Positions 1-64,000 of a stretch of DNA of 64,000 nucleotides are shown piece after piece. The translations under genes and the position numbers were made by a program. Positions within the stretch are counted from its first letter, which is position 1, and every line of letters starts with the position of its first letter. Source of the DNA: Fusobacterium massiliense (lineage in GTDB: Bacteria; Fusobacteriota; Fusobacteriia; Fusobacteriales; Fusobacteriaceae); NCBI RefSeq assembly GCF_900095705.1, contig NZ_LT608327.1:496001-560000 (forward strand). The letters run 5' to 3'. Under the pieces are notes generated by a model. The model saw only the letters and a list, made by a program, of their open reading frames with translations, had not been told where the DNA came from and did not search any database.

Positions 1-242
1 TTTTAAATAATAAAAATATTGAAAAAACTCCTGTTAGCATGATAATGACAAGAATGCCAAATATCGTTTACTGTTTTGAAGATGATAGTGTTTTAGAAGC
101 AACAAAAAAATTAATAGATCATGAAATTGATTCTTTACCTGTACTAAGAAGAGAAAATGGTAAAATTTCATTAGTTGGTAGATTTACAAAGACTAATGTT
201 ATGAAACTATATTATCAAGAGTTAAAAAGTAAAAATATTTAG
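1..242 (+). CDS. CBS-domain transcriptional regulator, CcpN-like (3' end only)
   Basis: The frame is open from the left edge of the window, so only the last 80 or so residues are present. They form a CBS domain: PVSMIMTRMPN opens it, DSLPVL lies in the middle and GRFTKTNV closes it. This is the ending seen in CcpN-type repressors, which have an N-terminal helix-turn-helix and a CBS pair and repress gluconeogenic genes in Bacillus. The TAG stop runs straight into the Shine-Dalgarno of ppdK, so the two are almost certainly cotranscribed. The DNA-binding part lies outside the window, so the regulator identity rests on the CBS sequence and on the neighbours. A CBS-only protein cannot be excluded. 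Confidence 0.7.
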   Translation, partial: LNNKNIEKTPVSMIMTRMPNIVYCFEDDSVLEATKKLIDHEIDSLPVLRRENGKISLVGRFTKTNVMKLYYQELKSKNI

Positions 243-251
243 GAGGAAGAT

Positions 252-2807
252 ATGAAGCAAGTTTATGAATTTAAAGATGGTGGAAAAGATATGTTATCAA
301 TACTAGGTGGAAAAGGAGCTAACCTAGCCGAAATGTCTAAAATTGGACTTTCAATTCCTAACGGAATAATTATTTCCACAACAGCCTGCAATAAATATTT
401 TGAAGAAGATAAAAAGATAAATAATATATTAGAAGAAGAAATTTTTAGTAAACTTCGTGTTTTAGAATATGAAACTGGAAAAAAATTTCAATCTGAAAAT
501 CCTTTATTAGTATCAGTTAGATCAGGAGCACCTGTGTCTATGCCAGGAATGATGGATACAATATTAAATTTAGGTTTTAATGACTATGTTGCCGCAAAAT
601 TAATACAAATAACAAAAGATGAAAAATTCGTTTATTCTTCATATCTAAGATTTGTGCAAATGTTCTCAGAAATTGCCAAAGGTATAGATAGAAAAAAATT
701 CTTACACTTGAAATCTACATCTTACATTGAACAAATAGAAGAAAGTAAAAAAATATACACAGATGAATGTGGGGAAATTTTTCCTGAAAATTTTCAAAAT
801 CAAATTTTAATAGCTGTAAAATCTATTTTTGATTCATGGAATAATGAAAGAGCTATACTATATAGAAAATTACACAATATCGATGATAATATGGGAACTG
901 CAGTCGTTATTCAAGAAATGGTTTTTGGAAACTATAATGATAAATCTGGAACTGGTGTTCTTTTTACAAGAAACCCATCGACAGGTGAAAATAAAATTTT
1001 TGGTGAATTACTATTAAATGCACAAGGAGAAGATATTGTTGCTGGAATTAGAACTCCTGATAATATTGAACTTTTAAAAGAAACTATGCCAAACATTTAT
1101 GAAGAACTTTCAGAAACAGCTAAAAAATTAGAACAACATAATAAAGATATGCAAGATATTGAATTTACAATTGAAAATGGAAAATTATTTATATTGCAAA
1201 CAAGAAATGGAAAGAGAACTGCAGAAGCTTCATTAAAAATTGCAATGGATCTTGTTAAGGAAGGAATATTAACAAAAAAAGAAGCTATAATGAAAGTTGA
1301 TCCAAGTTCTATTAATAAATTATTAAATGGAGATTTTGATGAGAATCATTTAAAAAATGCTACATTATTAACAAAAGGACTTGCTGCCTCTTCTGGTGTT
1401 GCCGTTGGTCGTATAATGTTTAATGCTAAAAAAGCTAAAATAAGAGAAAAAACAATTTTAATAAGAGAAGAAACATCTCCAGAGGACTTAAAAGGAATGG
1501 CTCTAGCTCAAGGAATTGTAACAGTTAAAGGTGGAGCTACTTCTCACGGAGCTGTTGTTGCCAGAGGAATGGGTAAATGTTGTGTTACTGGTTGCTCTGA
1601 AATAAAAATTGATGAAATAAATGAAACTATGACTATCGGAAATAGAGTTCTAAAAGAAGGAGACTTTATATCAGTTAATGGACATACTGGGGAAATTTTT
1701 TTAGGTAAAATCCCTTTAAAAGAAAATAGTTTTTCTGATGAGTTAAAAGAATTTGTTTCTTGGGCAAGTGAAATAAAAAGAATGACAGTTAGAATGAATG
1801 CAGATACTCCAGAAGATGTAGCTCAAGGAAAATCTTTTGGTGCAAAAGGGATAGGACTATGTAGAACCGAGCATATGTTTTTCAAAGAAGATAAAATATG
1901 GGCTATAAGAAACTTTATCTTAAGTGATAGAGGAGAAGAAAAGAAAAAATCCCTTACTAAACTTTATGAATTACAAAAAAAGGATTTTTTAGATATATTT
2001 GAAATATTAGATGGTGATGTTGCTAATATTAGACTTCTTGATCCTCCTGTACATGAGTTCTTACCAAAAACTTCAGAAGATAAAGAAAAAATGGCTAATA
2101 TTTTAAATATTTCACTAGATGATCTTGAAAAAAGAACTCATAAGCTAAAAGATGAAAATCCTATGTTAGGACATAGAGGATGTAGACTTGGAGTTAGTTA
2201 TCCTGAACTTTATAGAATGCAAGCTAAAGCTATCATAGAAGCAGCTTATGAAATTTCTAAAAAAGGGATAAAAACTTATCCAGAAATTATGATACCATTC
2301 ATAATGGAAGCTAAAGAACTTGCTTATTTAAGGAAAGAAATTGAAACTGAGATTGAAAATTTATTTATTCAAAACAAAGAAAAAATAGAATATAAGTTAG
2401 GAACTATGATTGAAATTCCTAGAGCTTGTCTATTAGCAGATGAAATAGCTGAATATGCCGACTTCTTTTCATTTGGAACAAACGATTTGACACAAATGTC
2501 AATGGGACTTTCAAGAGATGACTCTGTTAAATTTTTAGATGATTATAGAGAAAAAGGAATTTGGGAAGGAGAACCTTTTTATTCCATAGATAAAAAAGCA
2601 GTTACTAAACTTGTTGAAATAGGAGTTGAAAACGGAAGAAGAGTAAAAAGTAATATAAAAATTGGTGTTTGTGGAGAACATGGTGGAGATCCAAAAAGTA
2701 TAGAATTTTTTGAAAAAAATAATTTTGATTACATAAGTTGTTCTCCATTTAGAATACCAACTGCCATACTTGCTGCTGCTCAATCATATTTGAATAGAAA
2801 GGAATAA
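252..2807 (+). CDS. ppdK: Pyruvate, phosphate dikinase
   Basis: Interconverts pyruvate, ATP and phosphate with PEP, AMP and PPi in the cytosol. It can feed gluconeogenesis or run toward pyruvate. The 851 residues match the family length. The N-terminal nucleotide-binding part begins with GGKGANLAEM (19-28). The swivelling phosphohistidine domain has GGATSHGAVVARGMGKCC with catalytic His432. The C-terminal PEP/pyruvate barrel shows GLCRTEHMFF, MLGHRGCRLG, SFGTNDLTQM and GVCGEHGGDP with the acid/base Cys807. The start is set by AGGAGGA 5-11 bases upstream, overlapping the stop of the CBS regulator. fbp follows after one base. I see no damage. The pairing with a CcpN-like gene suggests control by glycolytic or energy state, which is inference. 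Confidence 0.97.
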   Translation: MKQVYEFKDGGKDMLSILGGKGANLAEMSKIGLSIPNGIIISTTACNKYFEEDKKINNILEEEIFSKLRVLEYETGKKFQSENPLLVSVRSGAPVSMPGMMDTILNLGFNDYVAAKLIQITKDEKFVYSSYLRFVQMFSEIAKGIDRKKFLHLKSTSYIEQIEESKKIYTDECGEIFPENFQNQILIAVKSIFDSWNNERAILYRKLHNIDDNMGTAVVIQEMVFGNYNDKSGTGVLFTRNPSTGENKIFGELLLNAQGEDIVAGIRTPDNIELLKETMPNIYEELSETAKKLEQHNKDMQDIEFTIENGKLFILQTRNGKRTAEASLKIAMDLVKEGILTKKEAIMKVDPSSINKLLNGDFDENHLKNATLLTKGLAASSGVAVGRIMFNAKKAKIREKTILIREETSPEDLKGMALAQGIVTVKGGATSHGAVVARGMGKCCVTGCSEIKIDEINETMTIGNRVLKEGDFISVNGHTGEIFLGKIPLKENSFSDELKEFVSWASEIKRMTVRMNADTPEDVAQGKSFGAKGIGLCRTEHMFFKEDKIWAIRNFILSDRGEEKKKSLTKLYELQKKDFLDIFEILDGDVANIRLLDPPVHEFLPKTSEDKEKMANILNISLDDLEKRTHKLKDENPMLGHRGCRLGVSYPELYRMQAKAIIEAAYEISKKGIKTYPEIMIPFIMEAKELAYLRKEIETEIENLFIQNKEKIEYKLGTMIEIPRACLLADEIAEYADFFSFGTNDLTQMSMGLSRDDSVKFLDDYREKGIWEGEPFYSIDKKAVTKLVEIGVENGRRVKSNIKIGVCGEHGGDPKSIEFFEKNNFDYISCSPFRIPTAILAAAQSYLNRKE

Positions 2808-2808
2808 A

Positions 2809-4746
2809 ATGAATACAGAAATTAAATATTTAGAATTATTATCTAAAAGTTTTAAAAATATTGCTGAAACATCTACAGAAATTATAAACTTACAAGCAAT
2901 AATGAATTTACCAAAAGGAACAGAACATTTTATGACTGACATTCATGGAGAATATGAAGCTTTTAATCATGTTCTACGAAATGGCTCAGGTACTATTAGA
3001 ATGAAAATAGATGATATTTATGGAGATACCTTATCTGAAACTGAAAAAAAAGAATTAGCTACTGTTATTTATTATCCAAAAGAAAAAATTGAACTTATAT
3101 TAAAAAGAGATAATTTCAATGTTGAAAAATGGATTACAAATACTATTTATAAGCTAATTGAAGTATGTAGATTGGTATCATCAAAATATACAAGATCTAA
3201 AGTAAGAAAAGCTATGACTAAAGATTTTGAATATATTTTACAAGAACTTTTATATGAAAAAAAAGAGCTTCCCAACAAAAAAGAATATGTTGAATGTATT
3301 GTTGACACTATTATTTCTATTGATAGAGGAAAAGAGTTTATCATTGCAATTTCAGATTTAATCCAAAGATTAAATATAGATCATTTACATATAGTTGGAG
3401 ATATATATGACAGAGGACCTAGTCCACATCTTATAATGGATAGATTAATAGAATATAATAATGTTGATATTCAATGGGGAAATCACGATATTTTATGGAT
3501 AGGTGCTGCTTTAGGAAATAAAGCTTGTATAGCAAATGTTATAAGAATATGTTGTCGATATAACAATAATGATATTTTAGAAGAAGCTTATGGAATAAAC
3601 TTACTTCCTCTTGCAACTTTTGCAATGAAATATTATTCTAACGATCCATGTAAAAGATTTAGACCTAAAGAGGGAATAGATAATGATCTAACTGCTCAAA
3701 TGCATAAAGCTATAAGTATTATCCAATTCAAAGTTGAAGGACTTTATTCTGAAAGAAATCCTGAACTTGAAATGAGTTCAAGAGAATCCTTAAAATACAT
3801 AGACTATGATAAGGGAAGTATAAATTTAAATGGAATAGAATATCAATTAAACGATTTAAATTTTCCAACTATAAATAAAAATAAACCATTGGAGTTGTCA
3901 GAAGAAGAAAGTGAACTTTTAGATAAATTAAAAATATCTTTTATGAGTAGTGAAAAACTACAAAGACATATACATTTATTATTTTCAAAAGGTTCTATGT
4001 ATCTAAAACAAAATTCAAATTTATTATTTCATGCTTGTATTCCTATGGAAGAAAACGGAGAATTTAGTGAACTATACTTAGAAGACGGTTACTATAAAGG
4101 AAAAGCCTTAATGGACAAGATAGAAAATATTGTAAGGCTTGCATATTATGATAGAAAAAATGTTGAAGTAAATAAAAAATATAGAGATTTCATTTGGTAT
4201 CTATGGGCTGGAAGATTATCTCCACTTTTTGGAAAAGATATTATGAAAACTTTTGAAAGATATTTTATAGATGATAAAACAACACATAAAGAAAATAAAA
4301 ATCCCTATCATAAATTAATAAACAATGAAGAAATATGTAATAAAATTTTTAAGGAATTTGAAATGAATCCACAAACATCACATATAATAAATGGTCATAT
4401 ACCAGTAAAAGTAAAAGAAGGAGAATCTCCTGTTAAAGCTAATGGTAAATTACTTATAATTGATGGTGGTTTTTCTAAAGCATATCAAACTACTACTGGT
4501 ATTGCAGGCTATACTTTAACTTACAATTCCTATGGAATAAAATTAGCCTCACATCTTGCTTTCAATTCTAAAGATGATGTCATAAAAAATGATTCTGATA
4601 TGATATCTTCTCATATTGTTGTTGAACATAAAATCAAAAGAATGAAGGTAAAAGATACTGATAAAGGTAAAGAAATTCAAGCTCAAATAAATGATTTAAA
4701 AAAATTATTAAAAGCTTATAGACTTGGATTAATAAAGTCTAATTAA
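2809..4746 (+). CDS. fbp: Fructose-1,6-bisphosphatase, class III
   Basis: Hydrolyses fructose-1,6-bisphosphate to fructose-6-phosphate, the committed step of gluconeogenesis. At 645 residues it matches the long class III (Firmicutes-type) enzymes, not the short class I or II forms. The metallophosphatase signature is visible: FMTDIHGEYEAF near residue 42, GDIYDRGP near 200 and QWGNHD near 222, with metal-binding Asp, His and Asn residues. FHACIPM lies in the C-terminal half. The start codon sits one base after the ppdK stop and its ribosome site (AAGGA) lies inside the end of ppdK, which indicates translational coupling. With ppdK and the CBS regulator it makes a compact gluconeogenic operon, closed by a terminator at 4774. 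Confidence 0.95.
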   Translation: MNTEIKYLELLSKSFKNIAETSTEIINLQAIMNLPKGTEHFMTDIHGEYEAFNHVLRNGSGTIRMKIDDIYGDTLSETEKKELATVIYYPKEKIELILKRDNFNVEKWITNTIYKLIEVCRLVSSKYTRSKVRKAMTKDFEYILQELLYEKKELPNKKEYVECIVDTIISIDRGKEFIIAISDLIQRLNIDHLHIVGDIYDRGPSPHLIMDRLIEYNNVDIQWGNHDILWIGAALGNKACIANVIRICCRYNNNDILEEAYGINLLPLATFAMKYYSNDPCKRFRPKEGIDNDLTAQMHKAISIIQFKVEGLYSERNPELEMSSRESLKYIDYDKGSINLNGIEYQLNDLNFPTINKNKPLELSEEESELLDKLKISFMSSEKLQRHIHLLFSKGSMYLKQNSNLLFHACIPMEENGEFSELYLEDGYYKGKALMDKIENIVRLAYYDRKNVEVNKKYRDFIWYLWAGRLSPLFGKDIMKTFERYFIDDKTTHKENKNPYHKLINNEEICNKIFKEFEMNPQTSHIINGHIPVKVKEGESPVKANGKLLIIDGGFSKAYQTTTGIAGYTLTYNSYGIKLASHLAFNSKDDVIKNDSDMISSHIVVEHKIKRMKVKDTDKGKEIQAQINDLKKLLKAYRLGLIKSN

Positions 4747-4773
4747 ATTGTTTCCTTATTTTTCTTTTTTATA

Positions 4774-4803
4774 GAAACTGTCATTTTTGGCAGTTTCTTT
4801 TAT
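4774..4803 (+). terminator. Intrinsic terminator of the ppdK-fbp operon
   Basis: GAAACTGTCA and TGGCAGTTTC can pair as a 10-bp stem with a TTTT loop (one G-U pair), followed by a T-rich tract. It starts 27 bases after the fbp stop. Confidence 0.85.
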
Positions 4804-4839
4804 TTTTATTAGCAAAGTATAAATTTAATATGAAAATTA

Positions 4840-4910
4840 GGCTCCGACGTCCGTATTACTCTGGAGAGCATTTCGGTGAGCTCGGAAGAGTCATACGGCT
4901 GTCAGGAGAC
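4840..4910 (+). repeat. Dispersed hairpin repeat, copy 1 (compensated variant)
   Basis: A member of a family of imperfect palindromes of about 74 bp. The typical left arm reads GTCTCTGACGTCCGTATTAG and the typical right arm ends CATACGGCTGTCAAGAGAC. This copy differs in both arms in matching ways: CTCC for CTCT on the left with GGAG for AGAG on the right, and ACTCT for AGTTC on the left with AGAGT for GAACT on the right. Pairing is therefore kept while sequence drifts. It is followed by the family's flank, CTGTAGGAAAGTATAAAATT. Confidence 0.85.
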
Positions 4911-4954
4911 TTTATTTATTCTGTAGGAAAGTATAAAATTAAATAGCAAAATTA

Positions 4955-5030
4955 GTCTCTGACGTCTGTATTATTTTGGGGAACTTGTATTTGTTAACTT
5001 CCTAGAATTTATACGACTAGGATATAAAGG
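4955..5030 (+). repeat. Dispersed hairpin repeat, copy 2 (degenerate)
   Basis: The left end GTCTCTGACGTC matches the family. The right arm (TTTATACGACTAGG) has decayed and pairs poorly. It lies in tandem behind copy 1, with the shared flank between them. Confidence 0.65.
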
Positions 5031-5106
5031 TAACTATTTTATCATCTAAAGTTATAATAAAAAATAAATATAATGCTCAATCAGATAAAAAATCTATAAT
5101 AAAAGT

Positions 5107-5135
5107 TTGACAAATAAAAATACATTTGTTATATT
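5107..5135 (+). promoter_or_regulatory. Sigma70-type promoter of the FadL-like gene
   Basis: TTGACA at 5107-5112 and TATATT at 5130-5135 are separated by 17 bases. The gene's AAGGAGG ribosome site follows about 30 bases later. Confidence 0.75.
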
Positions 5136-5177
5136 ATAACTGTTATTTTATATGTATGTATTCAAGGAGGAAATAAA

Positions 5178-6611
5178 ATGAAAAAACTTTTATTATTATT
5201 GTCAATAATTTCTACTGGAGCTTATGCAGCTTCAATAGACCATATACAAACTTATTCACCAGATTATTTGGCTAACCAGGCTCAAACTGGTATTACACAA
5301 GCGGGAGCAAATAATTATAACCCAGCAGGGACTACAAGATGGGATAAAGGGCAATATGTGCATGTTGGATTACAATTTGCTACTGGATATGAAAAAATGG
5401 AATATAAAGGAATTCAACACAAGGCTCAATTAAGACAAGCTATACCTAATGTAGCTTTAACATCTGTTGATGACAACGGAGCATACTTTTTTAACTTTGG
5501 TGGAATTGCCGGTGGTGGAAAATTAAAATATGATGGTGTTTCTGGGCTTGATGTTTTAGGAGACACAGATAAACTTGCTGGAGTTGGAGTTTATGATAAA
5601 GGTTCTGAAGTAAAAGGTTCTAACAAATATGAACAAATTACTTTAGGTAGAGCTTTTAAAGTTGATGATAAATTATCATTCTCTGTTGCTGGAAGAGTTG
5701 TTCATGGAACTAGAAATTTAAATGGAAACTTAAATGTTGGAATTAAACCTAGTCAAGAATATATGCAAAAGAAGGGTATGGAAATAGCTAAGGTTGTTGA
5801 TGCTAAAACTAAGGGACTAAATTTACCTAGTGAAAAAATAGTTGCCATGAAACAACAAGCAATTGATGCAGCTAAAAAGGAAACAGCCTATGCAGTTGTT
5901 AAAGGACTACAAGGTGAGCTTGATGCAAAAAGAGAAGCATGGGGATATGGTTTCCAATTAGGTGTAAACTATAAAGCCACTGATAAATTAAATTTAGCTG
6001 CTAGATATGATTCAAGAATAAAAATGGATTTCAAATCTAAAGGACATGAAAATAAATTACCTACTGAAAAACTTTTAGGAACTGATTTAGGTTTATCTAC
6101 TTTCTATCCACAATATACACCTGGAACAAGAACTAGAAGAGATTTACCTGCTATCTTATCAGTTGGTGCTTCTTATCAAGCTACAGATAATTACTTAGTA
6201 TCTTTTGCAGGAAATTACTATTTTAATCGTCATGCAAAAATGGATAGAGTACAAGCTTATGGTGGAAATGAACACGGTTATGATTATAAAAATGGTTGGG
6301 AACTTGCTTTAGGAAATGAATATAAAATTAATAATAAATTCACTGTACTTGGAAGTGTAAACTATGCCAGAACTGGAGCTAAATCTTCATCATATAATGA
6401 CACTGAATATGCTTTAAATTCTTATACTTTAGGAGCTGGAGTAAAATATAACTATGATGAAACATTAGCTGTTACAGCTTCAGTTGCTCATTTTATATAT
6501 GATAAAAAAGATGGAGCATTTACAGAAAAATTCAAAGGTGCTAATGTAGAAAATCAAAAATATAGAAAATCTATAACAGCTGTAGGTCTTTCTGTAACTA
6601 AAAAATTCTAA
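5178..6611 (+). CDS. OmpP1/FadL-family outer-membrane transport protein
   Basis: A predicted outer-membrane beta-barrel for hydrophobic compounds. The N-terminus is a signal peptide (MKKLLLLLSIISTGAYA, cleavage after AYA). Next comes a hatch-like segment rich in Gln, Asn and Ala ending in NNYNPAGTTRW, as FadL proteins have with their NPAG motif. The rest alternates short aromatic strands with Gly/Asn turns, and the last residue is Phe (VTKKF), the usual barrel-assembly signal. 477 residues is normal for the family. A helical, Lys-rich stretch near 190-255 is probably an extracellular or plug insertion. The start follows CAAGGAGG. A TetR gene lies just downstream on the same strand and could regulate it. 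The substrate is unknown. Confidence 0.75.
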   Translation: MKKLLLLLSIISTGAYAASIDHIQTYSPDYLANQAQTGITQAGANNYNPAGTTRWDKGQYVHVGLQFATGYEKMEYKGIQHKAQLRQAIPNVALTSVDDNGAYFFNFGGIAGGGKLKYDGVSGLDVLGDTDKLAGVGVYDKGSEVKGSNKYEQITLGRAFKVDDKLSFSVAGRVVHGTRNLNGNLNVGIKPSQEYMQKKGMEIAKVVDAKTKGLNLPSEKIVAMKQQAIDAAKKETAYAVVKGLQGELDAKREAWGYGFQLGVNYKATDKLNLAARYDSRIKMDFKSKGHENKLPTEKLLGTDLGLSTFYPQYTPGTRTRRDLPAILSVGASYQATDNYLVSFAGNYYFNRHAKMDRVQAYGGNEHGYDYKNGWELALGNEYKINNKFTVLGSVNYARTGAKSSSYNDTEYALNSYTLGAGVKYNYDETLAVTASVAHFIYDKKDGAFTEKFKGANVENQKYRKSITAVGLSVTKKF

Positions 6612-6641
6612 ATTATTTTTTATTTATTAAAGAAAGTATAA

Positions 6642-6715
6642 GTCTCTGATGTCCGTATTAGTTCGAAAAGCCTGTGCTCATTGAGCTCGTAGAACTCATA
6701 CGGCTATCAAGAGAC
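6642..6715 (+). repeat. Dispersed hairpin repeat, copy 3 (compensated GAT/ATC pair)
   Basis: A full-length family member directly behind the FadL-like gene. Its left arm has CTGATGTCCG where most copies have CTGACGTCCG, and its right arm has CGGCTATCAAG where most have CGGCTGTCAAG. One C-G pair has become T-A on both sides. Probably acts as a terminator hairpin, since TTTATTTATAA follows. Confidence 0.88.
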
Positions 6716-6781
6716 TTTATTTATAAAATTTTGTTAAAATAATATTAAGAATAAATTAGTTATAATTAATAGGAGAAATGT

Positions 6782-7348
6782 ATGCCAAAGAAAATTTTAT
6801 TTTCAAGAGAATTAATTATTGAAAAATCTTTTGAATTATTTAAAGAAGAAGGAATAGATGCAATAACTGCAAGGAATGTTGCTAAAATATTAGAGGCTTC
6901 TCCAGCACCAATATACAGTTCTATTGGTTCAATGGAAATTTTAAAAGATGAGTTAATAAAAAAATCTGAGAAATTATTTATGGAATACTTAACTAAAGAT
7001 AGAACAGGGATAAAATTTTTAGATATTGGTATGGGAATTGCAATTTTTGCAAGGGAAGAAAAAAAATTATTTTCAAAAGTTTTTTTGAGAGATAATATTG
7101 ACACATCTCTGCTAGATGGGTTTTTAAATTTAATTCAATCTGAAGTTTCTAAAGACAATAGATTTGCTTCTATCAATGAAGAAATGCAACAAGAATTATT
7201 AATTAGCTGTTGGGTTTTTGCTCATGGTTTATCAACTTTGATAGCCACAGGTTTTTTTAAAAATCCAACTGATGAATTTATTGAAAAAACTTTAAGAGAT
7301 AATCCAGCTAAACTATTTTACGAATATTTAGAAAAATATTCAAAGTAA
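6782..7348 (+). CDS. TetR/AcrR-family transcriptional regulator
   Basis: 188 residues with a TetR-like N-terminal DNA-binding domain. The helix-turn-helix is about residues 24-45 (ITARNVAKILEASPAPIYSSIG), followed by an all-helical ligand-binding domain with a partly hydrophobic core. The ribosome site AGGAG lies 7 bases before the ATG. It is codirectional with the FadL-like gene and separated from it by a hairpin repeat, so it may be partly on its own promoter. Control of the neighbouring outer-membrane protein is a reasonable guess but is not shown by the sequence. Confidence 0.85.
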   Translation: MPKKILFSRELIIEKSFELFKEEGIDAITARNVAKILEASPAPIYSSIGSMEILKDELIKKSEKLFMEYLTKDRTGIKFLDIGMGIAIFAREEKKLFSKVFLRDNIDTSLLDGFLNLIQSEVSKDNRFASINEEMQQELLISCWVFAHGLSTLIATGFFKNPTDEFIEKTLRDNPAKLFYEYLEKYSK

Positions 7349-7356
7349 AAAATAAA

Positions 7357-7390
7357 GCCTCTTGATAACTGACATCAGGAGACTTTTTTA
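7357..7390 (+). terminator. Mini-hairpin terminator behind tetR
   Basis: GCCTCTTGAT pairs with ATCAGGAGAC (one mismatch, one wobble), followed by six Ts. The arms resemble the outer ends of the dispersed repeat (CTCTTGACAG and GTCAAGAGAC), so it looks like an internally deleted repeat. The flank CTCTATAGGAAAGTATAAAA follows directly. Confidence 0.75.
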
Positions 7391-7428
7391 CTCTATAGGA
7401 AAGTATAAAATTTGAATAATAAAAGTTA

Positions 7429-7502
7429 GTCTCTGACGTCCGTATTAGTTCGAAGAGCCTATGTTTATTGAGCTCGTAGAACTCATACGGCTGTCAAGAG
7501 AC
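7429..7502 (+). repeat. Dispersed hairpin repeat, copy 4 (consensus-like)
   Basis: Left arm GTCTCTGACGTCCGTATTAG, right arm ACTCATACGGCTGTCAAGAG, loop region with GAGCC and GAGCTC. It lies between convergent tetR and sepF and ends 15 bases from the sepF stop, so it can serve as a two-way terminator. It is almost identical, with its left flank, to copy 5 at 33348 in the opposite orientation. Confidence 0.9.
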
Positions 7503-7517
7503 TTTATTTATTATCTT

Positions 7518-7856
7518 TTATCTTTTAAAAGGAAGTATTTCTTCTTCTTCATTTCCTTCTGAATATAATGAAGAAACTCTTGAGCTAGACACCTCAGTTT
7601 GAGTTTCATTCAAATATTGTTTTTCTCTTGGAATAGAACAGAATACTTTATTTCCAACATTTACTATCTCTGCTCTAGTAATAAAAATAGCTCCAGAAAT
7701 ATAGTCTAATACTCTTCTTGAATCTTTATCATCTAATTGACTTAAATTCATATTTACTATTTTATCTGCTTTAATATACTCAGCACATTTTACACAATCT
7801 TCAAATTTTGTAGGTTTTAAAAAAACTATTTCAACATTTTTTACATCTACTGACAT
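7518..7856 (-). CDS. sepF: SepF-like cell division protein
   Basis: SepF anchors FtsZ to the membrane and shapes the division septum. The 112 residues contain the SepF core: a VEIVFLKPTKFEDC strand-helix start, then VNMNLSQLDDKDSRRVLDYISGAIF and a final strand NKVFCSIP. A charged, disordered tail follows. The N-terminal amphipathic membrane helix seen in Bacillus SepF is short or absent (MSVDVKNVEI). The gene stands alone: upstream is a 66-base gap to rqcH, downstream a hairpin repeat. In this diderm the partner would be FtsZ, elsewhere in the genome. Confidence 0.85.
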   Translation of the reverse strand: MSVDVKNVEIVFLKPTKFEDCVKCAEYIKADKIVNMNLSQLDDKDSRRVLDYISGAIFITRAEIVNVGNKVFCSIPREKQYLNETQTEVSSSRVSSLYSEGNEEEEILPFKR

Positions 7857-7922
7857 TGATTCTAATCCTCTCTTTCATTTTTATTATAAAATACTATTTT
7901 TATTAAATAAATTCAAGATTTT

Positions 7923-9545
7923 TTATACTATATCAATCTTAATTTTATCTATTATAACCGTTTTTTGATTGTTATATATAACAAATCCTGCTTTTGCACC
8001 ATTTGGTTTAGATACATTTTTTCTTAAAGTATAGTCTACTGATAGTCTATCTCCTACAAGTCCTTTAGAAAAATGAGCTGCTATCTGAGCTGCTTCCATG
8101 ATTATTTCATCTGTTAATCTATCAGTTTTAACTATGACATGTGAACTAGGAATATCTTTCACATGAAACCAATAATCAGACTTTGAAGAAACTTTAAAAG
8201 TTAAATTATCATTTTCAATATTATTTCTTCCATATAAAATAATATAATTATCCTTTTCTATTATTCCATAATTTATAGATTTTTTTAATTTATTTTTTTT
8301 CTTTATATTTTCACTTTTTAAATATTTATAAGATATTAATTCTTCCTCTATCTCTCTTAATGCAACTACATCTGAAGCAGTTTCTATAAACAATAATGTA
8401 CTTTCTAAGTACTTTATTTCATTCATTATCTCTTCTTCTCTTCTAAGTGCATTAACTAAACCTCTTTTAGTTTTATTATATTTTTTATAAATTCTATCTA
8501 AATTTTCTTTAGGACTTATTAAAGGATTTAACTCTATGTCTATTTCTTTATTATTATAAAAATCATATGCTTTTATATTAGACATACCTTTTTTTACATT
8601 ATATAGAACAGAAGCTAAAATATTCCCTTGATTTTTTATATTTTCCATATTCTGAGACTCTTCTATATCTTTTTTTATCATAGATATAATTTTTTCTAAT
8701 TTTTTTATTTTTTTATCTAACGTAGTTTTTAATTTATTTTTTAATAGCATAAAACTAGTTGCTTTATATTCATAATCAATAAAAAAATTAATCATATCAA
8801 AATATGTTTCAAATTTTTTTACTTCATCAAAACTAACAGGAGCTAAATCTAAAACTGTCGCTAATTTAATGATAGAATTTTCAAAATAAATTGTAGGTTT
8901 GATTTCATCTTTTAATATATTTTCAAAAATTTCATAATTTTCAAGTTTGCTTACTAATATCTTTCCAAGACCTTCAATATCCATCAATTTATTGTTTTTT
9001 TGTTTTTCATCAAATTCTTCTTTTTGAATTTCAAAAGGAGAAATTTTACTTTCAAATTTAGGTCTTTTATACTCTTCTCCTAAAAATAATGTTCTGTCAC
9101 TTGTTTCTGATAAATGAAACTTTTTCAAACTATCTATAATTTTGTTATCAGCATCTGTAAAAATTATATTTGCTAATTTCCCTAAACATTCAAAATATAT
9201 TTTATGTTTTTTTATTTCTCCTAGTTCATTTATTTTTGAAAAATGAAAAACTAAAATTCTATCAAGTCCTAATTGTTCTATATTAACAAGACTCGAATTC
9301 ATTAAATACTTTCTCAAATTAGAAATAAATGATGAAGCTATATCTAAAATTGGTTGCTCTTTATTTTTAGTTATATAGCATATTGGCAAAGTTGGTATAC
9401 AAGAAAATAAAAGTTCTATTTTACCAAAATGAAGAGATACAGAATACTCATTATTTTTAAAAATTCTATTAACTCTTTTAGACAACAAGTCTTTCTTCAA
9501 TTCTTCCTTTATTTTTGAAATTGATATACCATCTATATATAGCAT
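7923..9545 (-). CDS. rqcH: RqcH, ribosome quality-control NFACT protein
   Basis: RqcH binds stalled 50S subunits and recruits tRNA-Ala to add C-terminal alanine tails. Older annotations call it fibronectin-binding protein A. The 540 residues show an NFACT-N start (MLYIDGISISKIKEEL), a long Lys/Glu-rich coiled coil about 275-400, and an NFACT-R domain near the C-terminus with the signature SDYWFHVKDIPSSHVIVKT followed by AAQIAAHFSKG. It begins one base after the end of the MarR-FeoA gene, so it is the last gene of that operon. Length and domain order are normal for the family. Confidence 0.9.
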   Translation of the reverse strand: MLYIDGISISKIKEELKKDLLSKRVNRIFKNNEYSVSLHFGKIELLFSCIPTLPICYITKNKEQPILDIASSFISNLRKYLMNSSLVNIEQLGLDRILVFHFSKINELGEIKKHKIYFECLGKLANIIFTDADNKIIDSLKKFHLSETSDRTLFLGEEYKRPKFESKISPFEIQKEEFDEKQKNNKLMDIEGLGKILVSKLENYEIFENILKDEIKPTIYFENSIIKLATVLDLAPVSFDEVKKFETYFDMINFFIDYEYKATSFMLLKNKLKTTLDKKIKKLEKIISMIKKDIEESQNMENIKNQGNILASVLYNVKKGMSNIKAYDFYNNKEIDIELNPLISPKENLDRIYKKYNKTKRGLVNALRREEEIMNEIKYLESTLLFIETASDVVALREIEEELISYKYLKSENIKKKNKLKKSINYGIIEKDNYIILYGRNNIENDNLTFKVSSKSDYWFHVKDIPSSHVIVKTDRLTDEIIMEAAQIAAHFSKGLVGDRLSVDYTLRKNVSKPNGAKAGFVIYNNQKTVIIDKIKIDIV

Positions 9546-9546
9546 A

Positions 9547-10224
9547 TTAATCAGCCTTTACTCCAATAAGATTTTTAGCATCTAGTATATCTAACATTAA
9601 AACTTCTCCATCTTCTTTTTTTATTTTAAATTGTGATTTATCTCCAGAATTTAAAACTGTTAAAAGACTGAAATTTTCAATTCCATGGCTTAAAAAATAA
9701 TTTTGAACAATAGGAGTTCCTTTTATTTCTACTATAGATACTTTTGTTCCCACTTGGAAATCTGTTATTGTCATAGGTTTAAAATAGTCTGTTTTATTTC
9801 TTAATGATTCTAAAATAACTTCAAATATATTTACAAATTTTTCTAAATCATCAGCCGGAATATTTTCAGTTATAGATGCCATTATCATTTTGTGATAATT
9901 GTTATGATAAGTTAAAGCATCTATTCCTTTTTTTGTAAGAGATACAAATACTTTTCTTCTATCAGTAGTCGATCTAGCTCTATCAATATACCCTTTATCT
10001 GATAATTTTGAAATTGCAACAGTGGCTGTACCCATAGTTATTCCAATTTTATCAGCCAATTCATTCATTGTAAGCTGAGTATCTTCTCCTATTGATTCTA
10101 TTATGTGTAATTCTGTATGTGTTAAAGCTTTTATTCCTCTTTTTAATGCCATATCTTCTGTTTTGTAAAATAGTTTGTAATATTCCTCTAAAACATCATT
10201 TACTCTTTCAATATTTACTGTCAT
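9547..10224 (-). CDS. MarR-family regulator fused to a FeoA-like domain
   Basis: The first 145 or so residues are a MarR winged helix: TMNELADKIGITMGTATVAISKLSDKGYI is the recognition region and RSTTDRRKVFVSLTKKG the wing. The last 75 residues, from MTITDFQVGTKVSIVEIKG to the end, read as a FeoA/SH3-like domain, the module that ends DtxR-type metalloregulators and forms the small iron-transport protein FeoA. The start ATG overlaps the rpe stop by one base. A metal- or redox-responsive repressor is plausible, but the ligand and targets are unknown. The MarR call is firm and the FeoA call is from pattern only. Confidence 0.78.
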   Translation of the reverse strand: MTVNIERVNDVLEEYYKLFYKTEDMALKRGIKALTHTELHIIESIGEDTQLTMNELADKIGITMGTATVAISKLSDKGYIDRARSTTDRRKVFVSLTKKGIDALTYHNNYHKMIMASITENIPADDLEKFVNIFEVILESLRNKTDYFKPMTITDFQVGTKVSIVEIKGTPIVQNYFLSHGIENFSLLTVLNSGDKSQFKIKKEDGEVLMLDILDAKNLIGVKAD

Positions 10225-10874
10225 TATTTCCCTCCCTTAGATTTCAATAAATCAATTCTTTCTTTATAATCTCCTGAAAACACATAAGAACCAGCTACAA
10301 ATACATTAGCTCCTGCTTCTACACAAACTTTTATAGTTTCATCTGTAATTCCACCATCAACTTCTATATCTATATCAGCTCTCATTTCTCTAATTTTCTT
10401 TATTTTTTCTACAACAGCCGGAATAAATTTTTGACCTCCAAAACCTGGATTTACACTCATAACTAACACCATATCTAAGTCATTTATTACATATTTTAAT
10501 ACTTCTTCTGATGTTGATGGGTTTAACGAAACTCCTGCTTTTACTCCTAATGCTTTTATTTGTTGTATTACTCTATGTAAATGAATAGTTGATTCAGCAT
10601 GAACAACAACTATATCAGCACCTGCTTTTACAAAATCTTCTATATATCTTTCTGGTCTATCTATCATCAAATGCACATCAAAAACTAGATCTGTATATTT
10701 TCTAACGCACTTAATTACAGGGGGACCAAAAGTTAAATTTGGCACAAAATTCCCGTCCATAACATCTATATGTACATAATCTGCACCTGCCTTATCTATA
10801 GCAACAATCTCTTCTCCTAATTTAGAAAAATCACTTGATAATATAGATGGTGCTATTTTAATTTTATCAGTCAT
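10224..10874 (-). CDS. rpe: Ribulose-phosphate 3-epimerase
   Basis: Interconverts ribulose-5-phosphate and xylulose-5-phosphate in the pentose phosphate pathway. The 216-residue TIM barrel shows the family landmarks: [11 protein letters not shown] at the N-terminus, [16 protein letters not shown] with metal-binding His and Asp, [20 protein letters not shown], and EVDGGI with the catalytic Asp. It overlaps rsgA by 8 bases upstream and the MarR gene by 1 base downstream, so translation is coupled. The rsgA-rpe pairing is the same as in Bacillus. Confidence 0.96.
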
Positions 10875-11754
10875 ATTTATTCCACCTTTCTTTTAATAAC
10901 TCTAAAGTTTTTTTATAAAAATTATATCTCTCTTCTGATATTATATTTTCTTCTACAGATTTTTTTATACTACACCCGGGTTCGTGAATATGATTACAAT
11001 CTAAAAATTTACAAGCTCCTTTTCCTGAAAACTCTGGAAATAAATCTATTAATTCCTCTCTATTTTTTATGTCAGGTAGGTCTATTGAAGAAAATCCAGG
11101 AGTATCTATAATATAGCCTCCACTTTTCATTTTCATCATATTTGAATCCCTTGTTGTATGTTTACCCCTTCTTAATCTTTCACTTATTTCACCAGTTTTT
11201 AACTTTACTTCACTTTGTAAAAAATTAATAAGACTAGATTTCCCAACCCCACTAGGTCCTCCAATCACAGTAATTTTTCCTTTAATGTATTCCTCAACTT
11301 CTGTAAGTCCTATTTTCTCTTGGCAAGAAATCATAAAAAAAGGAACATCTATATTTTTTAAAAAAAGTAACTTTTCTTTTATAACTTCTAATTCTTCTGT
11401 TGTTAAATAATCAATTTTATTTACTATTACAATAGGTTTTACATTAAAATAAAATGCTGTTAATAATAAAAAATTTATTCTATCATAGTCTATTTGAGGA
11501 TTTTTTGCAGCAAATTGTATTGCTAAATAGTCTACATTTGAAACAATAGGTCTGATTAAGAGATTTTTTCTCTCTTTTATTTCTTCAATAGCATTATCTT
11601 CTGAAACTTCAACTATATCTCCTACAACACAATTATATTTATTATTTTTCTTTTTCAATACTCCTCTTAACTTACATTCTAAAACTTGGTTTTCTATTTC
11701 TACATAATAAAAACCTTGTATTTTATTTATAACTACTCCTTGTATTTTATTCAT
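10867..11754 (-). CDS. rsgA: Ribosome small-subunit-dependent GTPase A
   Basis: A circularly permuted GTPase that helps late 30S assembly. Order along the 295 residues: an OB-fold, then the G4 motif (VIVNKID) ahead of G1 ([13 protein letters not shown]) and G3 ([12 protein letters not shown]), which is the permutation typical of the family. The C-terminal zinc site has C-x4-C-N-H-x-H and GC ([14 protein letters not shown]). It starts 7 bases after the PASTA-protein gene and overlaps rpe, as part of a locus resembling Bacillus prkC-rsgA-rpe. Confidence 0.95.
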
Positions 11755-11761
11755 CTCCTTA

Positions 11762-12292
11762 TTATTCTAATCCATTACTTACTAAAAATACAAATTTTTG
11801 CCCTTTTGATACAGGTTCTCCACTTTTTGGAGATGTTGCTATTACTTGACTTATAGGTAACTCAGATTTTATTCTTTTTACCTCTTGAACAGACATTCCA
11901 TTTTTTTCTAATACAGCTGTTGCATCAAGATAATTCATTCCAATTAAATCATCTAAAAATACAGATGGTTCATCTTTACTTACCCATATTTTTATGTTTC
12001 TATGTCTTTTTACTATTTCTCCTTCTTCTGGCTCTTGTACAGCGACTGTTCCATAAGGTAAATCTGAATAAATTTCTCCCATTTCCCTTATGTTTAAGGC
12101 TGATCTTGATATAGTTTTTTTAGCTTCTTCTAAACTTAGACCTACTAAGTTAGGAGTTTTATAATAAAATTCATTAAAGTAAATTCTTATAAATAGACGT
12201 GAGCCTAAAAAGAATATCAACAGCAATAGAATAGCATTTACAATTATCTTAGATGTTTTTATTCCTTTTTCTTCCTTTATATTTTTTGACAT
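11762..12292 (-). CDS. Membrane-anchored PASTA-domain protein (no kinase domain)
   Basis: 176 residues: a short cytoplasmic N-terminus, one transmembrane helix (IIVNAILLLLIFFLGSRLFI), then two PASTA repeats. The first starts KTPNLVGLSLEEAKKTI and ends IKIWVSK. The second starts LDDLIGMNYLDATAVL and ends FVFLVSN. PASTA domains bind peptidoglycan fragments or act as spacers, and here they would face the periplasm. The ATG at 12292 is chosen because AGGTG sits 6 bases upstream, while in-frame GTG and ATG codons just before it are too close. The gene occupies the place where Firmicutes have the PASTA kinase PrkC, but no kinase domain is encoded. Function is not known. Confidence 0.82.
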   Translation of the reverse strand: MSKNIKEEKGIKTSKIIVNAILLLLIFFLGSRLFIRIYFNEFYYKTPNLVGLSLEEAKKTISRSALNIREMGEIYSDLPYGTVAVQEPEEGEIVKRHRNIKIWVSKDEPSVFLDDLIGMNYLDATAVLEKNGMSVQEVKRIKSELPISQVIATSPKSGEPVSKGQKFVFLVSNGLE

Positions 12293-12800
12293 TTTCATCA
12301 CCTATAATTATTATTATTTAAATTATTTATTTTTGCAATAGTAATTTTAATAATATTTACTCCTTATAAAATAAAAAAATTATATTTTCATAAATATATT
12401 ATCTACAAATTAATAAATTATTTTATTTAATTTTATCATATTATTATAGACATAACAAGTATATTTTTCAAAGTAATTTATTTTTTAATAGTAATTTCAG
12501 TTAAAAATTATTTTGAAAGTCAAAAATATTTTTTAATGATAGATATTAGAACAATATGGAAAAGTATGAGTATAAGAATATTATTTTTTTTTAATTCTTC
12601 CCAATATTTATTTGATACAGATTAATCTTGTACATACAATTTTTTATAGTTTCTAGCATACCTATCACCTCTTAGCTAAATTTGACATTAAATTAAGTTA
12701 AAAAAGAACGAGTTACTATATCTTATTTTTCAAGAAATGGTCTATGCTTTTTCACTTTCATAACTCATAATTAAGATCGATTTAAGAATAACTTTTTTAG
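12293..12800. other. Gene-free AT-rich spacer between the PASTA gene and the CRISPR trailer
   Basis: About 500 bases of low-complexity AT-rich sequence with stops in all frames. I see no convincing gene, RNA or strong hairpin. The right end grades into the first decayed CRISPR repeat. Confidence 0.6.
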
Positions 12801-14284
12801 AGAAATTTCAATATGGTTTTACATCAATTAAAGAAGATATAAATTTGAATACTAGCTCTTTAGAAAATTTAAATTCCAATATGGTTTTACATCAATTAGC
12901 TATTGCTTATGCTGAGGTATTAATTTCACAATTTTAAATTCCAATATGGTTTTACATCAATTGTTGAACAAAAAGTAGATTTCTCTCAATATGTTCCTGG
13001 TTTTAAATTCCAATATGGTTTTACATCAATTTTAGTAGTATTTGAAAATACAGAGCTTCAAGTGATTTTAAATTCCAATATGGTTTTACATAAATTAAAG
13101 CTATCAATGATGATGGAACACCACTAGATGAATTTAAATTCCAATATGGTTTTACATAAATCTCTATAAAAATGAAAATGCTTTAGTTGTAAGTGACATT
13201 TAAATTCCAATATGGTTTTACATAAATGAAATGATTAGAAAGAATACTTTAAAAGCAGTAGTATTTAAATTCCAATATGGTTTTACATAAATAAATTAGA
13301 AACAGAAGTTAGAAGAACTAAAGCAAATTTAAATTCCAATATGGTTTTACATAAATGTTCATTGATGCTTCTCCATACTTTATTTTAGTATCATTTAAAT
13401 TCCAATATGGTTTTACATAAATTGAAAACGTTCATGTGAAAATGAGAAGAAGAAAGACATTTAAATTCCAATATGGTTTTACATAAATAAAATTCCCTCT
13501 AAAAATAAGTCATCTTCATTGCTATTTAAATTCCAATATGGTTTTACATAAATAGAAGAGAACAGGTAAGAGAAGTTCTCTAAGAGGTACATTTAAATTC
13601 CAATATGGTTTTACATAAATAAAAATAATGAAGCTAAGGAGTTAGCGACTAATTTTAATTTAAATTCCAATATGGTTTTACATAAATCTGAAAAACCTAC
13701 CCAAACAATATCCCCAACTTTACGATTTAAATTCCAATATGGTTTTACATAAATAAAACTTCAAGAAACATATAAAGATTTATTTAATCCATTTAAATTC
13801 CAATATGGTTTTACATAAATCTTGTAGATAAGGATTGTTAATTAATCTCTGCGTACATTTAAATTCCAATATGGTTTTACATAAATTTGTCATCATCATG
13901 AAATTTTGCAATACTACCATTATTTAAATTCCAATATGGTTTTACATAAATAAAATAAAATTGAATTAATACAAGGTTTAAAAATAAATATTTAAATTCC
14001 AATATGGTTTTACATAAATAAGATTAATTATTTTTTATTTTCAAGGGGGGATTATTTATTTAAATTCCAATATGGTTTTACATAAATTCAAAAACTACAA
14101 AGCATTAGCTTATGCAAGTGATAATTTAAATTCCAATATGGTTTTACATAAATTTGATTGAAGAAGGAATAGAAGTTCAATTAAATCAATTTAAATTCCA
14201 ATATGGTTTTACATAAATTCTGTAGAGGCTGCAAGGATAATGAAAAGATTTTCAATTTAAATTCCAATATGGTTTTACATAAAT
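12801..14284 (-). CRISPR. Type I-B CRISPR array, 23 repeats and 22 spacers
   Basis: The 30-nt repeat on the plus strand begins ATTTAAATTCC, continues AATATGG and ends TTTTACATAAAT. Spacing is 64-69 bases, so spacers are 34-39 nt. Repeats at the left end differ: the first lacks several bases of the start, and repeats 1-4 end in ACATCAAT. From repeat 6 on they are uniform. Decay on the left and the cas operon plus leader on the right put the leader at the right, so crRNA is read on the minus strand. In that sense the repeat ends GGAATTTAAAT, giving an 8-nt handle ATTTAAAT as in clostridial I-B repeats. All spacers look distinct. I could not identify targets. Confidence 0.97.
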
Positions 14285-14395
14285 AGGCATATTAAAAACT
14301 CTTTAATATAAAATATCTTTTTTATAGTTTTTTGTCAATCTAAAACTAATAAAAAAAATTTAAAAAAATTAAAAAATCTTAATTTTTTAATTTTA
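14285..14395 (-). promoter_or_regulatory. CRISPR leader with promoter
   Basis: AT-rich 111 bases between the newest repeat and the cas1 remnant. On the minus strand TTGACA (complement of 14333-14338) and TATTTT (14310-14315) are 17 bases apart and point into the array, so pre-crRNA transcription looks possible. The part nearest cas1 may be leftover cas1 sequence. Confidence 0.65.
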
Positions 14396-14728
14396 TTAAA
14401 TCCATTTGTAAATAAAGACTTCTATCCTTTTTTCAGGATTGATATAATGTTCCACTTGTTTAACTAAAAGCTGTCCTGAAACATTCATTTCTCTTGGATA
14501 AAAACTTCCTGTATAAAAAGTATAGTAATTAAAAAAATGTATTGGGATACCAAATTGTGATATATAATTGATAAATTTAGTATTAAAATTCATTTCAGAC
14601 ATAATATAAAAATCATCAATCATTTCAATAGGGATATCTCTTTTTTCATCTTGTTCATTGATAAATGTTATCGTATTATCTTTTCTTTTTAAAGTTCCAT
14701 TAGTGTAAAGAAAATAACTTCTTTTCAT
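14396..14728 (-). pseudogene. cas1: cas1, N-terminal fragment (truncated)
   Basis: Cas1 is the integrase of CRISPR spacer acquisition and is normally about 330 residues. Here only 110 are encoded. They match the N-terminal domain of type I-B Cas1: RSYFLYTNGTLKRKDNTI, then QFGIPIHFFNYYTFYTGSFYPRE and LLVKQVEHYINPEKRIE. The last residues (VFIYKWI) leave the family pattern. A neighbouring frame reads TNGFNKIKK, which resembles the next Cas1 segment, so a frameshift plus a deletion seems to have removed the rest. The catalytic C-terminal domain and the whole of cas2 are missing, and the CRISPR leader follows at once. It cannot work as an integrase. Confidence 0.9.
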
Positions 14729-14740
14729 ATTTGTTCCCTC

Positions 14741-15234
14741 CTATACAAAGCATAAATCAAAATAAGCACATTTTTTACAAATACTCTTTTTCTCTAATAT
14801 AGGAGGGCTTTCTTTACCTAAAATTTCTTTAATTCCTATTATTATATTTTCTAAGTTTTCTTTGTCTTTATCAGTTAAATTAACTTCAACTGTTTGTTTT
14901 AATAATGGATAGTCTAAAATACCTTTTAACCCAACTAATCCCTTTTTTTCTAAGTAATACAAATAATATTGAACCTGTAGTATTGAAGCTGGTTCTATTG
15001 AACTACTTTTTTTATTTCATGTAATATTTTTTTTGAACGAATAAAATCAATATTTATAACCCCATCTATATTAATTTTTTTCTCATCTCTAGTATAACTA
15101 TTTTCTTCCAATAGTTTCCCTAAAATAACATTTGAGTTATTTTCTTCAAGTTGAATGTCATTGGTAAAATACCATAGTTTTCTTTTACATACTTCATAAT
15201 AATAAACCATCAATCCCGTTATATCCTTATCCAT
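14741..15234 (-). pseudogene. cas4: cas4, split by a one-base frameshift in an A7 tract
   Basis: Cas4 is a Fe-S exonuclease that trims and selects prespacers. The first part (79 codons) has the N-terminal Cys (YEVCKRKLWY), GKLLEENSYTRDEKK, and the nuclease strand HEIKK, then runs out of frame. The second part, in another frame, continues SIEPASILQVQYYLYYLEKKGLVGLKG and ends with the Fe-S cysteines CKKCAYFDLC. The junction is a run of seven As after ATGAAAT (about 15005-15015). One more A restores EIKKSSSIEPAS, the conserved Cas4 sequence. So it is either a slippage mutant or a gene rescued by transcriptional slippage. It lies between cas3 and the cas1 fragment. Confidence 0.88.
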
Positions 15235-15303
15235 AATATCTATCTCCCCATAGTTTAATTGATAAAGTTTTACTTTTATGTAGTTAAAATTATTTTGAAT
15301 TAA

Positions 15304-17742
15304 TTAAATAAATTCATATGTTGGAAGCCCATCTTTGAAATCTTTTGCACTAAAGCCTAGTTCTTTATCATAGTTAGCTTCCATAATTGTTATTTTTTCA
15401 AATTTATTTATAGATTCAGATTTATATTTATTTGCATCAGCTTTTCCCTTTAAAATTTCTCCTATATATTTACTTAATTGATAATATTGAATTGAAAGAG
15501 TTTTCTTTAAAAGTTCAGTTTTAGCTTTCTGCCTTTCCTCTAAACCAAGATTTGTATCTTCAATTTTTTTTATAAGTCCCTTTATATTTTCTTCATTTTC
15601 TTCATAAATATTATATGGGATTACAGTAACACTTTGAATATCTCTAAGTTTTAAATCATCTTGTGAATTTTTATCACTATTTAAAATCATTTGATATTTA
15701 GCATAAGCTTTCTCAAATTCGTCAACAAAAGAGCTATCTTTTAAGTTTTCAAAACTTAAATTTTCTTCTATGAGTTTTATCTTATCTCCCTCATTAATTT
15801 GTTTAGAATAATTTTTAAATAATTCATTGTAGTCTTCAGAATTATCTAATTCGGTTTTAGATATAACTTTACAGTAATTTTCTAGACCTTTTTTTGAATT
15901 TTTATAAATATCTTTATCTATAAATCCATATTTTGAATCTTTTTCTTTCAAATATTTATCTTCAATTTTTAAATAAATAAAACAATTAGCTTTATCCACT
16001 GATTTTTTACCTTTACGGTTACATCTTCCAAATCTTTGGAATAGTGAATTTAAATCCTGTAGTTCTGTAAATAAATAATCAAAATCAATATCTAGTGAAG
16101 CTTCAACAAGTGAAGTTGATATCCAAATACCTTCTCCATTAAATTCAGTTTTTCCAAAATTTAAAATTTCTTGTTCTTTGCTTTCTCTATCCTCACGAAT
16201 AAAGTTTGAATGTAACATGTTAATTTTATTTTTTAAATCAACTTCTTCTTTTAATTTTAAATAAATTTCTTGAGCTTTTTTTATGGTATTACAGATAACT
16301 AAAATCTTATTTGATAATTTTTTTTCTTTTCTATTTTCTCTAAATTGCCATAAAATTTGCTCTATTCCAATTTCATCATCAATAAGTACTATATTATGTC
16401 TTATTTTTTGATTGTTAGTAAATTTCTTTTTTATAAAAAGAGCTTCTTCTGTAGTTTCTTCTGGCTTATCTAAATTTTTTATCACATTTTGATTATCTTT
16501 CATCAAGTATTTATTTAAAAAATACTCAATTATTGGTGGAAAAGTAGCTGTAACAATAGCAATTTTACCTCCCATTTCTATAATTTTAGTAATTCCAAAA
16601 ATTACAGCAGCCAGTAAATTTGCATCATACATTTGCATTTCATCTAAAATTATTTTTGAATAAGAAAGAGTAGCTAGTTTTGATTCATAACCTTTATATT
16701 TTAGAATAAAGTTAAATATTTGGTCTGGAGTACAAATAGTTACAGGTAGAGATAAATGTTTACCTCTTTTATTGTATTCTAAGATATCCATTTCCTTTTC
16801 ATCATTATCATCGATAACAAGCTCTTTTTTATTATTCAAATAATATTCAAGAGAATTTGAATGCAATAAACCTACTCTTTCTTCTTTATTTTCTCCTTTT
16901 ATTATAACTTCATTAAATCTCTTATACATTGCATTAATAGCTGTTCTAAGGGGAAGAACAAAGAATATCTTATTATTTCCTCCCCAAAGAAAGCCTCCTT
17001 CAGTTTTACCCATTCCTGTGTCTGCTATTGCAATTATATTTTTATGACTGTTTTCCTTACAAAATTTTTGCATATCATTCCAATCAGCTGATTTATCTTT
17101 TTCTTTAAATTCGTTCAACAAATTATTTAGAGCAGGTTCCAAAAAGTCATTTGGATATTCAATTTGATATCCACCACTAGCTGAATGGTCACATTTTATA
17201 AGTAAACCTAGTAATTTTATATTTTCTATTGTATTTAAATCTTGATAAGTTAAGTCAAGAGGGATAGAATCCTCATAAGTGATTATTTTCTTTGGTAAAT
17301 TGCTTTTTAATAATTTATCTAAATTTTGAAAAATTTTAAAATTTATAGTACTAATTGCATCCGAATACCTATGATGAAAAATAACTGAATAAAGAACAGA
17401 TAAATAATCATCTTCTGAAATAAAATCTTCAGAATTTATTAGAAAAGCTGAGATAATATTATGTTCTACTTCATTCTCCTTATCAAACTTTAAATATTTA
17501 GAGTCATATTTTTCACCATTAATTTTTTTTATATTTTCTTCTATTCTTTTTTGAAATTTAAAATTAATTTTTCCAACATCGTGATAATCAATGGCAGAAT
17601 TTAAAAGTAATATTTTCTTCTTATCATTAAGATATCCTAGATTTATTAAAATGTTTTTTTGCTTTTTTAAATCTAAATTATGTTCAAAAATATTTCTATC
17701 GGGTTTTGCTTTATATTTTTTTAAAAGTTCTTCACTCAGCAT
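15304..17742 (-). CDS. cas3: Cas3, HD nuclease-helicase, type I-B
   Basis: Cas3 is recruited by Cascade to nick and degrade target DNA. The 812 residues hold an N-terminal HD nuclease (His21, then YHDVGKIN with His54-Asp55, and VIFHHRYSDA near 121-129). The SF2 helicase follows: Walker A DTGMGKTE at 241-248, the DExH-type box LDEMQMY, motif III TATFPP, and motif VI QRFGRCNRKGK. All catalytic landmarks are present and length is normal. It is separated from cas5 by 75 bases that contain a strong hairpin, so its expression may be lower than that of the Cascade genes. Confidence 0.95.
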   Translation of the reverse strand: MLSEELLKKYKAKPDRNIFEHNLDLKKQKNILINLGYLNDKKKILLLNSAIDYHDVGKINFKFQKRIEENIKKINGEKYDSKYLKFDKENEVEHNIISAFLINSEDFISEDDYLSVLYSVIFHHRYSDAISTINFKIFQNLDKLLKSNLPKKIITYEDSIPLDLTYQDLNTIENIKLLGLLIKCDHSASGGYQIEYPNDFLEPALNNLLNEFKEKDKSADWNDMQKFCKENSHKNIIAIADTGMGKTEGGFLWGGNNKIFFVLPLRTAINAMYKRFNEVIIKGENKEERVGLLHSNSLEYYLNNKKELVIDDNDEKEMDILEYNKRGKHLSLPVTICTPDQIFNFILKYKGYESKLATLSYSKIILDEMQMYDANLLAAVIFGITKIIEMGGKIAIVTATFPPIIEYFLNKYLMKDNQNVIKNLDKPEETTEEALFIKKKFTNNQKIRHNIVLIDDEIGIEQILWQFRENRKEKKLSNKILVICNTIKKAQEIYLKLKEEVDLKNKINMLHSNFIREDRESKEQEILNFGKTEFNGEGIWISTSLVEASLDIDFDYLFTELQDLNSLFQRFGRCNRKGKKSVDKANCFIYLKIEDKYLKEKDSKYGFIDKDIYKNSKKGLENYCKVISKTELDNSEDYNELFKNYSKQINEGDKIKLIEENLSFENLKDSSFVDEFEKAYAKYQMILNSDKNSQDDLKLRDIQSVTVIPYNIYEENEENIKGLIKKIEDTNLGLEERQKAKTELLKKTLSIQYYQLSKYIGEILKGKADANKYKSESINKFEKITIMEANYDKELGFSAKDFKDGLPTYEFI

Positions 17743-17765
17743 TGGTGTCTCCTACATTAATAAAA

Positions 17766-17805
17766 ATATTTAGCTAGAAAATTTTAAAACTTTCTAGCTA
17801 AATAT
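17766..17805 (-). terminator. Long hairpin inside the cas operon, between cas5 and cas3
   Basis: ATATTTAGCTAGAAA (17766-17780) and TTTCTAGCTAAATAT (17791-17805) form a perfect 15-bp stem with a 10-base loop. Read on the minus strand it is followed by TTTTTATTA, so it can act as an intrinsic terminator or RNA-processing site between the Cascade genes and cas3. Confidence 0.75.
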
Positions 17806-17817
17806 ATAATTTTTTAA

Positions 17818-19813
<1,996 letters not shown>

Positions 19814-19825
19814 TTTTTCTCCTCC

Positions 19826-21370
19826 CTATTCTTGATCTCCATTTTCTTTATTTTTTTTACTTTCTAATCTATTTTGTTCTAATTCTAAGATAAAATAATG
19901 TATTATATCTTCATTTTGAGTTTGATTTTCTATATAATCAAAAGCAAAGCTAAAATATACTCCTGAGTATACTGATAATTGAGTTAAAACATCTAAAATC
20001 CTTTTATGATTTTTAGCAACAACTGAACTTAACAATTTTTGTCTGTATGATGCTAACTTATTTAAAGAATTATCTTTTATAAATCTTCTTACAACTTCAC
20101 TTGCACAAGCTTTTATAGAACTTTTTAGATTCTTATCCATTTCTTTTCCCCCATTTCTTATTATTCGATTTACTTTAATTAATTGATTAATAGCATAGTT
20201 GTATTTAAAAAGTTTTGTTAAATTTTCCCTAGTTACATCTATTTTTATAAAACTTTCTCTATCTTTTAATAAATATAAAATACTATTTGTTAATAAACTT
20301 AGATTTAAAATAGCAGAGAACACTTCATCAAGAAGATTAAAATAATATTTATCAGTAATTTTTATTCTGATATCCAATTTTGAAAAATCTTCAATCTCTT
20401 TTAATACTTTTATACTTTCATTTCTTAAATACCAAGTTTCAAAATATTCTTTATCCCTATTTTTATAAATTATTTCCATTCCATATTTGATATAGTCAAC
20501 TTTTTTTTGTAGGATATTTAAAAATAATTTTTTTAAAGGTACAGAATTTTGATTTCCTTCTGTTTCTTCATTTTTTTTCTCTTTAATTGCTTTTTCTTGT
20601 TTAAGACTTTTTAGTCTTTCTGTTTCATTCTCTTTTTCCTCAGAAAAATATTCTCTTAATTTATAATTCATATTTTCTAATATTTCTAAATCTAAATTAT
20701 CATTTAAAAATATAGTTTCAAAAGGACTTCCAGTAAAAGCAAATGGGATAAAATCAAATATTTCATCATCAAAGTAATCTACACTACTAGAAACAAAGTT
20801 ATAACCTGTTGCCTTAGACTTTCTATTAGGGTCAAAATAATAACCTTTGAGCCTACAAGGACTATTGTCTCCTTTTTCTAAAAGTCTACTTGTTTGACAA
20901 TAATTATCATATAAATCCTTTTTATTTCTAAAAGTTTCTTTTATAATTGAATGTCTATTTTCATCAAGTAACTTCAATACTTCATCTTTATTTGTTCCAT
21001 CAAATTTTGTTTTTGAAAATACTTTTTTTAAAACTGTGTTTGCTGACATATTTTCTTTTATGCTTTTTATAATTTCTGTGGTAAATTCTTTTGTATGCTT
21101 TAATTGATTTTCTAATTTTTTATGTGCCAATGCCTCTTCTGAGTAAAATCTTTCAATAAAATCTAAATAATTTTCTTCATTGATATCTTCTTTATTATAT
21201 AGTAAATAACTATCAGTAATTTCATCAATAATTACCTTTTTTATCTCATATTTCTTTTCTAATTCTTTAAAATAATAAATTAATCCTGTAATAGCTGCTG
21301 AATATTTCCAATCAGAAGCAGATATTGCAGTATCAAAACCATATTCATTCTTATCAATATCATACTTCAT
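19826..21370 (-). CDS. cas8b1: Cas8b1 (Cst1 family), Cascade large subunit, type I-B
   Basis: Cas8b recognises the PAM and opens target DNA. At 514 residues the size fits Cst1-type Cas8b. I recognise it from position (cas6-cas8-cas7-cas5-cas3) and from a Cst1-like segment near 200-220: a phenylalanine-rich stretch DFIPFAFTGSPFETIF. A Lys/Glu-rich linker near 245-275 is probably disordered. Cas8 proteins diverge fast, so motif support is thinner than for its neighbours. ATG 21370 (MKYDIDKNE) is preferred over upstream GTG codons because GGTGGTGAG lies about 9 bases before it. It overlaps the end of cas6 by 11 bases. Confidence 0.85.
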   Translation of the reverse strand: MKYDIDKNEYGFDTAISASDWKYSAAITGLIYYFKELEKKYEIKKVIIDEITDSYLLYNKEDINEENYLDFIERFYSEEALAHKKLENQLKHTKEFTTEIIKSIKENMSANTVLKKVFSKTKFDGTNKDEVLKLLDENRHSIIKETFRNKKDLYDNYCQTSRLLEKGDNSPCRLKGYYFDPNRKSKATGYNFVSSSVDYFDDEIFDFIPFAFTGSPFETIFLNDNLDLEILENMNYKLREYFSEEKENETERLKSLKQEKAIKEKKNEETEGNQNSVPLKKLFLNILQKKVDYIKYGMEIIYKNRDKEYFETWYLRNESIKVLKEIEDFSKLDIRIKITDKYYFNLLDEVFSAILNLSLLTNSILYLLKDRESFIKIDVTRENLTKLFKYNYAINQLIKVNRIIRNGGKEMDKNLKSSIKACASEVVRRFIKDNSLNKLASYRQKLLSSVVAKNHKRILDVLTQLSVYSGVYFSFAFDYIENQTQNEDIIHYFILELEQNRLESKKNKENGDQE

Positions 21371-22112
21371 CTTTGATCTCACCACCTAGATACTCTAAAA
21401 GTCCAAATCCTTGTGATAAACGACTACCCATACCTGTTCTATATATTTCTTCTAATAAAATTTTAGGAGCTTTTACTTTAAATCTTCCAGTTGTCACAGG
21501 AAACTTTAAATCAAAATGTTTAACAACTATTTTTCTTCCTTCTAATAGTTCACAACTAAAATCTTTAAAAATATCTTCAGGATATCCTAATCTTTTAAAC
21601 CTTTCTTTCATTAACCAATTTAAAACTTCTTCAAATCTTTTATTTCCCACTGAATAGTAGATATCTTTGTTTTCTTCTTTATTATGTTCTCTTACTACAA
21701 CTCCTCCACCTATTGTAGTTTGAAAAATAGCCTCCTCCCCTTTAATAATTTTTTCTTCAATTATTCTGACATCTTTTAAAATCATATGAGTATCTTTAGG
21801 TAAAGGAAATTTTTTATTTCTTTGTGATAAAAATACATTTACCAACAAGAAACCTATATTATTTTTTTCTGAACAAGATACTACAACTTTCATTTCAGGT
21901 CTTTTTAAATAAATTTCTTCTCCAAAATATTTATCCAAAGGAAAAATTACAGAAAATGAATAATCTTTTATTTGAGTTCCTGTAAAAAATTCTGGATAAT
22001 ATTTTGAATTATGTGCCTCTGTTAAAGACTTCTTAAAGAAACTTATAACAGTTCTTCTGATTTCTATTGGAAGTCTAACAGTACCTAATTCAAAATCTAA
22101 AATAAACCTCAT
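21360..22112 (-). CDS. cas6: Cas6, crRNA-processing endoribonuclease
   Basis: Cas6 cuts pre-crRNA within each repeat to leave the 8-nt 5' handle. The 250 residues form a tandem RAMP fold. The C-terminal glycine-rich loop that marks the family is clear: GMGSRLSQGFGLLEYL near residues 226-241. His34 (in SLTEAHN) is a candidate catalytic histidine; this assignment is tentative. AGGAGG precedes the start. It follows the AbiF-like gene by 27 bases on the same strand and overlaps cas8b, so it belongs to one transcript with both. Confidence 0.94.
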   Translation of the reverse strand: MRFILDFELGTVRLPIEIRRTVISFFKKSLTEAHNSKYYPEFFTGTQIKDYSFSVIFPLDKYFGEEIYLKRPEMKVVVSCSEKNNIGFLLVNVFLSQRNKKFPLPKDTHMILKDVRIIEEKIIKGEEAIFQTTIGGGVVVREHNKEENKDIYYSVGNKRFEEVLNWLMKERFKRLGYPEDIFKDFSCELLEGRKIVVKHFDLKFPVTTGRFKVKAPKILLEEIYRTGMGSRLSQGFGLLEYLGGEIKDEV

Positions 22113-22139
22113 TGCTCTCCTCCTTTTTATTTATTTTTA

Positions 22140-23039
22140 TTAACTTTTAATGTATTTTTTTAACAACTTATAATTTTTAATTCCATATATTTTAGCTACT
22201 TTATTTCTTTTAATTAATTGACACACTGTATGATATAGTGTTTTAAATTGATAATTAGGATTTATATTTTTTATAAAATAAATTATTATTAATATAGAAC
22301 TGAATATTCTATCATATCTGTTTAATATATTTGAAAAATCAGTATTCATTTTAGGAATAGTTCTCAATTTTAGATGAATGATAGACATATTATGAGCACA
22401 TAAATTTCTAACTAATTTTATATTGTTCACATAAGAAGTAAATTCATCAACTTTAAGATTATAAGTACGAGCAATAGATACCTTATTTTTTTGTGACATC
22501 ATCTCAAAAAGATATAATACTTCCCCAAAAGTTAATACTTCTGACAATCTCCAGATACTTAAATAAGTTTCAGTTGGATTATTTATAACAAAATCTTTAA
22601 TAATAGAATTATCTGAAAATAATTTCATTTTATTCTGAATTTTCTTTTTAAACTTTGATTCTTCATTTTGAATTTCTTGTTTGGGTCTAGTCCTATCACA
22701 CCAACTTGAAAAGTTTAAATAACCAAATGCTCCATATTTAACTCCTAAAAGATATGCAATTTTATTTTTTATTGACAATTCAATTTTTTCTGAACATTTT
22801 AAAAATTCCATTCTTAAATTTTTATCAAAATAAAAATTTTGAATTACTGCTTCAAAAGAAGTATTTTGTTTATAATTTCCACTATTGTCCATAAAAAATG
22901 TAGAAAACTGTTTAATTTTATAATAACTTATATGTTTTAATCTTTCAAGAGCTTTCTCCTTGTTTTTAACAAGCATTCCTCTACTTATAAATTTATTTAA
23001 TTGTTGCTCGTAACTTAAATGGATTTCACTACAGCTCAT
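22140..23039 (-). CDS. Abi_2 (AbiD/AbiF)-family protein with HEPN motif
   Basis: 299 residues with the Abi_2 layout: YEQQLNKFISRGMLV near the N-terminus, a helical core with ISYYKIKQFSTFF and FYFDKNLRMEFLKCSEKIELSIKNKIAYLL, and the HEPN signature R-N-L-C-A-H at 211-216 (Arg211, His216), expected to be the RNase site. AbiD/AbiF proteins stop phage by harming the infected cell. Published work describes AbiF as a toxin held by a small RNA and related to the ancestor of Cas13. A structured RNA candidate lies directly upstream. TGGAGG is the ribosome site. It is the first gene of the cas transcript. Toxin activity in this strain is inference. Confidence 0.88.
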   Translation of the reverse strand: MSCSEIHLSYEQQLNKFISRGMLVKNKEKALERLKHISYYKIKQFSTFFMDNSGNYKQNTSFEAVIQNFYFDKNLRMEFLKCSEKIELSIKNKIAYLLGVKYGAFGYLNFSSWCDRTRPKQEIQNEESKFKKKIQNKMKLFSDNSIIKDFVINNPTETYLSIWRLSEVLTFGEVLYLFEMMSQKNKVSIARTYNLKVDEFTSYVNNIKLVRNLCAHNMSIIHLKLRTIPKMNTDFSNILNRYDRIFSSILIIIYFIKNINPNYQFKTLYHTVCQLIKRNKVAKIYGIKNYKLLKKYIKS

Positions 23040-23051
23040 ATTAAAACCTCC

Positions 23052-23126
23052 ATAAAGAAAAAAACCCCTGCATCGGACGTATCCGTGTCATATTGACAAG
23101 CAGGGGTATTGATCTCTTATTTATGT
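23052..23126 (-). ncRNA. Structured small RNA ending in a terminator, upstream of the AbiF-like gene
   Basis: Read on the minus strand the RNA would start near 23126 and fold as a three-way junction. The outer stem pairs ACCCCTGC (complement of 23100-23107) with GCAGGGGT (23064-23071), 8 bp. Inside are two hairpins, TGTCA-ATA-TGACA and CGGA-TACG-TCCG. Seven Ts follow the outer stem at once, so the fold is also an intrinsic terminator. A promoter with exact spacing lies upstream. The product would be about 65-75 nt, with read-through giving the abi-cas mRNA. An antitoxin role is by analogy to AbiF systems. A plain attenuator is the alternative. Confidence 0.72.
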
Positions 23127-23132
23127 ACTTGT

Positions 23133-23161
23133 ATTTTAAACTATTTTATTTGCTTTGTCAA
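23133..23161 (-). promoter_or_regulatory. Promoter of the small RNA and abi-cas operon
   Basis: On the minus strand TTGACA (23156-23161) and TAAAAT (23133-23138) are separated by exactly 17 bases. It is the only strong promoter-like signal seen ahead of the abi-cas genes. Confidence 0.78.
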
Positions 23162-23496
23162 TTAGAATATTATTTTGAAATTATAAAAATCTAATTTTAT
23201 ATTAGTATTAAAAATCTTATTTTTATCCATTAGAAATAATTATATTTTAAATTATTATAATATATTTTATGTTAACATAACTTCTCTTTTTTTTCAAGTT
23301 TATATTTTAATTATTAATAAAAATTAATATTAAATAGAAACAAAGGTGCTTCTATAATCTAGATTTTTTTAATTTTTATTTGATTTTTTATTTTAATCAT
23401 AATAAAATATACAATGTATCTTCTAAATTAGAATTTAAATTTAGATATAATCTATTTTAAATATTTTTTTACGTTTTTCCAAATTGGAAGAAATCA
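23162..23496. other. Gene-free AT-rich spacer
   Basis: Low-complexity sequence between the divergent abi-cas promoter and the hairpin at 23497. No gene, repeat or RNA was recognised. Confidence 0.5.
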
Positions 23497-23551
23497 GCAA
23501 TTCATATTTACTTATTAAAAAAATAATAAGTAGAATATGAGTTGCTTTTTT
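23497..23551 (+). terminator. Long hairpin with T tract upstream of the hypothetical gene
   Basis: GCAATTCATATTTACTTATT and AATAAGTAGAATATGAGTTGC pair over about 20 bp with one bulge and one wobble, followed by seven Ts. TATAAT follows at 23563, so the hairpin sits where the next gene's promoter or leader lies. No plus-strand gene precedes it. Confidence 0.65.
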
Positions 23552-23595
23552 TATTATTATGTTATAATTGAATAAAAATGCTAGGTGATTAAATT

Positions 23596-24117
23596 ATGTT
23601 AAAAATTGAAAAAATAATACTTAAAAATAAAATTGTACATAAAGATAATTATTTTGAAATTGGTTATTGTGAAGAATTAAAAATTTATATGATACATATT
23701 TTTGTTTCTTGGATTGCTACTTATTATAGATATTACAAAATAGATGAAGAAGATTACAACTTATATAAAAATAATCCTCAATCATTCTATAAAAAATATG
23801 AAAATGAAATCAAACAAAATAATAATGCTTATACAGAAAACTTTATAGGCTCTTCAGCACTTAGAGATTATGATGGAGTTAAAGATTTTCAATATTCTTA
23901 TCCTACAAAAAATAGAATTATAAATCCATTTCAAAATTATGTTTATATAGAAGGTATTTTATTTGGAAGAATAATATGGGAGATAGGAGAATTTTTAATT
24001 CCACCATTTCAAAAAATTATTAGAAAAGATGGAAGTTATAAATTTCCATTGAGAGAAATTTGTGAACTAAAAAATGATAGTTCAGAAAATTCTTTATGCT
24101 ATTACTTTGCTTATTGA
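23596..24117 (+). CDS. Hypothetical protein, 173 aa
   Basis: I do not recognise this protein. The frame is complete, with AGGTG 8 bases before the ATG and TATAAT about 28 bases upstream. The 173 residues are rich in Tyr, Ile, Lys and Asn with no signal peptide. One moderately hydrophobic stretch (IYMIHIFVSWIATYY) and a C-terminal FPLREICEL region stand out. The composition matches host genes. It is an isolated plus-strand gene between the CRISPR-abi locus and an IS copy, the setting of many accessory or immunity-type genes, but nothing in the sequence shows a function. Confidence 0.6.
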   Translation: MLKIEKIILKNKIVHKDNYFEIGYCEELKIYMIHIFVSWIATYYRYYKIDEEDYNLYKNNPQSFYKKYENEIKQNNNAYTENFIGSSALRDYDGVKDFQYSYPTKNRIINPFQNYVYIEGILFGRIIWEIGEFLIPPFQKIIRKDGSYKFPLREICELKNDSSENSLCYYFAY

Positions 24118-24313
24118 TGAAAAAAAATACTTGCATAAAATTAATTATTAAGTTATTTATGTATTGATATTAAAAGATAAAATAAACTGTACTTTTTAAA
24201 TTGCTCCACTATTGCACTTAAAAGATAGTTTGATAAAAAAATAATTTTTATATAAGGGATATGATACCAGTAATTAAAAGGGGTTATCTAGTGGATAAGG
24301 AAGTAATAAAAAA

Positions 24314-24354
24314 AGCCAATTGCAGATTTTTAAAAAAATCTTTTGCAATTGGCT
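24314..24354. repeat. IS left-end hairpin, copy 1
   Basis: AGCCAATTGCA pairs with TGCAATTGGCT, and GATTTTT with AAAAATC, giving about 18 bp of stem. Subterminal hairpins are the recognition sites of IS91-type transposases. Ts follow on both strands, so it can also terminate transcription. Confidence 0.8.
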
Positions 24355-24409
24355 ATCTTTTTCTGTAAAATTTATTTGGACTAAAACATACAGAAAGGAC
24401 TAATATCTC

Positions 24410-25621
24410 ATGATTAAAGAAATGCTATCCATAGCAGATTTATCACAAATCTTAAATTTTATCAAGCCTTTTTTAACTCACAACCATTTGGAGTACATTA
24501 AAACCTCTATCAATAAGTTTATGCTTTGTCGCGATACTAAAGCTGGTTTCATTAAATATACTTGTACTGAGTGTGGGCATTATCATACTATTCCTATTAC
24601 CTGTAAATCTAGACTTTGTCCTTCTTGTGGATTTAAATATTCTGCTACTTGGACACAAAAGATGACTAATGATATTCTTAATGTTTCTCATAGACATATT
24701 CTTTTTACTATTCCTGAAGAGTTAAGACCTTTTTTCTTTTACGATAGAAACTTACTTTCTAAACTAGCTACTGCTGTCAATGAAACCATGGAATATCAAT
24801 TTCATAATCTCTACAAGAAAAATAATAGAAAAAATAACCTTCCTAAATCTTCTTCAGATTATTTCACTAACTCTGATATCCTTCACTATGGACTTATCAC
24901 TGTTATTCATACTTTTACTTTTGGTAGAGATTTAAAATGGAATCCTCATATTCATGCGCTTGTTTCTCTTGGCGGATTTACTAAAAATTTTACTTTTAAA
25001 AAATTAGACTACTTCCATGTACCTTCTATTGCTGGACAATGAAAGTATCATGTACTTGATATTGTTAAAAATGGTAATTATCCTAATCCTAAAATTAAAA
25101 ATTTAGCACTAAAAACTGTTTCTAAACTATATAAAGAAAACAAAAGATTTTTCTTTAATGTAGGCTCTTGTAATGTTAATTCTCCTAAAGGAATTATAAA
25201 ATATTTAGGAAAATATCTCGCTCGTGCACCTATTGCTGAATACAAAATTATCAATTACGACAATAAAAAAGTTACCTTTTTCTTTAATGATTTAGCTGAT
25301 AATAAAAAGAAAAAATATGTAACTATGGATATAGATAAATTTGTTCAACAAGTTCTTATTCATTTACCACCCAAAAATTTTAAGATGATTAATAGATTCG
25401 TTTTTTATGGGCGCAATATCACAACAAAGTTAAAAGATACAATTAAAAAGTACAAAAAAAGATTTTCTAAATCTGAATATTCTTTTTTTGTAAAACAATC
25501 TATTGAAACATTTGATGTACACCCTTTTATGTGTCCTCACTGTAAAATTATGATGGATAAACAAGAAATCTATGTAAGCGCTAATTGGTATGGTCGAACC
25601 ATACATAAAATTTATTTCTAA
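24410..25621 (+). pseudogene. IS91-family (Y2, HUH) transposase with in-frame TGA at codon 211
   Basis: The full frame is 403 codons, the usual IS91 length. The N-terminal zinc-binding domain shows CTECGHYHTIPITC and LCPSC. The HUH motif is in WNPHIHALVS, and the paired tyrosines are in YLGKYLARAPIA (Tyr-x3-Tyr). A second zinc-like pair, MCPHCK, lies near the end. Codon 211 is TGA in the context AGQ-TGA-KYHVL, where a tryptophan codon (TGG) would fit, and the frame continues cleanly to a stop at 25621. Copy 2 has the same TGA. As written it yields a 210-residue protein lacking the catalytic tyrosines. Confidence 0.88.
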
Positions 25622-25780
25622 TACTTCTCTAATGACCATTTTCATTAGAGCTTTTTGTCGTGCAATTTTTTTAATTATTTTAAATATTTCTATAAATATT
25701 ATCTTTTTACTTAAACCGATATCTTCACATTTCTTTTTTTATTTGACCTCTTTAAATTTATACTTTCCTATAGATTAAAA

Positions 25781-25827
25781 AAAGATTATTATTTATTTTA
25801 TTTTTCACAAAATAATTAATAATCTTT
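25781..25827 (-). terminator. Terminator of the cupin gene
   Basis: AAAGATTATTA (25781-25791) and TAATAATCTTT (25817-25827) form an 11-bp stem. On the minus strand the stem is followed by CTTTTTTTAAT. It lies 29 bases past the cupin stop and next to the IS end. Confidence 0.7.
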
Positions 25828-25855
25828 CTCCAATTTATTTAATTTATTTTTTCTT

Positions 25856-26143
25856 TTATTTTCTTCTATTTACTAAGTATACAAATACATCACTTTCTTT
25901 TAAAGCAGTAGCAGAAATTCTTGCTTCTCCTTTAAAATTTAAAACTTTTTTAGGTTGTAACACATGTGTTTCTTCTTCATTTAAATAAACTTCAACTTCT
26001 CCATCAACAACTGTAAAAAATATTTCTTGTCCTGGATGATCATGAGGTTGAATTTTTTGTCCAGCTTCTAAATGTAAATGTACAACCATCAAATCATCTG
26101 AATTAAATACTGGTCCATATTCTTTTATTTCTTTTCCTAACAT
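25856..26143 (-). CDS. Small cupin-domain protein
   Basis: 95 residues forming a single cupin barrel. The metal-binding motif is recognisable as PHDHPGQEIFFTVVDGEVEV (His, His, Gln/Glu), followed by a weak second motif. Such small cupins bind a metal and a small ligand; no enzymatic activity can be inferred. It has its own strong promoter flanked by an inverted repeat, and its own terminator, so it is a single-gene unit. An Rrf2 regulator gene lies upstream on the same strand and is a candidate regulator. Confidence 0.85.
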   Translation of the reverse strand: MLGKEIKEYGPVFNSDDLMVVHLHLEAGQKIQPHDHPGQEIFFTVVDGEVEVYLNEEETHVLQPKKVLNFKGEARISATALKESDVFVYLVNRRK

Positions 26144-26177
26144 AGTAACACTCCTTTTATTTTTATTGTTTACAAAA

Positions 26178-26206
26178 ATTATAAACTTTTATTTAAAAAG
26201 TGTCAA
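26178..26206 (-). promoter_or_regulatory. Promoter of the cupin gene, flanked by an 11-bp inverted repeat
   Basis: On the minus strand TTGACA (26201-26206) and TATAAT (26178-26183) are 17 bases apart, both perfect consensus. TTTACAAAAAT at 26169-26179 and its exact complement ATTTTTGTAAA at 26210-26220 bracket the promoter, which suggests an operator. Confidence 0.82.
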
Positions 26207-26218
26207 CTTATTTTTGTA

Positions 26219-26254
26219 AAAAAGCACTTAGTTAAATAACTAAATGCTTTTTTT
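26219..26254 (-). terminator. Terminator of the rapZ-to-rrf2 gene series
   Basis: AAAAGCACTTAGTTA and TAACTAAATGCTTTT pair over about 14 bp with one G-U pair on the minus strand, followed by Ts on both strands. Confidence 0.78.
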
Positions 26255-26276
26255 ATCCCAATATATTTATAAAATT

Positions 26277-26702
26277 TTAGTCTAAATTTTCGTCAACAGA
26301 AATTTTAGATTTTTGATGTGTTAAATCATAAAAATTTACTTTTTCTAAATTATTTAAAAAGTTATTTTCTATTTTTTCTAAAGCTTCAAATATAACAGAA
26401 CAACTAGTTTGTCCTGCTAAACAAGCCTTATCTTTTATAATAATTTCTGTTTCTATCGTTTCAACAGCATCTTTTAAAGTAATTTCTTTAGGATCTCTAT
26501 TTAATTTATATCCTCCATTTGCTCCTTTAAATATTTTTAAAAGACCTTTCTTTTCCATTTTCTTTAGTACTCTTATACTAAATAAGTGAGGAATATTCTC
26601 ATTTTCTGCTATTTCAGTTGATGTTACAACTCTATCTTTACCTTGCAATGATAAGTAGTTTAAAATTCTAAATACATACTCTATTTCATTTTTTAATTTC
26701 AT
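26277..26702 (-). CDS. Rrf2-family transcriptional regulator
   Basis: 141 residues with the Rrf2 winged helix: EYVFRILNYLSLQGK, VVTSTEIAENENIPHLFSIRVLKKMEKKGLL and FKGANGGYKL. The family often binds an Fe-S cluster through three Cys. Here only two are present in the usual place (ACLAGQTSC), so the cluster may be altered or absent. It lies 21 bases after the DUF1385 gene and is the last gene before a terminator. The next gene on the strand is the cupin, whose promoter is bracketed by an inverted repeat. Confidence 0.88.
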   Translation of the reverse strand: MKLKNEIEYVFRILNYLSLQGKDRVVTSTEIAENENIPHLFSIRVLKKMEKKGLLKIFKGANGGYKLNRDPKEITLKDAVETIETEIIIKDKACLAGQTSCSVIFEALEKIENNFLNNLEKVNFYDLTHQKSKISVDENLD

Positions 26703-26723
26703 TCTTTATCTCTCCCTTTTATT

Positions 26724-27626
26724 TTATTCGAAAACTTCCTTTGCATTTGTCACTTCATATCCAAGAGAAACTTTTATAGCAACTATAGCTACTTCAAGTT
26801 CACTTAAATCTGGTTCTCTAGTTGTAATTTTTTGTAAAGCTAAACCTGGTAATGAGATTAATTTTATAAATGGATTATTTAAATGACAACTACTATATTT
26901 TTGTAATTCATAAGATAAACTAGCTATCACTGGCATAAGAACAACTCTCAATACAACTTTTGATAAGAACTTTGCAAATATGCTTGTTGGTATAGGTAAT
27001 AAAAAATCTATTACTGAAAATACAATTATTGCAATAAACATAACTATAAACAAGAAACTTGTTCCACATCTTGGATGTAATGTTGTAAATTTCTTTGCAT
27101 TTTCTGGAGTTAATTCCATATCATTTTCATAAGCATAAATTGATTTATGTTCTGCTCCATGATATTCAAATACTCTTCCTACTTCTTTGGAAAAAGATAT
27201 TGCCCAAATATAACCTATAAAAATTATTAATCTTAAAAATGCTTCAAACAAATTAGCATACATTCTATTATCAGAAAACAAAAAATTCCCTAATACAGAA
27301 GGTAAAACTATAAATATTCCTATCCCTAATCCTAAAGAAAAAATAGTTGTCATAACTGCTTCTTTATCACTTAATTTTTCTTCTTCCTCTCCTGATTGGT
27401 TTGCTGAGAATGTTAATTCTTTGACTCCTATTACAAGAGATTCAAATAACATCAAAACTCCTCTTATAAAAGGCTTTTTCAAAAATTCATTATTTTTTCC
27501 TATTAATTTTGTTTTTTTATAGACTATCTCTCCTGAAGGTCTTCTAACAGCAGTAGCTAAAAATTCACTACCCCTCATCATTACTCCTTCTATAACAGCT
27601 TGTCCTCCTATTGATGGTTTATTCAT
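26724..27626 (-). CDS. DUF1385 membrane protein (YqhQ-like)
   Basis: 300 residues. The opening SIGGQAVIEGVMMRGSEFLATAVRRP is characteristic of DUF1385. Several transmembrane helices follow (for example AVMTTIFSLGLGIGIFIVLP and FLFIVMFIAIIVFSVIDFL), with the conserved HPRCGTSFLFIV between them and PGLALQKITTREPD near the C-terminus. The family's role is unknown; it is widely conserved in Firmicutes and Fusobacteria. It is probably cotranscribed with the SpoIIE-type phosphatase upstream (19-base gap) and the Rrf2 gene downstream. Confidence 0.88.
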   Translation of the reverse strand: MNKPSIGGQAVIEGVMMRGSEFLATAVRRPSGEIVYKKTKLIGKNNEFLKKPFIRGVLMLFESLVIGVKELTFSANQSGEEEEKLSDKEAVMTTIFSLGLGIGIFIVLPSVLGNFLFSDNRMYANLFEAFLRLIIFIGYIWAISFSKEVGRVFEYHGAEHKSIYAYENDMELTPENAKKFTTLHPRCGTSFLFIVMFIAIIVFSVIDFLLPIPTSIFAKFLSKVVLRVVLMPVIASLSYELQKYSSCHLNNPFIKLISLPGLALQKITTREPDLSELEVAIVAIKVSLGYEVTNAKEVFE

Positions 27627-27645
27627 ATATCACTCCTTCTCTATG

Positions 27646-29169
27646 TTATTTTATTAGTTTTAAAATAACAAAAGTTATATCATCTGATTGTTCATAATCT
27701 TTTCTGAAACTTTCTATTTCTGATAAAATTACATCTTTAATTTCTTCTGCAGAAAGCTCCTTAACTCGATATAATATTTCTTTTAATCTTTCTATTCCAA
27801 ATAATTCTCTTTTACTATTTTCACATTCTATTATACCATCTGTATAAAAAACTACAATATCTCCGTTTGTAAGTTCAACATTATTTTCTTTATACAAATA
27901 ATTATCTATAAATCCTATTGCTACTCCCTTAGTTCCTAATAATTCTACTTTATCTTCATTCTTCTTATAAACTAATAAAGGATTATGTCCAGCACTAGAA
28001 TATGTCATAATTGATGTTTCCATATCAAACTTTGCATTCATCATAGTTATAAACATATCTTCCGTTATATCGTTATATATAATTTTATTAAATAAATTTA
28101 ATTCTTTAGATGGTCCAATATTTGATACATAATTTATAGTTTTTAACATTGATCTTGATAGTGCCATTAAGAAAGCAGCTGGTATCCCTTTCCCACTAAC
28201 ATCAGCAATAGTAATAGATAAATTATTATTTCTTATAGAATAATCATAATAATCTCCCCCTATTTCTTTTGCCGGAGAAAAATAAGTTGATATATCTACA
28301 TTTTCAATCTTTCTCAAAGTTTTTGGTAAAATTTGTTTTTGAATTGTGGAAGCTAGTTCCAACTCTTTAGAAATTCTTTCTTTTTCTAATAAATATTTAT
28401 AAGTTGATGCATTGTCTATTGAAATTGAGGCCTGTATTCCTAATGCTGAAATCATCTCATTATTTATATCTAAAATCTGATCCGTATTTTGAATTAAGAA
28501 AATAACCCCTAAGTGTTTTTCTTTTACTTTTAACGGAACTATTATTACTTTTTCTCCATTTAGTATAAATATTTTTCTTGAAACATCATAATAAATTTTA
28601 TTGTAATCAGAATTTGTAAACTTTTCTAATAATTCTTTTGAATATTCCAGTGGATGAATAGGACTTATATTACCTTTTACTTTTTTTGTTATCAACTTTC
28701 CATCTTCCCACAAACAAATTGCAACTCTTGTTGTTGTAGTAAGAATAAAAAAGGCATCAGCTATTGTTTCTACTATTCTATCAACATTAAACATCGATAG
28801 AGCCATTTTTGATATGTGATTCAAACTTGATAAATTTTTAACTCTTTTTTCGAGCATGTTATTTGTATATTCAAGTTGAGATGTTTTTGATACTAAAGTA
28901 TTGTAGGTAGTATCCAATTCTTTTCTATACTCTTTTAATTCATTCAATGAGTTATTTAGTTCATTTTCTTGTTTTATTACTTTTTCTAAAGTTTCTATAT
29001 ACTCAGTTTTGATGTTATCCGGAAGTTTTTCTAATCTTTCTTTATTTTTAAGTCCAGATATGATTTTTAATTCTTCATTAGTATAATGATTTACCATTCT
29101 TTTTATATATACATATGTAAAAAATATATATATTAAAAAGGCTATAATCATATAAAAAGCGATAATCAT
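27646..29169 (-). CDS. Membrane-anchored GAF-SpoIIE (PP2C-type) serine phosphatase
   Basis: 507 residues. An N-terminal transmembrane helix (IIAFYMIIAFLIYIFFTYVY) is followed by a coiled coil about 50-115, a GAF-like sensor about 120-265, and a SpoIIE/PP2C phosphatase. The metal-binding motifs are visible: EIGGDYYDY, IADVSGKGIPAAFLMA, FYTDGIIE and YEQSDDITFVI. Such proteins usually dephosphorylate anti-sigma antagonists in partner-switching systems, but no anti-sigma or STAS gene lies nearby. GGAGG 7 bases before the ATG supports the start. It sits between uvrC and DUF1385. Confidence 0.9.
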   Translation of the reverse strand: MIIAFYMIIAFLIYIFFTYVYIKRMVNHYTNEELKIISGLKNKERLEKLPDNIKTEYIETLEKVIKQENELNNSLNELKEYRKELDTTYNTLVSKTSQLEYTNNMLEKRVKNLSSLNHISKMALSMFNVDRIVETIADAFFILTTTTRVAICLWEDGKLITKKVKGNISPIHPLEYSKELLEKFTNSDYNKIYYDVSRKIFILNGEKVIIVPLKVKEKHLGVIFLIQNTDQILDINNEMISALGIQASISIDNASTYKYLLEKERISKELELASTIQKQILPKTLRKIENVDISTYFSPAKEIGGDYYDYSIRNNNLSITIADVSGKGIPAAFLMALSRSMLKTINYVSNIGPSKELNLFNKIIYNDITEDMFITMMNAKFDMETSIMTYSSAGHNPLLVYKKNEDKVELLGTKGVAIGFIDNYLYKENNVELTNGDIVVFYTDGIIECENSKRELFGIERLKEILYRVKELSAEEIKDVILSEIESFRKDYEQSDDITFVILKLIK

Positions 29170-29233
29170 ACTGTGTCCTCCATGAAATTACCTTTTTAAA
29201 CTTTTCATTACATTATATCATAAATCCAGTAAT

Positions 29234-31006
29234 TTAAAATCTTTTTTTTATGTTCTCAGCTATTTTCTCTGGAACGATTTCTTTCAATTCTTCAAAAGTA
29301 GCATTTTTTATTCCCTTTACAGAGCCAAACCTTTTTAATAAAGCCGTTCTTCTTACTTCTCCAATACCTTCTATTTTATCTAACTCTGATGAAATAATTC
29401 TTTTGCTTCTAAGTTTTCTATGAAAAGTTATTCCGAATCTATGTGCTTCATCTCTGACCCTTTGAAATATTTTTAACGCTTCCATATCCTTGCTTAAACT
29501 ATACGGAACACTTTCTCCATATTTATATATTTCTTCATCCCTTTTTGCTAAACTCAAAAGTTCACTTAAATGAATTTTTCCCAGTCTTTCTAAAATTTCT
29601 CCAGCAGAATTTATTTGTCCTAATCCACCATCTATTAATATTACATCAGGAAAATCTTTATCTGGAAGTTTTGAATATCTTCTTTCTATTACTTCTCTCA
29701 TCATAGAAAAATCATCGGGTGTATCTTTACATTTGATTTTAAATTTTCTATATTCCTTTTTTGCCGCTTTTCCCTCAATAGAAACACTCATAGAAGCAAC
29801 AGCATCTTTACCTTGAATATTAGAAATATCAAAACATTCTATTTTTCTAGGGTATCTTCTTAATTCTAATATGTCATGTAAATCTTTTATTCCTTTTTCA
29901 ATAGTTTCTTTTTTAGAATAAAAAATCTCTATATCTCTTTCCAAATTTTTATAAGCCATTTCTAATAAATCTTTTCTTCTGCTTTTTATTTTTGGAAAAT
30001 AAAATTCTTTTTTTTGCTTATTTTCAATAGAGATTGCTTTTACAACATTTTCTAATTCTCTTTCATATTTTTCATCTAAAACTAAACTTTTTGGTAACAT
30101 ATGTTTTGAATAATATGTCATAAATATTGCTTCATAAATATTATCGTATACCTTATCTTTCAATTCTATTGAAGTCGACATCTTTCCTAAGATTTTTCCA
30201 TCTCTCATATTTAAAACACAAATAAATACTTTATCTAACATTTTTTTAAATACAAAAATATCTTCGTCTAGTTCTCTTTCGTACTGAATAATTTGTGAAT
30301 TATCTATATTTTTTAGCTCTTTTATTTGTTCTCTATATACAATAGATTTTTCAAAGTTCATTTGTTCTGCCGTATCTAGCATAAGTTTATTTAATTTATT
30401 TATAAGTTCTTTTGTATTCCCTCTTAAGACTTCTCTTAAATTATTAATCTCATTATTATATTCCTCTTTTATATCCTTATATACACAAGGTCCTGTACAA
30501 CTTTTCATATAATACTTCAAGCAAGGTCTTGGAGAAATTTTTTTCATATCCCTATTACAATCTCTTATTTTAAAAAGTTTCATAAATGTTTCTTTTAATT
30601 TCCATACACCAAAAGGGTAGGGTCCAAAATATTCTCCATTTTTTAAATCTAGTGCCCTAGTTGTTCTCACAATTTTTATACTAGGAAAATCTTCTTTACT
30701 AATTTTTATAAAAGGATAAGTTTTTTCATCTTTTAAAAGAATATTATATTTTGGAGAATATTTTTTTATTAAATTATTTTCTAACAATAAAGCATCTAAT
30801 TCTGAATTAGTTAAAAAAAACTCTATATCTTCTACATTTCTAACAAGCTCATTAGTCTTTTCATTTTCATGAACTCTATTAAAATATGAAGTTACCCTAT
30901 TTTTTAGATTTTTTGCCTTTCCAACATAGATAACTTTATTATTTTTTTTCATCAAATATACTCCAGGTGATTCCGGAATATTAATTTTACCAATGTCCAA
31001 ATTCAT
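29234..31006 (-). CDS. uvrC: Excinuclease ABC subunit C
   Basis: UvrC makes the two incisions of nucleotide excision repair. The 590 residues show the GIY-YIG nuclease (PGVYLMKKNNKVIYVGKAKNL), the central Cys-rich region (RPCLKYYMKSCTGPC), a UVR motif (INKLNKLMLDTAEQMNFEKS), the RNase H-like nuclease with ECFDISNIQG and LIDGGLGQ, and a C-terminal helix-hairpin-helix (LDKIEGIGEVRRTALLKRFG). It overlaps the end of rapZ by 20 bases. uvrA lies 2.5 kb upstream on the same strand, separated by other genes. Confidence 0.96.
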   Translation of the reverse strand: MNLDIGKINIPESPGVYLMKKNNKVIYVGKAKNLKNRVTSYFNRVHENEKTNELVRNVEDIEFFLTNSELDALLLENNLIKKYSPKYNILLKDEKTYPFIKISKEDFPSIKIVRTTRALDLKNGEYFGPYPFGVWKLKETFMKLFKIRDCNRDMKKISPRPCLKYYMKSCTGPCVYKDIKEEYNNEINNLREVLRGNTKELINKLNKLMLDTAEQMNFEKSIVYREQIKELKNIDNSQIIQYERELDEDIFVFKKMLDKVFICVLNMRDGKILGKMSTSIELKDKVYDNIYEAIFMTYYSKHMLPKSLVLDEKYERELENVVKAISIENKQKKEFYFPKIKSRRKDLLEMAYKNLERDIEIFYSKKETIEKGIKDLHDILELRRYPRKIECFDISNIQGKDAVASMSVSIEGKAAKKEYRKFKIKCKDTPDDFSMMREVIERRYSKLPDKDFPDVILIDGGLGQINSAGEILERLGKIHLSELLSLAKRDEEIYKYGESVPYSLSKDMEALKIFQRVRDEAHRFGITFHRKLRSKRIISSELDKIEGIGEVRRTALLKRFGSVKGIKNATFEELKEIVPEKIAENIKKRF

Positions 31007-31847
31007 TCTCCCTGTGACTTGTATAAATATTTACATTTTCTAATTTTGATAAATCCTGAGCCAATCTATTTACAAAACTTACAGATCTATGTTGACCTCC
31101 ACTACAACCTATTGAAATAGTTAAATGTTTTTTCCCTTCTTTTATATAATTTGGAATTAAAAAATCCAAAAAAGGAAGTAATTTATCATAAAAATCATTG
31201 CTTTCTTTTTGAGAAAATACGTATTCTTGTACTTCTTTATCAAGTCCACTCTTACTTCTTAATTCTTTAATATAATAAGGGTTAGGAATAAATCTTACAT
31301 CAAACATTAAATCACTATCTAAAGGTATTCCATATTTATAACCAAAAGATTGAATATGAATATTCATACTTATTTTTAAATTAAAATCTTTTTTACTTTT
31401 AATAAATTCTTTTATTCTTTTTTCTAAGTCTATTGCTTTGATACTTGTTGTATCTATTACCAAGTTAGCAATATCTCTGATAGGCTTAATAATTTCTTCT
31501 TCTTTTTTTATACTTTCAACAAGAGTATTTTCTTTTAAAGGGTGAGCTCTTCTACTTAAATTATATCTTCCTAATATAACTCCTTCTTGTGCTTCAAGAT
31601 AAATTATATTCGTTTTTATTGAAGAATTTCTTAAAAAATTAATAAATTGAAAAAAATCTTCAGTCTTTTTAAAAGTTCTAATATCAATCCCAACTGCTAG
31701 ATTTTCTATATCGGTTTTTATTAAAGATTTTTCAAAACCCAATGGTAGATTATCAATAGTATAGAAATTCATATCTTCTAAAATATTTAATGCTGTAGTT
31801 TTTCCAGCCCCACTTAAACCAGTTACTATTATTATATGTTTATTCAT
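30987..31847 (-). CDS. rapZ: RapZ/YvcJ-family nucleotide-binding protein
   Basis: 286 residues with an N-terminal P-loop (VTGLSGAGKTTALNILED) and the strongly conserved C-terminal signature SIGCSGGQHRSVSFVNRLA. In E. coli RapZ delivers the sRNA GlmZ to RNase E and senses glucosamine-6-phosphate. In Bacillus YvcJ binds nucleotides and affects competence. Which role applies here is not visible. It overlaps uvrC, an unusual partner; in Firmicutes its neighbours are yvcK and whiA, not seen here. Confidence 0.93.
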   Translation of the reverse strand: MNKHIIIVTGLSGAGKTTALNILEDMNFYTIDNLPLGFEKSLIKTDIENLAVGIDIRTFKKTEDFFQFINFLRNSSIKTNIIYLEAQEGVILGRYNLSRRAHPLKENTLVESIKKEEEIIKPIRDIANLVIDTTSIKAIDLEKRIKEFIKSKKDFNLKISMNIHIQSFGYKYGIPLDSDLMFDVRFIPNPYYIKELRSKSGLDKEVQEYVFSQKESNDFYDKLLPFLDFLIPNYIKEGKKHLTISIGCSGGQHRSVSFVNRLAQDLSKLENVNIYTSHRENEFGHW

Positions 31848-31953
31848 ATTTTTACCTCATGAAATAAAAAATTATAAAATCTTCTAGTCATTTAAATTTT
31901 AGCTCATATATAGGCCTATTAGATTATATATTTATATTTTAAGAACTTATATT

Positions 31954-33303
31954 TTACTTAGCCACATTTCCTGCTACATTCATAATATCCCAAGTTGTTG
32001 CAAATGGAGGAGCATATAAGAAATCCATATTTGCTAATTCTGATATTGTCATTTTATTTTGAATTACTACTGCAAGAGCATCCATTCTAAGAGCAGCTCC
32101 TCTTTTTCCCGCTATTTGAGCTCCTAAAATTACTTTTGTCTCTGCATGATATATCAGTTTCAAATAAACATCTTCTTGTCCAGGATAGTAATCAGCATGG
32201 TCTACTCCTTCAACAAAAACTGTCTTATAATTAATATTATTTGCTTTAGCTTCTTCTTCTGTTATACCTGTTCTTGCAGCTTCAAATTCTAATACTTTTA
32301 TTGCTGCTGAACCTAATGTGCCTATAAACTTTTTATTATTTCCAGTTATATTTTCTCCTATTAATCTTCCTAATTTATTTGCAGTAGTTGCTAAAGGTAT
32401 ATATACATTTTTGTCTAATACAGTATGATAAACAGTTGCACAATCTCCTGCTGAATATACATTATCTATATTTGTTCTTCCGTATCTATCTATTTCTATT
32501 GCTCCATTAGCAAACAATTTAATATCAGTATTTTCTAAAAAATCTGTGTTAGGTTTTACTCCTGTTGCAACGATAACTAAATTTGCAACATATTCTTTCT
32601 TAGAAGTCTTCACTCCTATGACTTTATTTTCAAAAGTCATAATCTCTAAAGGGCTTTCGTTTAGATGTAATGATACTTTTTTATGTTCATTTATATGATT
32701 TTCTAAAATATCAGTAATTTCTTTGTCAAAAGTTTTATTTAATATTCTATCTGAATGTTGGAAAATTCTAACATTTTTTCCTAATTTTGAAGCTGCTTCT
32801 GCAATTTCAACTCCTATATATCCTGCTCCAATTATAATTATGTTTTCATTTTCTTTTTTCATGATTTCTTTTTTTACTATTAATCCATCTTGAAAAGATT
32901 TTAAATTATAAACACCATCAGCTTCAATGTTTTTTATATTTTTTGGATTAGTAGCTCTTGCTCCTGTTGTAATAACAAGTTCATCATAAAAATCTTCAAA
33001 AACTTCATTTTTTACTAAATCTTTTACAAGAAGCTTTTTATTCTTAAAATCGACTTTTTCAACTTTATGTTTTAATTTTACATTTATTCCCTCTTTTAAA
33101 AATTCTTCATAAGTTCTAGCTATCATTGTTGAGCTATCTTCATAAAAATTTCCAACATAATAAGGTAAGCCACAAGCTCCCCATGAAATATCTTCCGTCA
33201 TTTCATAGACAGTTATATCTAAACTCTTATCTAATCTTTTTGCCTTTGATGCTGCACTCATTCCGGCAGCAACTCCACCAATAATTATTATTCTTTTATT
33301 CAT
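31954..33303 (-). CDS. CoA-disulfide reductase / NADH oxidase-family flavoprotein
   Basis: 449 residues of the pyridine nucleotide-disulfide oxidoreductase type with a single redox Cys. The FAD fold is IIIGGVAAGMSAASKAKRL, the redox centre SWGACGLPYYVG with Cys44, the NAD(P)H fold IIIIGAGYIGVEIAEAA, and the second FAD segment VYSAGDCATVYH. The dimerisation domain is present, without a rhodanese tail. One Cys near residue 43 is shared by CoA-disulfide reductases and water-forming NADH oxidases; sequence alone does not decide. It would help keep thiols reduced or remove oxygen in an anaerobe. It stands alone between rapZ and a hairpin repeat. Confidence 0.88.
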   Translation of the reverse strand: MNKRIIIIGGVAAGMSAASKAKRLDKSLDITVYEMTEDISWGACGLPYYVGNFYEDSSTMIARTYEEFLKEGINVKLKHKVEKVDFKNKKLLVKDLVKNEVFEDFYDELVITTGARATNPKNIKNIEADGVYNLKSFQDGLIVKKEIMKKENENIIIIGAGYIGVEIAEAASKLGKNVRIFQHSDRILNKTFDKEITDILENHINEHKKVSLHLNESPLEIMTFENKVIGVKTSKKEYVANLVIVATGVKPNTDFLENTDIKLFANGAIEIDRYGRTNIDNVYSAGDCATVYHTVLDKNVYIPLATTANKLGRLIGENITGNNKKFIGTLGSAAIKVLEFEAARTGITEEEAKANNINYKTVFVEGVDHADYYPGQEDVYLKLIYHAETKVILGAQIAGKRGAALRMDALAVVIQNKMTISELANMDFLYAPPFATTWDIMNVAGNVAK

Positions 33304-33347
33304 AATTAATTCCCTTCTCTCTACTTTTTAGTTTTATATTAAATAAA

Positions 33348-33421
33348 GTCTCTTGACAGCCGTATGAGTTCTACGAGCTCAATAAACATAGGCTCTTCGA
33401 ACTAATACGGACGCCAGAGAC
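33348..33421 (-). repeat. Dispersed hairpin repeat, copy 5 (consensus-like)
   Basis: Nearly identical to copy 4, including its flank CTATAGGAAAGTATAAATTT, but in the other orientation. One arm change (GGCG for GACG) is uncompensated. It lies between uvrA's end and the flavoprotein's start. Confidence 0.9.
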
Positions 33422-33463
33422 TAACTTTTATTATTTAAATTTATACTTTCCTATAGAGTAAAA

Positions 33464-33498
33464 AAATAGTATAATCTAATTTTTAAATTATACTATTT
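33464..33498 (-). terminator. Terminator of the kdsB-to-uvrA operon
   Basis: AAATAGTATAAT and ATTATACTATTT form a perfect 12-bp stem. On the minus strand seven Ts follow. It lies 55 bases past the uvrA stop. Confidence 0.85.
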
Positions 33499-33553
33499 AT
33501 TATTTGTTTTGTAAAGTTTTCTTATCACAGGTAAAATGAAATTTTTAAGCTCA

Positions 33554-36388
33554 TTATTTTGATTTTTTTAAAATTTTTGCAATATACTTTCCAGTATAAC
33601 TTTTTTTAGACTTTGCAATTTCTTCAGGTGTTCCTCTTGCAACAACTGTTCCTCCATTTTCCCCACCATCAATTCCTATATCAATTATATAGTCAGCAGT
33701 TTTTATAACATCTAGATTGTGTTCAATAATTATTACTGTATTTCCTTTTTCTAAAAGTCGATTTAATACCTCTAATAATTTTTTAATATCTTGAAAATGT
33801 AAACCTGTTGTTGGCTCATCTAAAATATAAATAGTGTTTCCTTTGCTCATCTTTGAAAGCTCTGTTGCAAGTTTAATTCTTTGTGCTTCTCCACCAGATA
33901 AAGTTGTTGCAGGTTGCCCCAATTTTATATAGTCTAAACCTACATCTATTAAAACTTTTAATTTTCTTTCTAGTGAAGGAATATTTTTAAAAAATTCATA
34001 GGCTTCAAGCACACTCATTTCTAATACATCGTAAATATTTTTTCCTTTATAATAAACATCTAAAGTTTCTTTATTATATCTTTTACCCTTACATACTTCA
34101 CACTCAACATAAACATCTGGTAAAAAATTCATTTCTATTTTTAGTATTCCTGCTCCCTGACAAGCCTCACATCTTCCACCTTTTACATTAAAAGAAAATC
34201 TTCCTTTTTGAAAGCCGTGCATCTTTGCATCTTGAGTTTCAGCAAATATGTCTCTTATATCATCAAAAAGTTTTGTATATGTTGCAGGATTTGATCTTGG
34301 TGTTCTACCTATTGGAGTTTGATCTATATTTATAACTTTTTCTACTTGCTCAAGTCCCTCTATTTTTTTGTATTCTAAAGGATATAGCTTTCCTTTATTC
34401 AGTTCATTAAACAAAATTGGATATAGAGTTGAATTGACTAATGAAGATTTACCACTTCCACTTACTCCAGTTACAACAGTCATAACTTCTAAAGGAAATT
34501 CTACATCAATATTTTTTAAATTATTTCCTTTAGCACCATAAAGTTTTATAGATTTAGTCCATTCTCTTCTAGTTTTTGGGATTTCTATTTTTTCTTTTCC
34601 ACTTAAAAATTTACCAGTAACAGAATTTTTATCTTTCATAATTTCTTTTGGTGTTCCAAAAGCCACAACATATCCACCAAAAGTTCCAGCTCCCGGACCT
34701 ATATCTAAAATCTTATCAGCTTGTATCATAGTATCTTCATCGTGCTCAACAACTATTAATGTATTTCCTAATTCTTTTAATCTATTAAGTGTTGCTAATA
34801 ATTTATCATTATCTTTTTGATGTAAGCCTATACTTGGTTCATCTAAAACATAAAGTACCCCTGTAAGACCTGAACCTATTTGAGTTGCAAGACGTATTCT
34901 TTGTGATTCCCCACCTGATAAGGTTTTAGTTTCTCTTGAAAGTGTTAAATAATCTAAACCTACATTAGTCATAAAAGTTAGTCTTTCTCTAATTTCTTTT
35001 AGAATTTCTTTAGCAATTTTTTCTTGCTTTTCAGTTAAGTTTAAATTCATAAAGAAAGATAATGAATTTTTTATACTCATATCACAAATTTCCATTATAT
35101 TTTTTTGATTAATAGTTACAGCTAAAACTTCCCCTTTTAACCTTTTCCCACCACAAACTTTACAAAGTTTTTCTACCATATACTTATTTTCTATTTCTTC
35201 TTTTTGAGCCTCTGAAAAACTTTCATAGTATCTTCTTTCAAGATTTTTTATTGCTCCTTCATAATCTTTATAGCCATGAAAATCAAATTCTCCTCCTGTG
35301 TAGTCAAATTTAAACTTTTTTTCATAGCCATAAAATATTATGTCTTTTTCTCTCTTAGTTAAATTTTTCACAGGTTTTGTAAGATCAATTTTTGCATCGT
35401 TTGCCATAGCCTTAAATATTTCCCAACTGTATCCCTTTCTAGCCATAGCTCCTGGAATATATATTCCACCTTCTTCAATAGATAATTCAATATTTTCAAT
35501 TAGTTTATTTTCATCAACTTCTAATTTTTTACCTAGACCTTTACACTCTGAACAAGCTCCATAAGGTGCATTAAATGAAAATAGTCTTGGATTTAATTCC
35601 GGTATACTTACTTCTTCATGATTAGGACAAGAATAATTTTCACTATATAAAAAATCTTCTTTACCATCGTTTACAACTAATTTTCCATTAGATAATTCAA
35701 CAGCAGTTTCTATGGATTGACTAAGTCTACTTTCAAAGTCTTTATCATTTTTTTTCAAAACTAATCTATCTACAACAGCCTCTATATTATGTTTTTTATT
35801 TTTGTCTAAAGTGATTTCATCTTCTAAATATAGAATTTCTCCATTTACTCTAGCTCTAACAAAACCTTTTTTAAATAAATTTAAAAATATATTTTTATGT
35901 ACTCCCTTTTTATCTTTTACAACTGGTGCAAGTAATATAATTTTACTTCCTTCTTCAAATTTTGATAAAATGCTTTCAACTATTTCATCAATACTTTGTT
36001 TGTCTACAGCAGTATGACAAATTGGACAGTGAGCAGTACCTATGTGAGCAAATAAAAGTCTCAAATAATCATAAACTTCCGTTATTGTCCCAACTGTTGA
36101 ACGAGGATTTCTATTTGTAGTCTTTTGTTCTATTGAAATTGCTGGAGATAGACCTTCTATACTATCAACTTCAGGTTTATTCATTTGACCAATAAATTGT
36201 CTTGCATATGCTGATAAACTTTCAACATACCTTCTCTGACCTTCAGAATAGATGGTATCAAAAGCTAATGAAGATTTTCCACTTCCACTTACTCCAGTTA
36301 TTACAATAAATTCGTTTTTGGGCAATTCTATATCTATATTTTTCAAATTATGTTGCCTTGCTCCCTTTATAGTAATTTTATCTATCAT
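33554..36388 (-). CDS. uvrA: Excinuclease ABC subunit A
   Basis: UvrA detects bulky DNA lesions and loads UvrB. The 944 residues carry two ABC ATPase units: Walker [15 protein letters not shown] near 31-44 and [14 protein letters not shown] near 640, signatures [12 protein letters not shown] and [12 protein letters not shown], and two Walker B segments ending [11 protein letters not shown] and [11 protein letters not shown]. Zinc modules are present (CPICHT; CPNH with [14 protein letters not shown] with CEVCKG). Length and order are complete. It starts 3 bases after the AlkD-like gene and ends at a strong terminator. Confidence 0.98.
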
Positions 36389-36391
36389 TCC

Positions 36392-37138
36392 TTAATCCTT
36401 TCTTTTAAAATTTAAAACTTTCTCTTTATCTTCTTTACTAACCCTCAATGATTCTCTAATTTTTTGAATAGTTTTATTAATAGTCCATTTATCTAAATTT
36501 GTTTTTTTCAAAAACTTGTATGTTTCTTTTTTAAATTTTATAAAACACATTGATAAAAGCCATGCTTTAGCCATTTTTACATAATACTCTTCGCTTTTTA
36601 TGTCTTCACAAATCTTAAAAATTTTATCTATGTTCTCATTATCAATATAAAAATCAAGTAACATTACTAAAACAAATCTTTGTTCCCACATATTTTCTGA
36701 ATTTATTTTCGTACACAAATATTTATAAAATTCTTCTTTATTGTTAGCTATAAATTTAAAACTTGAAGGAGCTAAATCACAAATTGCCCAATTATCAATA
36801 ATAGAAATATAAAAATTTATCTTCTTTAATTTTTCTTCAAATTCTTCTTTATATGAACCTAAAACTAAAGTATAAATAGCTTTTTCTTCATAATATTCTA
36901 TTTTATTTTCAGAAAATAATTTTTCAAAAATTTTCAAAAAATTCTCTGCTGAATTTTTAGTTATCACTTTTGAAATTTTTCTCAAAACTTGACTTCTTAT
37001 TCCTATTATATCTGTAGTTGTTGGAACTACAATTTTCAAGTTAAACTCCCTATACTTTGTATCTTTAAGTGTTCCAAGAAAATTTAAAAAATTTTCATAA
37101 TCTCTCTCTGTTTCAATTTTTATATTTTCGATATCCAT
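36392..37138 (-). CDS. AlkD-like DNA alkylation repair protein
   Basis: 248 residues made of helical (ALK/HEAT-like) repeats. The family segments IIDNWAICDLAPSSFKFI and WEQRFVLVMLLDFYID are clear; Trp and Asp residues there line the DNA-facing groove in AlkD glycosylases, which remove 3- and 7-alkylpurines. The start at 37138 is chosen for AGAGGAAAG just before it; an in-frame ATG at 37156 overlaps the upstream gene. It is packed between the SpoIID-like gene and uvrA, so two DNA-repair genes share the transcript. Confidence 0.85.
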   Translation of the reverse strand: MDIENIKIETERDYENFLNFLGTLKDTKYREFNLKIVVPTTTDIIGIRSQVLRKISKVITKNSAENFLKIFEKLFSENKIEYYEEKAIYTLVLGSYKEEFEEKLKKINFYISIIDNWAICDLAPSSFKFIANNKEEFYKYLCTKINSENMWEQRFVLVMLLDFYIDNENIDKIFKICEDIKSEEYYVKMAKAWLLSMCFIKFKKETYKFLKKTNLDKWTINKTIQKIRESLRVSKEDKEKVLNFKRKD

Positions 37139-37149
37139 TCTTTCCTCTA

Positions 37150-38697
37150 TTACCATACATTATGAGCATGACTTGTAAATCCAGAAGATGTAGAAAAATA
37201 TTTTGCATCAATAGGTTGTCCATCATAAGTTAATATTTCATCTTCTGTTTCTTTTATAGCTTTTGTTGCATCATCATTTTCTACTTGATTGTTATAAACT
37301 TGACTTTCTACTGTATCTTTTATATGAAAACCATCTTTTGAATATTTTCCTTTCAATATATCACTAACAGCATAAGTACGAGCTGCAACAGCTTGAACTT
37401 TTAAAGCTTCTACTCCAAAGCTTCTAGGCATTTCACTAGGAACTACTTGTAATAAATATTTTTCTATATCTAAAGTATTTATTACTCTTAAATTTTGACC
37501 ATTTGGACTCAATGTCAAAATTCCTCTGTATTTAGGACTTATTGTATGTCCTTTTTTTATAGGACTTATAGTTGTATATTCTCCCTCAGTAGCAAAATTT
37601 AAAGGTTTACTTGTTGTCATAACTTTTCCATTTTCTAAAACTAAATTTACAATTCCAGATATACTTTTCACTTCAACTTTTTCATTTTCTCCAACAGTTA
37701 TATCAAAATCATCATTATAAATTCTTAGTTTTCTATCTGAAAATAAAGTTAGTCTGCTATGTTCTAAACTACCAGCACTTGTTATTCCGACTTTTATTTG
37801 TTTTTTGTCTCCTAATATATCAGCAACTTCTCCTAATTTTGCATTATAATAATATCTACTTAATATTTTTTTGTAATCTAATCCATCTTTTACTAATGTT
37901 GAAGCTGCATATTGAGACATTCCAACTCCATGACCATAGCCTCCACCATAAATATTTATGTAATCTCCATCAAATTCCAAAGCTAAATATGCTGAAGGTA
38001 ATGATACTACATTAGGAACTATTGGTTTAGCTGAATATTCCCCTTCTGTTCCCTTTGCCCCATAAAGTGCAGTATTTGTAGATAACAATTTTCTTACATT
38101 AAATTCTTTTGCAATCAAAAATTTATTTTGGTCTGTTACTACTAAAAAATGTGTAATTATTCCTGATTCTCCTCTTGCAGCCACTATAATATCTTTTACA
38201 TTTCCTATATTTTTTAAAGGAACTTGTTTCCACTCATCTCCTACTAAAGTCATTACATTCTTAGGATTATTTTTATACATACTTATTAGTCTATCTGGGA
38301 TTTTACTAAATAATTCTCTTTTACCAATTCTTGTTTTCCATCTCCAATATGCAGAATTATCTCCATGACCTCTTAAATTTAGATTTTTAAAATATTTTAA
38401 AGCTTTAGCTTCATTATATTCTTCAAACACATCAAAATCTTCTTGTTTATTATCATTTATAGGAACTAAATATGGAATTTCACTCCCAAAAGTATTTTGA
38501 GGTATAGGTAATTTTAATTCTTTAAAGGCCGAATTTTTTAACTTTATTTTTTCTCTAACTTTTCTATTTTCATTTATTTTTATTTCCTTTATATCATTTC
38601 CTTTTACATTTTTTCCACTATAAACTTTTACATTTCCATTTGAACAAGATATCAAAAGTAATGCTGATACTAATACTAATCCTAGTTTCTTTTTCAT
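37150..38697 (-). CDS. SpoIID/LytB-domain lipoprotein with circularly permuted domain order
   Basis: 515 residues beginning with a lipoprotein signal (VSALLLISC, Cys18). SpoIID is a lytic transglycosylase acting on denuded glycan. In the usual order VxPSEMP and AVAARTYA come first and GHGVGMSQ last. Here it is reversed: YLVPIND (76-82), WRWKTRI (118-124) and GYGHGVGMSQYA (253-264) come first, and YRGILTL (390-396), VVPSEMPRSFGVEALKVQ (418-435), AVAARTYA (436-443), SQVYNN (465-470) and YFSTSSGFTSHAHNVW (500-515) come last. The protein ends exactly where normal ones continue into the other half. All landmarks are present once, so it may be active. It lies between kdsB and the AlkD-like gene. 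Confidence 0.85.
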   Translation of the reverse strand: MKKKLGLVLVSALLLISCSNGNVKVYSGKNVKGNDIKEIKINENRKVREKIKLKNSAFKELKLPIPQNTFGSEIPYLVPINDNKQEDFDVFEEYNEAKALKYFKNLNLRGHGDNSAYWRWKTRIGKRELFSKIPDRLISMYKNNPKNVMTLVGDEWKQVPLKNIGNVKDIIVAARGESGIITHFLVVTDQNKFLIAKEFNVRKLLSTNTALYGAKGTEGEYSAKPIVPNVVSLPSAYLALEFDGDYINIYGGGYGHGVGMSQYAASTLVKDGLDYKKILSRYYYNAKLGEVADILGDKKQIKVGITSAGSLEHSRLTLFSDRKLRIYNDDFDITVGENEKVEVKSISGIVNLVLENGKVMTTSKPLNFATEGEYTTISPIKKGHTISPKYRGILTLSPNGQNLRVINTLDIEKYLLQVVPSEMPRSFGVEALKVQAVAARTYAVSDILKGKYSKDGFHIKDTVESQVYNNQVENDDATKAIKETEDEILTYDGQPIDAKYFSTSSGFTSHAHNVW

Positions 38698-38721
38698 TTT
38701 TTTCCCTTTCCATTACATTTA

Positions 38722-39462
38722 TTAATCTATTTTTATTTTATTTTCTTCTATATATTTTATTGCTGCTTGTAAATCTTCAATAGTGTCTACTCCTATAAGT
38801 CCATGAGGAGTTTCTAAAACTTTTATCTTATACCCATTTTCTAAAACTCTAAGTTGTTCTAAAGACTCTGTTTCCTCTAAAGGAGTGCTTTTCATTTGTG
38901 AGTACTCAATTACAAAACTTCTTTTATATCCATATATACCAATATGCTTATAATAATTAGCTTTTTCTTCTTTTCTTGGATAAGGTATTACAGACCTTGA
39001 AAAATATATTGCAAAATCATTTTTATCACATACAACTTTTACATTATTTGGATTTTCAATTTCGTCTTTATTCTCTATTTTATGTTTTAAAGTAGCCATA
39101 ACTAAGCTGTTATCCTTGTTAAAGCTATCTATCAAAGAATCTATCATTTCATGTTTTATAAGAGGTTCATCTCCTTGAATATTAATCACTACATTAAAAT
39201 CTGACATTTTTTGACAAACTTCTGCTATTCTTGCTGTTCCATTTTCATGATTTTTATCCGTCATTATAGCTTGACCACCAAATCTTATAACTTCATTAAA
39301 AATTCTTTCATCATCTGTTGCAACTACAAGTTGATCAAGTTTTGATTTTTTAGCTCTTTTATACACCCATTCAATCATAGTATGCCCACATATATCTTTT
39401 AAAGGTTTCCCTTCAAGTCTAGTTGAAGAATATCTAGCTGGAATTACTCCTAAAAATTTCAT
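38722..39462 (-). CDS. kdsB: 3-deoxy-manno-octulosonate cytidylyltransferase
   Basis: Activates Kdo with CTP for LPS core assembly, direct evidence that the host makes LPS. The 246 residues show the family start FLGVIPARYSSTRLEGKPL, the sugar-nucleotide motif VINIQGDEPLI, and HIGIYGYKR. Length is normal. It is the first gene of a minus-strand series that continues with the SpoIID-like gene 24 bases later. The promoter region is shared with the divergent phosphatase gene. Confidence 0.97.
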   Translation of the reverse strand: MKFLGVIPARYSSTRLEGKPLKDICGHTMIEWVYKRAKKSKLDQLVVATDDERIFNEVIRFGGQAIMTDKNHENGTARIAEVCQKMSDFNVVINIQGDEPLIKHEMIDSLIDSFNKDNSLVMATLKHKIENKDEIENPNNVKVVCDKNDFAIYFSRSVIPYPRKEEKANYYKHIGIYGYKRSFVIEYSQMKSTPLEETESLEQLRVLENGYKIKVLETPHGLIGVDTIEDLQAAIKYIEENKIKID

Positions 39463-39486
39463 ATTTTACCTCCATTTTAAACTTAT

Positions 39487-39515
39487 TTTACATATCAATC
39501 AAAATCTTGTATAAT
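39487..39515 (+). promoter_or_regulatory. Promoter of the histidine phosphatase gene
   Basis: TTTACA (39487-39492) and TATAAT (39510-39515) are 17 bases apart. AAGGAGGT and the ATG follow. Confidence 0.72.
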
Positions 39516-39583
39516 GTAAAATAAAAAATAAAATAATACTATTAATATTTTATTATAACAAAATATAAGGAGGTGTTCAATAT

Positions 39584-40204
39584 ATGGAAATTTATTTTGT
39601 TAGACATGGTCAAACAATTTGGAATACAGAAAAAAGATTTCAAGGTTTTTCTGATTCTCCATTAACAGAACTTGGAATAGAACAGGCTAAACTTTTAGGT
39701 AAAAAATTAGAAAATATCGAATTTGATAAATTTTATTCTAGTCCTTTAAAAAGAGCTTACGATACTGCTAATTATATAAAAGGAAATAGAGCACAAGAAG
39801 TTGAAATTTTTGAAGATTTTAAAGAAATTTCAATGGGTAAAATGGAAGGAATGCAACATGATGAATTTAAAAAATTACATCCTCAACAATTAAAAGACTT
39901 CTTTTTTGACCAAGCTCACTACGATCCAACTCCTTACAATGGAGAAAGTTTTATTGAACTAAGTGAAAGATTAAGAAAAGGATTAGAAAAATTTGTTGAA
40001 TTAAATAAGAATTATAAAAGAATTTTAGTTGTAAGTCATGGTGCAGCTTTAAAAACTTTATTACATTATATAAAAGGTGAAGGTATTGAAACTTTGAGTG
40101 AGGAAGATATACCTAAAAACACAAGTTATACTATTGTTAACTATGACGGTAAAAATTTTAAAATAACTGATTTTTCAAATACAAGTCATTTGGAAAATTT
40201 ATAA
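39584..40204 (+). CDS. Histidine phosphatase (phosphoglycerate mutase-like)
   Basis: 206 residues. The catalytic loop is FVRHGQTIWNTEKRFQG (His8), with SSPLKRAYDTA, the acid Glu in EISMGKMEGM, and the second His in VVSHGAALKTLL. This superfamily includes cofactor-dependent phosphoglycerate mutases, ribazole phosphatase and broad phosphatases; the short length and sequence favour a phosphatase. It differs from the cobC-like paralogue at 62923. It has its own promoter and AAGGAGGT ribosome site. Confidence 0.88.
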   Translation: MEIYFVRHGQTIWNTEKRFQGFSDSPLTELGIEQAKLLGKKLENIEFDKFYSSPLKRAYDTANYIKGNRAQEVEIFEDFKEISMGKMEGMQHDEFKKLHPQQLKDFFFDQAHYDPTPYNGESFIELSERLRKGLEKFVELNKNYKRILVVSHGAALKTLLHYIKGEGIETLSEEDIPKNTSYTIVNYDGKNFKITDFSNTSHLENL

Positions 40205-40300
40205 ATAAAATAAAAAAGGAGGTTTAGCTGATACTAAATTTATATACTCTTTAAACTTATAAAAATTTATCGTGTATATATTTTAATATCTGACTTAATC

Positions 40301-40753
40301 ATGAATATTGTTTTATATCAACCTGAAATTCCATATAACACTGGAAATATAGGAAGAAGTTGTGTTCTTACTAATACAACTCTTCATTTAATTAAACCCT
40401 TAGGTTTTTCTCTAGATGAAAAACAAGTAAAAAGAGCTGGTATGGATTACTGGCATTTAGTAGATTTAAAAATTTGGGGATCATTTGAAGAATTTTTAGA
40501 AGCTAACCCAAATATTAGATTATTTTATGCAACGACAAAAACTAAACAAAAATATTCTGATGTCAAATACGAAAAAAATGATTTTATTATGTTTGGTCCA
40601 GAATCAAGAGGTATTCCAGAAGAAATTTTAAACAAAAATCCTGAAAGATGTATTACTATTCCCATGATACCTATGGGAAGATCTCTTAATCTTTCTAATT
40701 CATCTGCTATTATATTATATGAAGCATATAGACAATTAGGATTTGAATTTTAA
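40301..40753 (+). CDS. trmL: tRNA (cytidine(34)-2'-O)-methyltransferase
   Basis: A SPOUT-class enzyme that methylates the wobble ribose of tRNA-Leu. The 150 residues are full length. The start MNIVLYQPEIPYNTGNIGR and the knot motifs MFGPESRGIP and IPMIPMGRSLNLSNSSAIILYE are diagnostic. No good Shine-Dalgarno precedes the ATG and no in-frame upstream start exists, so initiation may be weak. An unused GGAGG lies at 40217-40221. A hairpin repeat follows the gene. Confidence 0.95.
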   Translation: MNIVLYQPEIPYNTGNIGRSCVLTNTTLHLIKPLGFSLDEKQVKRAGMDYWHLVDLKIWGSFEEFLEANPNIRLFYATTKTKQKYSDVKYEKNDFIMFGPESRGIPEEILNKNPERCITIPMIPMGRSLNLSNSSAIILYEAYRQLGFEF

Positions 40754-40828
40754 AATCTATAACTATATTAGGGCTTAAATCAAGTTTTTTATTCTATAGA
40801 AAAATATATAAATAAACATTAAAAATTA

Positions 40829-40902
40829 GTCTCTGACGTCCGTATTAGTTCGAAGAGTCTGTGTTTATTGAGCTCGTAGAACTCATACGGCTGTCAAGAG
40901 AC
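40829..40902 (+). repeat. Dispersed hairpin repeat, copy 6, abutting IS copy 2
   Basis: A consensus-like member behind trmL. The family flank is present on both sides: a decayed TCTATAGAAAAATATATAAA on the left and TTCTATAGGAAAGTATAAAT on the right. The right flank is at the same time the end of IS copy 2. Confidence 0.9.
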
Positions 40903-41064
40903 TTTATTTATTCTATAGGAAAGTATAAATTTAAAGAGGTCAAATAAAAAAAGAAATGTGAAGATATCGGTTTAAGTAAAAAGATAATATTTATAGAAAT
41001 ATTTAAAATAATTAAAAAAATTGCACGACAAAAAGCTCTAATGAAAATGGTCATTAGAGAACTA

Positions 41065-41985
41065 TTAGAAATAAATTTTATGTATGGTCCGACCATACCA
41101 ATTAGCGCTTACATAGATTTCTTGTTTCTCCATCATAATTTTACAATGAGGACACATAAAAGGATGTACATCAAATGTTTCAATAGATTGTTTTACAAAA
41201 AAAGAATATTCAGATTTAGAAGATCTTTTTTTGTACTTTTTAATTGTCTCTTTTAATTTTGTTGTGATATTACGCCCATAAAAACCAAATCTATTAATCA
41301 TCTTAAAATTTTTAGGTGGTAAATGAATAAGAACTTGTTGAACAAATTTATCTATATCCATAGTTACATATTTTTTCTTTTTATTATTAGCTAAATCATT
41401 AAAGAAAAAAGTAACTTTTTTATTGTCGTAATTGATAATTTTGTATTCAGCAATAGGTGCACGAGCGAGATATCTACCTAAATATTTTACAATTCCTTTA
41501 GGAGAATTAACATTACCAGAACCTACATTAAAGAAAAATCTTTTATTTTCTTTATATAGTTTAGAAACAGTTTTTAGTGCTAAATTTTTAATTTTAGGAT
41601 TAGGATAATTACCATTTTTAACAATATCAAGTACATGATATTTTCATTGTCCAGCAATAGAAGGTACATGGAAGTAGTCTAATTTTTTAAAAGTAAAATT
41701 TTTAGTAAATCCTCCAAAAGAAACAAGAGCATGAATATGAGGATTCCATTTTAAATCTCTACCAAAAGTATGAATAACAATGATAAGTCCATAGTGAACG
41801 ATATCAGAGTTAGTGAAATAATCTGGAGAAGATTTAGGAAGTATATTTTTTCTATTATTTTTCTTGTAGCGATTATGAAATTGATATTCCATAGTTTTAT
41901 TGACAGCAGTAGCTAGTTTAGAAAGTAAGTTTCTATCGTAAAAGAAAAAAGGTCTTAACTCTTCAGGAATAGTAAAAAGAATATG
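41065..41985 (-). pseudogene. IS91-family transposase remnant, copy 2
   Basis: N-terminally truncated by the internal deletion. It keeps WNPHIHALVS, the same in-frame TGA after AGQ, the Tyr-x3-Tyr motif (YLGRYLARAPIA) and MCPHCK. Differences from copy 1 include HNRYKK for HNLYKK, HTFGRD for HTFTFGRD and RFGFYG for RFVFYG. It cannot make an active transposase but could be moved in trans. Confidence 0.88.
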
Positions 41986-42026
41986 TCTATTATGTTTTAG
42001 TCCAAATAAATTTTACAGAAAAAGAG

Positions 42027-42067
42027 AGCCAATTGCAAAAGATTTTTTTTAAAATCTGCAATTGGCT
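42027..42067 (-). terminator. IS-end hairpin serving as terminator of the peptide/nickel importer operon
   Basis: The hairpin of copy 1 is repeated here: AGCCAATTGCA with TGCAATTGGCT and an inner A/T stem. It lies 11 bases beyond the stop of the last ABC gene and, on the minus strand, is followed by CTCTTTTTC. Confidence 0.75.
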
Positions 42068-42077
42068 TTTTTTTATG

Positions 42078-43064
42078 CTATAAACTATTTATTTCTTTTG
42101 TGAAATAACATGCAACTTGATGTTTGTCCTGAACATTTTCTAAAATAGGCTTTTTAGTTTTACATTCATCTTTCACATAAGCACAACGCCCTTGGAAAAC
42201 ACAACCTGTTGGTAGATCGATAGGGCTTGGAACATCCCCTTCAATACTTGCAATTTTTTCAGAAAAATCCATATTGATAGAGAATAAAGAATTTAGAAGA
42301 GCTTTTGTATATGGATGATAAGCATTATCTTTTAACTTTTCACCTGGTAAAATTTCTAAAACATTACCTAAATACATAACAGCTACTTCATGAGCAAATT
42401 TTTGTATTAAAGCTATATCGTGACAGATAAAAACTATACAAAGATTTCTTTCTTCCTGTAATTTAACTAAAAGTTCAATAATATTTTTTTGTATAGAAAC
42501 ATCAAGAGCTGATGTTGCCTCATCACAAACTAAAACTTCTGGTTCAAGAGATAAAGCTCTAGCTATTCCTACTCTTTGTCTTTGACCACCACTCATATTT
42601 TGAGGATATTTATCTATGAAACTAGCTGGTAAGTCAACCATTTCAAGTAATTCAATAGCTTTTTTTTCTTTATCTTCTTTTTTTAATCTTCCGTAGTTTA
42701 TTAAAGGCTCTGTTAAAATATCAACAACTTTCATTCTCGGATTGAAAGATGCTCCTGGATCTTGATAAACCATTTGAATATGTTGTCTACTTTCCCAAAT
42801 CTCATTTTTAGAAAATTTATTAATATTTTTCCCTTTATAATAAATTTCTCCAGAAGTAGTTTTTTCTAAATTCATTAACATTCTTAAAAATGTAGATTTT
42901 CCACAACCAGACTCTCCAACAATTCCTAAAGTTTTTCCTCTAAACATACTTAAATTTATATTGTCACAAGCTGTTAAACTATTTCCTCCAGAAACTGCGA
43001 ATTTTTTTGTGACATTTTTTGCTTCCATTATTAATTCATGATTTTTAGACAAATCTCTCACCAT
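42078..43064 (-). CDS. Peptide/nickel ABC importer, ATPase 2 (OppF/DppF/NikE-like)
   Basis: Energises a binding-protein-dependent importer from the cytoplasmic face. The 328 residues carry Walker A GESGCGKST, signature MSGGQRQRVGIARAL, Walker B VLVCDEATSALD and the H-loop FICHD. The C-terminal extension with GCVFQGRCAYVKDEC and VACYF is the Cys-rich oligopeptide/dipeptide transporter tail. It overlaps the other ATPase gene by 20 bases. It is the last gene of the operon and ends next to IS copy 2, whose hairpin now serves as terminator. Peptides or nickel are the likely substrates. Confidence 0.92.
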   Translation of the reverse strand: MVRDLSKNHELIMEAKNVTKKFAVSGGNSLTACDNINLSMFRGKTLGIVGESGCGKSTFLRMLMNLEKTTSGEIYYKGKNINKFSKNEIWESRQHIQMVYQDPGASFNPRMKVVDILTEPLINYGRLKKEDKEKKAIELLEMVDLPASFIDKYPQNMSGGQRQRVGIARALSLEPEVLVCDEATSALDVSIQKNIIELLVKLQEERNLCIVFICHDIALIQKFAHEVAVMYLGNVLEILPGEKLKDNAYHPYTKALLNSLFSINMDFSEKIASIEGDVPSPIDLPTGCVFQGRCAYVKDECKTKKPILENVQDKHQVACYFTKEINSL

Positions 43065-43830
43065 CCATTTCAGGTATAGCTTTTAACAATTTTTTAGTGT
43101 AATCACTTTTAGGATTATTTATAACGTCTTCTCTTGTTCCACTATCAACTACAACTCCATTTTGCATAACTATAATTTTATCTGCCATATATGCAGCTAC
43201 TCCCATATTATGAGTAACTATAATTATACCAGTATGAAATTCATCTCTTAGTTCCATCATTTGTTTAACAATTTGAGCTTGTGTTGTAACATCAAGTGCT
43301 GAAGTTGGCTCATCAGCTAAAACAATTTCTGGTTCAAATGTAAGTGCCATAGCTATCCCAACTCTCTGTTTCATTCCACCAGAGAGTTCATAAGGATAAC
43401 TTTTCATAATATTTTCTGGTTCAGGCAATCTTACTTTTCCAAGCATATTAATTGCTTTTGCTTCAGCCTCACTCTTACTCATGCTAGAATGAGAATTGAT
43501 GTATTCAACATATTGTGATCCAATTTTTCTAATAGGATTTAAAGTTCCACCACAGTCTTGAGCAATCATTGAAATAACAGGACCTCTAAGTCGACGCCAT
43601 TCATCGTTAGAAAGGTTTAACAATGATTTTCCATTGAAATTTATCTCACCAGCAGTAACTTTTCCCTGTCCCAATAGTCCACCTAATATAGAACGAAGAA
43701 CGGTAGATTTTCCACTACCAGATTCTCCAACAATACTTATAATTTCTCCTTTTTTCATAGAAAGGGAGAAATTTTTAACGACAGCATCTTTTTCTCCATA
43801 TTGTATCGTTAAATCCTTAATTTCTAACAT
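43045..43830 (-). CDS. Peptide/nickel ABC importer, ATPase 1 (OppD/DppD/NikD-like)
   Basis: 261 residues with Walker A GESGSGKST, signature LSGGMKQRVGIAMAL, Walker [13 protein letters not shown] and H-loop IVTHN. It lacks the long C-terminal Cys-rich tail of OppD, and the short form is closer to NikD-type subunits. The substrate cannot be decided from that. It lies 11 bases after the binding-protein gene and overlaps the next ATPase gene. Confidence 0.92.
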   Translation of the reverse strand: MLEIKDLTIQYGEKDAVVKNFSLSMKKGEIISIVGESGSGKSTVLRSILGGLLGQGKVTAGEINFNGKSLLNLSNDEWRRLRGPVISMIAQDCGGTLNPIRKIGSQYVEYINSHSSMSKSEAEAKAINMLGKVRLPEPENIMKSYPYELSGGMKQRVGIAMALTFEPEIVLADEPTSALDVTTQAQIVKQMMELRDEFHTGIIIVTHNMGVAAYMADKIIVMQNGVVVDSGTREDVINNPKSDYTKKLLKAIPEMDGERFV

Positions 43831-43841
43831 TTTGTCTCCTT

Positions 43842-45413
43842 TTATTCAGTAATTGTAACATCTTTTGTTAGCCAATAGTAATCCATTGGGAACATTTTTA
43901 AATTTTGAACTTTATTATTTGAATATAAGAAAGTTGTTTCATATCCAAAGAATACTGTTGCTGCATCGTTCATTATTAGTTGTTGAATTTCAATTGCTAA
44001 TTCTTTTCTCTTTTCAGGATCAAATTCAGCATTCAATTGATCTAACAATTCATCAACTTTTGCATTTTTATATCCAGATTTATTTGAAGCAGAACCACTA
44101 TCCCAGTTTTCATATAAATATTTTTCAGGGTCTCCTGTATTTGCAGCAAGAACGTTCCAAATTAATAAGTCAAAGTTTCCATTATCTCTCATATCTAATA
44201 GAGTTTCATAACTTACTGTTTTTAAAGTCATTTTTATTCCGATATCTTTTAAGTTAGATTGAGCTGCTTGAGCATAAACTTTTAATTCTTCTCTACTTGT
44301 GTAGATAACAAAATTCAAGTCTAATTTTTTACCATCAGGAGTTTCAACAAATCCATCTCCATCTATATCTTTGTATCCAGCTTTTGCAAGTATTTCTTTT
44401 GCACTTTCAGGATTATAAGCATTTTCATCTTTTAATTGATCGAATCCAAAATCCAATGTAGGAGGAATTGGTGCTTTACCTGCAGTAGCTGCTCCACCTA
44501 ATAAGTTTTCAACATAAGCTTTTTTATCAAGACCTCTAAGTAAAGCTTGACGTAGAGCTAAATCTTTTAAAACTCCATTTTGATTCATGAAAGCATAAGT
44601 TGATCTCAAAGATTTTAATTCTTGAACATTAATATTTTTTTCTCCTTCAAAATCAGCTTTATTTTCTATTTTCAAGTTATATGCTACTCCAATTTCTCCA
44701 GTTTTTAGAGATAATGCACGAGTGCTTTGATCGTTGATACATTTAAATGTAACTTTAGCTAAAGCAGGAGTTCCATTCCAGTAGTTAGGGTTTCTTTCAA
44801 CGATAGCATATTCAGTTGGAACAAATTCTTTAAATACATAAGGACCAGTACAAATTGGTGCATTTGTTGTATATTCTTCAACGTTGTCAGATGTATCAAT
44901 GATTAAGAATAAAGGATCTGCTAAACATTGAGGTAAAATTGCAACTGGTTTATCAGTAGTTATTTTTAAAGTATCTCCTTCTGCAACTATAGAAGCTGGT
45001 TTGAAGAATCCTTCTGCTCTTTTACTTTTTCTAAATGTTCTATCAAATGAAGATTTAACAGCTTCAGCAGTTAAAGGATTTCCATTTGAGAATTTAACAT
45101 CTTTTCTAATTTTAAATTCCCAAGTTAATTTATCATCACTTATTTGCCAACTTTCTGCTAGCATTGGTTGCAATTCTCCATGTTCATCAAAACGAACTAA
45201 ATTTTCTCCAACACCATAACGAGTAATAACCCAGCTAAAATATTGTTCAGTTGGTTCTAAAGTATCAGCAAAACTTGTAACCCCTATAACAAGCTCTCCG
45301 TTTTCAACAGGTTTTCCTGTAGCTTCTTTTTTCTCGCCACCACAAGCTACTAAAGTAAACATCATTAAAATTACCATTAGAAAAGAAAAACTTTTCTTTG
45401 TAAAAAATTTCAT
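43842..45413 (-). CDS. Peptide/nickel ABC importer, substrate-binding lipoprotein
   Basis: 523 residues from the chosen start (MKFFTKKSFS), which has AAAGGTGGG 9 bases upstream; an in-frame ATG 7 codons earlier lacks a ribosome site. The lipobox is TLVACGG. The body is a family-5 extracellular solute-binding protein: LVIGVTSFADTLEP, KDVKFSNGNPLTAEAVKSSF, then NPNYWNG and ALRQALLRGLDKK. Family-5 proteins bind peptides, nickel chelates or opines. The gene sits between the permease pair and the ATPase pair. Confidence 0.92.
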   Translation of the reverse strand: MKFFTKKSFSFLMVILMMFTLVACGGEKKEATGKPVENGELVIGVTSFADTLEPTEQYFSWVITRYGVGENLVRFDEHGELQPMLAESWQISDDKLTWEFKIRKDVKFSNGNPLTAEAVKSSFDRTFRKSKRAEGFFKPASIVAEGDTLKITTDKPVAILPQCLADPLFLIIDTSDNVEEYTTNAPICTGPYVFKEFVPTEYAIVERNPNYWNGTPALAKVTFKCINDQSTRALSLKTGEIGVAYNLKIENKADFEGEKNINVQELKSLRSTYAFMNQNGVLKDLALRQALLRGLDKKAYVENLLGGAATAGKAPIPPTLDFGFDQLKDENAYNPESAKEILAKAGYKDIDGDGFVETPDGKKLDLNFVIYTSREELKVYAQAAQSNLKDIGIKMTLKTVSYETLLDMRDNGNFDLLIWNVLAANTGDPEKYLYENWDSGSASNKSGYKNAKVDELLDQLNAEFDPEKRKELAIEIQQLIMNDAATVFFGYETTFLYSNNKVQNLKMFPMDYYWLTKDVTITE

Positions 45414-45468
45414 TAAAATTTTCCCACCTTTCATAATTTTTTGTATATTAAAATTTTATTGCAAACTA

Positions 45469-46299
45469 TTAAAAATCTTCCTCTTTGATATCAATCAAAT
45501 CTTTTATACTATCTCCTAACATATTAAATGTTACAACAACTATAACTATTGCAATTCCCGGATATAACATAAGCCAAGGAGCTTTTGCAAGATAAGTTCT
45601 TCCTTCATTTAACATAGCTCCCCATTCTGGAGTTGGAGGTTGAGCTCCGAAACCTAAGAATGATAGAGCTGCTATTTCAAGCATTAATGCTCCAATATCT
45701 GATATTGCAGTAACTAGCATAAGTGTAAACATATTAGGTAAAATATATCTTGCTAGAATATGTCTGTCTGTACTTCCTGTAAGTTTTGCAGCTTCAACAT
45801 ATAATTCTTTTTTTATTTTTAAAACCATACTTCTTGAAAGTCTTGCATACTTAGTCCAAGTAACAGCAGAAATGGCAATAATTGCATTTGTCATACTTGG
45901 ACCTAAAAGTCCAGCTATTGCTATTGCAAGTATAAGCCCAGGAAATGAAACCATCATATCAGCAAGTCTCATGATCACCATATCAACAATTCCACCAAAA
46001 TATCCTGCTATAAGTCCCATAAGAGTTCCTATGACAAATACTACAGCCACTAATGCTAAAGTCATAAACAGCGAATATCTAGTTCCATAAATAATACGAG
46101 ATAATATATCTCTTCCTAAAATATCTGTCCCCAATAAATTTATATTATCTGGTGCTTTCAATGGTTTTGACATTACAGCAGCTAGAGGATCTTTAGGAGC
46201 AATTGACTTTGCAAAAAAAGCTATTAAGACAATAATAATTGTTAAAATTAGAAAAAAAGTAAATTGTTTATGTGTTTTCATAAACTTTATAATTTTCAA
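45469..46299 (-). CDS. Peptide/nickel ABC importer, permease 2 (OppC/NikC-like)
   Basis: 276 residues. One N-terminal transmembrane helix is followed by SIAPKDP and NLLGTDILGRDILSRIIYGTR, the OppC/DppC N-terminal signature. Five more helices follow. The EAA loop that contacts the ATPases reads YVEAAKLTGSTDRHILARYI. The stop of the partner permease immediately precedes it, without a gap, so the two are translated together. Length is normal. Confidence 0.93.
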   Translation of the reverse strand: MKIIKFMKTHKQFTFFLILTIIIVLIAFFAKSIAPKDPLAAVMSKPLKAPDNINLLGTDILGRDILSRIIYGTRYSLFMTLALVAVVFVIGTLMGLIAGYFGGIVDMVIMRLADMMVSFPGLILAIAIAGLLGPSMTNAIIAISAVTWTKYARLSRSMVLKIKKELYVEAAKLTGSTDRHILARYILPNMFTLMLVTAISDIGALMLEIAALSFLGFGAQPPTPEWGAMLNEGRTYLAKAPWLMLYPGIAIVIVVVTFNMLGDSIKDLIDIKEEDF

Positions 46300-47238
46300 T
46301 TAGTTTACCCCCTCAACTCTCTTGTCTAAATATTTGTAAGAAATATCAACTATTAAATTTACTACCAAGTAAATTAAAGCTATTAATAAAACATAGGCTT
46401 GAACTAAAGGATAATCTCTAAATGAAATTGCTTTTATAGCCATATTTCCCATTCCAGGATAATTATAAATAATTTCTATAACTGCAGTTCCTCCTAAAAG
46501 GCTACCAAGAGATAGTCCTAATAAAGTTATTAAAGGAATTAAGGCATTTGGTAAAACATGTTTTACTAAAATCGTACTCTCTTTTATTCCTCTCATTCTA
46601 GCACCAACAACATAGTCTTTATTCAACTCTTCAATAACAGTATGTCTTACCTGTCTTATATATTTTGCTGACATAGCAAATCCTAAAGTGAAAGCTGGTA
46701 GTATCATTGATTTAAAATCAGCTTTTCCTCCAGAAACCGTTACCCAACGAAGCATAACTCCAAAAATACTCAAGAATATCAATCCTAACCAAAAACTTGG
46801 AATAGAAAGTCCTGTGAAACTTATTGCTCTTACAAAATAGTCTTGCCACTTGTCCTTTTTAACTGCTGCTAAAACTCCAAGAGGTATTGAAATTACTATC
46901 ATAAATGTTAAAGATAATAATGATAGTTTTAATGTTGGGAAGAAAGCTGTTTTTATTTTATCTACAACGGGTACTCTTAAAGAATAAGATTTCCCCATTT
47001 CCCCTTGTAATACATGACCTGCCCATCTGCAATATTGTTCTGCGAAAGGTCTATCGAGTCCTAATTCTGCTCTTGTTTGTTCTAGTAATTCTGGTGTGGG
47101 AAGGTTTCCACATTCTGTTAGCATTATTTCTGCAGGATCTCCTGGAGATAAATAAGTCAAACTAAATGTAAAGAAACTAATTCCAAATAGAACTAACAAA
47201 ATTTGTAAAGCTCTGTTAACGTAATTGTTTTTAATCAC
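46300..47238 (-). CDS. Peptide/nickel ABC importer, permease 1 (OppB/NikB-like)
   Basis: 312 residues: six predicted membrane helices, the family opening (ILLVLFGISFFTFSLTYLSP, GDPAEIML), a middle LKLSLLSLTF region, and the EAA loop DYVVGARMRGIKESTILVKHVL. It is the first gene of the five-gene importer: permease 1, permease 2, binding protein, ATPase 1, ATPase 2. The MATE gene ends 16 bases upstream, so it may be read from the same transcript. Confidence 0.93.
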   Translation of the reverse strand: MIKNNYVNRALQILLVLFGISFFTFSLTYLSPGDPAEIMLTECGNLPTPELLEQTRAELGLDRPFAEQYCRWAGHVLQGEMGKSYSLRVPVVDKIKTAFFPTLKLSLLSLTFMIVISIPLGVLAAVKKDKWQDYFVRAISFTGLSIPSFWLGLIFLSIFGVMLRWVTVSGGKADFKSMILPAFTLGFAMSAKYIRQVRHTVIEELNKDYVVGARMRGIKESTILVKHVLPNALIPLITLLGLSLGSLLGGTAVIEIIYNYPGMGNMAIKAISFRDYPLVQAYVLLIALIYLVVNLIVDISYKYLDKRVEGVN

Positions 47239-47254
47239 TTTGCCTCCTTTAAAA

Positions 47255-48598
47255 TTATAGTTTATACATTTTTTTATTTAAAATTTTGCAAAAAGCAAAA
47301 ATAAAAACTATTGCTGTCAGACACCATGTCATTGGATAAACATAGGCAACTGATTTAAAATCTAAATTAAATTTTGATATTACATATAGTAAGGTAACTC
47401 TAAAACCACAAAGGCAAATCATAGTTACATACATCGAAACTATCGAATATCCCATTCCTCTCAGACATGAACCTAATACTTCAAGTATTGTGTACAATAT
47501 ATAAAAAGGGAAAGTTGTTAAAGCTATTTGTGAACCTAAATAAATAATCTCTTCGTTTTTTATAAAAATTCTCATAAAAGTATAAGAGTTTGTTAATATT
47601 ATTGTTGCAATAAATATATTTATTGCTCCTGATAAAGCTATAGAAACTAAAGCTCCTTTTTTAACTCTTTCGTAATTTTCTGCTCCAACATTCTGTCCTG
47701 TAAATGTCATACTCGCTTGTCCTATTGCAACAACTGGCATCCAAATAAAATTTTCTAATTTGAAATATGTTGCATAAGCTGCAACTGCATCTCCACCATA
47801 ACCATTAATATAATATTGAACTATAATATTTGATAAGGTGATAAGCATTGATTGCAATCCTGCTGGTAAACCAAAATATAAAATTTGTTTTAATAGATGA
47901 AAATCTATTTTTAAATTCTTTAAACTAAATTTTATTACAGTTTTATTTTTAAACAAATAAGTCATCACAATTATTGCAGTGACAGTCTGAGAAAAAGTTG
48001 TTGCTATGGCTACACCCGCAACTCCATTTTTTAAAAGAACAATAAAAATATAATTTGTTATTACATTTAAAATTCCACCGAATGCTAAAATATAAAATGG
48101 TGTTTTAGAATTTCCTGTTGAACGAATTATTCCTGATCCAATATTATATAAAATCATTGGTAACATACTTAAAAAATATATTTTTAAGTAAAGAACAGAG
48201 TCATCCATTATCACTTCTGGTGTATTTAAAAGCTTTAGTAAAAATTCTGACGAAAAAACTCCTAAAATAGTAAGAAAAATTCCACCAATTATTCCAAAAC
48301 TTATTGCTGTATGAGAAATTTTAGAAGCTGTTTCAAAATCTTTAGAACCTATCTTTTGTGAAACTGCAACTCCAACCCCAATGGATACCCCTGTAGAAAG
48401 TCCAATTATACAAGTAAATATTAAACTACTTGCTCCTACTGCTGCCGTTGCTTCTTTACCTACAAAGTTTCCAACAAAAATCATATCAGCAGTATTATAA
48501 AGTTGTTGAATTAAACTTGCACCTAACAAAGGTAAGGAAAAAAATAATAAAATTTTCCAGATAGATCCTTTGGTCATATCTTTTACTTTATTTTTCAT
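47255..48598 (-). CDS. MATE-family multidrug/cation efflux protein
   Basis: 447 residues with 12 predicted membrane helices in two homologous halves. Typical MATE features are LPLLGASLIQQLYNTADMIFVGNFVG in helix 1-2, SIGVGVAVSQKIG, and the second-half start GLPAGLQSMLITLSN. MATE proteins export drugs or metabolites using Na+ or H+ gradients. The specific substrate is unknown. It is the first gene upstream of the importer operon; a long divergent region with small RNA-like signals precedes it. Confidence 0.92.
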   Translation of the reverse strand: MKNKVKDMTKGSIWKILLFFSLPLLGASLIQQLYNTADMIFVGNFVGKEATAAVGASSLIFTCIIGLSTGVSIGVGVAVSQKIGSKDFETASKISHTAISFGIIGGIFLTILGVFSSEFLLKLLNTPEVIMDDSVLYLKIYFLSMLPMILYNIGSGIIRSTGNSKTPFYILAFGGILNVITNYIFIVLLKNGVAGVAIATTFSQTVTAIIVMTYLFKNKTVIKFSLKNLKIDFHLLKQILYFGLPAGLQSMLITLSNIIVQYYINGYGGDAVAAYATYFKLENFIWMPVVAIGQASMTFTGQNVGAENYERVKKGALVSIALSGAINIFIATIILTNSYTFMRIFIKNEEIIYLGSQIALTTFPFYILYTILEVLGSCLRGMGYSIVSMYVTMICLCGFRVTLLYVISKFNLDFKSVAYVYPMTWCLTAIVFIFAFCKILNKKMYKL

Positions 48599-48722
48599 AT
48601 AAAAAAATTCACCTACATAAATTATTAAATCTAAAATTTTTATTTAGAAATTATTTATTTATTCTATCATATATATATTAGCTTTTCAATAAAATTATTT
48701 TGCTAAACTTAATAAAATTATT
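48599..48722. other. AT-rich upstream region of the MATE gene
   Basis: Start of a gene-poor stretch of about 620 bases that reaches the amino-acid importer. The rest of the stretch holds an IS-end remnant, a small transcription unit, two hairpins and a hairpin repeat, listed separately. I see no clear MATE promoter here. Confidence 0.45.
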
Positions 48723-48748
48723 AAAAAATCTGCAATTGGCTTTTTTTA
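48723..48748 (-). repeat. Solo IS left-end remnant
   Basis: TTAAAAAATCTGCAATTGGC followed by a T run matches one arm of the IS91-like left-end hairpin, in the same orientation as copy 2. No other part of the element is here. Confidence 0.65.
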
Positions 48749-48761
48749 TTTTATTTTTTTC

Positions 48762-48790
48762 TTGACTTTTAAATTTTAAAAGAATATAAT
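48762..48790 (+). promoter_or_regulatory. Promoter of the small leader transcript
   Basis: TTGACT (48762-48767) and TATAAT (48785-48790) are 17 bases apart. A strong ribosome site follows about 20 bases later. Confidence 0.8.
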
Positions 48791-48821
48791 TATAAAAAAT
48801 AAAATTTTAAGGAGGAAAGTT

Positions 48822-48869
48822 ATGCTAAGGAGAATAATGATAAGGAAAGAAAAACAATTTAATATGTAG
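48822..48869 (+). CDS. 15-residue leader peptide candidate (MLRRIMIRKEKQFNM)
   Basis: A 15-codon frame with a very good ribosome site (AAGGAGG, 6 bases before the ATG), its own near-consensus promoter and a terminator 55 bases past the stop. Three Arg, two Lys and three Met codons are notable, but there is no run of one amino acid as in classic attenuators. An amino-acid ABC importer begins about 350 bases downstream on the same strand. It may be a leader peptide, a small regulatory RNA with a translated part, or a free-standing microprotein. Confidence 0.55.
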   Translation: MLRRIMIRKEKQFNM

Positions 48870-48923
48870 CCTTATCTATTTATATATTAGCCTAACTTTG
48901 CCATTTTGGTAAATAGTAAATTT

Positions 48924-48953
48924 AACACAGATAGCTAGTATATCTGTGTTTTT
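48924..48953 (+). terminator. Terminator of the small leader transcript
   Basis: AACACAGATA and TATCTGTGTT form a perfect 10-bp stem with a 7-base loop, followed by five Ts. Confidence 0.85.
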
Positions 48954-48971
48954 ATATTTTAAAATATTGAT

Positions 48972-49028
48972 AAGGAAGTTCTTAGATGTATTCAGTTAAA
49001 ATCTGATATATCTTAATTTCCTTTTTTT
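48972..49028 (+). terminator. Second hairpin with T tract
   Basis: AAGGAA pairs with TTTCCTT at the base, and TTAGATGTATTCAG pairs mostly with CTGATATATCTTAA further in, followed by seven Ts. It comes only 19 bases after the previous terminator. Confidence 0.65.
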
Positions 49029-49064
49029 ATTTATAAGAAAATATAAAAGTAAATAGAAATAATT

Positions 49065-49138
49065 AGTCTCTGACGTTCGTATTAGTTATAAGAGCTTGTG
49101 TCCATTGAGCTTGTAGAAGTCTGCAGCTGTCGAGAAAC
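49065..49138 (+). repeat. Dispersed hairpin repeat, copy 7 (degenerate)
   Basis: Left arm GTCTCTGACGTTCGTATTAG is near consensus. The right arm (GAAGTCTGCAGCTGTCGAGA) has lost the ACTCATACGG core. The flank ACATAGAAAATTATAAATTT follows. Confidence 0.75.
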
Positions 49139-49221
49139 TTTATTTATTACATAGAAAATTATAAATTTAAAAAACAAAAAAATTATAGTTTAATATTTAT
49201 ATTTAATTGAAAGGGGTTAGA

Positions 49222-49932
49222 ATGGAATATTTAGAAATTTTAAAAGATACCTTTTTAACAGACGATAGATATATGTATATCGTCGATGGGCTTATCTTTT
49301 CAGTCGGAATTACATTGTTTTCAACAGTTATAGGAATTGTATTGGGACTTTTATTAGCAATAATGAAATTATCTCATTGGTATCCTTTAAAAAGGATAAA
49401 AGGTTTTCAAAACTTCAATCCTTTATCTAAAATTGCATATATTTATATTGATATTATAAGAGGTACCCCTGTTGTTGTTCAATTAATGATACTTGCAAAT
49501 TTAGTTTTTGTTGGTTTTTTAAGAGAAACACCTGTATTAATAATTGGTGGAATAGCATTCGGATTAAACTCTGGTGCTTATGTTGCAGAAATTATTAGAG
49601 CTGGAATAGAAGGACTAGATAAAGGACAAATGGAAGCTGGAAGAGCTTTAGGTTTAACTTATTCACAAACAATGAAAAAAATAATCGTTCCTCAAGCTAT
49701 TAAAAATATTCTTCCTGCTCTTGTAAGTGAATTTATAACTTTATTAAAAGAAACTTCAATTATAGGTTTTATTGGAGGTATAGATTTATTAAGAGCAGCT
49801 AGTATTATCACAAGTCAAACATATAGAGGAGTCGAACCTCTACTAGCAGTTGGTTTCATCTATTTAATACTTACTTCTATATTTACAATGTTTATGAGAA
49901 AAGTTGAAAGGGGGTTGAAAGTAAGTGATTAA
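49222..49932 (+). CDS. Polar amino-acid ABC importer 1, permease
   Basis: 236 residues from ATG 49222, which has AAAGGGG 6 bases upstream; an in-frame TTG earlier is not needed. The membrane protein carries the HisM/GlnP family signature [17 protein letters not shown] and the EAA loop [32 protein letters not shown]. It overlaps the ATPase gene by 8 bases. Because only one permease gene is present it probably forms a homodimer. A small leader transcript and a hairpin repeat lie upstream. Confidence 0.93.
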
Positions 49933-50653
49933 TATTGTTAATTTATCTAAAAATTTTGGAAATTTAAAAGTTTTAAAAAATATTTCAACTACAATCAATA
50001 AGGGAGAAATCATATCAATTATAGGTCCTTCTGGAAGTGGAAAATCAACTTTTCTTAGATGTATCAATAAATTAGAAGAAGCAACTGATGGGCATATCTA
50101 TATTGATGGTATGGACTTAATGGATAAAAATACTGATATAAATAAAATAAGAGAAAGAGTTGGAATGGTGTTTCAACATTTCAATTTATTCCCTCATATG
50201 ACAGTTTTAGAAAATTTAACACTTTCTCCTATGTTAGTAAAAAAAGAAAATAAAGAAGAAAGTGAAAAATATGCCCAATATTTATTGGATAAGGTAGGAT
50301 TATTAGATAAGGCTAATTCATATCCAACTCAGCTTTCTGGAGGTCAAAAACAAAGAATTGCAATAGCTAGAGCTCTAGCTATGAAACCCGAAGTAATTTT
50401 ATTTGATGAACCTACATCTGCTCTTGACCCAGAAATGATAAAAGAAGTTCTTGATGTTATGAAAAATTTAGCTGATGAAGGAATGACTATGCTTATTGTT
50501 ACTCATGAAATGGGATTTGCAAAAAATGTTGGAAATAGAATTTTCTTTATGGACAATGGGCAAATTATCGAAGATTGTTCTCCTAAAGATTTTTTTGAAA
50601 ATCCAACTAATGAAAGAATTAAAGATTTCTTAAATAAAGTTTTAAATAAGTAA
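49925..50653 (+). CDS. Polar amino-acid ABC importer 1, ATPase
   Basis: 242 residues beginning at GTG 49925, after AAAGGGGG. Walker [11 protein letters not shown]-loop [13 protein letters not shown], signature [15 protein letters not shown], Walker [16 protein letters not shown] and H-loop IVTHEM are all intact. The sequence is of the GlnQ/HisP type. The start lies within the last codons of the permease gene. The binding-protein gene follows 42 bases later. Confidence 0.95.
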
Positions 50654-50695
50654 TTGTGTATCTAATTTTTATAAATTTTAAAAGGAGTGGTTTGT

Positions 50696-51421
50696 ATGAA
50701 AAAAATTTTTAAATTAATGATGTTGGTAGTTTTATCGGTTGTTTTTTCTATTTCTCTTTTTGCAAAAGATGTTGTTTATGTAGGAACTAATGCAGAATTT
50801 GCCCCATTTGAATATCTTGAAAAAAATCAAGTAGTTGGTTTTGATATTGATTTACTAAATGCAATTTCAAAAGAAACTGGAATTGAATTTAAAGTTAAAG
50901 ATATGGCTTTTGATGGTTTACTTCCAGCTCTTCAAACAAAAAAAGTTGATATGGTTATAGCTGGTATGACAGCAACTCCTGAAAGAAAAAAAGCCGTTGT
51001 ATTCTCTAAACCTTACTTTAAAGCTAAACAAGTTGTTATAACTAAAGGTGTAGATAAATCTCTAAAATCATTTAATGATTTATCTACTAAAAAAGTTGGA
51101 GTAATGTTAGGATTTACTGGAGATACTGTTGTTAGTGCTATTAAAGGAGTTAAAGTTGAAAGATTTAATGCTGCTTATGCTGCAATAATGGCTCTTGCTC
51201 AAAATAAAATAGATGCAGTTGTGCTAGATTCTGAACCAGCTAAAAAATATACAGCTAATAGTAAACAATTCTCTATTGCTAATATTCCTGCTGCTGAAGA
51301 AGATTATGCAATAGCATTTAGAAAAAATGATACAGCTCTTGTTCAAAAAATAAATTCTGCTTTAGATAAAATTAAAGCTAACGGAGAATATGATAAAATC
51401 TTAAAAAAATATTTCAAATAG
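50696..51421 (+). CDS. Polar amino-acid ABC importer 1, periplasmic binding protein
   Basis: 241 residues from ATG 50696 (AAAGGAG 8 bases upstream). A cleavable signal peptide ends SISLFA, with no lipobox, so it is periplasmic. The mature part is a family-3 binding protein: VGTNAEFAPFEYLEKNQVVGFDIDLLNAI, then MVIAGMTATPERKKAVVFSKPY. The Arg in TPER contacts the ligand carboxylate in this family. The exact amino acid is not predictable. A perfect palindromic terminator follows. Confidence 0.93.
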   Translation: MKKIFKLMMLVVLSVVFSISLFAKDVVYVGTNAEFAPFEYLEKNQVVGFDIDLLNAISKETGIEFKVKDMAFDGLLPALQTKKVDMVIAGMTATPERKKAVVFSKPYFKAKQVVITKGVDKSLKSFNDLSTKKVGVMLGFTGDTVVSAIKGVKVERFNAAYAAIMALAQNKIDAVVLDSEPAKKYTANSKQFSIANIPAAEEDYAIAFRKNDTALVQKINSALDKIKANGEYDKILKKYFK

Positions 51422-51450
51422 TGATAATAATTATTAATAACTTTTTTCAT

Positions 51451-51490
51451 TAGAGATAGTACACTTTTAAAAGTGTACTATCTCTATTTT
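51451..51490 (+). terminator. Perfect 36-base palindromic terminator
   Basis: TAGAGATAGTACACTTTT is followed at once by its exact complement AAAAGTGTACTATCTCTA, then TTTTATT. It closes importer operon 1 and could terminate in both directions. Confidence 0.85.
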
Positions 51491-51524
51491 ATTCTATAGA
51501 AAAGTATAAATTTAAATGATTATT

Positions 51525-51583
51525 AGTCTCTTGACAGCCGTATGAGTTCTACGAGCTCAATGAACACAGGTTCCGTCAGAGAC
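51525..51583 (-). repeat. Dispersed hairpin repeat, copy 8 (deleted, inverted between its flanks)
   Basis: The right arm is complete (read on the minus strand: ACTCATACGGCTGTCAAGAG). The left arm is reduced to GTCTCTGACGG, so about 15 bases including the TCCGTATTAG core are lost. The flanks CTATAGAAAAGTATAAATTT and CCATAGAAAAGTGTAAATTC lie on both sides in plus orientation. Confidence 0.8.
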
Positions 51584-51808
51584 TTTTTTATTCCATAGAA
51601 AAGTGTAAATTCAAAATAAGTTGTTAAAACTCGAACTTAAAATCTAATAAAACTTTAATTTCAATAAAATATAGAGTAAAAAATAGAACCTGTGAAAAGA
51701 AAAATGGTTTTATTGCAGAAAAAATGCTCAAATGATAGAATCTTTACATATTAAATAAAGAATAAAATCATACTTTGGATTTTATTAACCTTAAGATTGG
51801 AGTAAAAA

Positions 51809-52468
51809 ATGGATTGGGAATTTATTACAGAACACACATCAGAATTCATACATGCTGGAATATTAACATTAAAAATAGGCTCGATTGGAATAGTCCTTTC
51901 CATCATTGTAGGAATTATTGGAAGTTGGATATTATATGAAAATTTTAAATTTTTTAAATCAATAGTAATATGCTATATAGAATTAAGCAGAAATACACCT
52001 CTTTTAGTACAATTATTTTTCTTGTACTTTGGTTTACCTAAAATAGGCTTAAAGTTTAGTCCGGAAATATGTGGAATAATAGGTCTTACGTTTTTAGGCG
52101 GAAGCTATATGATAGAAACATTTAGAAGTGCCTTAGAAACTATAGATAAGATTCAAAAAGAATCTGCAATAAGCTTAGGACTAAATAAATGGCAAACAAT
52201 GAGATATGTAATTTTACCTCAATCATTTGTTATCAGCTTACCTGGAATAACAGCTAATATAATTTTTCTATTAAAAGAAACATCGGTATTTAGTGCAATA
52301 GCATTAGTAGATATGATGTTTATTACAAAAGATTTAATCGGACTTTATTATAAAACAGAAGAATCGTTATTTATGTTAGTGCTTGGATACTTGATAATAT
52401 TATTACCTCTTTCACTTTTTGGTGTATATTTAGAAAGGAGGTTAAAATATGTTGGATACAGTAATTAG
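51809..52468 (+). CDS. Polar amino-acid ABC importer 2, permease A
   Basis: 219 residues with the HisQ/HisM-type membrane domain: TLKIGSIGIVLSIIVGIIGSW, CYIELSRNTPLLVQLFFLYFG and the EAA loop KESAISLGLNKWQTMRYVILPQS. It is the first of two different permeases in this operon. The upstream 225 bases hold only AT-rich sequence and a weak hairpin. It overlaps permease B by 20 bases. Confidence 0.93.
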   Translation: MDWEFITEHTSEFIHAGILTLKIGSIGIVLSIIVGIIGSWILYENFKFFKSIVICYIELSRNTPLLVQLFFLYFGLPKIGLKFSPEICGIIGLTFLGGSYMIETFRSALETIDKIQKESAISLGLNKWQTMRYVILPQSFVISLPGITANIIFLLKETSVFSAIALVDMMFITKDLIGLYYKTEESLFMLVLGYLIILLPLSLFGVYLERRLKYVGYSN

Positions 52469-53129
52469 TCTACTGTCTAAAGGAACAAACTTTGAAAGAC
52501 TTCTTTTAGGATTGTGGATAACTATAAAACTAAGTATAATATCTTCTTTATTATCAATATTTTTAGGAATACTATTTGGACTTTTTATGACAATAAAAAA
52601 TAGATTCACAAAAATAATATCTCAGCTATACTTACAAACTATAAGAATAATGCCTCCATTAGTATTATTGTTCATAGCATACTTTGGAGTAACAAGAATA
52701 TATGGTATACATATTTCACCAGAAACAAGTGCAATAATAGTTTTTACTATATGGGGAACAGCAGAAATGGGAGATTTAGTTAGAGGTGCTATAGAAAGTA
52801 TACCTAAAGGTCAAATAGAAAGTGCTGTTGCATTAGGATTTAATAAAATACAAATAAATATTTATATTATTATCCCACAAATTATTAGAAGACTTATTCC
52901 TTTGTCTGTTAATTTAGTTACAAGAATGATAAAAACAACTAGTTTAGTTGTACTAATAGGAATAATAGAAGTTCTAAAAGTTGGGCAACAAATAATAGAT
53001 ACAAATAGATTTGAATATTCTAATGGTGCAATTTGGATTTATGGAGTAATTTTCTTACTATATTTCTTAACTTGTTGGCCATTATCCATATTAGCAAAAT
53101 ACTTAGAAAAGAAATGGAGTAAAATATGA
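52449..53129 (+). CDS. Polar amino-acid ABC importer 2, permease B
   Basis: 226 residues of the same family as its neighbour: [38 protein letters not shown] and the EAA loop [38 protein letters not shown] lies 8 bases before the ATG, inside permease A. A heterodimer with permease A is expected. It overlaps the ATPase gene by the bases ATGA. Confidence 0.93.
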
Positions 53130-53881
53130 AAGAATTAAATAAAGTCGTATTATCAGCAAAAAATATTATAAAAAATTATGGAAATTTAGAAGTTTTAAAA
53201 GGAATAAATTTAGATATTCATAAAGGAGAAGTAGTTGTAATAATAGGTGCTTCTGGTTGTGGGAAAAGCTCGTTTTTAAGATGTATGAATGGTCTTGAAG
53301 ATATACAAGGTGGAGAAATTATTCTAGATGATGAGATAAAATTTTCTGAGTTAAAAGAAGATATGACAAAAATTAGACAGAAAATTGGAATGGTATTTCA
53401 AAGTTATGAATTATTTCCACACTTAACTATATTAGATAATATATTATTAGCTCCTTTAAAAGTTCAAAAAAGAAATAAAGAAGAAGTTAAAAAACAAGCT
53501 TTAAAATTACTTGAAAGAGTAAATTTATTAGATAAACAAAATTCTTATCCAAGACAATTATCTGGTGGTCAAAAACAAAGAGTTGCAATAGTAAGAGCTT
53601 TGTGTATGAATCCTGAGATAATGCTATTTGATGAAGTTACTGCAGCATTAGATCCAGAAATGGTAAGAGAAGTATTAGATGTTATGCTAGAGCTTGCTAA
53701 AGATGGAATGACTATGGTTATTGTTACCCATGAAATGCAATTTGCTAGAGCAGTAGCTGATAGAGTTATATTTATGGATAAAGGATATATTGTTGAAGAA
53801 GGAGAAGCTGAAGAATTTTTCTCTAATCCTAAAACAGAAAGAGCTCAAAAATTTCTAAATACATTTAGTTTTAAGAAATAA
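53126..53881 (+). CDS. Polar amino-acid ABC importer 2, ATPase
   Basis: 251 residues with Walker [11 protein letters not shown]-loop [13 protein letters not shown], signature [15 protein letters not shown], Walker [16 protein letters not shown] and H-loop IVTHEM. The start overlaps the permease stop. It resembles the ATPase of importer 1 but is clearly a separate lineage. The binding-protein gene follows after a 107-base gap and has its own strong ribosome site. Confidence 0.95.
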
Positions 53882-53988
53882 TTGCTATATATCTGTTTAT
53901 TGTATTCTTAGAACTTATACAACTATTGGAATATTATAATAAGTATTATTAATTTAAATTAAAATAAAAATAAATATGGAGGTAAAAA

Positions 53989-54858
53989 ATGAAAATTTGG
54001 AAAAAAGTTTTAAAATTAGCAACAGTAGGAGTGGCAGTTTTTGCCTTAGCAGCTTGTGGAAATAAGACTGAAAATAACAGTCAATCTCAAGAAACAACAA
54101 CTGCAAAAGCAAGAACTGTTCAAGAAATTAAAGATAGTGGTGTTATAAGAATAGGGGTATTTACAGATAAAGCTCCTTTCGGATATGTTGATGAAAATGG
54201 AAAAAATGTAGGATTTGATATCTACTTTACAGATCGTTTAGCAAAAGATTTAGGTGTTAAAGTTGAATATATTTCTCTTGATCCAGCAAGTCGTGTTGAA
54301 TATGCTGAAACTGGAAAAGCAGATATAGTTGCAGCTAACTTTACTGTAACTCCTGAAAGAGCTGAAAAAGTAGATTTTAGTTTACCATATATGAAAGTTT
54401 CTTTAGGAGTAGTTTCTCCAAATGGAGCTGTTATTAAAAGTGTTGAAGAATTAAAAGATAAAACATTAATAGTAAGCAAAGGAACTACTGCAGAGTATTA
54501 TTTTTCTAAAAATCACCCAGAAGTAAAATTACAAAAATATGATGCTTATACTGATGCATATAATGCTTTACTAGATGGAAGAGGAGATGCTTTCTCAACA
54601 GACAATACTGAAGTTTTAGCTTGGGCTACTTCTAATCCTGGATTTACTGTTGGAATAGATTCTCTTGGAGATGTTGATACTATAGCTGTAGCTGTACAAA
54701 AAGGAAATAAAGATTTATTAGATTGGATAAATAATGAAATTGTTGAATTAGGAAAAGAAAACTTTTTCCACGAAGCATATAAAGCTACTTTAGAACCAAT
54801 CTATGGAGATTCTGCTAATCCAGATTCAATAGTTGTTGAAGGTGGAAAATTAAATTAA
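53989..54858 (+). CDS. Polar amino-acid ABC importer 2, binding lipoprotein
   Basis: 289 residues with a lipoprotein signal (VFALAACGN), a linker rich in Asn, Gln and Thr, then a family-3 binding protein: VIRIGVFTDKAPFGYVDENGKNVGFDIYF and VAANFTVTPERAEKVDFSLPY. Unlike importer 1 the protein is lipid-anchored. The neighbouring transsulfuration enzyme makes cystine, cysteine or methionine a reasonable ligand guess, but nothing in the sequence fixes it. A hairpin repeat ends the unit. Confidence 0.93.
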   Translation: MKIWKKVLKLATVGVAVFALAACGNKTENNSQSQETTTAKARTVQEIKDSGVIRIGVFTDKAPFGYVDENGKNVGFDIYFTDRLAKDLGVKVEYISLDPASRVEYAETGKADIVAANFTVTPERAEKVDFSLPYMKVSLGVVSPNGAVIKSVEELKDKTLIVSKGTTAEYYFSKNHPEVKLQKYDAYTDAYNALLDGRGDAFSTDNTEVLAWATSNPGFTVGIDSLGDVDTIAVAVQKGNKDLLDWINNEIVELGKENFFHEAYKATLEPIYGDSANPDSIVVEGGKLN

Positions 54859-54867
54859 TTAAGTTAT

Positions 54868-54977
54868 AATCCCTCATTATAATAAATAAAATCTCTTGAC
54901 AGCCGTATGAGTTCTACGAGCTCAATAAACATAGGCTCTTCGAACTAATACGGACGTCACAAGGGATAATTTTTTAT
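54868..54977 (-). repeat. Dispersed hairpin repeat, copy 9, nested in a terminator-like stem
   Basis: The core (54891-54959) lacks the last bases of one arm: GTCACAAGGG replaces GTCAGAGACT. Outside the core, AATCCCT on the left can pair with AGGGATAA on the right, and a run of six Ts follows. The whole may terminate importer operon 2. Confidence 0.8.
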
Positions 54978-55126
54978 TTTATCAAGAAATTAATTTTAAA
55001 TAATTTTTATAAATTGTAAAATAAAGTGCCACATCTAAAATAAATAAGATTTTTTTAGAATTTTTTTAATAAATTCTCTTTTTGTGGTATACTTATAAAA
55101 CATATCATTAATATAGAGGTGGAAAA

Positions 55127-56275
55127 ATGGAAAAACAAATTGGAACTATTTGTGTTCATGGACAAAAAGATAGAAGAAATATAGATAATACAGGAGCAAT
55201 TAGCTGTCCTATATATCAATCAGCAACTTTTGAACATCCAGCATTTGGACAATCGACAGGTTTTGATTATTCAAGATTACAAAATCCGACAAGAGAAGAA
55301 TTAGAAAGAGTAGTTTGTGACTTAGAAAATGGAATAGATGCTGTAGCATTTAGCACTGGAATGGCAGCTGTCACAACCTTAATAGAAATATTATCTCCAG
55401 GAGATCATATTGTTGCAACTGATGATTTATACGGGGGAACTATTAGATTATTGGAAAATATTTCTAAAAAAAATGGCCTTTCTACAACTTTTATTGAAAG
55501 TGATAACATTGAAAATGTAAAAAATGCCATCAATAAAAATACAAAAATGATATACATTGAAACTCCAACAAATCCAATGATGAAAGTTACAGATTTACAG
55601 GAAGTAGCTAAAATAGCAAAGGAAAATAACTGTATATTAGTTGTAGACAATACTTTTTTAACCCCTTATTTTCAAAAACCTCTTGACTTAGGTGCAGATG
55701 TAGTTGTTCATAGTGGGACAAAATATTTAGCTGGTCATAATGACACTTTAGCTGGATTTTTAGTTACAAACTCTGAAGAACTTAAAGAAAAAATAAGATA
55801 TATTTATAAAACAACAGGAGCTTGTTTAGCACCATTTGATTCTTGGCTTGTATTAAGAGGTATAAAAACTTTACATATAAGAATGGAACAACATCAAAAA
55901 AATGCTACTAAAATAGCTGAATGGTTGAAAACTCAAAAAGCTGTTAAAAATGTTTACTATACAGGTTTGGCAGAACATCCATCAATAGAAATTTCTAAAA
56001 AACAAAGCAAGGGCTTTGGTGGAATGGTATCTTTTCATGTAGATAGTCCAGATAGAGCAAAAAAAATACTAAAAGATGTAAAAATAATAAAGTTTGCTGA
56101 AAGTTTAGGTGGAATTGAAAGTCTAATAACTTATCCTATGTATCAAACACATGCTGATGTTCCTATGGATGAAAGATTATCTAGAGGTATAAATGAATGC
56201 TTATTAAGATTATCTGTTGGAATAGAAGATGTTGAAGATTTAATAAAAGATTTAAACCAAGCTATAAATGATTAA
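55127..56275 (+). CDS. Cystathionine gamma-lyase/synthase-type PLP enzyme
   Basis: 382 residues of the Cys/Met metabolism PLP family. The PLP lysine is in VVHSGTKYLAGHND. Other landmarks are YSRLQNPTREELE, AFSTGMAAVTTLIE, DDLYGGTIRLLE and the C-terminal LRLSVGIEDVEDLI. The residue after YG is Gly, while methionine gamma-lyases have Cys there, which argues against MegL. Lyase, synthase or both remain possible. Such enzymes release H2S, pyruvate and ammonia from Cys in oral fusobacteria. AGAGGTGG precedes the ATG. It stands next to amino-acid importer 2. Confidence 0.92.
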   Translation: MEKQIGTICVHGQKDRRNIDNTGAISCPIYQSATFEHPAFGQSTGFDYSRLQNPTREELERVVCDLENGIDAVAFSTGMAAVTTLIEILSPGDHIVATDDLYGGTIRLLENISKKNGLSTTFIESDNIENVKNAINKNTKMIYIETPTNPMMKVTDLQEVAKIAKENNCILVVDNTFLTPYFQKPLDLGADVVVHSGTKYLAGHNDTLAGFLVTNSEELKEKIRYIYKTTGACLAPFDSWLVLRGIKTLHIRMEQHQKNATKIAEWLKTQKAVKNVYYTGLAEHPSIEISKKQSKGFGGMVSFHVDSPDRAKKILKDVKIIKFAESLGGIESLITYPMYQTHADVPMDERLSRGINECLLRLSVGIEDVEDLIKDLNQAIND

Positions 56276-56288
56276 TTCTCTATAAAAA

Positions 56289-56322
56289 AAAATCCTTGAT
56301 ATCTGCTGTCAAGGATTTTTTA
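56289..56322 (+). terminator. Terminator of the PLP enzyme gene
   Basis: AATCCTTGA and TCAAGGATT pair, followed by Ts. The arms resemble the tip of the dispersed repeat (CTTGACAG and CTGTCAAG). Confidence 0.85.
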
Positions 56323-56353
56323 TATTCTAAAAGTATAAATTTAATTAGAAAAT

Positions 56354-56490
56354 TAGTCTCGAGGCTGTGAACTTTTTTCTGTAAATTTTATTCTTCTATG
56401 ATTAAAATTACTTAATTAAGTTTAACATATTAATATAATATTGAGCCTGTTTTATTGAGCTCGTAGAACTCATACGGCTATCCAAAGACC
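56354..56490 (+). repeat. Dispersed hairpin repeat, copy 10 (interrupted)
   Basis: Starts TTAGTCTC and ends TTGAGCTCGTAGAACTCATA plus CGGCTATCC, but most of the left arm is replaced by about 70 AT-rich bases. Without it the hairpin cannot form. It lies between convergent genes. Confidence 0.7.
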
Positions 56491-56505
56491 TTATTTATTT
56501 TAAAT

Positions 56506-58089
56506 TCAACTTATTTTTTTTGTAAAAGATAAATCTACAATTTTTATACCATCAACTGCAGCACTCATTATTCCACCAGCATAACCTGCCCCTTCTCCTA
56601 TTGGAAAAAGTCCTTTTATACTTATAGATTCTCCTTTTATATCTCTCAATATTTTTACTGGAGCTGATGTTCTAGTTTCTGGACCTATAAGATTAACTCT
56701 TCTTGAAATAAATAAATTATTTTTACTCCAATTTTCAAAAGCTGTTTGTAAATTTCTTGTAATATAATCAGGAAAAAATTCATTCATATTATATGAACAT
56801 AGTTCCATTTTATAACTACTTTCTATTTCAAAACTAGTCTTTTTATTTTTCATAAAATCTATAATATTTTGGTAAATAGCTCCGTATTTACCAACGATTT
56901 CATAATTTCTTTTTTCAATTTCTTCTTGTAAATGCATTCCAGAAAAAATTTGATTTCCATAATCTTTTTCAGAGATTCCAACTACTATTGCAGAATTTGA
57001 AAATTTCCCATTTCTTGTTGAATAGCTCATACCATTTACCAATGAGCCTCCAATTTCAGAAGTGGCATTAACTATTTCTCCACCAGGACACATACAAAAT
57101 GAAAAAGTTCCTCTAGTTTCTTTTTTATTGTTAAAAGCCATATTATAAGTTGCAGCTTCTAAAAGAGGATTTTTCACAGCTTCTCCATATTGCATTTTAT
57201 CAATATCTTCTCTAAAATGTTCTATTCTAACTCCTATAGCAAAAGGCTTATTTTCTATTGCAACTCCTCTTTTATATAACATTTTATAAGTATCTCTAGA
57301 AGAATGGCCTATTGCAAAAATGGCCTTATCTATTGGATAAGTATAGCTATTATTAGTATTTACATCTAAAATTTTTAATCCTACTAATTCTGAATTTAAT
57401 ACTTCAATATCTTCTACCAAAGAATTAAAATAAAATTTTCCACCCATAGACTTAATCTTTTCTCTCAAATTTTTTACTACAGTTCTTAATACATCAGTTC
57501 CAATATGAGGTTTATAATTCCAAAAAATTTCTTCTTGAGCACCGCAATCGATTAAATCTTTAAAGACTTTTTCTATATATTCACTTTTTATTCTAGTATT
57601 TAATTTACCATCTGAATATGTCCCTGCTCCACCTTCTCCAAATTGTATATTTGAATTAGGATTTAATATTCCAGTTTTTATAAAATTGGCTGTTGTTTTG
57701 TTTCTTTTATCTACTTCTTCTCCTCTTTCAAAAACAATGGGAATATATCCATATTCAGCAAGTCTTAATGCAGAAAAAAGTCCAGCTGGTCCTGTTCCTA
57801 CAACTGCTATTTCTCTTTTTGGATAAAGTGGTAACCTTTTATCGTATATTTCTTCTTGTGCAATAGAAAGTTTTTTATATTTCTCAATATTTATATCTTT
57901 TTTTAAATCAATTTCTAAAGTATAAATAAATTTTATATCTCTCTTATTTCTGCTATCTATAGATTTTTTTAGATACTTCAAACTTTCAATATTATTTTTA
58001 TTTATTCCATTTTTTTCAAGTTCCATATATATTTCTTTATTTTGATCTTTATTTATAGAAACTATTATATTATTAATATTTATTTTCAT
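56506..58089 (-). CDS. NAD(P)/FAD-dependent dehydrogenase (COG2509-like)
   Basis: 527 residues. A N-terminal domain of about 100 residues precedes the FAD-binding fold IAVVGTGPAGLFSALRLAEYGY. The family segment NSNIQFGEGGAGTYSDGKLNTRIKS is diagnostic, with AIGHSSRDTYKML and SFCMCPGGEIVNATSE further on. The C-terminus reads LFPIGEGAGYAGGIMSAAVDGIK. The substrate of this widespread group is unknown. It is the last gene of the minus-strand series that runs from cobS down. Confidence 0.88.
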   Translation of the reverse strand: MKININNIIVSINKDQNKEIYMELEKNGINKNNIESLKYLKKSIDSRNKRDIKFIYTLEIDLKKDINIEKYKKLSIAQEEIYDKRLPLYPKREIAVVGTGPAGLFSALRLAEYGYIPIVFERGEEVDKRNKTTANFIKTGILNPNSNIQFGEGGAGTYSDGKLNTRIKSEYIEKVFKDLIDCGAQEEIFWNYKPHIGTDVLRTVVKNLREKIKSMGGKFYFNSLVEDIEVLNSELVGLKILDVNTNNSYTYPIDKAIFAIGHSSRDTYKMLYKRGVAIENKPFAIGVRIEHFREDIDKMQYGEAVKNPLLEAATYNMAFNNKKETRGTFSFCMCPGGEIVNATSEIGGSLVNGMSYSTRNGKFSNSAIVVGISEKDYGNQIFSGMHLQEEIEKRNYEIVGKYGAIYQNIIDFMKNKKTSFEIESSYKMELCSYNMNEFFPDYITRNLQTAFENWSKNNLFISRRVNLIGPETRTSAPVKILRDIKGESISIKGLFPIGEGAGYAGGIMSAAVDGIKIVDLSFTKKIS

Positions 58090-58112
58090 TCTAATTACCT
58101 TTTCTAATTATC

Positions 58113-58448
58113 TTAATCAGCTAAATCATTTAAATACTGAATATTAAGATTAATTTTATCAATATATGAATTAAATACTTTTAATTCTTCAATTTTTATA
58201 TTTTTTCTAGAATTTTTTATTTTTTGTGTTTCATTTTTCATTTTTTCAAATTTTTCTAAAATATTTTTTCTATCCTTATCATTTATTGGATTTTCTAATA
58301 TTTTAAAATATTCATCTGATAAAACTTCGTATTTTAACTGTAATTTTTCTTCAATTTCTTTTATAGGTGTATTATCATCTATATTATTTAAAAAAGAACA
58401 AGCATTAAAAAATGCTGTTAATACAAAAACATATAAAATTTTTCTCAT
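58113..58448 (-). CDS. Small putative lipoprotein
   Basis: 111 residues. The N-terminus is a lipoprotein signal with the lipobox FFNAC, then a short acidic linker, and the remaining 85 residues are helical, rich in Lys, Glu, Asn and Ile, and probably a coiled coil. No known family is recognised. It lies 6 bases after gpsA and 23 bases before the FAD protein gene, so it is part of the same transcript. Confidence 0.72.
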   Translation of the reverse strand: MRKILYVFVLTAFFNACSFLNNIDDNTPIKEIEEKLQLKYEVLSDEYFKILENPINDKDRKNILEKFEKMKNETQKIKNSRKNIKIEELKVFNSYIDKINLNIQYLNDLAD

Positions 58449-58454
58449 TTTCCC

Positions 58455-59465
58455 CTACTTCCAAAGATTCATTTCTATTTTTTTATCTCTTAACATAAGT
58501 TCATTTACAGCTTCTTTTGCATTTTTATTTTCAAAAAGAACCTCATAAATTTGTTCAATGATAGGCATTTCTACATTATACTTCTTAGCAGCTTCATATG
58601 CCGCTTTAGCACTATAAACACCTTCAACAACCATATTAACTTCTTTTATTGCATCTTCCAATTTGTAGCCTTTTCCTAATAAAATTCCAGCTTTTCTATT
58701 ACGACTATGTAAACTAGCACAAGTTACGATTAAATCCCCTAGACCTGTTAATCCATAAAAAGTTGACAAATCTCCTCCCATAGCAACTCCTAGGATAGAA
58801 ATTTCTTTTATTCCTCTTGTTATTAAGGCTGCTTTTGTGTTGTCACCATATCCCAGTCCATCTGCTATTCCTGCAGCTAAAGCTATAACATTTTTTAATG
58901 CTCCACCTATTTCTATTCCCCTCGTATCTTGGCTTGTATAAACTCTAAAATTTTGATTCATAAAAATATTCTGTAAATATTCTACTGTTTTTTTATCATG
59001 TGAAGATACAACACATGTCGTAGGTATCCCTCTTCCAACTTCTTCAGCATGACTTGGTCCTGATAAAACTGCTACTTTAACATTGGATTTTTGTATTTCT
59101 TCTTCTATGATATCAGTCATAGTATTTAAAGTATGTTCTTCTAATCCTTTAGATACATTTAATATAATTTGCTCATCATTAATTAAATCTTTTATATTAC
59201 TTGATATTTTTCTTATAGCAGATGATGGAACAGCTAGAATAACTATATTTTTATCTTTAATAGCCTCTTCTAAATTATGTGTTATAAAAATTTCTTCTGG
59301 TATCTTTATATTAGGTAATTTAGTCTTATTTTCTCTAATTTCTTTCAATTCTTCTACTTCTTTTTTATCATAAGACCAAATAGTAATTTTATGTCCGTTA
59401 GTATTTAATAAAATAGCTAAAGCTATTCCCCATCCACCTGAACCAATAACTGCAATTTTTGTCAT
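58455..59465 (-). CDS. gpsA: Glycerol-3-phosphate dehydrogenase [NAD(P)+]
   Basis: Makes sn-glycerol-3-phosphate from DHAP for phospholipid synthesis. The 336 residues show the Rossmann motif IGSGGWGIALAILLN, VLSGPSHAEEVGRGIPT, ALKNVIALAAGIADGLGYGDNTKAALITRG and GLTGLGDLIVTC with the catalytic Lys in ALKN. Length is normal. It overlaps the trmN6 stop by four bases (ATGA). Confidence 0.97.
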   Translation of the reverse strand: MTKIAVIGSGGWGIALAILLNTNGHKITIWSYDKKEVEELKEIRENKTKLPNIKIPEEIFITHNLEEAIKDKNIVILAVPSSAIRKISSNIKDLINDEQIILNVSKGLEEHTLNTMTDIIEEEIQKSNVKVAVLSGPSHAEEVGRGIPTTCVVSSHDKKTVEYLQNIFMNQNFRVYTSQDTRGIEIGGALKNVIALAAGIADGLGYGDNTKAALITRGIKEISILGVAMGGDLSTFYGLTGLGDLIVTCASLHSRNRKAGILLGKGYKLEDAIKEVNMVVEGVYSAKAAYEAAKKYNVEMPIIEQIYEVLFENKNAKEAVNELMLRDKKIEMNLWK

Positions 59466-60142
59466 GAGTTTTCCTCCGATATATAGTAATTCTCTACTTC
59501 CAATTTTACTTTTTTTCCTTTTACAGCTTCAACAAACATAATAGATGATATACTTTTTTCAGGATAAATGAATACTATCTTTTTTATTGAAAAATTATAT
59601 TCATCTAACTTTTTTATAATTTCAACGAGTCTATGTGTTCTATGAACAAAAAACAATGTCCCAATTGGCTTTAAAAATTTTTTTGCCAAAGATATAAATT
59701 CATCTAAGTTTAGTTGAATTTCGTGTCTTGAAATTGCTCTGTGTAAATTATCGTTTATTTTTTTCCCATTTAATTCCATATAAGGTGGATTGGATATTAC
59801 ATAGTCAAAATAATTTCCTTTTTTGTATTCTTTTACATCTAAATATTCAAAAGTTATATTTTTTTCTATATTATTTATTTTTAAATTTTTCTTAGCTCTC
59901 TCTATATTTTCTCCTTGAATATCAATTCCAATTATTTCATTCAAATATTTATTTTCAGATAAAAACAGAGGTAATACTCCATTCCCTGTTCCAATATCTA
60001 ATATTTTTGAATTACTTTTATTAATAGATTTCTCAGCTAACTTAAATAATACTACCGTATCTATTCCAAATTTAAAACCATCTTTTTTTTGAATAATTTT
60101 TTTCCCATCTAAATCTTCTAAAATCTCATCTTCTCTTAGCAT
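59462..60142 (-). CDS. trmN6: tRNA1(Val) (adenine(37)-N6)-methyltransferase-like
   Basis: 226 residues of the YfiC/TrmN6 type. It starts DLDGKKIIQKKDGFKFGIDTVVLFKL, has SAM motif I (ILDIGTGNGVLPLFL), motif post-I (EIIGIDIQ) and the catalytic NPPY (VISNPPYMELNG). It would methylate A37 of a tRNA. It follows ricT with one base between and overlaps gpsA. Homologous enzymes that act on other adenines cannot be fully excluded. Confidence 0.87.
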   Translation of the reverse strand: MLREDEILEDLDGKKIIQKKDGFKFGIDTVVLFKLAEKSINKSNSKILDIGTGNGVLPLFLSENKYLNEIIGIDIQGENIERAKKNLKINNIEKNITFEYLDVKEYKKGNYFDYVISNPPYMELNGKKINDNLHRAISRHEIQLNLDEFISLAKKFLKPIGTLFFVHRTHRLVEIIKKLDEYNFSIKKIVFIYPEKSISSIMFVEAVKGKKVKLEVENYYISEENS

Positions 60143-60143
60143 T

Positions 60144-61082
60144 TTATTCTTTCTCTAAAATTCTATTTTCAATTTCTTCTTTTGATTTCATATTTTTTAA
60201 AATACTAGCTTCTTTTCTATTAAATTTGATATCTTCTATATTAAACCTTGAAATTCCCTTATCTTGTACATCTATATAAAGAAAACCATTAAGAGGACTA
60301 ATACTAACTACTTTCCCTTCTCCCATCTGAGTTCCAACACTTTGATTTACAGCCGGAAAGTCTTTTAATGCTTCTTCATATTGAGCATATTCATAATTTA
60401 TACAACATAGAAGTCTTCCACAAACTCCTGATATTTTTGTAGGATTTATAACTAGCCCTTGATCTCTAGCCATTTTTACAGATACAGAATCAAATCTATT
60501 TATAAAAGTTTTACAACAAAGCTCTTTACCACAAGGTCCTATATTTCCTAATATTCTAGCTTCATCTCTAACACCTATTTGTCTTAATTCTATTCTTGTT
60601 CTAAAAATTAGGGCTAAATCCTTTACAAGTTCTCTAAAATCTATTCTTCCATTAGCAGTAAAATAGAAAATCAACTTTGATTTATCAAAAGTATATTCAC
60701 TTGTTATCAATTTCATTTCAAGTTGATGTTTTGATATTTTTTCTTTACAAATCTTAAAAGCTTCCTCAGCTTCTAATTTTTGTTCTATATAAGTTTCAAC
60801 TTCTTTATCACTTGCAAGCTTTAAAACTGGTTTTAAAGGTAAGACTAAATCTTTTTCCTTCATCATAATCGGATTACTTGAAGCTATACCTATTTCTTTA
60901 CCTCTTATAGTTTCAACAATAACCTTATCATTTTTTTTATATTTTTCTTCTCCTAATACCTCAAAATAATATCTCTTTTTTGTGATTTCAAAGGTTACTA
61001 CAAGAACTTTATGTAATCTCTCAGGATCCGTACTTATAATTACTTCTTTTTCTGTTAAATTCTCTTCTATAATATTTTCCAT
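60144..61082 (-). CDS. ricT: PSP1-domain protein, RicT/YaaT-like
   Basis: 312 residues containing the PSP1 C-terminal domain with the Cys-rich segment GPCGKELCCKTFINRFDSVSVKMA and SGVCGRLLCCINYEYAQYEEAL. In Bacillus RicT acts with RicA and RicF on Fe-S dependent RNase Y processing of mRNA. Partners ricA and ricF are not in this window. It lies 19 bases after the radC gene and is followed at once by trmN6, the same order as yaaT-yabB in Bacillus. Confidence 0.9.
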   Translation of the reverse strand: MENIIEENLTEKEVIISTDPERLHKVLVVTFEITKKRYYFEVLGEEKYKKNDKVIVETIRGKEIGIASSNPIMMKEKDLVLPLKPVLKLASDKEVETYIEQKLEAEEAFKICKEKISKHQLEMKLITSEYTFDKSKLIFYFTANGRIDFRELVKDLALIFRTRIELRQIGVRDEARILGNIGPCGKELCCKTFINRFDSVSVKMARDQGLVINPTKISGVCGRLLCCINYEYAQYEEALKDFPAVNQSVGTQMGEGKVVSISPLNGFLYIDVQDKGISRFNIEDIKFNRKEASILKNMKSKEEIENRILEKE

Positions 61083-61101
61083 TTATTATTTTTTCTCCAA
61101 T

Positions 61102-61806
61102 CTATATTAATCCTTCTTCTAAAAAACTAAAATAAGAATTTTTTGTTATAATAATATGCTCTATTAATATTGCACCAAAATTTTTTAATCCCTTTGCAAT
61201 CTCATTAGTTAAATCTATATCAGATTTTGAGGGATTGATATTACCTGATGGATGATTATGAGCTAAAATTATTGACTTAGCATTTAATTTTATCACATTT
61301 TTATATATCTCTCTAGGATAAACAGAACTTCTATCTAAAGTTCCTGATGAATTTTCCTCAAATTTTATTACTTCATTAGAGCTCGATAGATAAATTACAT
61401 AAAATTTTTCTATATTTCCAAAAGCTATTTTACTTCTTAAATATTTTAATAACATATCTTTATTTAAAATTTTTTCTTCTGATGAGTATTCAACCGGTTT
61501 TTCTTTTATACTTTGTTCATATAAAACAGTTGAAACATCTCCTATTAATTTTAAAAAAGTTATTGAATTTTCTCCTAATCCCTTAATATTCAAACTTTTT
61601 ATATCATTGTAGTCTGCTTTTAAAACTGCATTAACAGTTTTATATTTTTTTATTAGCTCTTTTGCAATAACTTTTGTATCTTTTCTAGGTATACTATATG
61701 TCAATAATAATTCTAAAATTTCATAGTCCAAAAATGTTTTTATTCCATTTTCTAAAAATTTTTGTCTTATTCTATTTCTATGTCCCAAGTTAATATTCTC
61801 ATCCAT
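61102..61806 (-). CDS. radC: RadC/JAB-family DNA repair-like protein
   Basis: 234 residues: an N-terminal helix-hairpin-helix-like part (LNIKGLGENSITFLKLIG) and a C-terminal MPN/JAB metalloprotease-like domain with the zinc motif IILAHNHPSGNINPSKSDID (HNHPSG with Asp). The usual annotation is DNA repair, but the molecular role of RadC is uncertain. It follows cobT with 20 bases between and precedes ricT. Confidence 0.93.
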   Translation of the reverse strand: MDENINLGHRNRIRQKFLENGIKTFLDYEILELLLTYSIPRKDTKVIAKELIKKYKTVNAVLKADYNDIKSLNIKGLGENSITFLKLIGDVSTVLYEQSIKEKPVEYSSEEKILNKDMLLKYLRSKIAFGNIEKFYVIYLSSSNEVIKFEENSSGTLDRSSVYPREIYKNVIKLNAKSIILAHNHPSGNINPSKSDIDLTNEIAKGLKNFGAILIEHIIITKNSYFSFLEEGLI

Positions 61807-61826
61807 ATTATCACCTATATTATCAA

Positions 61827-62909
61827 TTAATTAAATAACTTATACACCTCTTCAGGAGATTTCATTGTATTAATCATTTCTATAGCACATTCTATCATAG
61901 GATAAGCAAATACTGCTCCTGTTCCTTCTCCTAATCTCATATTCATATTTAAAAATACTTTTTCATTAAGATGATTTAAAATTAAATTTACACCCGGTTC
62001 TTCACTTTTGTGAGTAAATAACAAGTAATCTTGTATTAATGGATTTATTTTACAAGCAAGTAAAGCTGCAACAGATGATATAAAACCATCAACTAACATT
62101 AATTTTTTATTTAATGCACAACCTATATACATTCCTACCATACAAGCTATATCTAGACCTCCAACTGATGAAATCATATCTACAATATCCATATCGAAAG
62201 TATTATATTTTTCACAGGCTTCTTTAATAACTTTTTTCTTTTTATTTAATCCTTCTTGACTAAGTCCACCACCAAGTCCTACAACTTCATCTATATTTTC
62301 TTTTAATATTGAATATAAAAGAGCTGAACTTGTAGTAGTATTAGCTATTCCCATTTCTCCATTTGAAAAAATATCGAATTCTTTTGCTTTTTTATAAATA
62401 ATGTCTATTCCTATAAAAATTGCTTGTAAACATTCTTCTTCAGACATAGCTTTTTCTTTATAAAAATTATTAGTTCCTCTTCTTATTTTCTTATTAAAAA
62501 AATTAGGGTAAGTTCCTTTTATATCATTTTTTATTCCTACATCGATTAAATTAAATTCTATATTTAATTGATTTGTAAATATTCCTATTGCTGCAATTTT
62601 ATTAAGCATAGCTTCTGAAACAATAGCTGTATACTCTATAGGACATGAAGAAACTCCTTCCTCTATAACTCCATTGTCAGCTGCTGCAACAATATGGCAT
62701 TTTTTTTCTACTTTTTTTAATGGATACCCATATATTCCAGCTATTTTTTTACATATTTCTTCCAATATTCCCAAACTTCCTGCTGGTTTCATTTTTCTAT
62801 TTAATTCATTTTGAGCTTTCTTTATATTTTCTAAATTTACCTTTTCTATACTATTAGTTAAATCAAATAAATCTTTTTTTGTTTTAAGTTCTATTTTCAT
62901 ATTATCCAC
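61827..62909 (-). CDS. cobT: Nicotinate-nucleotide-dimethylbenzimidazole phosphoribosyltransferase
   Basis: Forms alpha-ribazole phosphate, the lower ligand precursor of cobalamin. The 360 residues show [61 protein letters not shown], and the catalytic glutamate in [16 protein letters not shown]. Length is normal. Together with cobC and cobS, directly upstream, it makes the lower-ligand part of cobamide assembly. Confidence 0.96.
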
Positions 62910-62922
62910 TTTCTAAAATTAT

Positions 62923-63498
62923 TTAATCTAATCTTGTAAGATAACAAAAATCTAAATTACCTTCAAGCACTACAACTGAACCATTTTTTATATCAAATTT
63001 CCAATAAACATCCATATTCCCAGCTATTAAATAAGCTAATATTGAGTTTATGATTCCCCAATGAGCAACAACCAAATTATCTTTTGAAAAATCTAATCTT
63101 TTTAAAAATGAAATTACCCTTTCATACATTTGAAAAGGACTTTCTCCTGTTTTATAATTAAAATTTTTCCAATCTTTTTCCATAAGTTTAGCTTCTTCCG
63201 GATATTTTGCTAAAATTTCTTCATATGTTAGTCCTTCAAAAATTCCAAAATTAAGCTCCTCTATATCCTTATCAAAAATTATATCTTTTTTTAAATGATT
63301 ACAGATTTCAGCAGTTTCTTTTGCTCTTTTTAACGGACTTGAATAAATATTATCGTAAGAAATATTTAAAAGTTTTTTCTTAGCCATATTTGCTTGTTCT
63401 ATTCCTAGTTCATTTAAAGATGGGTTTAATTTACCAAAAAAAACTTTATTATAATTCAATTCAGTTTGACCATGTCTTACCAATATTAATTTCCCCAT
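62923..63498 (-). CDS. cobC: Alpha-ribazole phosphatase-like histidine phosphatase
   Basis: 191 residues with the catalytic LVRHGQTELNYNKVF (His near 9), SSPLKRAKETAE, the acid in LNFGIFEGLTYEE and the second His in VAHWGIINSIL. On sequence alone it is only a histidine phosphatase. Position between cobS and cobT supports alpha-ribazole-5'-phosphate phosphatase. Spacing is 13 bases to cobT and 16 from cobS. Confidence 0.88.
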   Translation of the reverse strand: MGKLILVRHGQTELNYNKVFFGKLNPSLNELGIEQANMAKKKLLNISYDNIYSSPLKRAKETAEICNHLKKDIIFDKDIEELNFGIFEGLTYEEILAKYPEEAKLMEKDWKNFNYKTGESPFQMYERVISFLKRLDFSKDNLVVAHWGIINSILAYLIAGNMDVYWKFDIKNGSVVVLEGNLDFCYLTRLD

Positions 63499-63514
63499 TT
63501 TTTACTCCTAATAT

Positions 63515-64000
63515 TTAATAAAGGAAAAAAGAAGGAAGATACAATATTAAAAATAAATATAAAAGAGATGTAAGTTCAACTAAAGCTCCTAAAGTATCTC
63601 CAGTTATTCCTCCAATTTTTCTTTCAATTAATTTTGAAAAACCATAAGATATAAAAATTAATATTAAAATTATAATAAAATTTATTAGCATAATTTTTTT
63701 ATCAATCAAAGAGACAAAAATATAAGCCACTGTTAAAATAAAAGCAATAATAACATCAAATAACTTTGTATTATCAGCAAACATTTTCCCCATTCCTGTT
63801 GCTCTTGCATAAGGTGCAGAGGCACAACTAACAACGCTACATAGTCTAGATGCAACTGGATAAGTTAATACAGCAAACATTAAGTATTCTCCACCATATT
63901 CACTTGCAATTGAAAATAATAACACAAATTTTATTAAAAAATAAAGAATAAGTGCTAAAACTCCATTACTTCCTATTCTAGAATCTTTCATTATTTCTAG
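63515..64000 (-). CDS. cobS: Adenosylcobinamide-GDP ribazoletransferase (5' part outside window)
   Basis: Joins adenosylcobinamide-GDP to alpha-ribazole in the membrane. The frame is open to the right edge, so about 160 residues of an expected 250 are seen. EIMKDSRIGSNGVLALIL is the conserved metal-binding/substrate segment of CobS, and the rest is hydrophobic helices including LTYPVASRLCSVVS and GGITGDTLGALVELTSLLYLF. The Met at 63989-63991 is internal, not the start. It precedes cobC by 16 bases. Confidence 0.92.
   Translation of the reverse strand, partial: LEIMKDSRIGSNGVLALILYFLIKFVLLFSIASEYGGEYLMFAVLTYPVASRLCSVVSCASAPYARATGMGKMFADNTKLFDVIIAFILTVAYIFVSLIDKKIMLINFIIILILIFISYGFSKLIERKIGGITGDTLGALVELTSLLYLFLILYLPSFFLY

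Follow-up and report, generated by a model that had tools for sequence, protein, structure and literature searches.

A conserved three-way-junction RNA ahead of an AbiF-type HEPN gene in Fusobacterium massiliense, very probably its antitoxin, recurs in phages without the toxin gene

The closest described relatives of the locus reported here are the AbiF systems of Clostridioides difficile, in which AbiF is toxic when alone and a small RNA binds and neutralises the protein (PMC12373285); in phi027 this RNA, RCd22, neutralises AbiF both in cis and in trans, and its deletion raises abiF 17-fold (PMC12373285). Cas13 is thought to descend from the same AbiF family (PMC12737573; for Cas13an, PMC12165695). 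Phage-borne RNA mimics also have precedents in other defence systems: pseudo-ToxI of phiTE serves as a decoy of a type III antitoxin (PMC3475682), and the RNA anti-CRISPRs (Racrs) are phage mimics of CRISPR repeats (PMC10651486).

We analysed a window of 64,000 nucleotides (the whole stretch of DNA presented above) in which a first-pass annotation had described a structured small RNA, with its own promoter, directly upstream of an AbiF-like HEPN gene (abi). The layout it had claimed, running from a promoter through a three-way-junction RNA with an 8-bp outer stem (P1) and two inner hairpins (P2 and P3) to seven Ts, TGGAGG and the abi start, holds in every element:

23156-23161, minus strand: -35 box TTGACA of the RNA promoter, read from the sequence
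23133-23138, minus strand: -10 box TAAAAT, 17-nt spacer to the -35 box, read from the sequence
23058-23126, minus strand: small RNA of about 69 nt, from its expected start near 23126 to the T-run (fold, match to covariance model R1, covariation)
23107-23100 with 23071-23064, minus strand: P1, outer stem of 8 bp, ACCCCUGC/GCAGGGGU, doubling as the terminator stem
23098-23094 with 23090-23086, minus strand: P2, inner hairpin UGUCA-AUA-UGACA (fold, stem tables, covariation)
23085-23074, minus strand: P3, inner hairpin CGGA-UACG-UCCG (fold, covariation)
23058-23064, minus strand: seven Ts ending the intrinsic terminator, read from the sequence
23047-23052, minus strand: ribosome binding site TGGAGG of abi, read from the sequence
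22140-23039, minus strand: abi, AbiF-like HEPN ribonuclease of 299 aa, ATG at 23039 (Pfam, PADLOC and PDB matches)

The promoter matches the consensus at 11 of 12 positions and has the top score among the 29 promoter-like sites in the 1.75 kb scanned; the RNA start at 23126 is placed from promoter spacing, about 6 nt past the -10 box. The 5' part of the RNA (AUCAAU) is single-stranded, and its conserved core corresponds to 23058-23115. The RNA folds at -25.7 kcal/mol, where 200 dinucleotide shuffles average -11.4 and none does as well (z = -5.28). The P1/T7 terminator was missed by a terminator scan whose scanner models only single short-loop hairpins. Within the 64-kb window, the small RNA is the sole match of R1, at 68.4 bits.

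Downstream of the RNA, the abi product matches Pfam PF07751 (Abi_2) over residues 33-220 (7.5e-42; 144.1 bits, cut-off 25.6) and the AbiF-RNA complex of PDB 8vz6 over 253 residues (3.3e-18), while PADLOC assigns it to AbiD. The HEPN R-x4-H motif is intact (R211-x4-H216, RNLCAH), and R211, N212, A215 and H216 are invariant in the alignment. By profile and catalytic motif, the protein is thus placed among the Abi_2 / AbiD-F HEPN proteins. Comparison with the F. vincentii orthologue gives a dN/dS of about 0.17 (dN 0.107, dS 0.625), indicating that abi is maintained by purifying selection.

The same RNA element lies upstream of the gene in Fusobacteriota AbiF relatives, and a search extended by AbiF protein (with the alignment as query) and by phage and plasmid records found it also in Staphylococcus, Streptococcus, Enterococcus, Lactobacillaceae, Veillonella, Peptostreptococcaceae, Tindallia and one Gastranaerophilales genome. 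Its consensus consists of G(A/U)CAA, a C-rich P1 strand, a variable P2, P3 (CAGAUACGUUCUGA), a G-rich P1 strand and a U-run, with P3 the hairpin of highest sequence conservation. Both inner hairpins, on whose conservation in related loci the first-pass annotation had staked its proposal, are retained. Across 28 homologues aligned by sequence, 90.6% of cells are paired (72.9% when shuffled) and the covariation score is 0.598 (0.255 when shuffled); double changes occur at 13 of 15 pairs, backing all three stems, and sliding the 3' partner by a single column drops pairing below 50%. The four core differences between the window RNA and that of F. vincentii are all accounted for by a compensatory pair in P1 and another in P3, and distant relatives of the Leptotrichia type keep the three-way layout with P2 and P3 of different lengths. 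In the MAFFT alignment of the first 13 RNAs, P2 was misaligned and RNAalifold returned P1 and P3 only; P2 was resolved by hand stem tables and the larger set. Conservation on this scale is well beyond chance.

R1 was also run on whole genomes without reference to protein, one genome per species and with E-values that are rough, covering 98 Fusobacteriota, 15 known-carrier genomes, 295 Lactobacillales, 291 genomes from the class of a Peptostreptococcaceae carrier, and the loci already collected. The resulting 66 distinct RNAs comprise 41 directly upstream of abi and 25 elsewhere, a ratio that should not be read as a frequency, since some members were found through the protein and others through the RNA. 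Of the 41 abi-linked RNAs, 37 have a promoter-like pair with a score of 9/12 or more, against 8 of the 25 others, and the median longest T-run is 7 against 4 (Mann-Whitney p = 4e-7 and 5e-4, respectively, indicative only given related sequences). The homologues share the order promoter, RNA, terminator, ribosome binding site, abi, and the proposal that a built-in terminator, here P1/T7, parts the RNA from the abi mRNA is supported. One near-threshold R1 match (genome G042), with neither promoter nor abi beside it, was treated as chance. Taken together, comparative evidence indicates that the RNA, as had been suggested from the single locus, is a genuine partner of AbiF, conserved widely across Fusobacteriota, Bacillota, Gastranaerophilales and prophages.

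This RNA is distinct from the catalogued abiF RNA, a point the first-pass annotation had missed, along with the toxin-less phage copies described below. RF03085 is a single bulged hairpin, and it gives no match to the small-RNA locus at E up to 10, while in a positive control it matches RCd22 of Clostridioides phage CD2301 twice (26.6 and 19.5 bits); identity with RF03085 is thus rejected. None of the AbiF-associated RNAs gathered here reaches any Rfam gathering score. Other Fusobacteriota AbiF subfamilies have a different RNA at this place, among them the one we term class C (CACACCUCU..UGUGNCCCA). The window RNA would accordingly represent a widespread antitoxin architecture uncatalogued in Rfam, a class that the Cell 2025 AbiF paper or preprints may already show.

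The order of the elements and the conservation of RNA structure by compensatory change are those of AbiF-RNA (type-III-like) modules, and we favour, with a probability of roughly 0.85, the reading that the locus is a type-III-like toxin-antitoxin (abortive infection) module whose RNA plays two parts, stopping the bulk of transcription ahead of abi and acting in trans as an inhibitor of the HEPN RNase. The promoter at 23161-23133 would make mostly the RNA of about 69 nt, stopping at its own P1/T7 terminator, and minority read-through would supply abi mRNA; the excess three-way-junction RNA would bind and inhibit the AbiF HEPN ribonuclease in trans, until infection or stress, by lowering the RNA or its synthesis, freed the toxin and stopped growth. 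That the small RNA neutralises AbiF is very probable. Binding, toxicity, neutralisation and the trigger are here extrapolated from C. difficile AbiF/RCd22 and from the AbiF-RNA structure, and since the fold differs from the single bulged hairpins of RCd22, the mode of inhibition may differ as well.

The first-pass annotation had further suggested, because cas genes follow abi, that the same element may set cas expression. The relevant features are:

22133-23176, minus strand: mobile cassette of promoter, RNA and abi (delimited by DNA identity to F. vincentii SB055 and by the limits of cas6-leader homology)
21360-22112, minus strand: cas6b, 27 bp past the abi stop, with no terminator found in between
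15304-21385, minus strand: type I-B interference genes cas8 (Csx8), cas7, cas5 and cas3, intact, forming context outside the cassette

A conserved cas linkage can be rejected. Abi stands in front of cas6 in 0 of 12 other genomes with a Csx8 cas operon, the operon there starting at cas6, and the window's cas operon was found in none of the other AbiF neighbourhoods retrieved (20 in Fusobacteriota, that of F. vincentii and 22 wider ones), which gave one weak cas3-helicase match (L083) in a test that was queried with the window's Cas proteins and that unrelated CRISPR types could escape. A standalone counterpart of the cassette in F. vincentii SB055 has 83.6% DNA identity to it, its match covering 23176-22133 exactly, while the cas6 leaders of other species show homology from 22134-22162 onwards, so cassette and operon were joined at the cas6 ribosome site. 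With the pairing present in one genome only, the link is recent or species-specific, and any control of cas would be at most a local by-product of the landing site. What survives of the suggestion is such a local coupling, in which cas expression in this species would now depend on the RNA terminator and on read-through past it, a reading we regard as tentative. In its favour, the 27-bp gap holds no detected terminator, unlike in F. gastrosuis and one further relative, where abi is followed by one, and the homology of other cas6 leaders reaches only to the cas6 ribosome site; against it stand the single occurrence and AT-rich promoter-like sites inside abi, from which cas6 may have its own promoter. 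Co-transcription of abi and cas6 is plausible in this species, and cas expression through the cassette possible.

Several other features of the window surround these genes. The CRISPR array lies at 12793-14309 (repeat ATTTAAATTCCAATATGGTTTTACATAAAT), with repeat sequences that are degenerate towards 12793 and, filling the first part, a repeat variant ending ATCAAT. The adaptation module (14396-15234) is broken, with cas4 split by a frameshift and cas1 shortened to 110 aa; there was no sign of a cas2 ORF, this genome has no other cas1, and with the interference genes apparently intact the spacer set is probably frozen. Upstream of the cassette are a broken IS91-type transposase (24410-25621; Zn_Tnp_IS91, Y2_Tnp), a possible route of gene movement, and a long AT-rich inverted repeat (23500-23560, GCAACTCATATTCTACTTATTA..TAATAAGTAAATATGAATTGC) between the cassette and a divergent ORF (23596-24117) without a Pfam match. 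Four imperfect palindromic repeat copies of about 90 nt (AGTCTCTGACGTCCGTATTAGTTCGAAGAGC...AAGAGACT) are spread over 4830-7519 at spacings of 115 to 1687.

Among the RNAs that lack an adjacent abi, three outside phages (in genomes G037, G071 and G084) are leftovers, with RNA, promoter and terminator intact and abi decayed to fragments, as expected if losing the RNA before the toxin is harmful. The G037 copy (L134:3028-3088) lies away from that genome's cas operon, one of the two most similar to the window's, with a decayed abi start behind it. Leftovers aside, most of the remaining toxin-less RNAs are located in phages, as judged from the genes around them. In Lactobacillales prophages the RNA is flanked by an ArpU/RinA-type late regulator on one side and the terminase genes on the other; a Fusobacteriaceae prophage has it immediately ahead of the scaffold and major head genes, and Listeria phage PSA has one copy (51.7 bits) directly after a tRNA-like element; the 16 IMG/VR contigs in which the RNA was found by pattern showed no abi within the stretch fetched. 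For class C, an exact 24-nt core occurs in 16 viral contigs, with AbiF following in 2, none following in 13, and a further contig ending after the RNA with T-run and RBS in place. The abi-linked form, GCGGGGACGTTTTTTTT, and the phage form, GCGGGGACGTACATATT, differ exactly where expected. Two prophages contain both types, a class A RNA like that of the window and a class C RNA, arranged in tandem. The class C match in Lactobacillus phages P1 and Lenus ends on the base directly preceding an annotated tRNA-Gly gene, which suggests that the RNA may be matured at its 3' end by RNase P. The P1 copy (L189:2980-3030) adjoins its tRNA-Gly gene between terminase genes, and toxin-less phage copies of the window's RNA family (L185:3248-3304, L182-L184, L209-L224) are clustered with tRNA-like and further structured RNAs, which may target other defences.

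These copies, lacking a toxin and mostly also a promoter and T-run, are probably useful in trans despite having no adjacent toxin. Their best reading is as decoy (anti-AbiF) RNAs that would neutralise AbiF, and we lean towards the view that Lactobacillales, Listeria and other phages hold standing sets of AbiF-neutralising RNAs on tRNA-flanked late transcripts that supply no promoter or terminator of their own. They could instead be remnants of decayed AbiF modules, as the three leftovers outside phages clearly are. We consider this unlikely for the phage copies: most lack promoter and T-run, keep a good fold, occupy a single position from late regulator to terminase, are in some cases accompanied by a second class of AbiF RNA, and adjoin tRNA or tRNA-like elements. 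Within the literature searched, a scope that leaves the Cell 2025 AbiF paper and preprints outside, we found no report of phage RNA decoys against AbiF.

The phage copies also bear on whether the structure is only a cis-acting leader for abi, and perhaps cas (an attenuator or riboswitch-like terminator), with no antitoxin action on the protein. Where the RNA is linked to abi, P1 and T7 do form a good terminator, placed after the promoter and ahead of the gene, but a terminator needs no conserved P2, P3, 5' CAA or P3 loop AUACGU, and phages keep the RNA without a toxin gene, mostly without promoter or T-run, making a purely cis-acting role decidedly improbable. Least credible of all is a CRISPR-guarding module of the CreTA/CreR kind, with a crRNA-like RNA needing Cas6/Cascade and toxin control tied to cas: the cassette adjoins cas6 and AbiF and cas6 are probably co-transcribed, but the RNA agrees with the CRISPR repeat at 14 of 30 positions at best, the top-scoring upstream repeat-like site (20/30) is within the shuffle range (mean 19.3), so that a repeat-like RNA is rejected, and the RNA-abi pair occurs without the window's cas operon in every other neighbourhood retrieved while the 12 relatives with that operon lack the pair.

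The antitoxin reading has practical consequences. The covariation captured by R1 is good enough for an Rfam entry, and RNA-protein specificity in AbiF becomes a comparative problem. The phage copies would be ready-made natural inhibitors. If they do block AbiF, they would account for the ability of phages to get past a common defence and reveal which features of the RNA are enough for inhibition; this would be an RNA-based anti-abortive-infection strategy, recognisable by the window's RNA family recurring without its toxin.

Compared with described systems, the locus is closest to AbiF/RCd22 (PMC12373285), with which it shares the order of SigA promoter, small RNA, terminator, RBS and Abi_2 gene and an mRNA arising by read-through. 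In RCd22, however, a single bulged hairpin (RF03085) occurs twice and the terminator is separate, whereas here a single three-way junction uses P1 as the terminator stem, and the C. difficile phage AbiF proteins are about 29% identical to that of the window. The likeness to the AbiF-AbiFr complex (PDB 8vz6) rests on the protein, a member of the same family of HEPN RNases with an RNA partner. With ToxIN and other classical type III systems the locus would have in common a toxic RNase held by excess RNA made upstream of a terminator, but it has a HEPN rather than a ToxN fold, no tandem repeats, and a three-way junction in place of a pseudoknot. CreTA/CreR (reviewed in PMC12737573) likewise places a toxin and a small RNA next to a cas operon of type I-B; here there is no repeat-like RNA and no visible Cas dependence, and the association is not conserved. 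Toxin-less antitoxin-RNA copies in phage genomes, as with pseudo-ToxI, are found for the RNA family and not within the window. Like pseudo-ToxI and the Racrs, these are phage-borne RNAs mimicking a defence system's own RNA, but their target would be AbiF, and they belong to the standing make-up of both temperate and lytic phages, where they lie next to tRNAs or tRNA-like elements.
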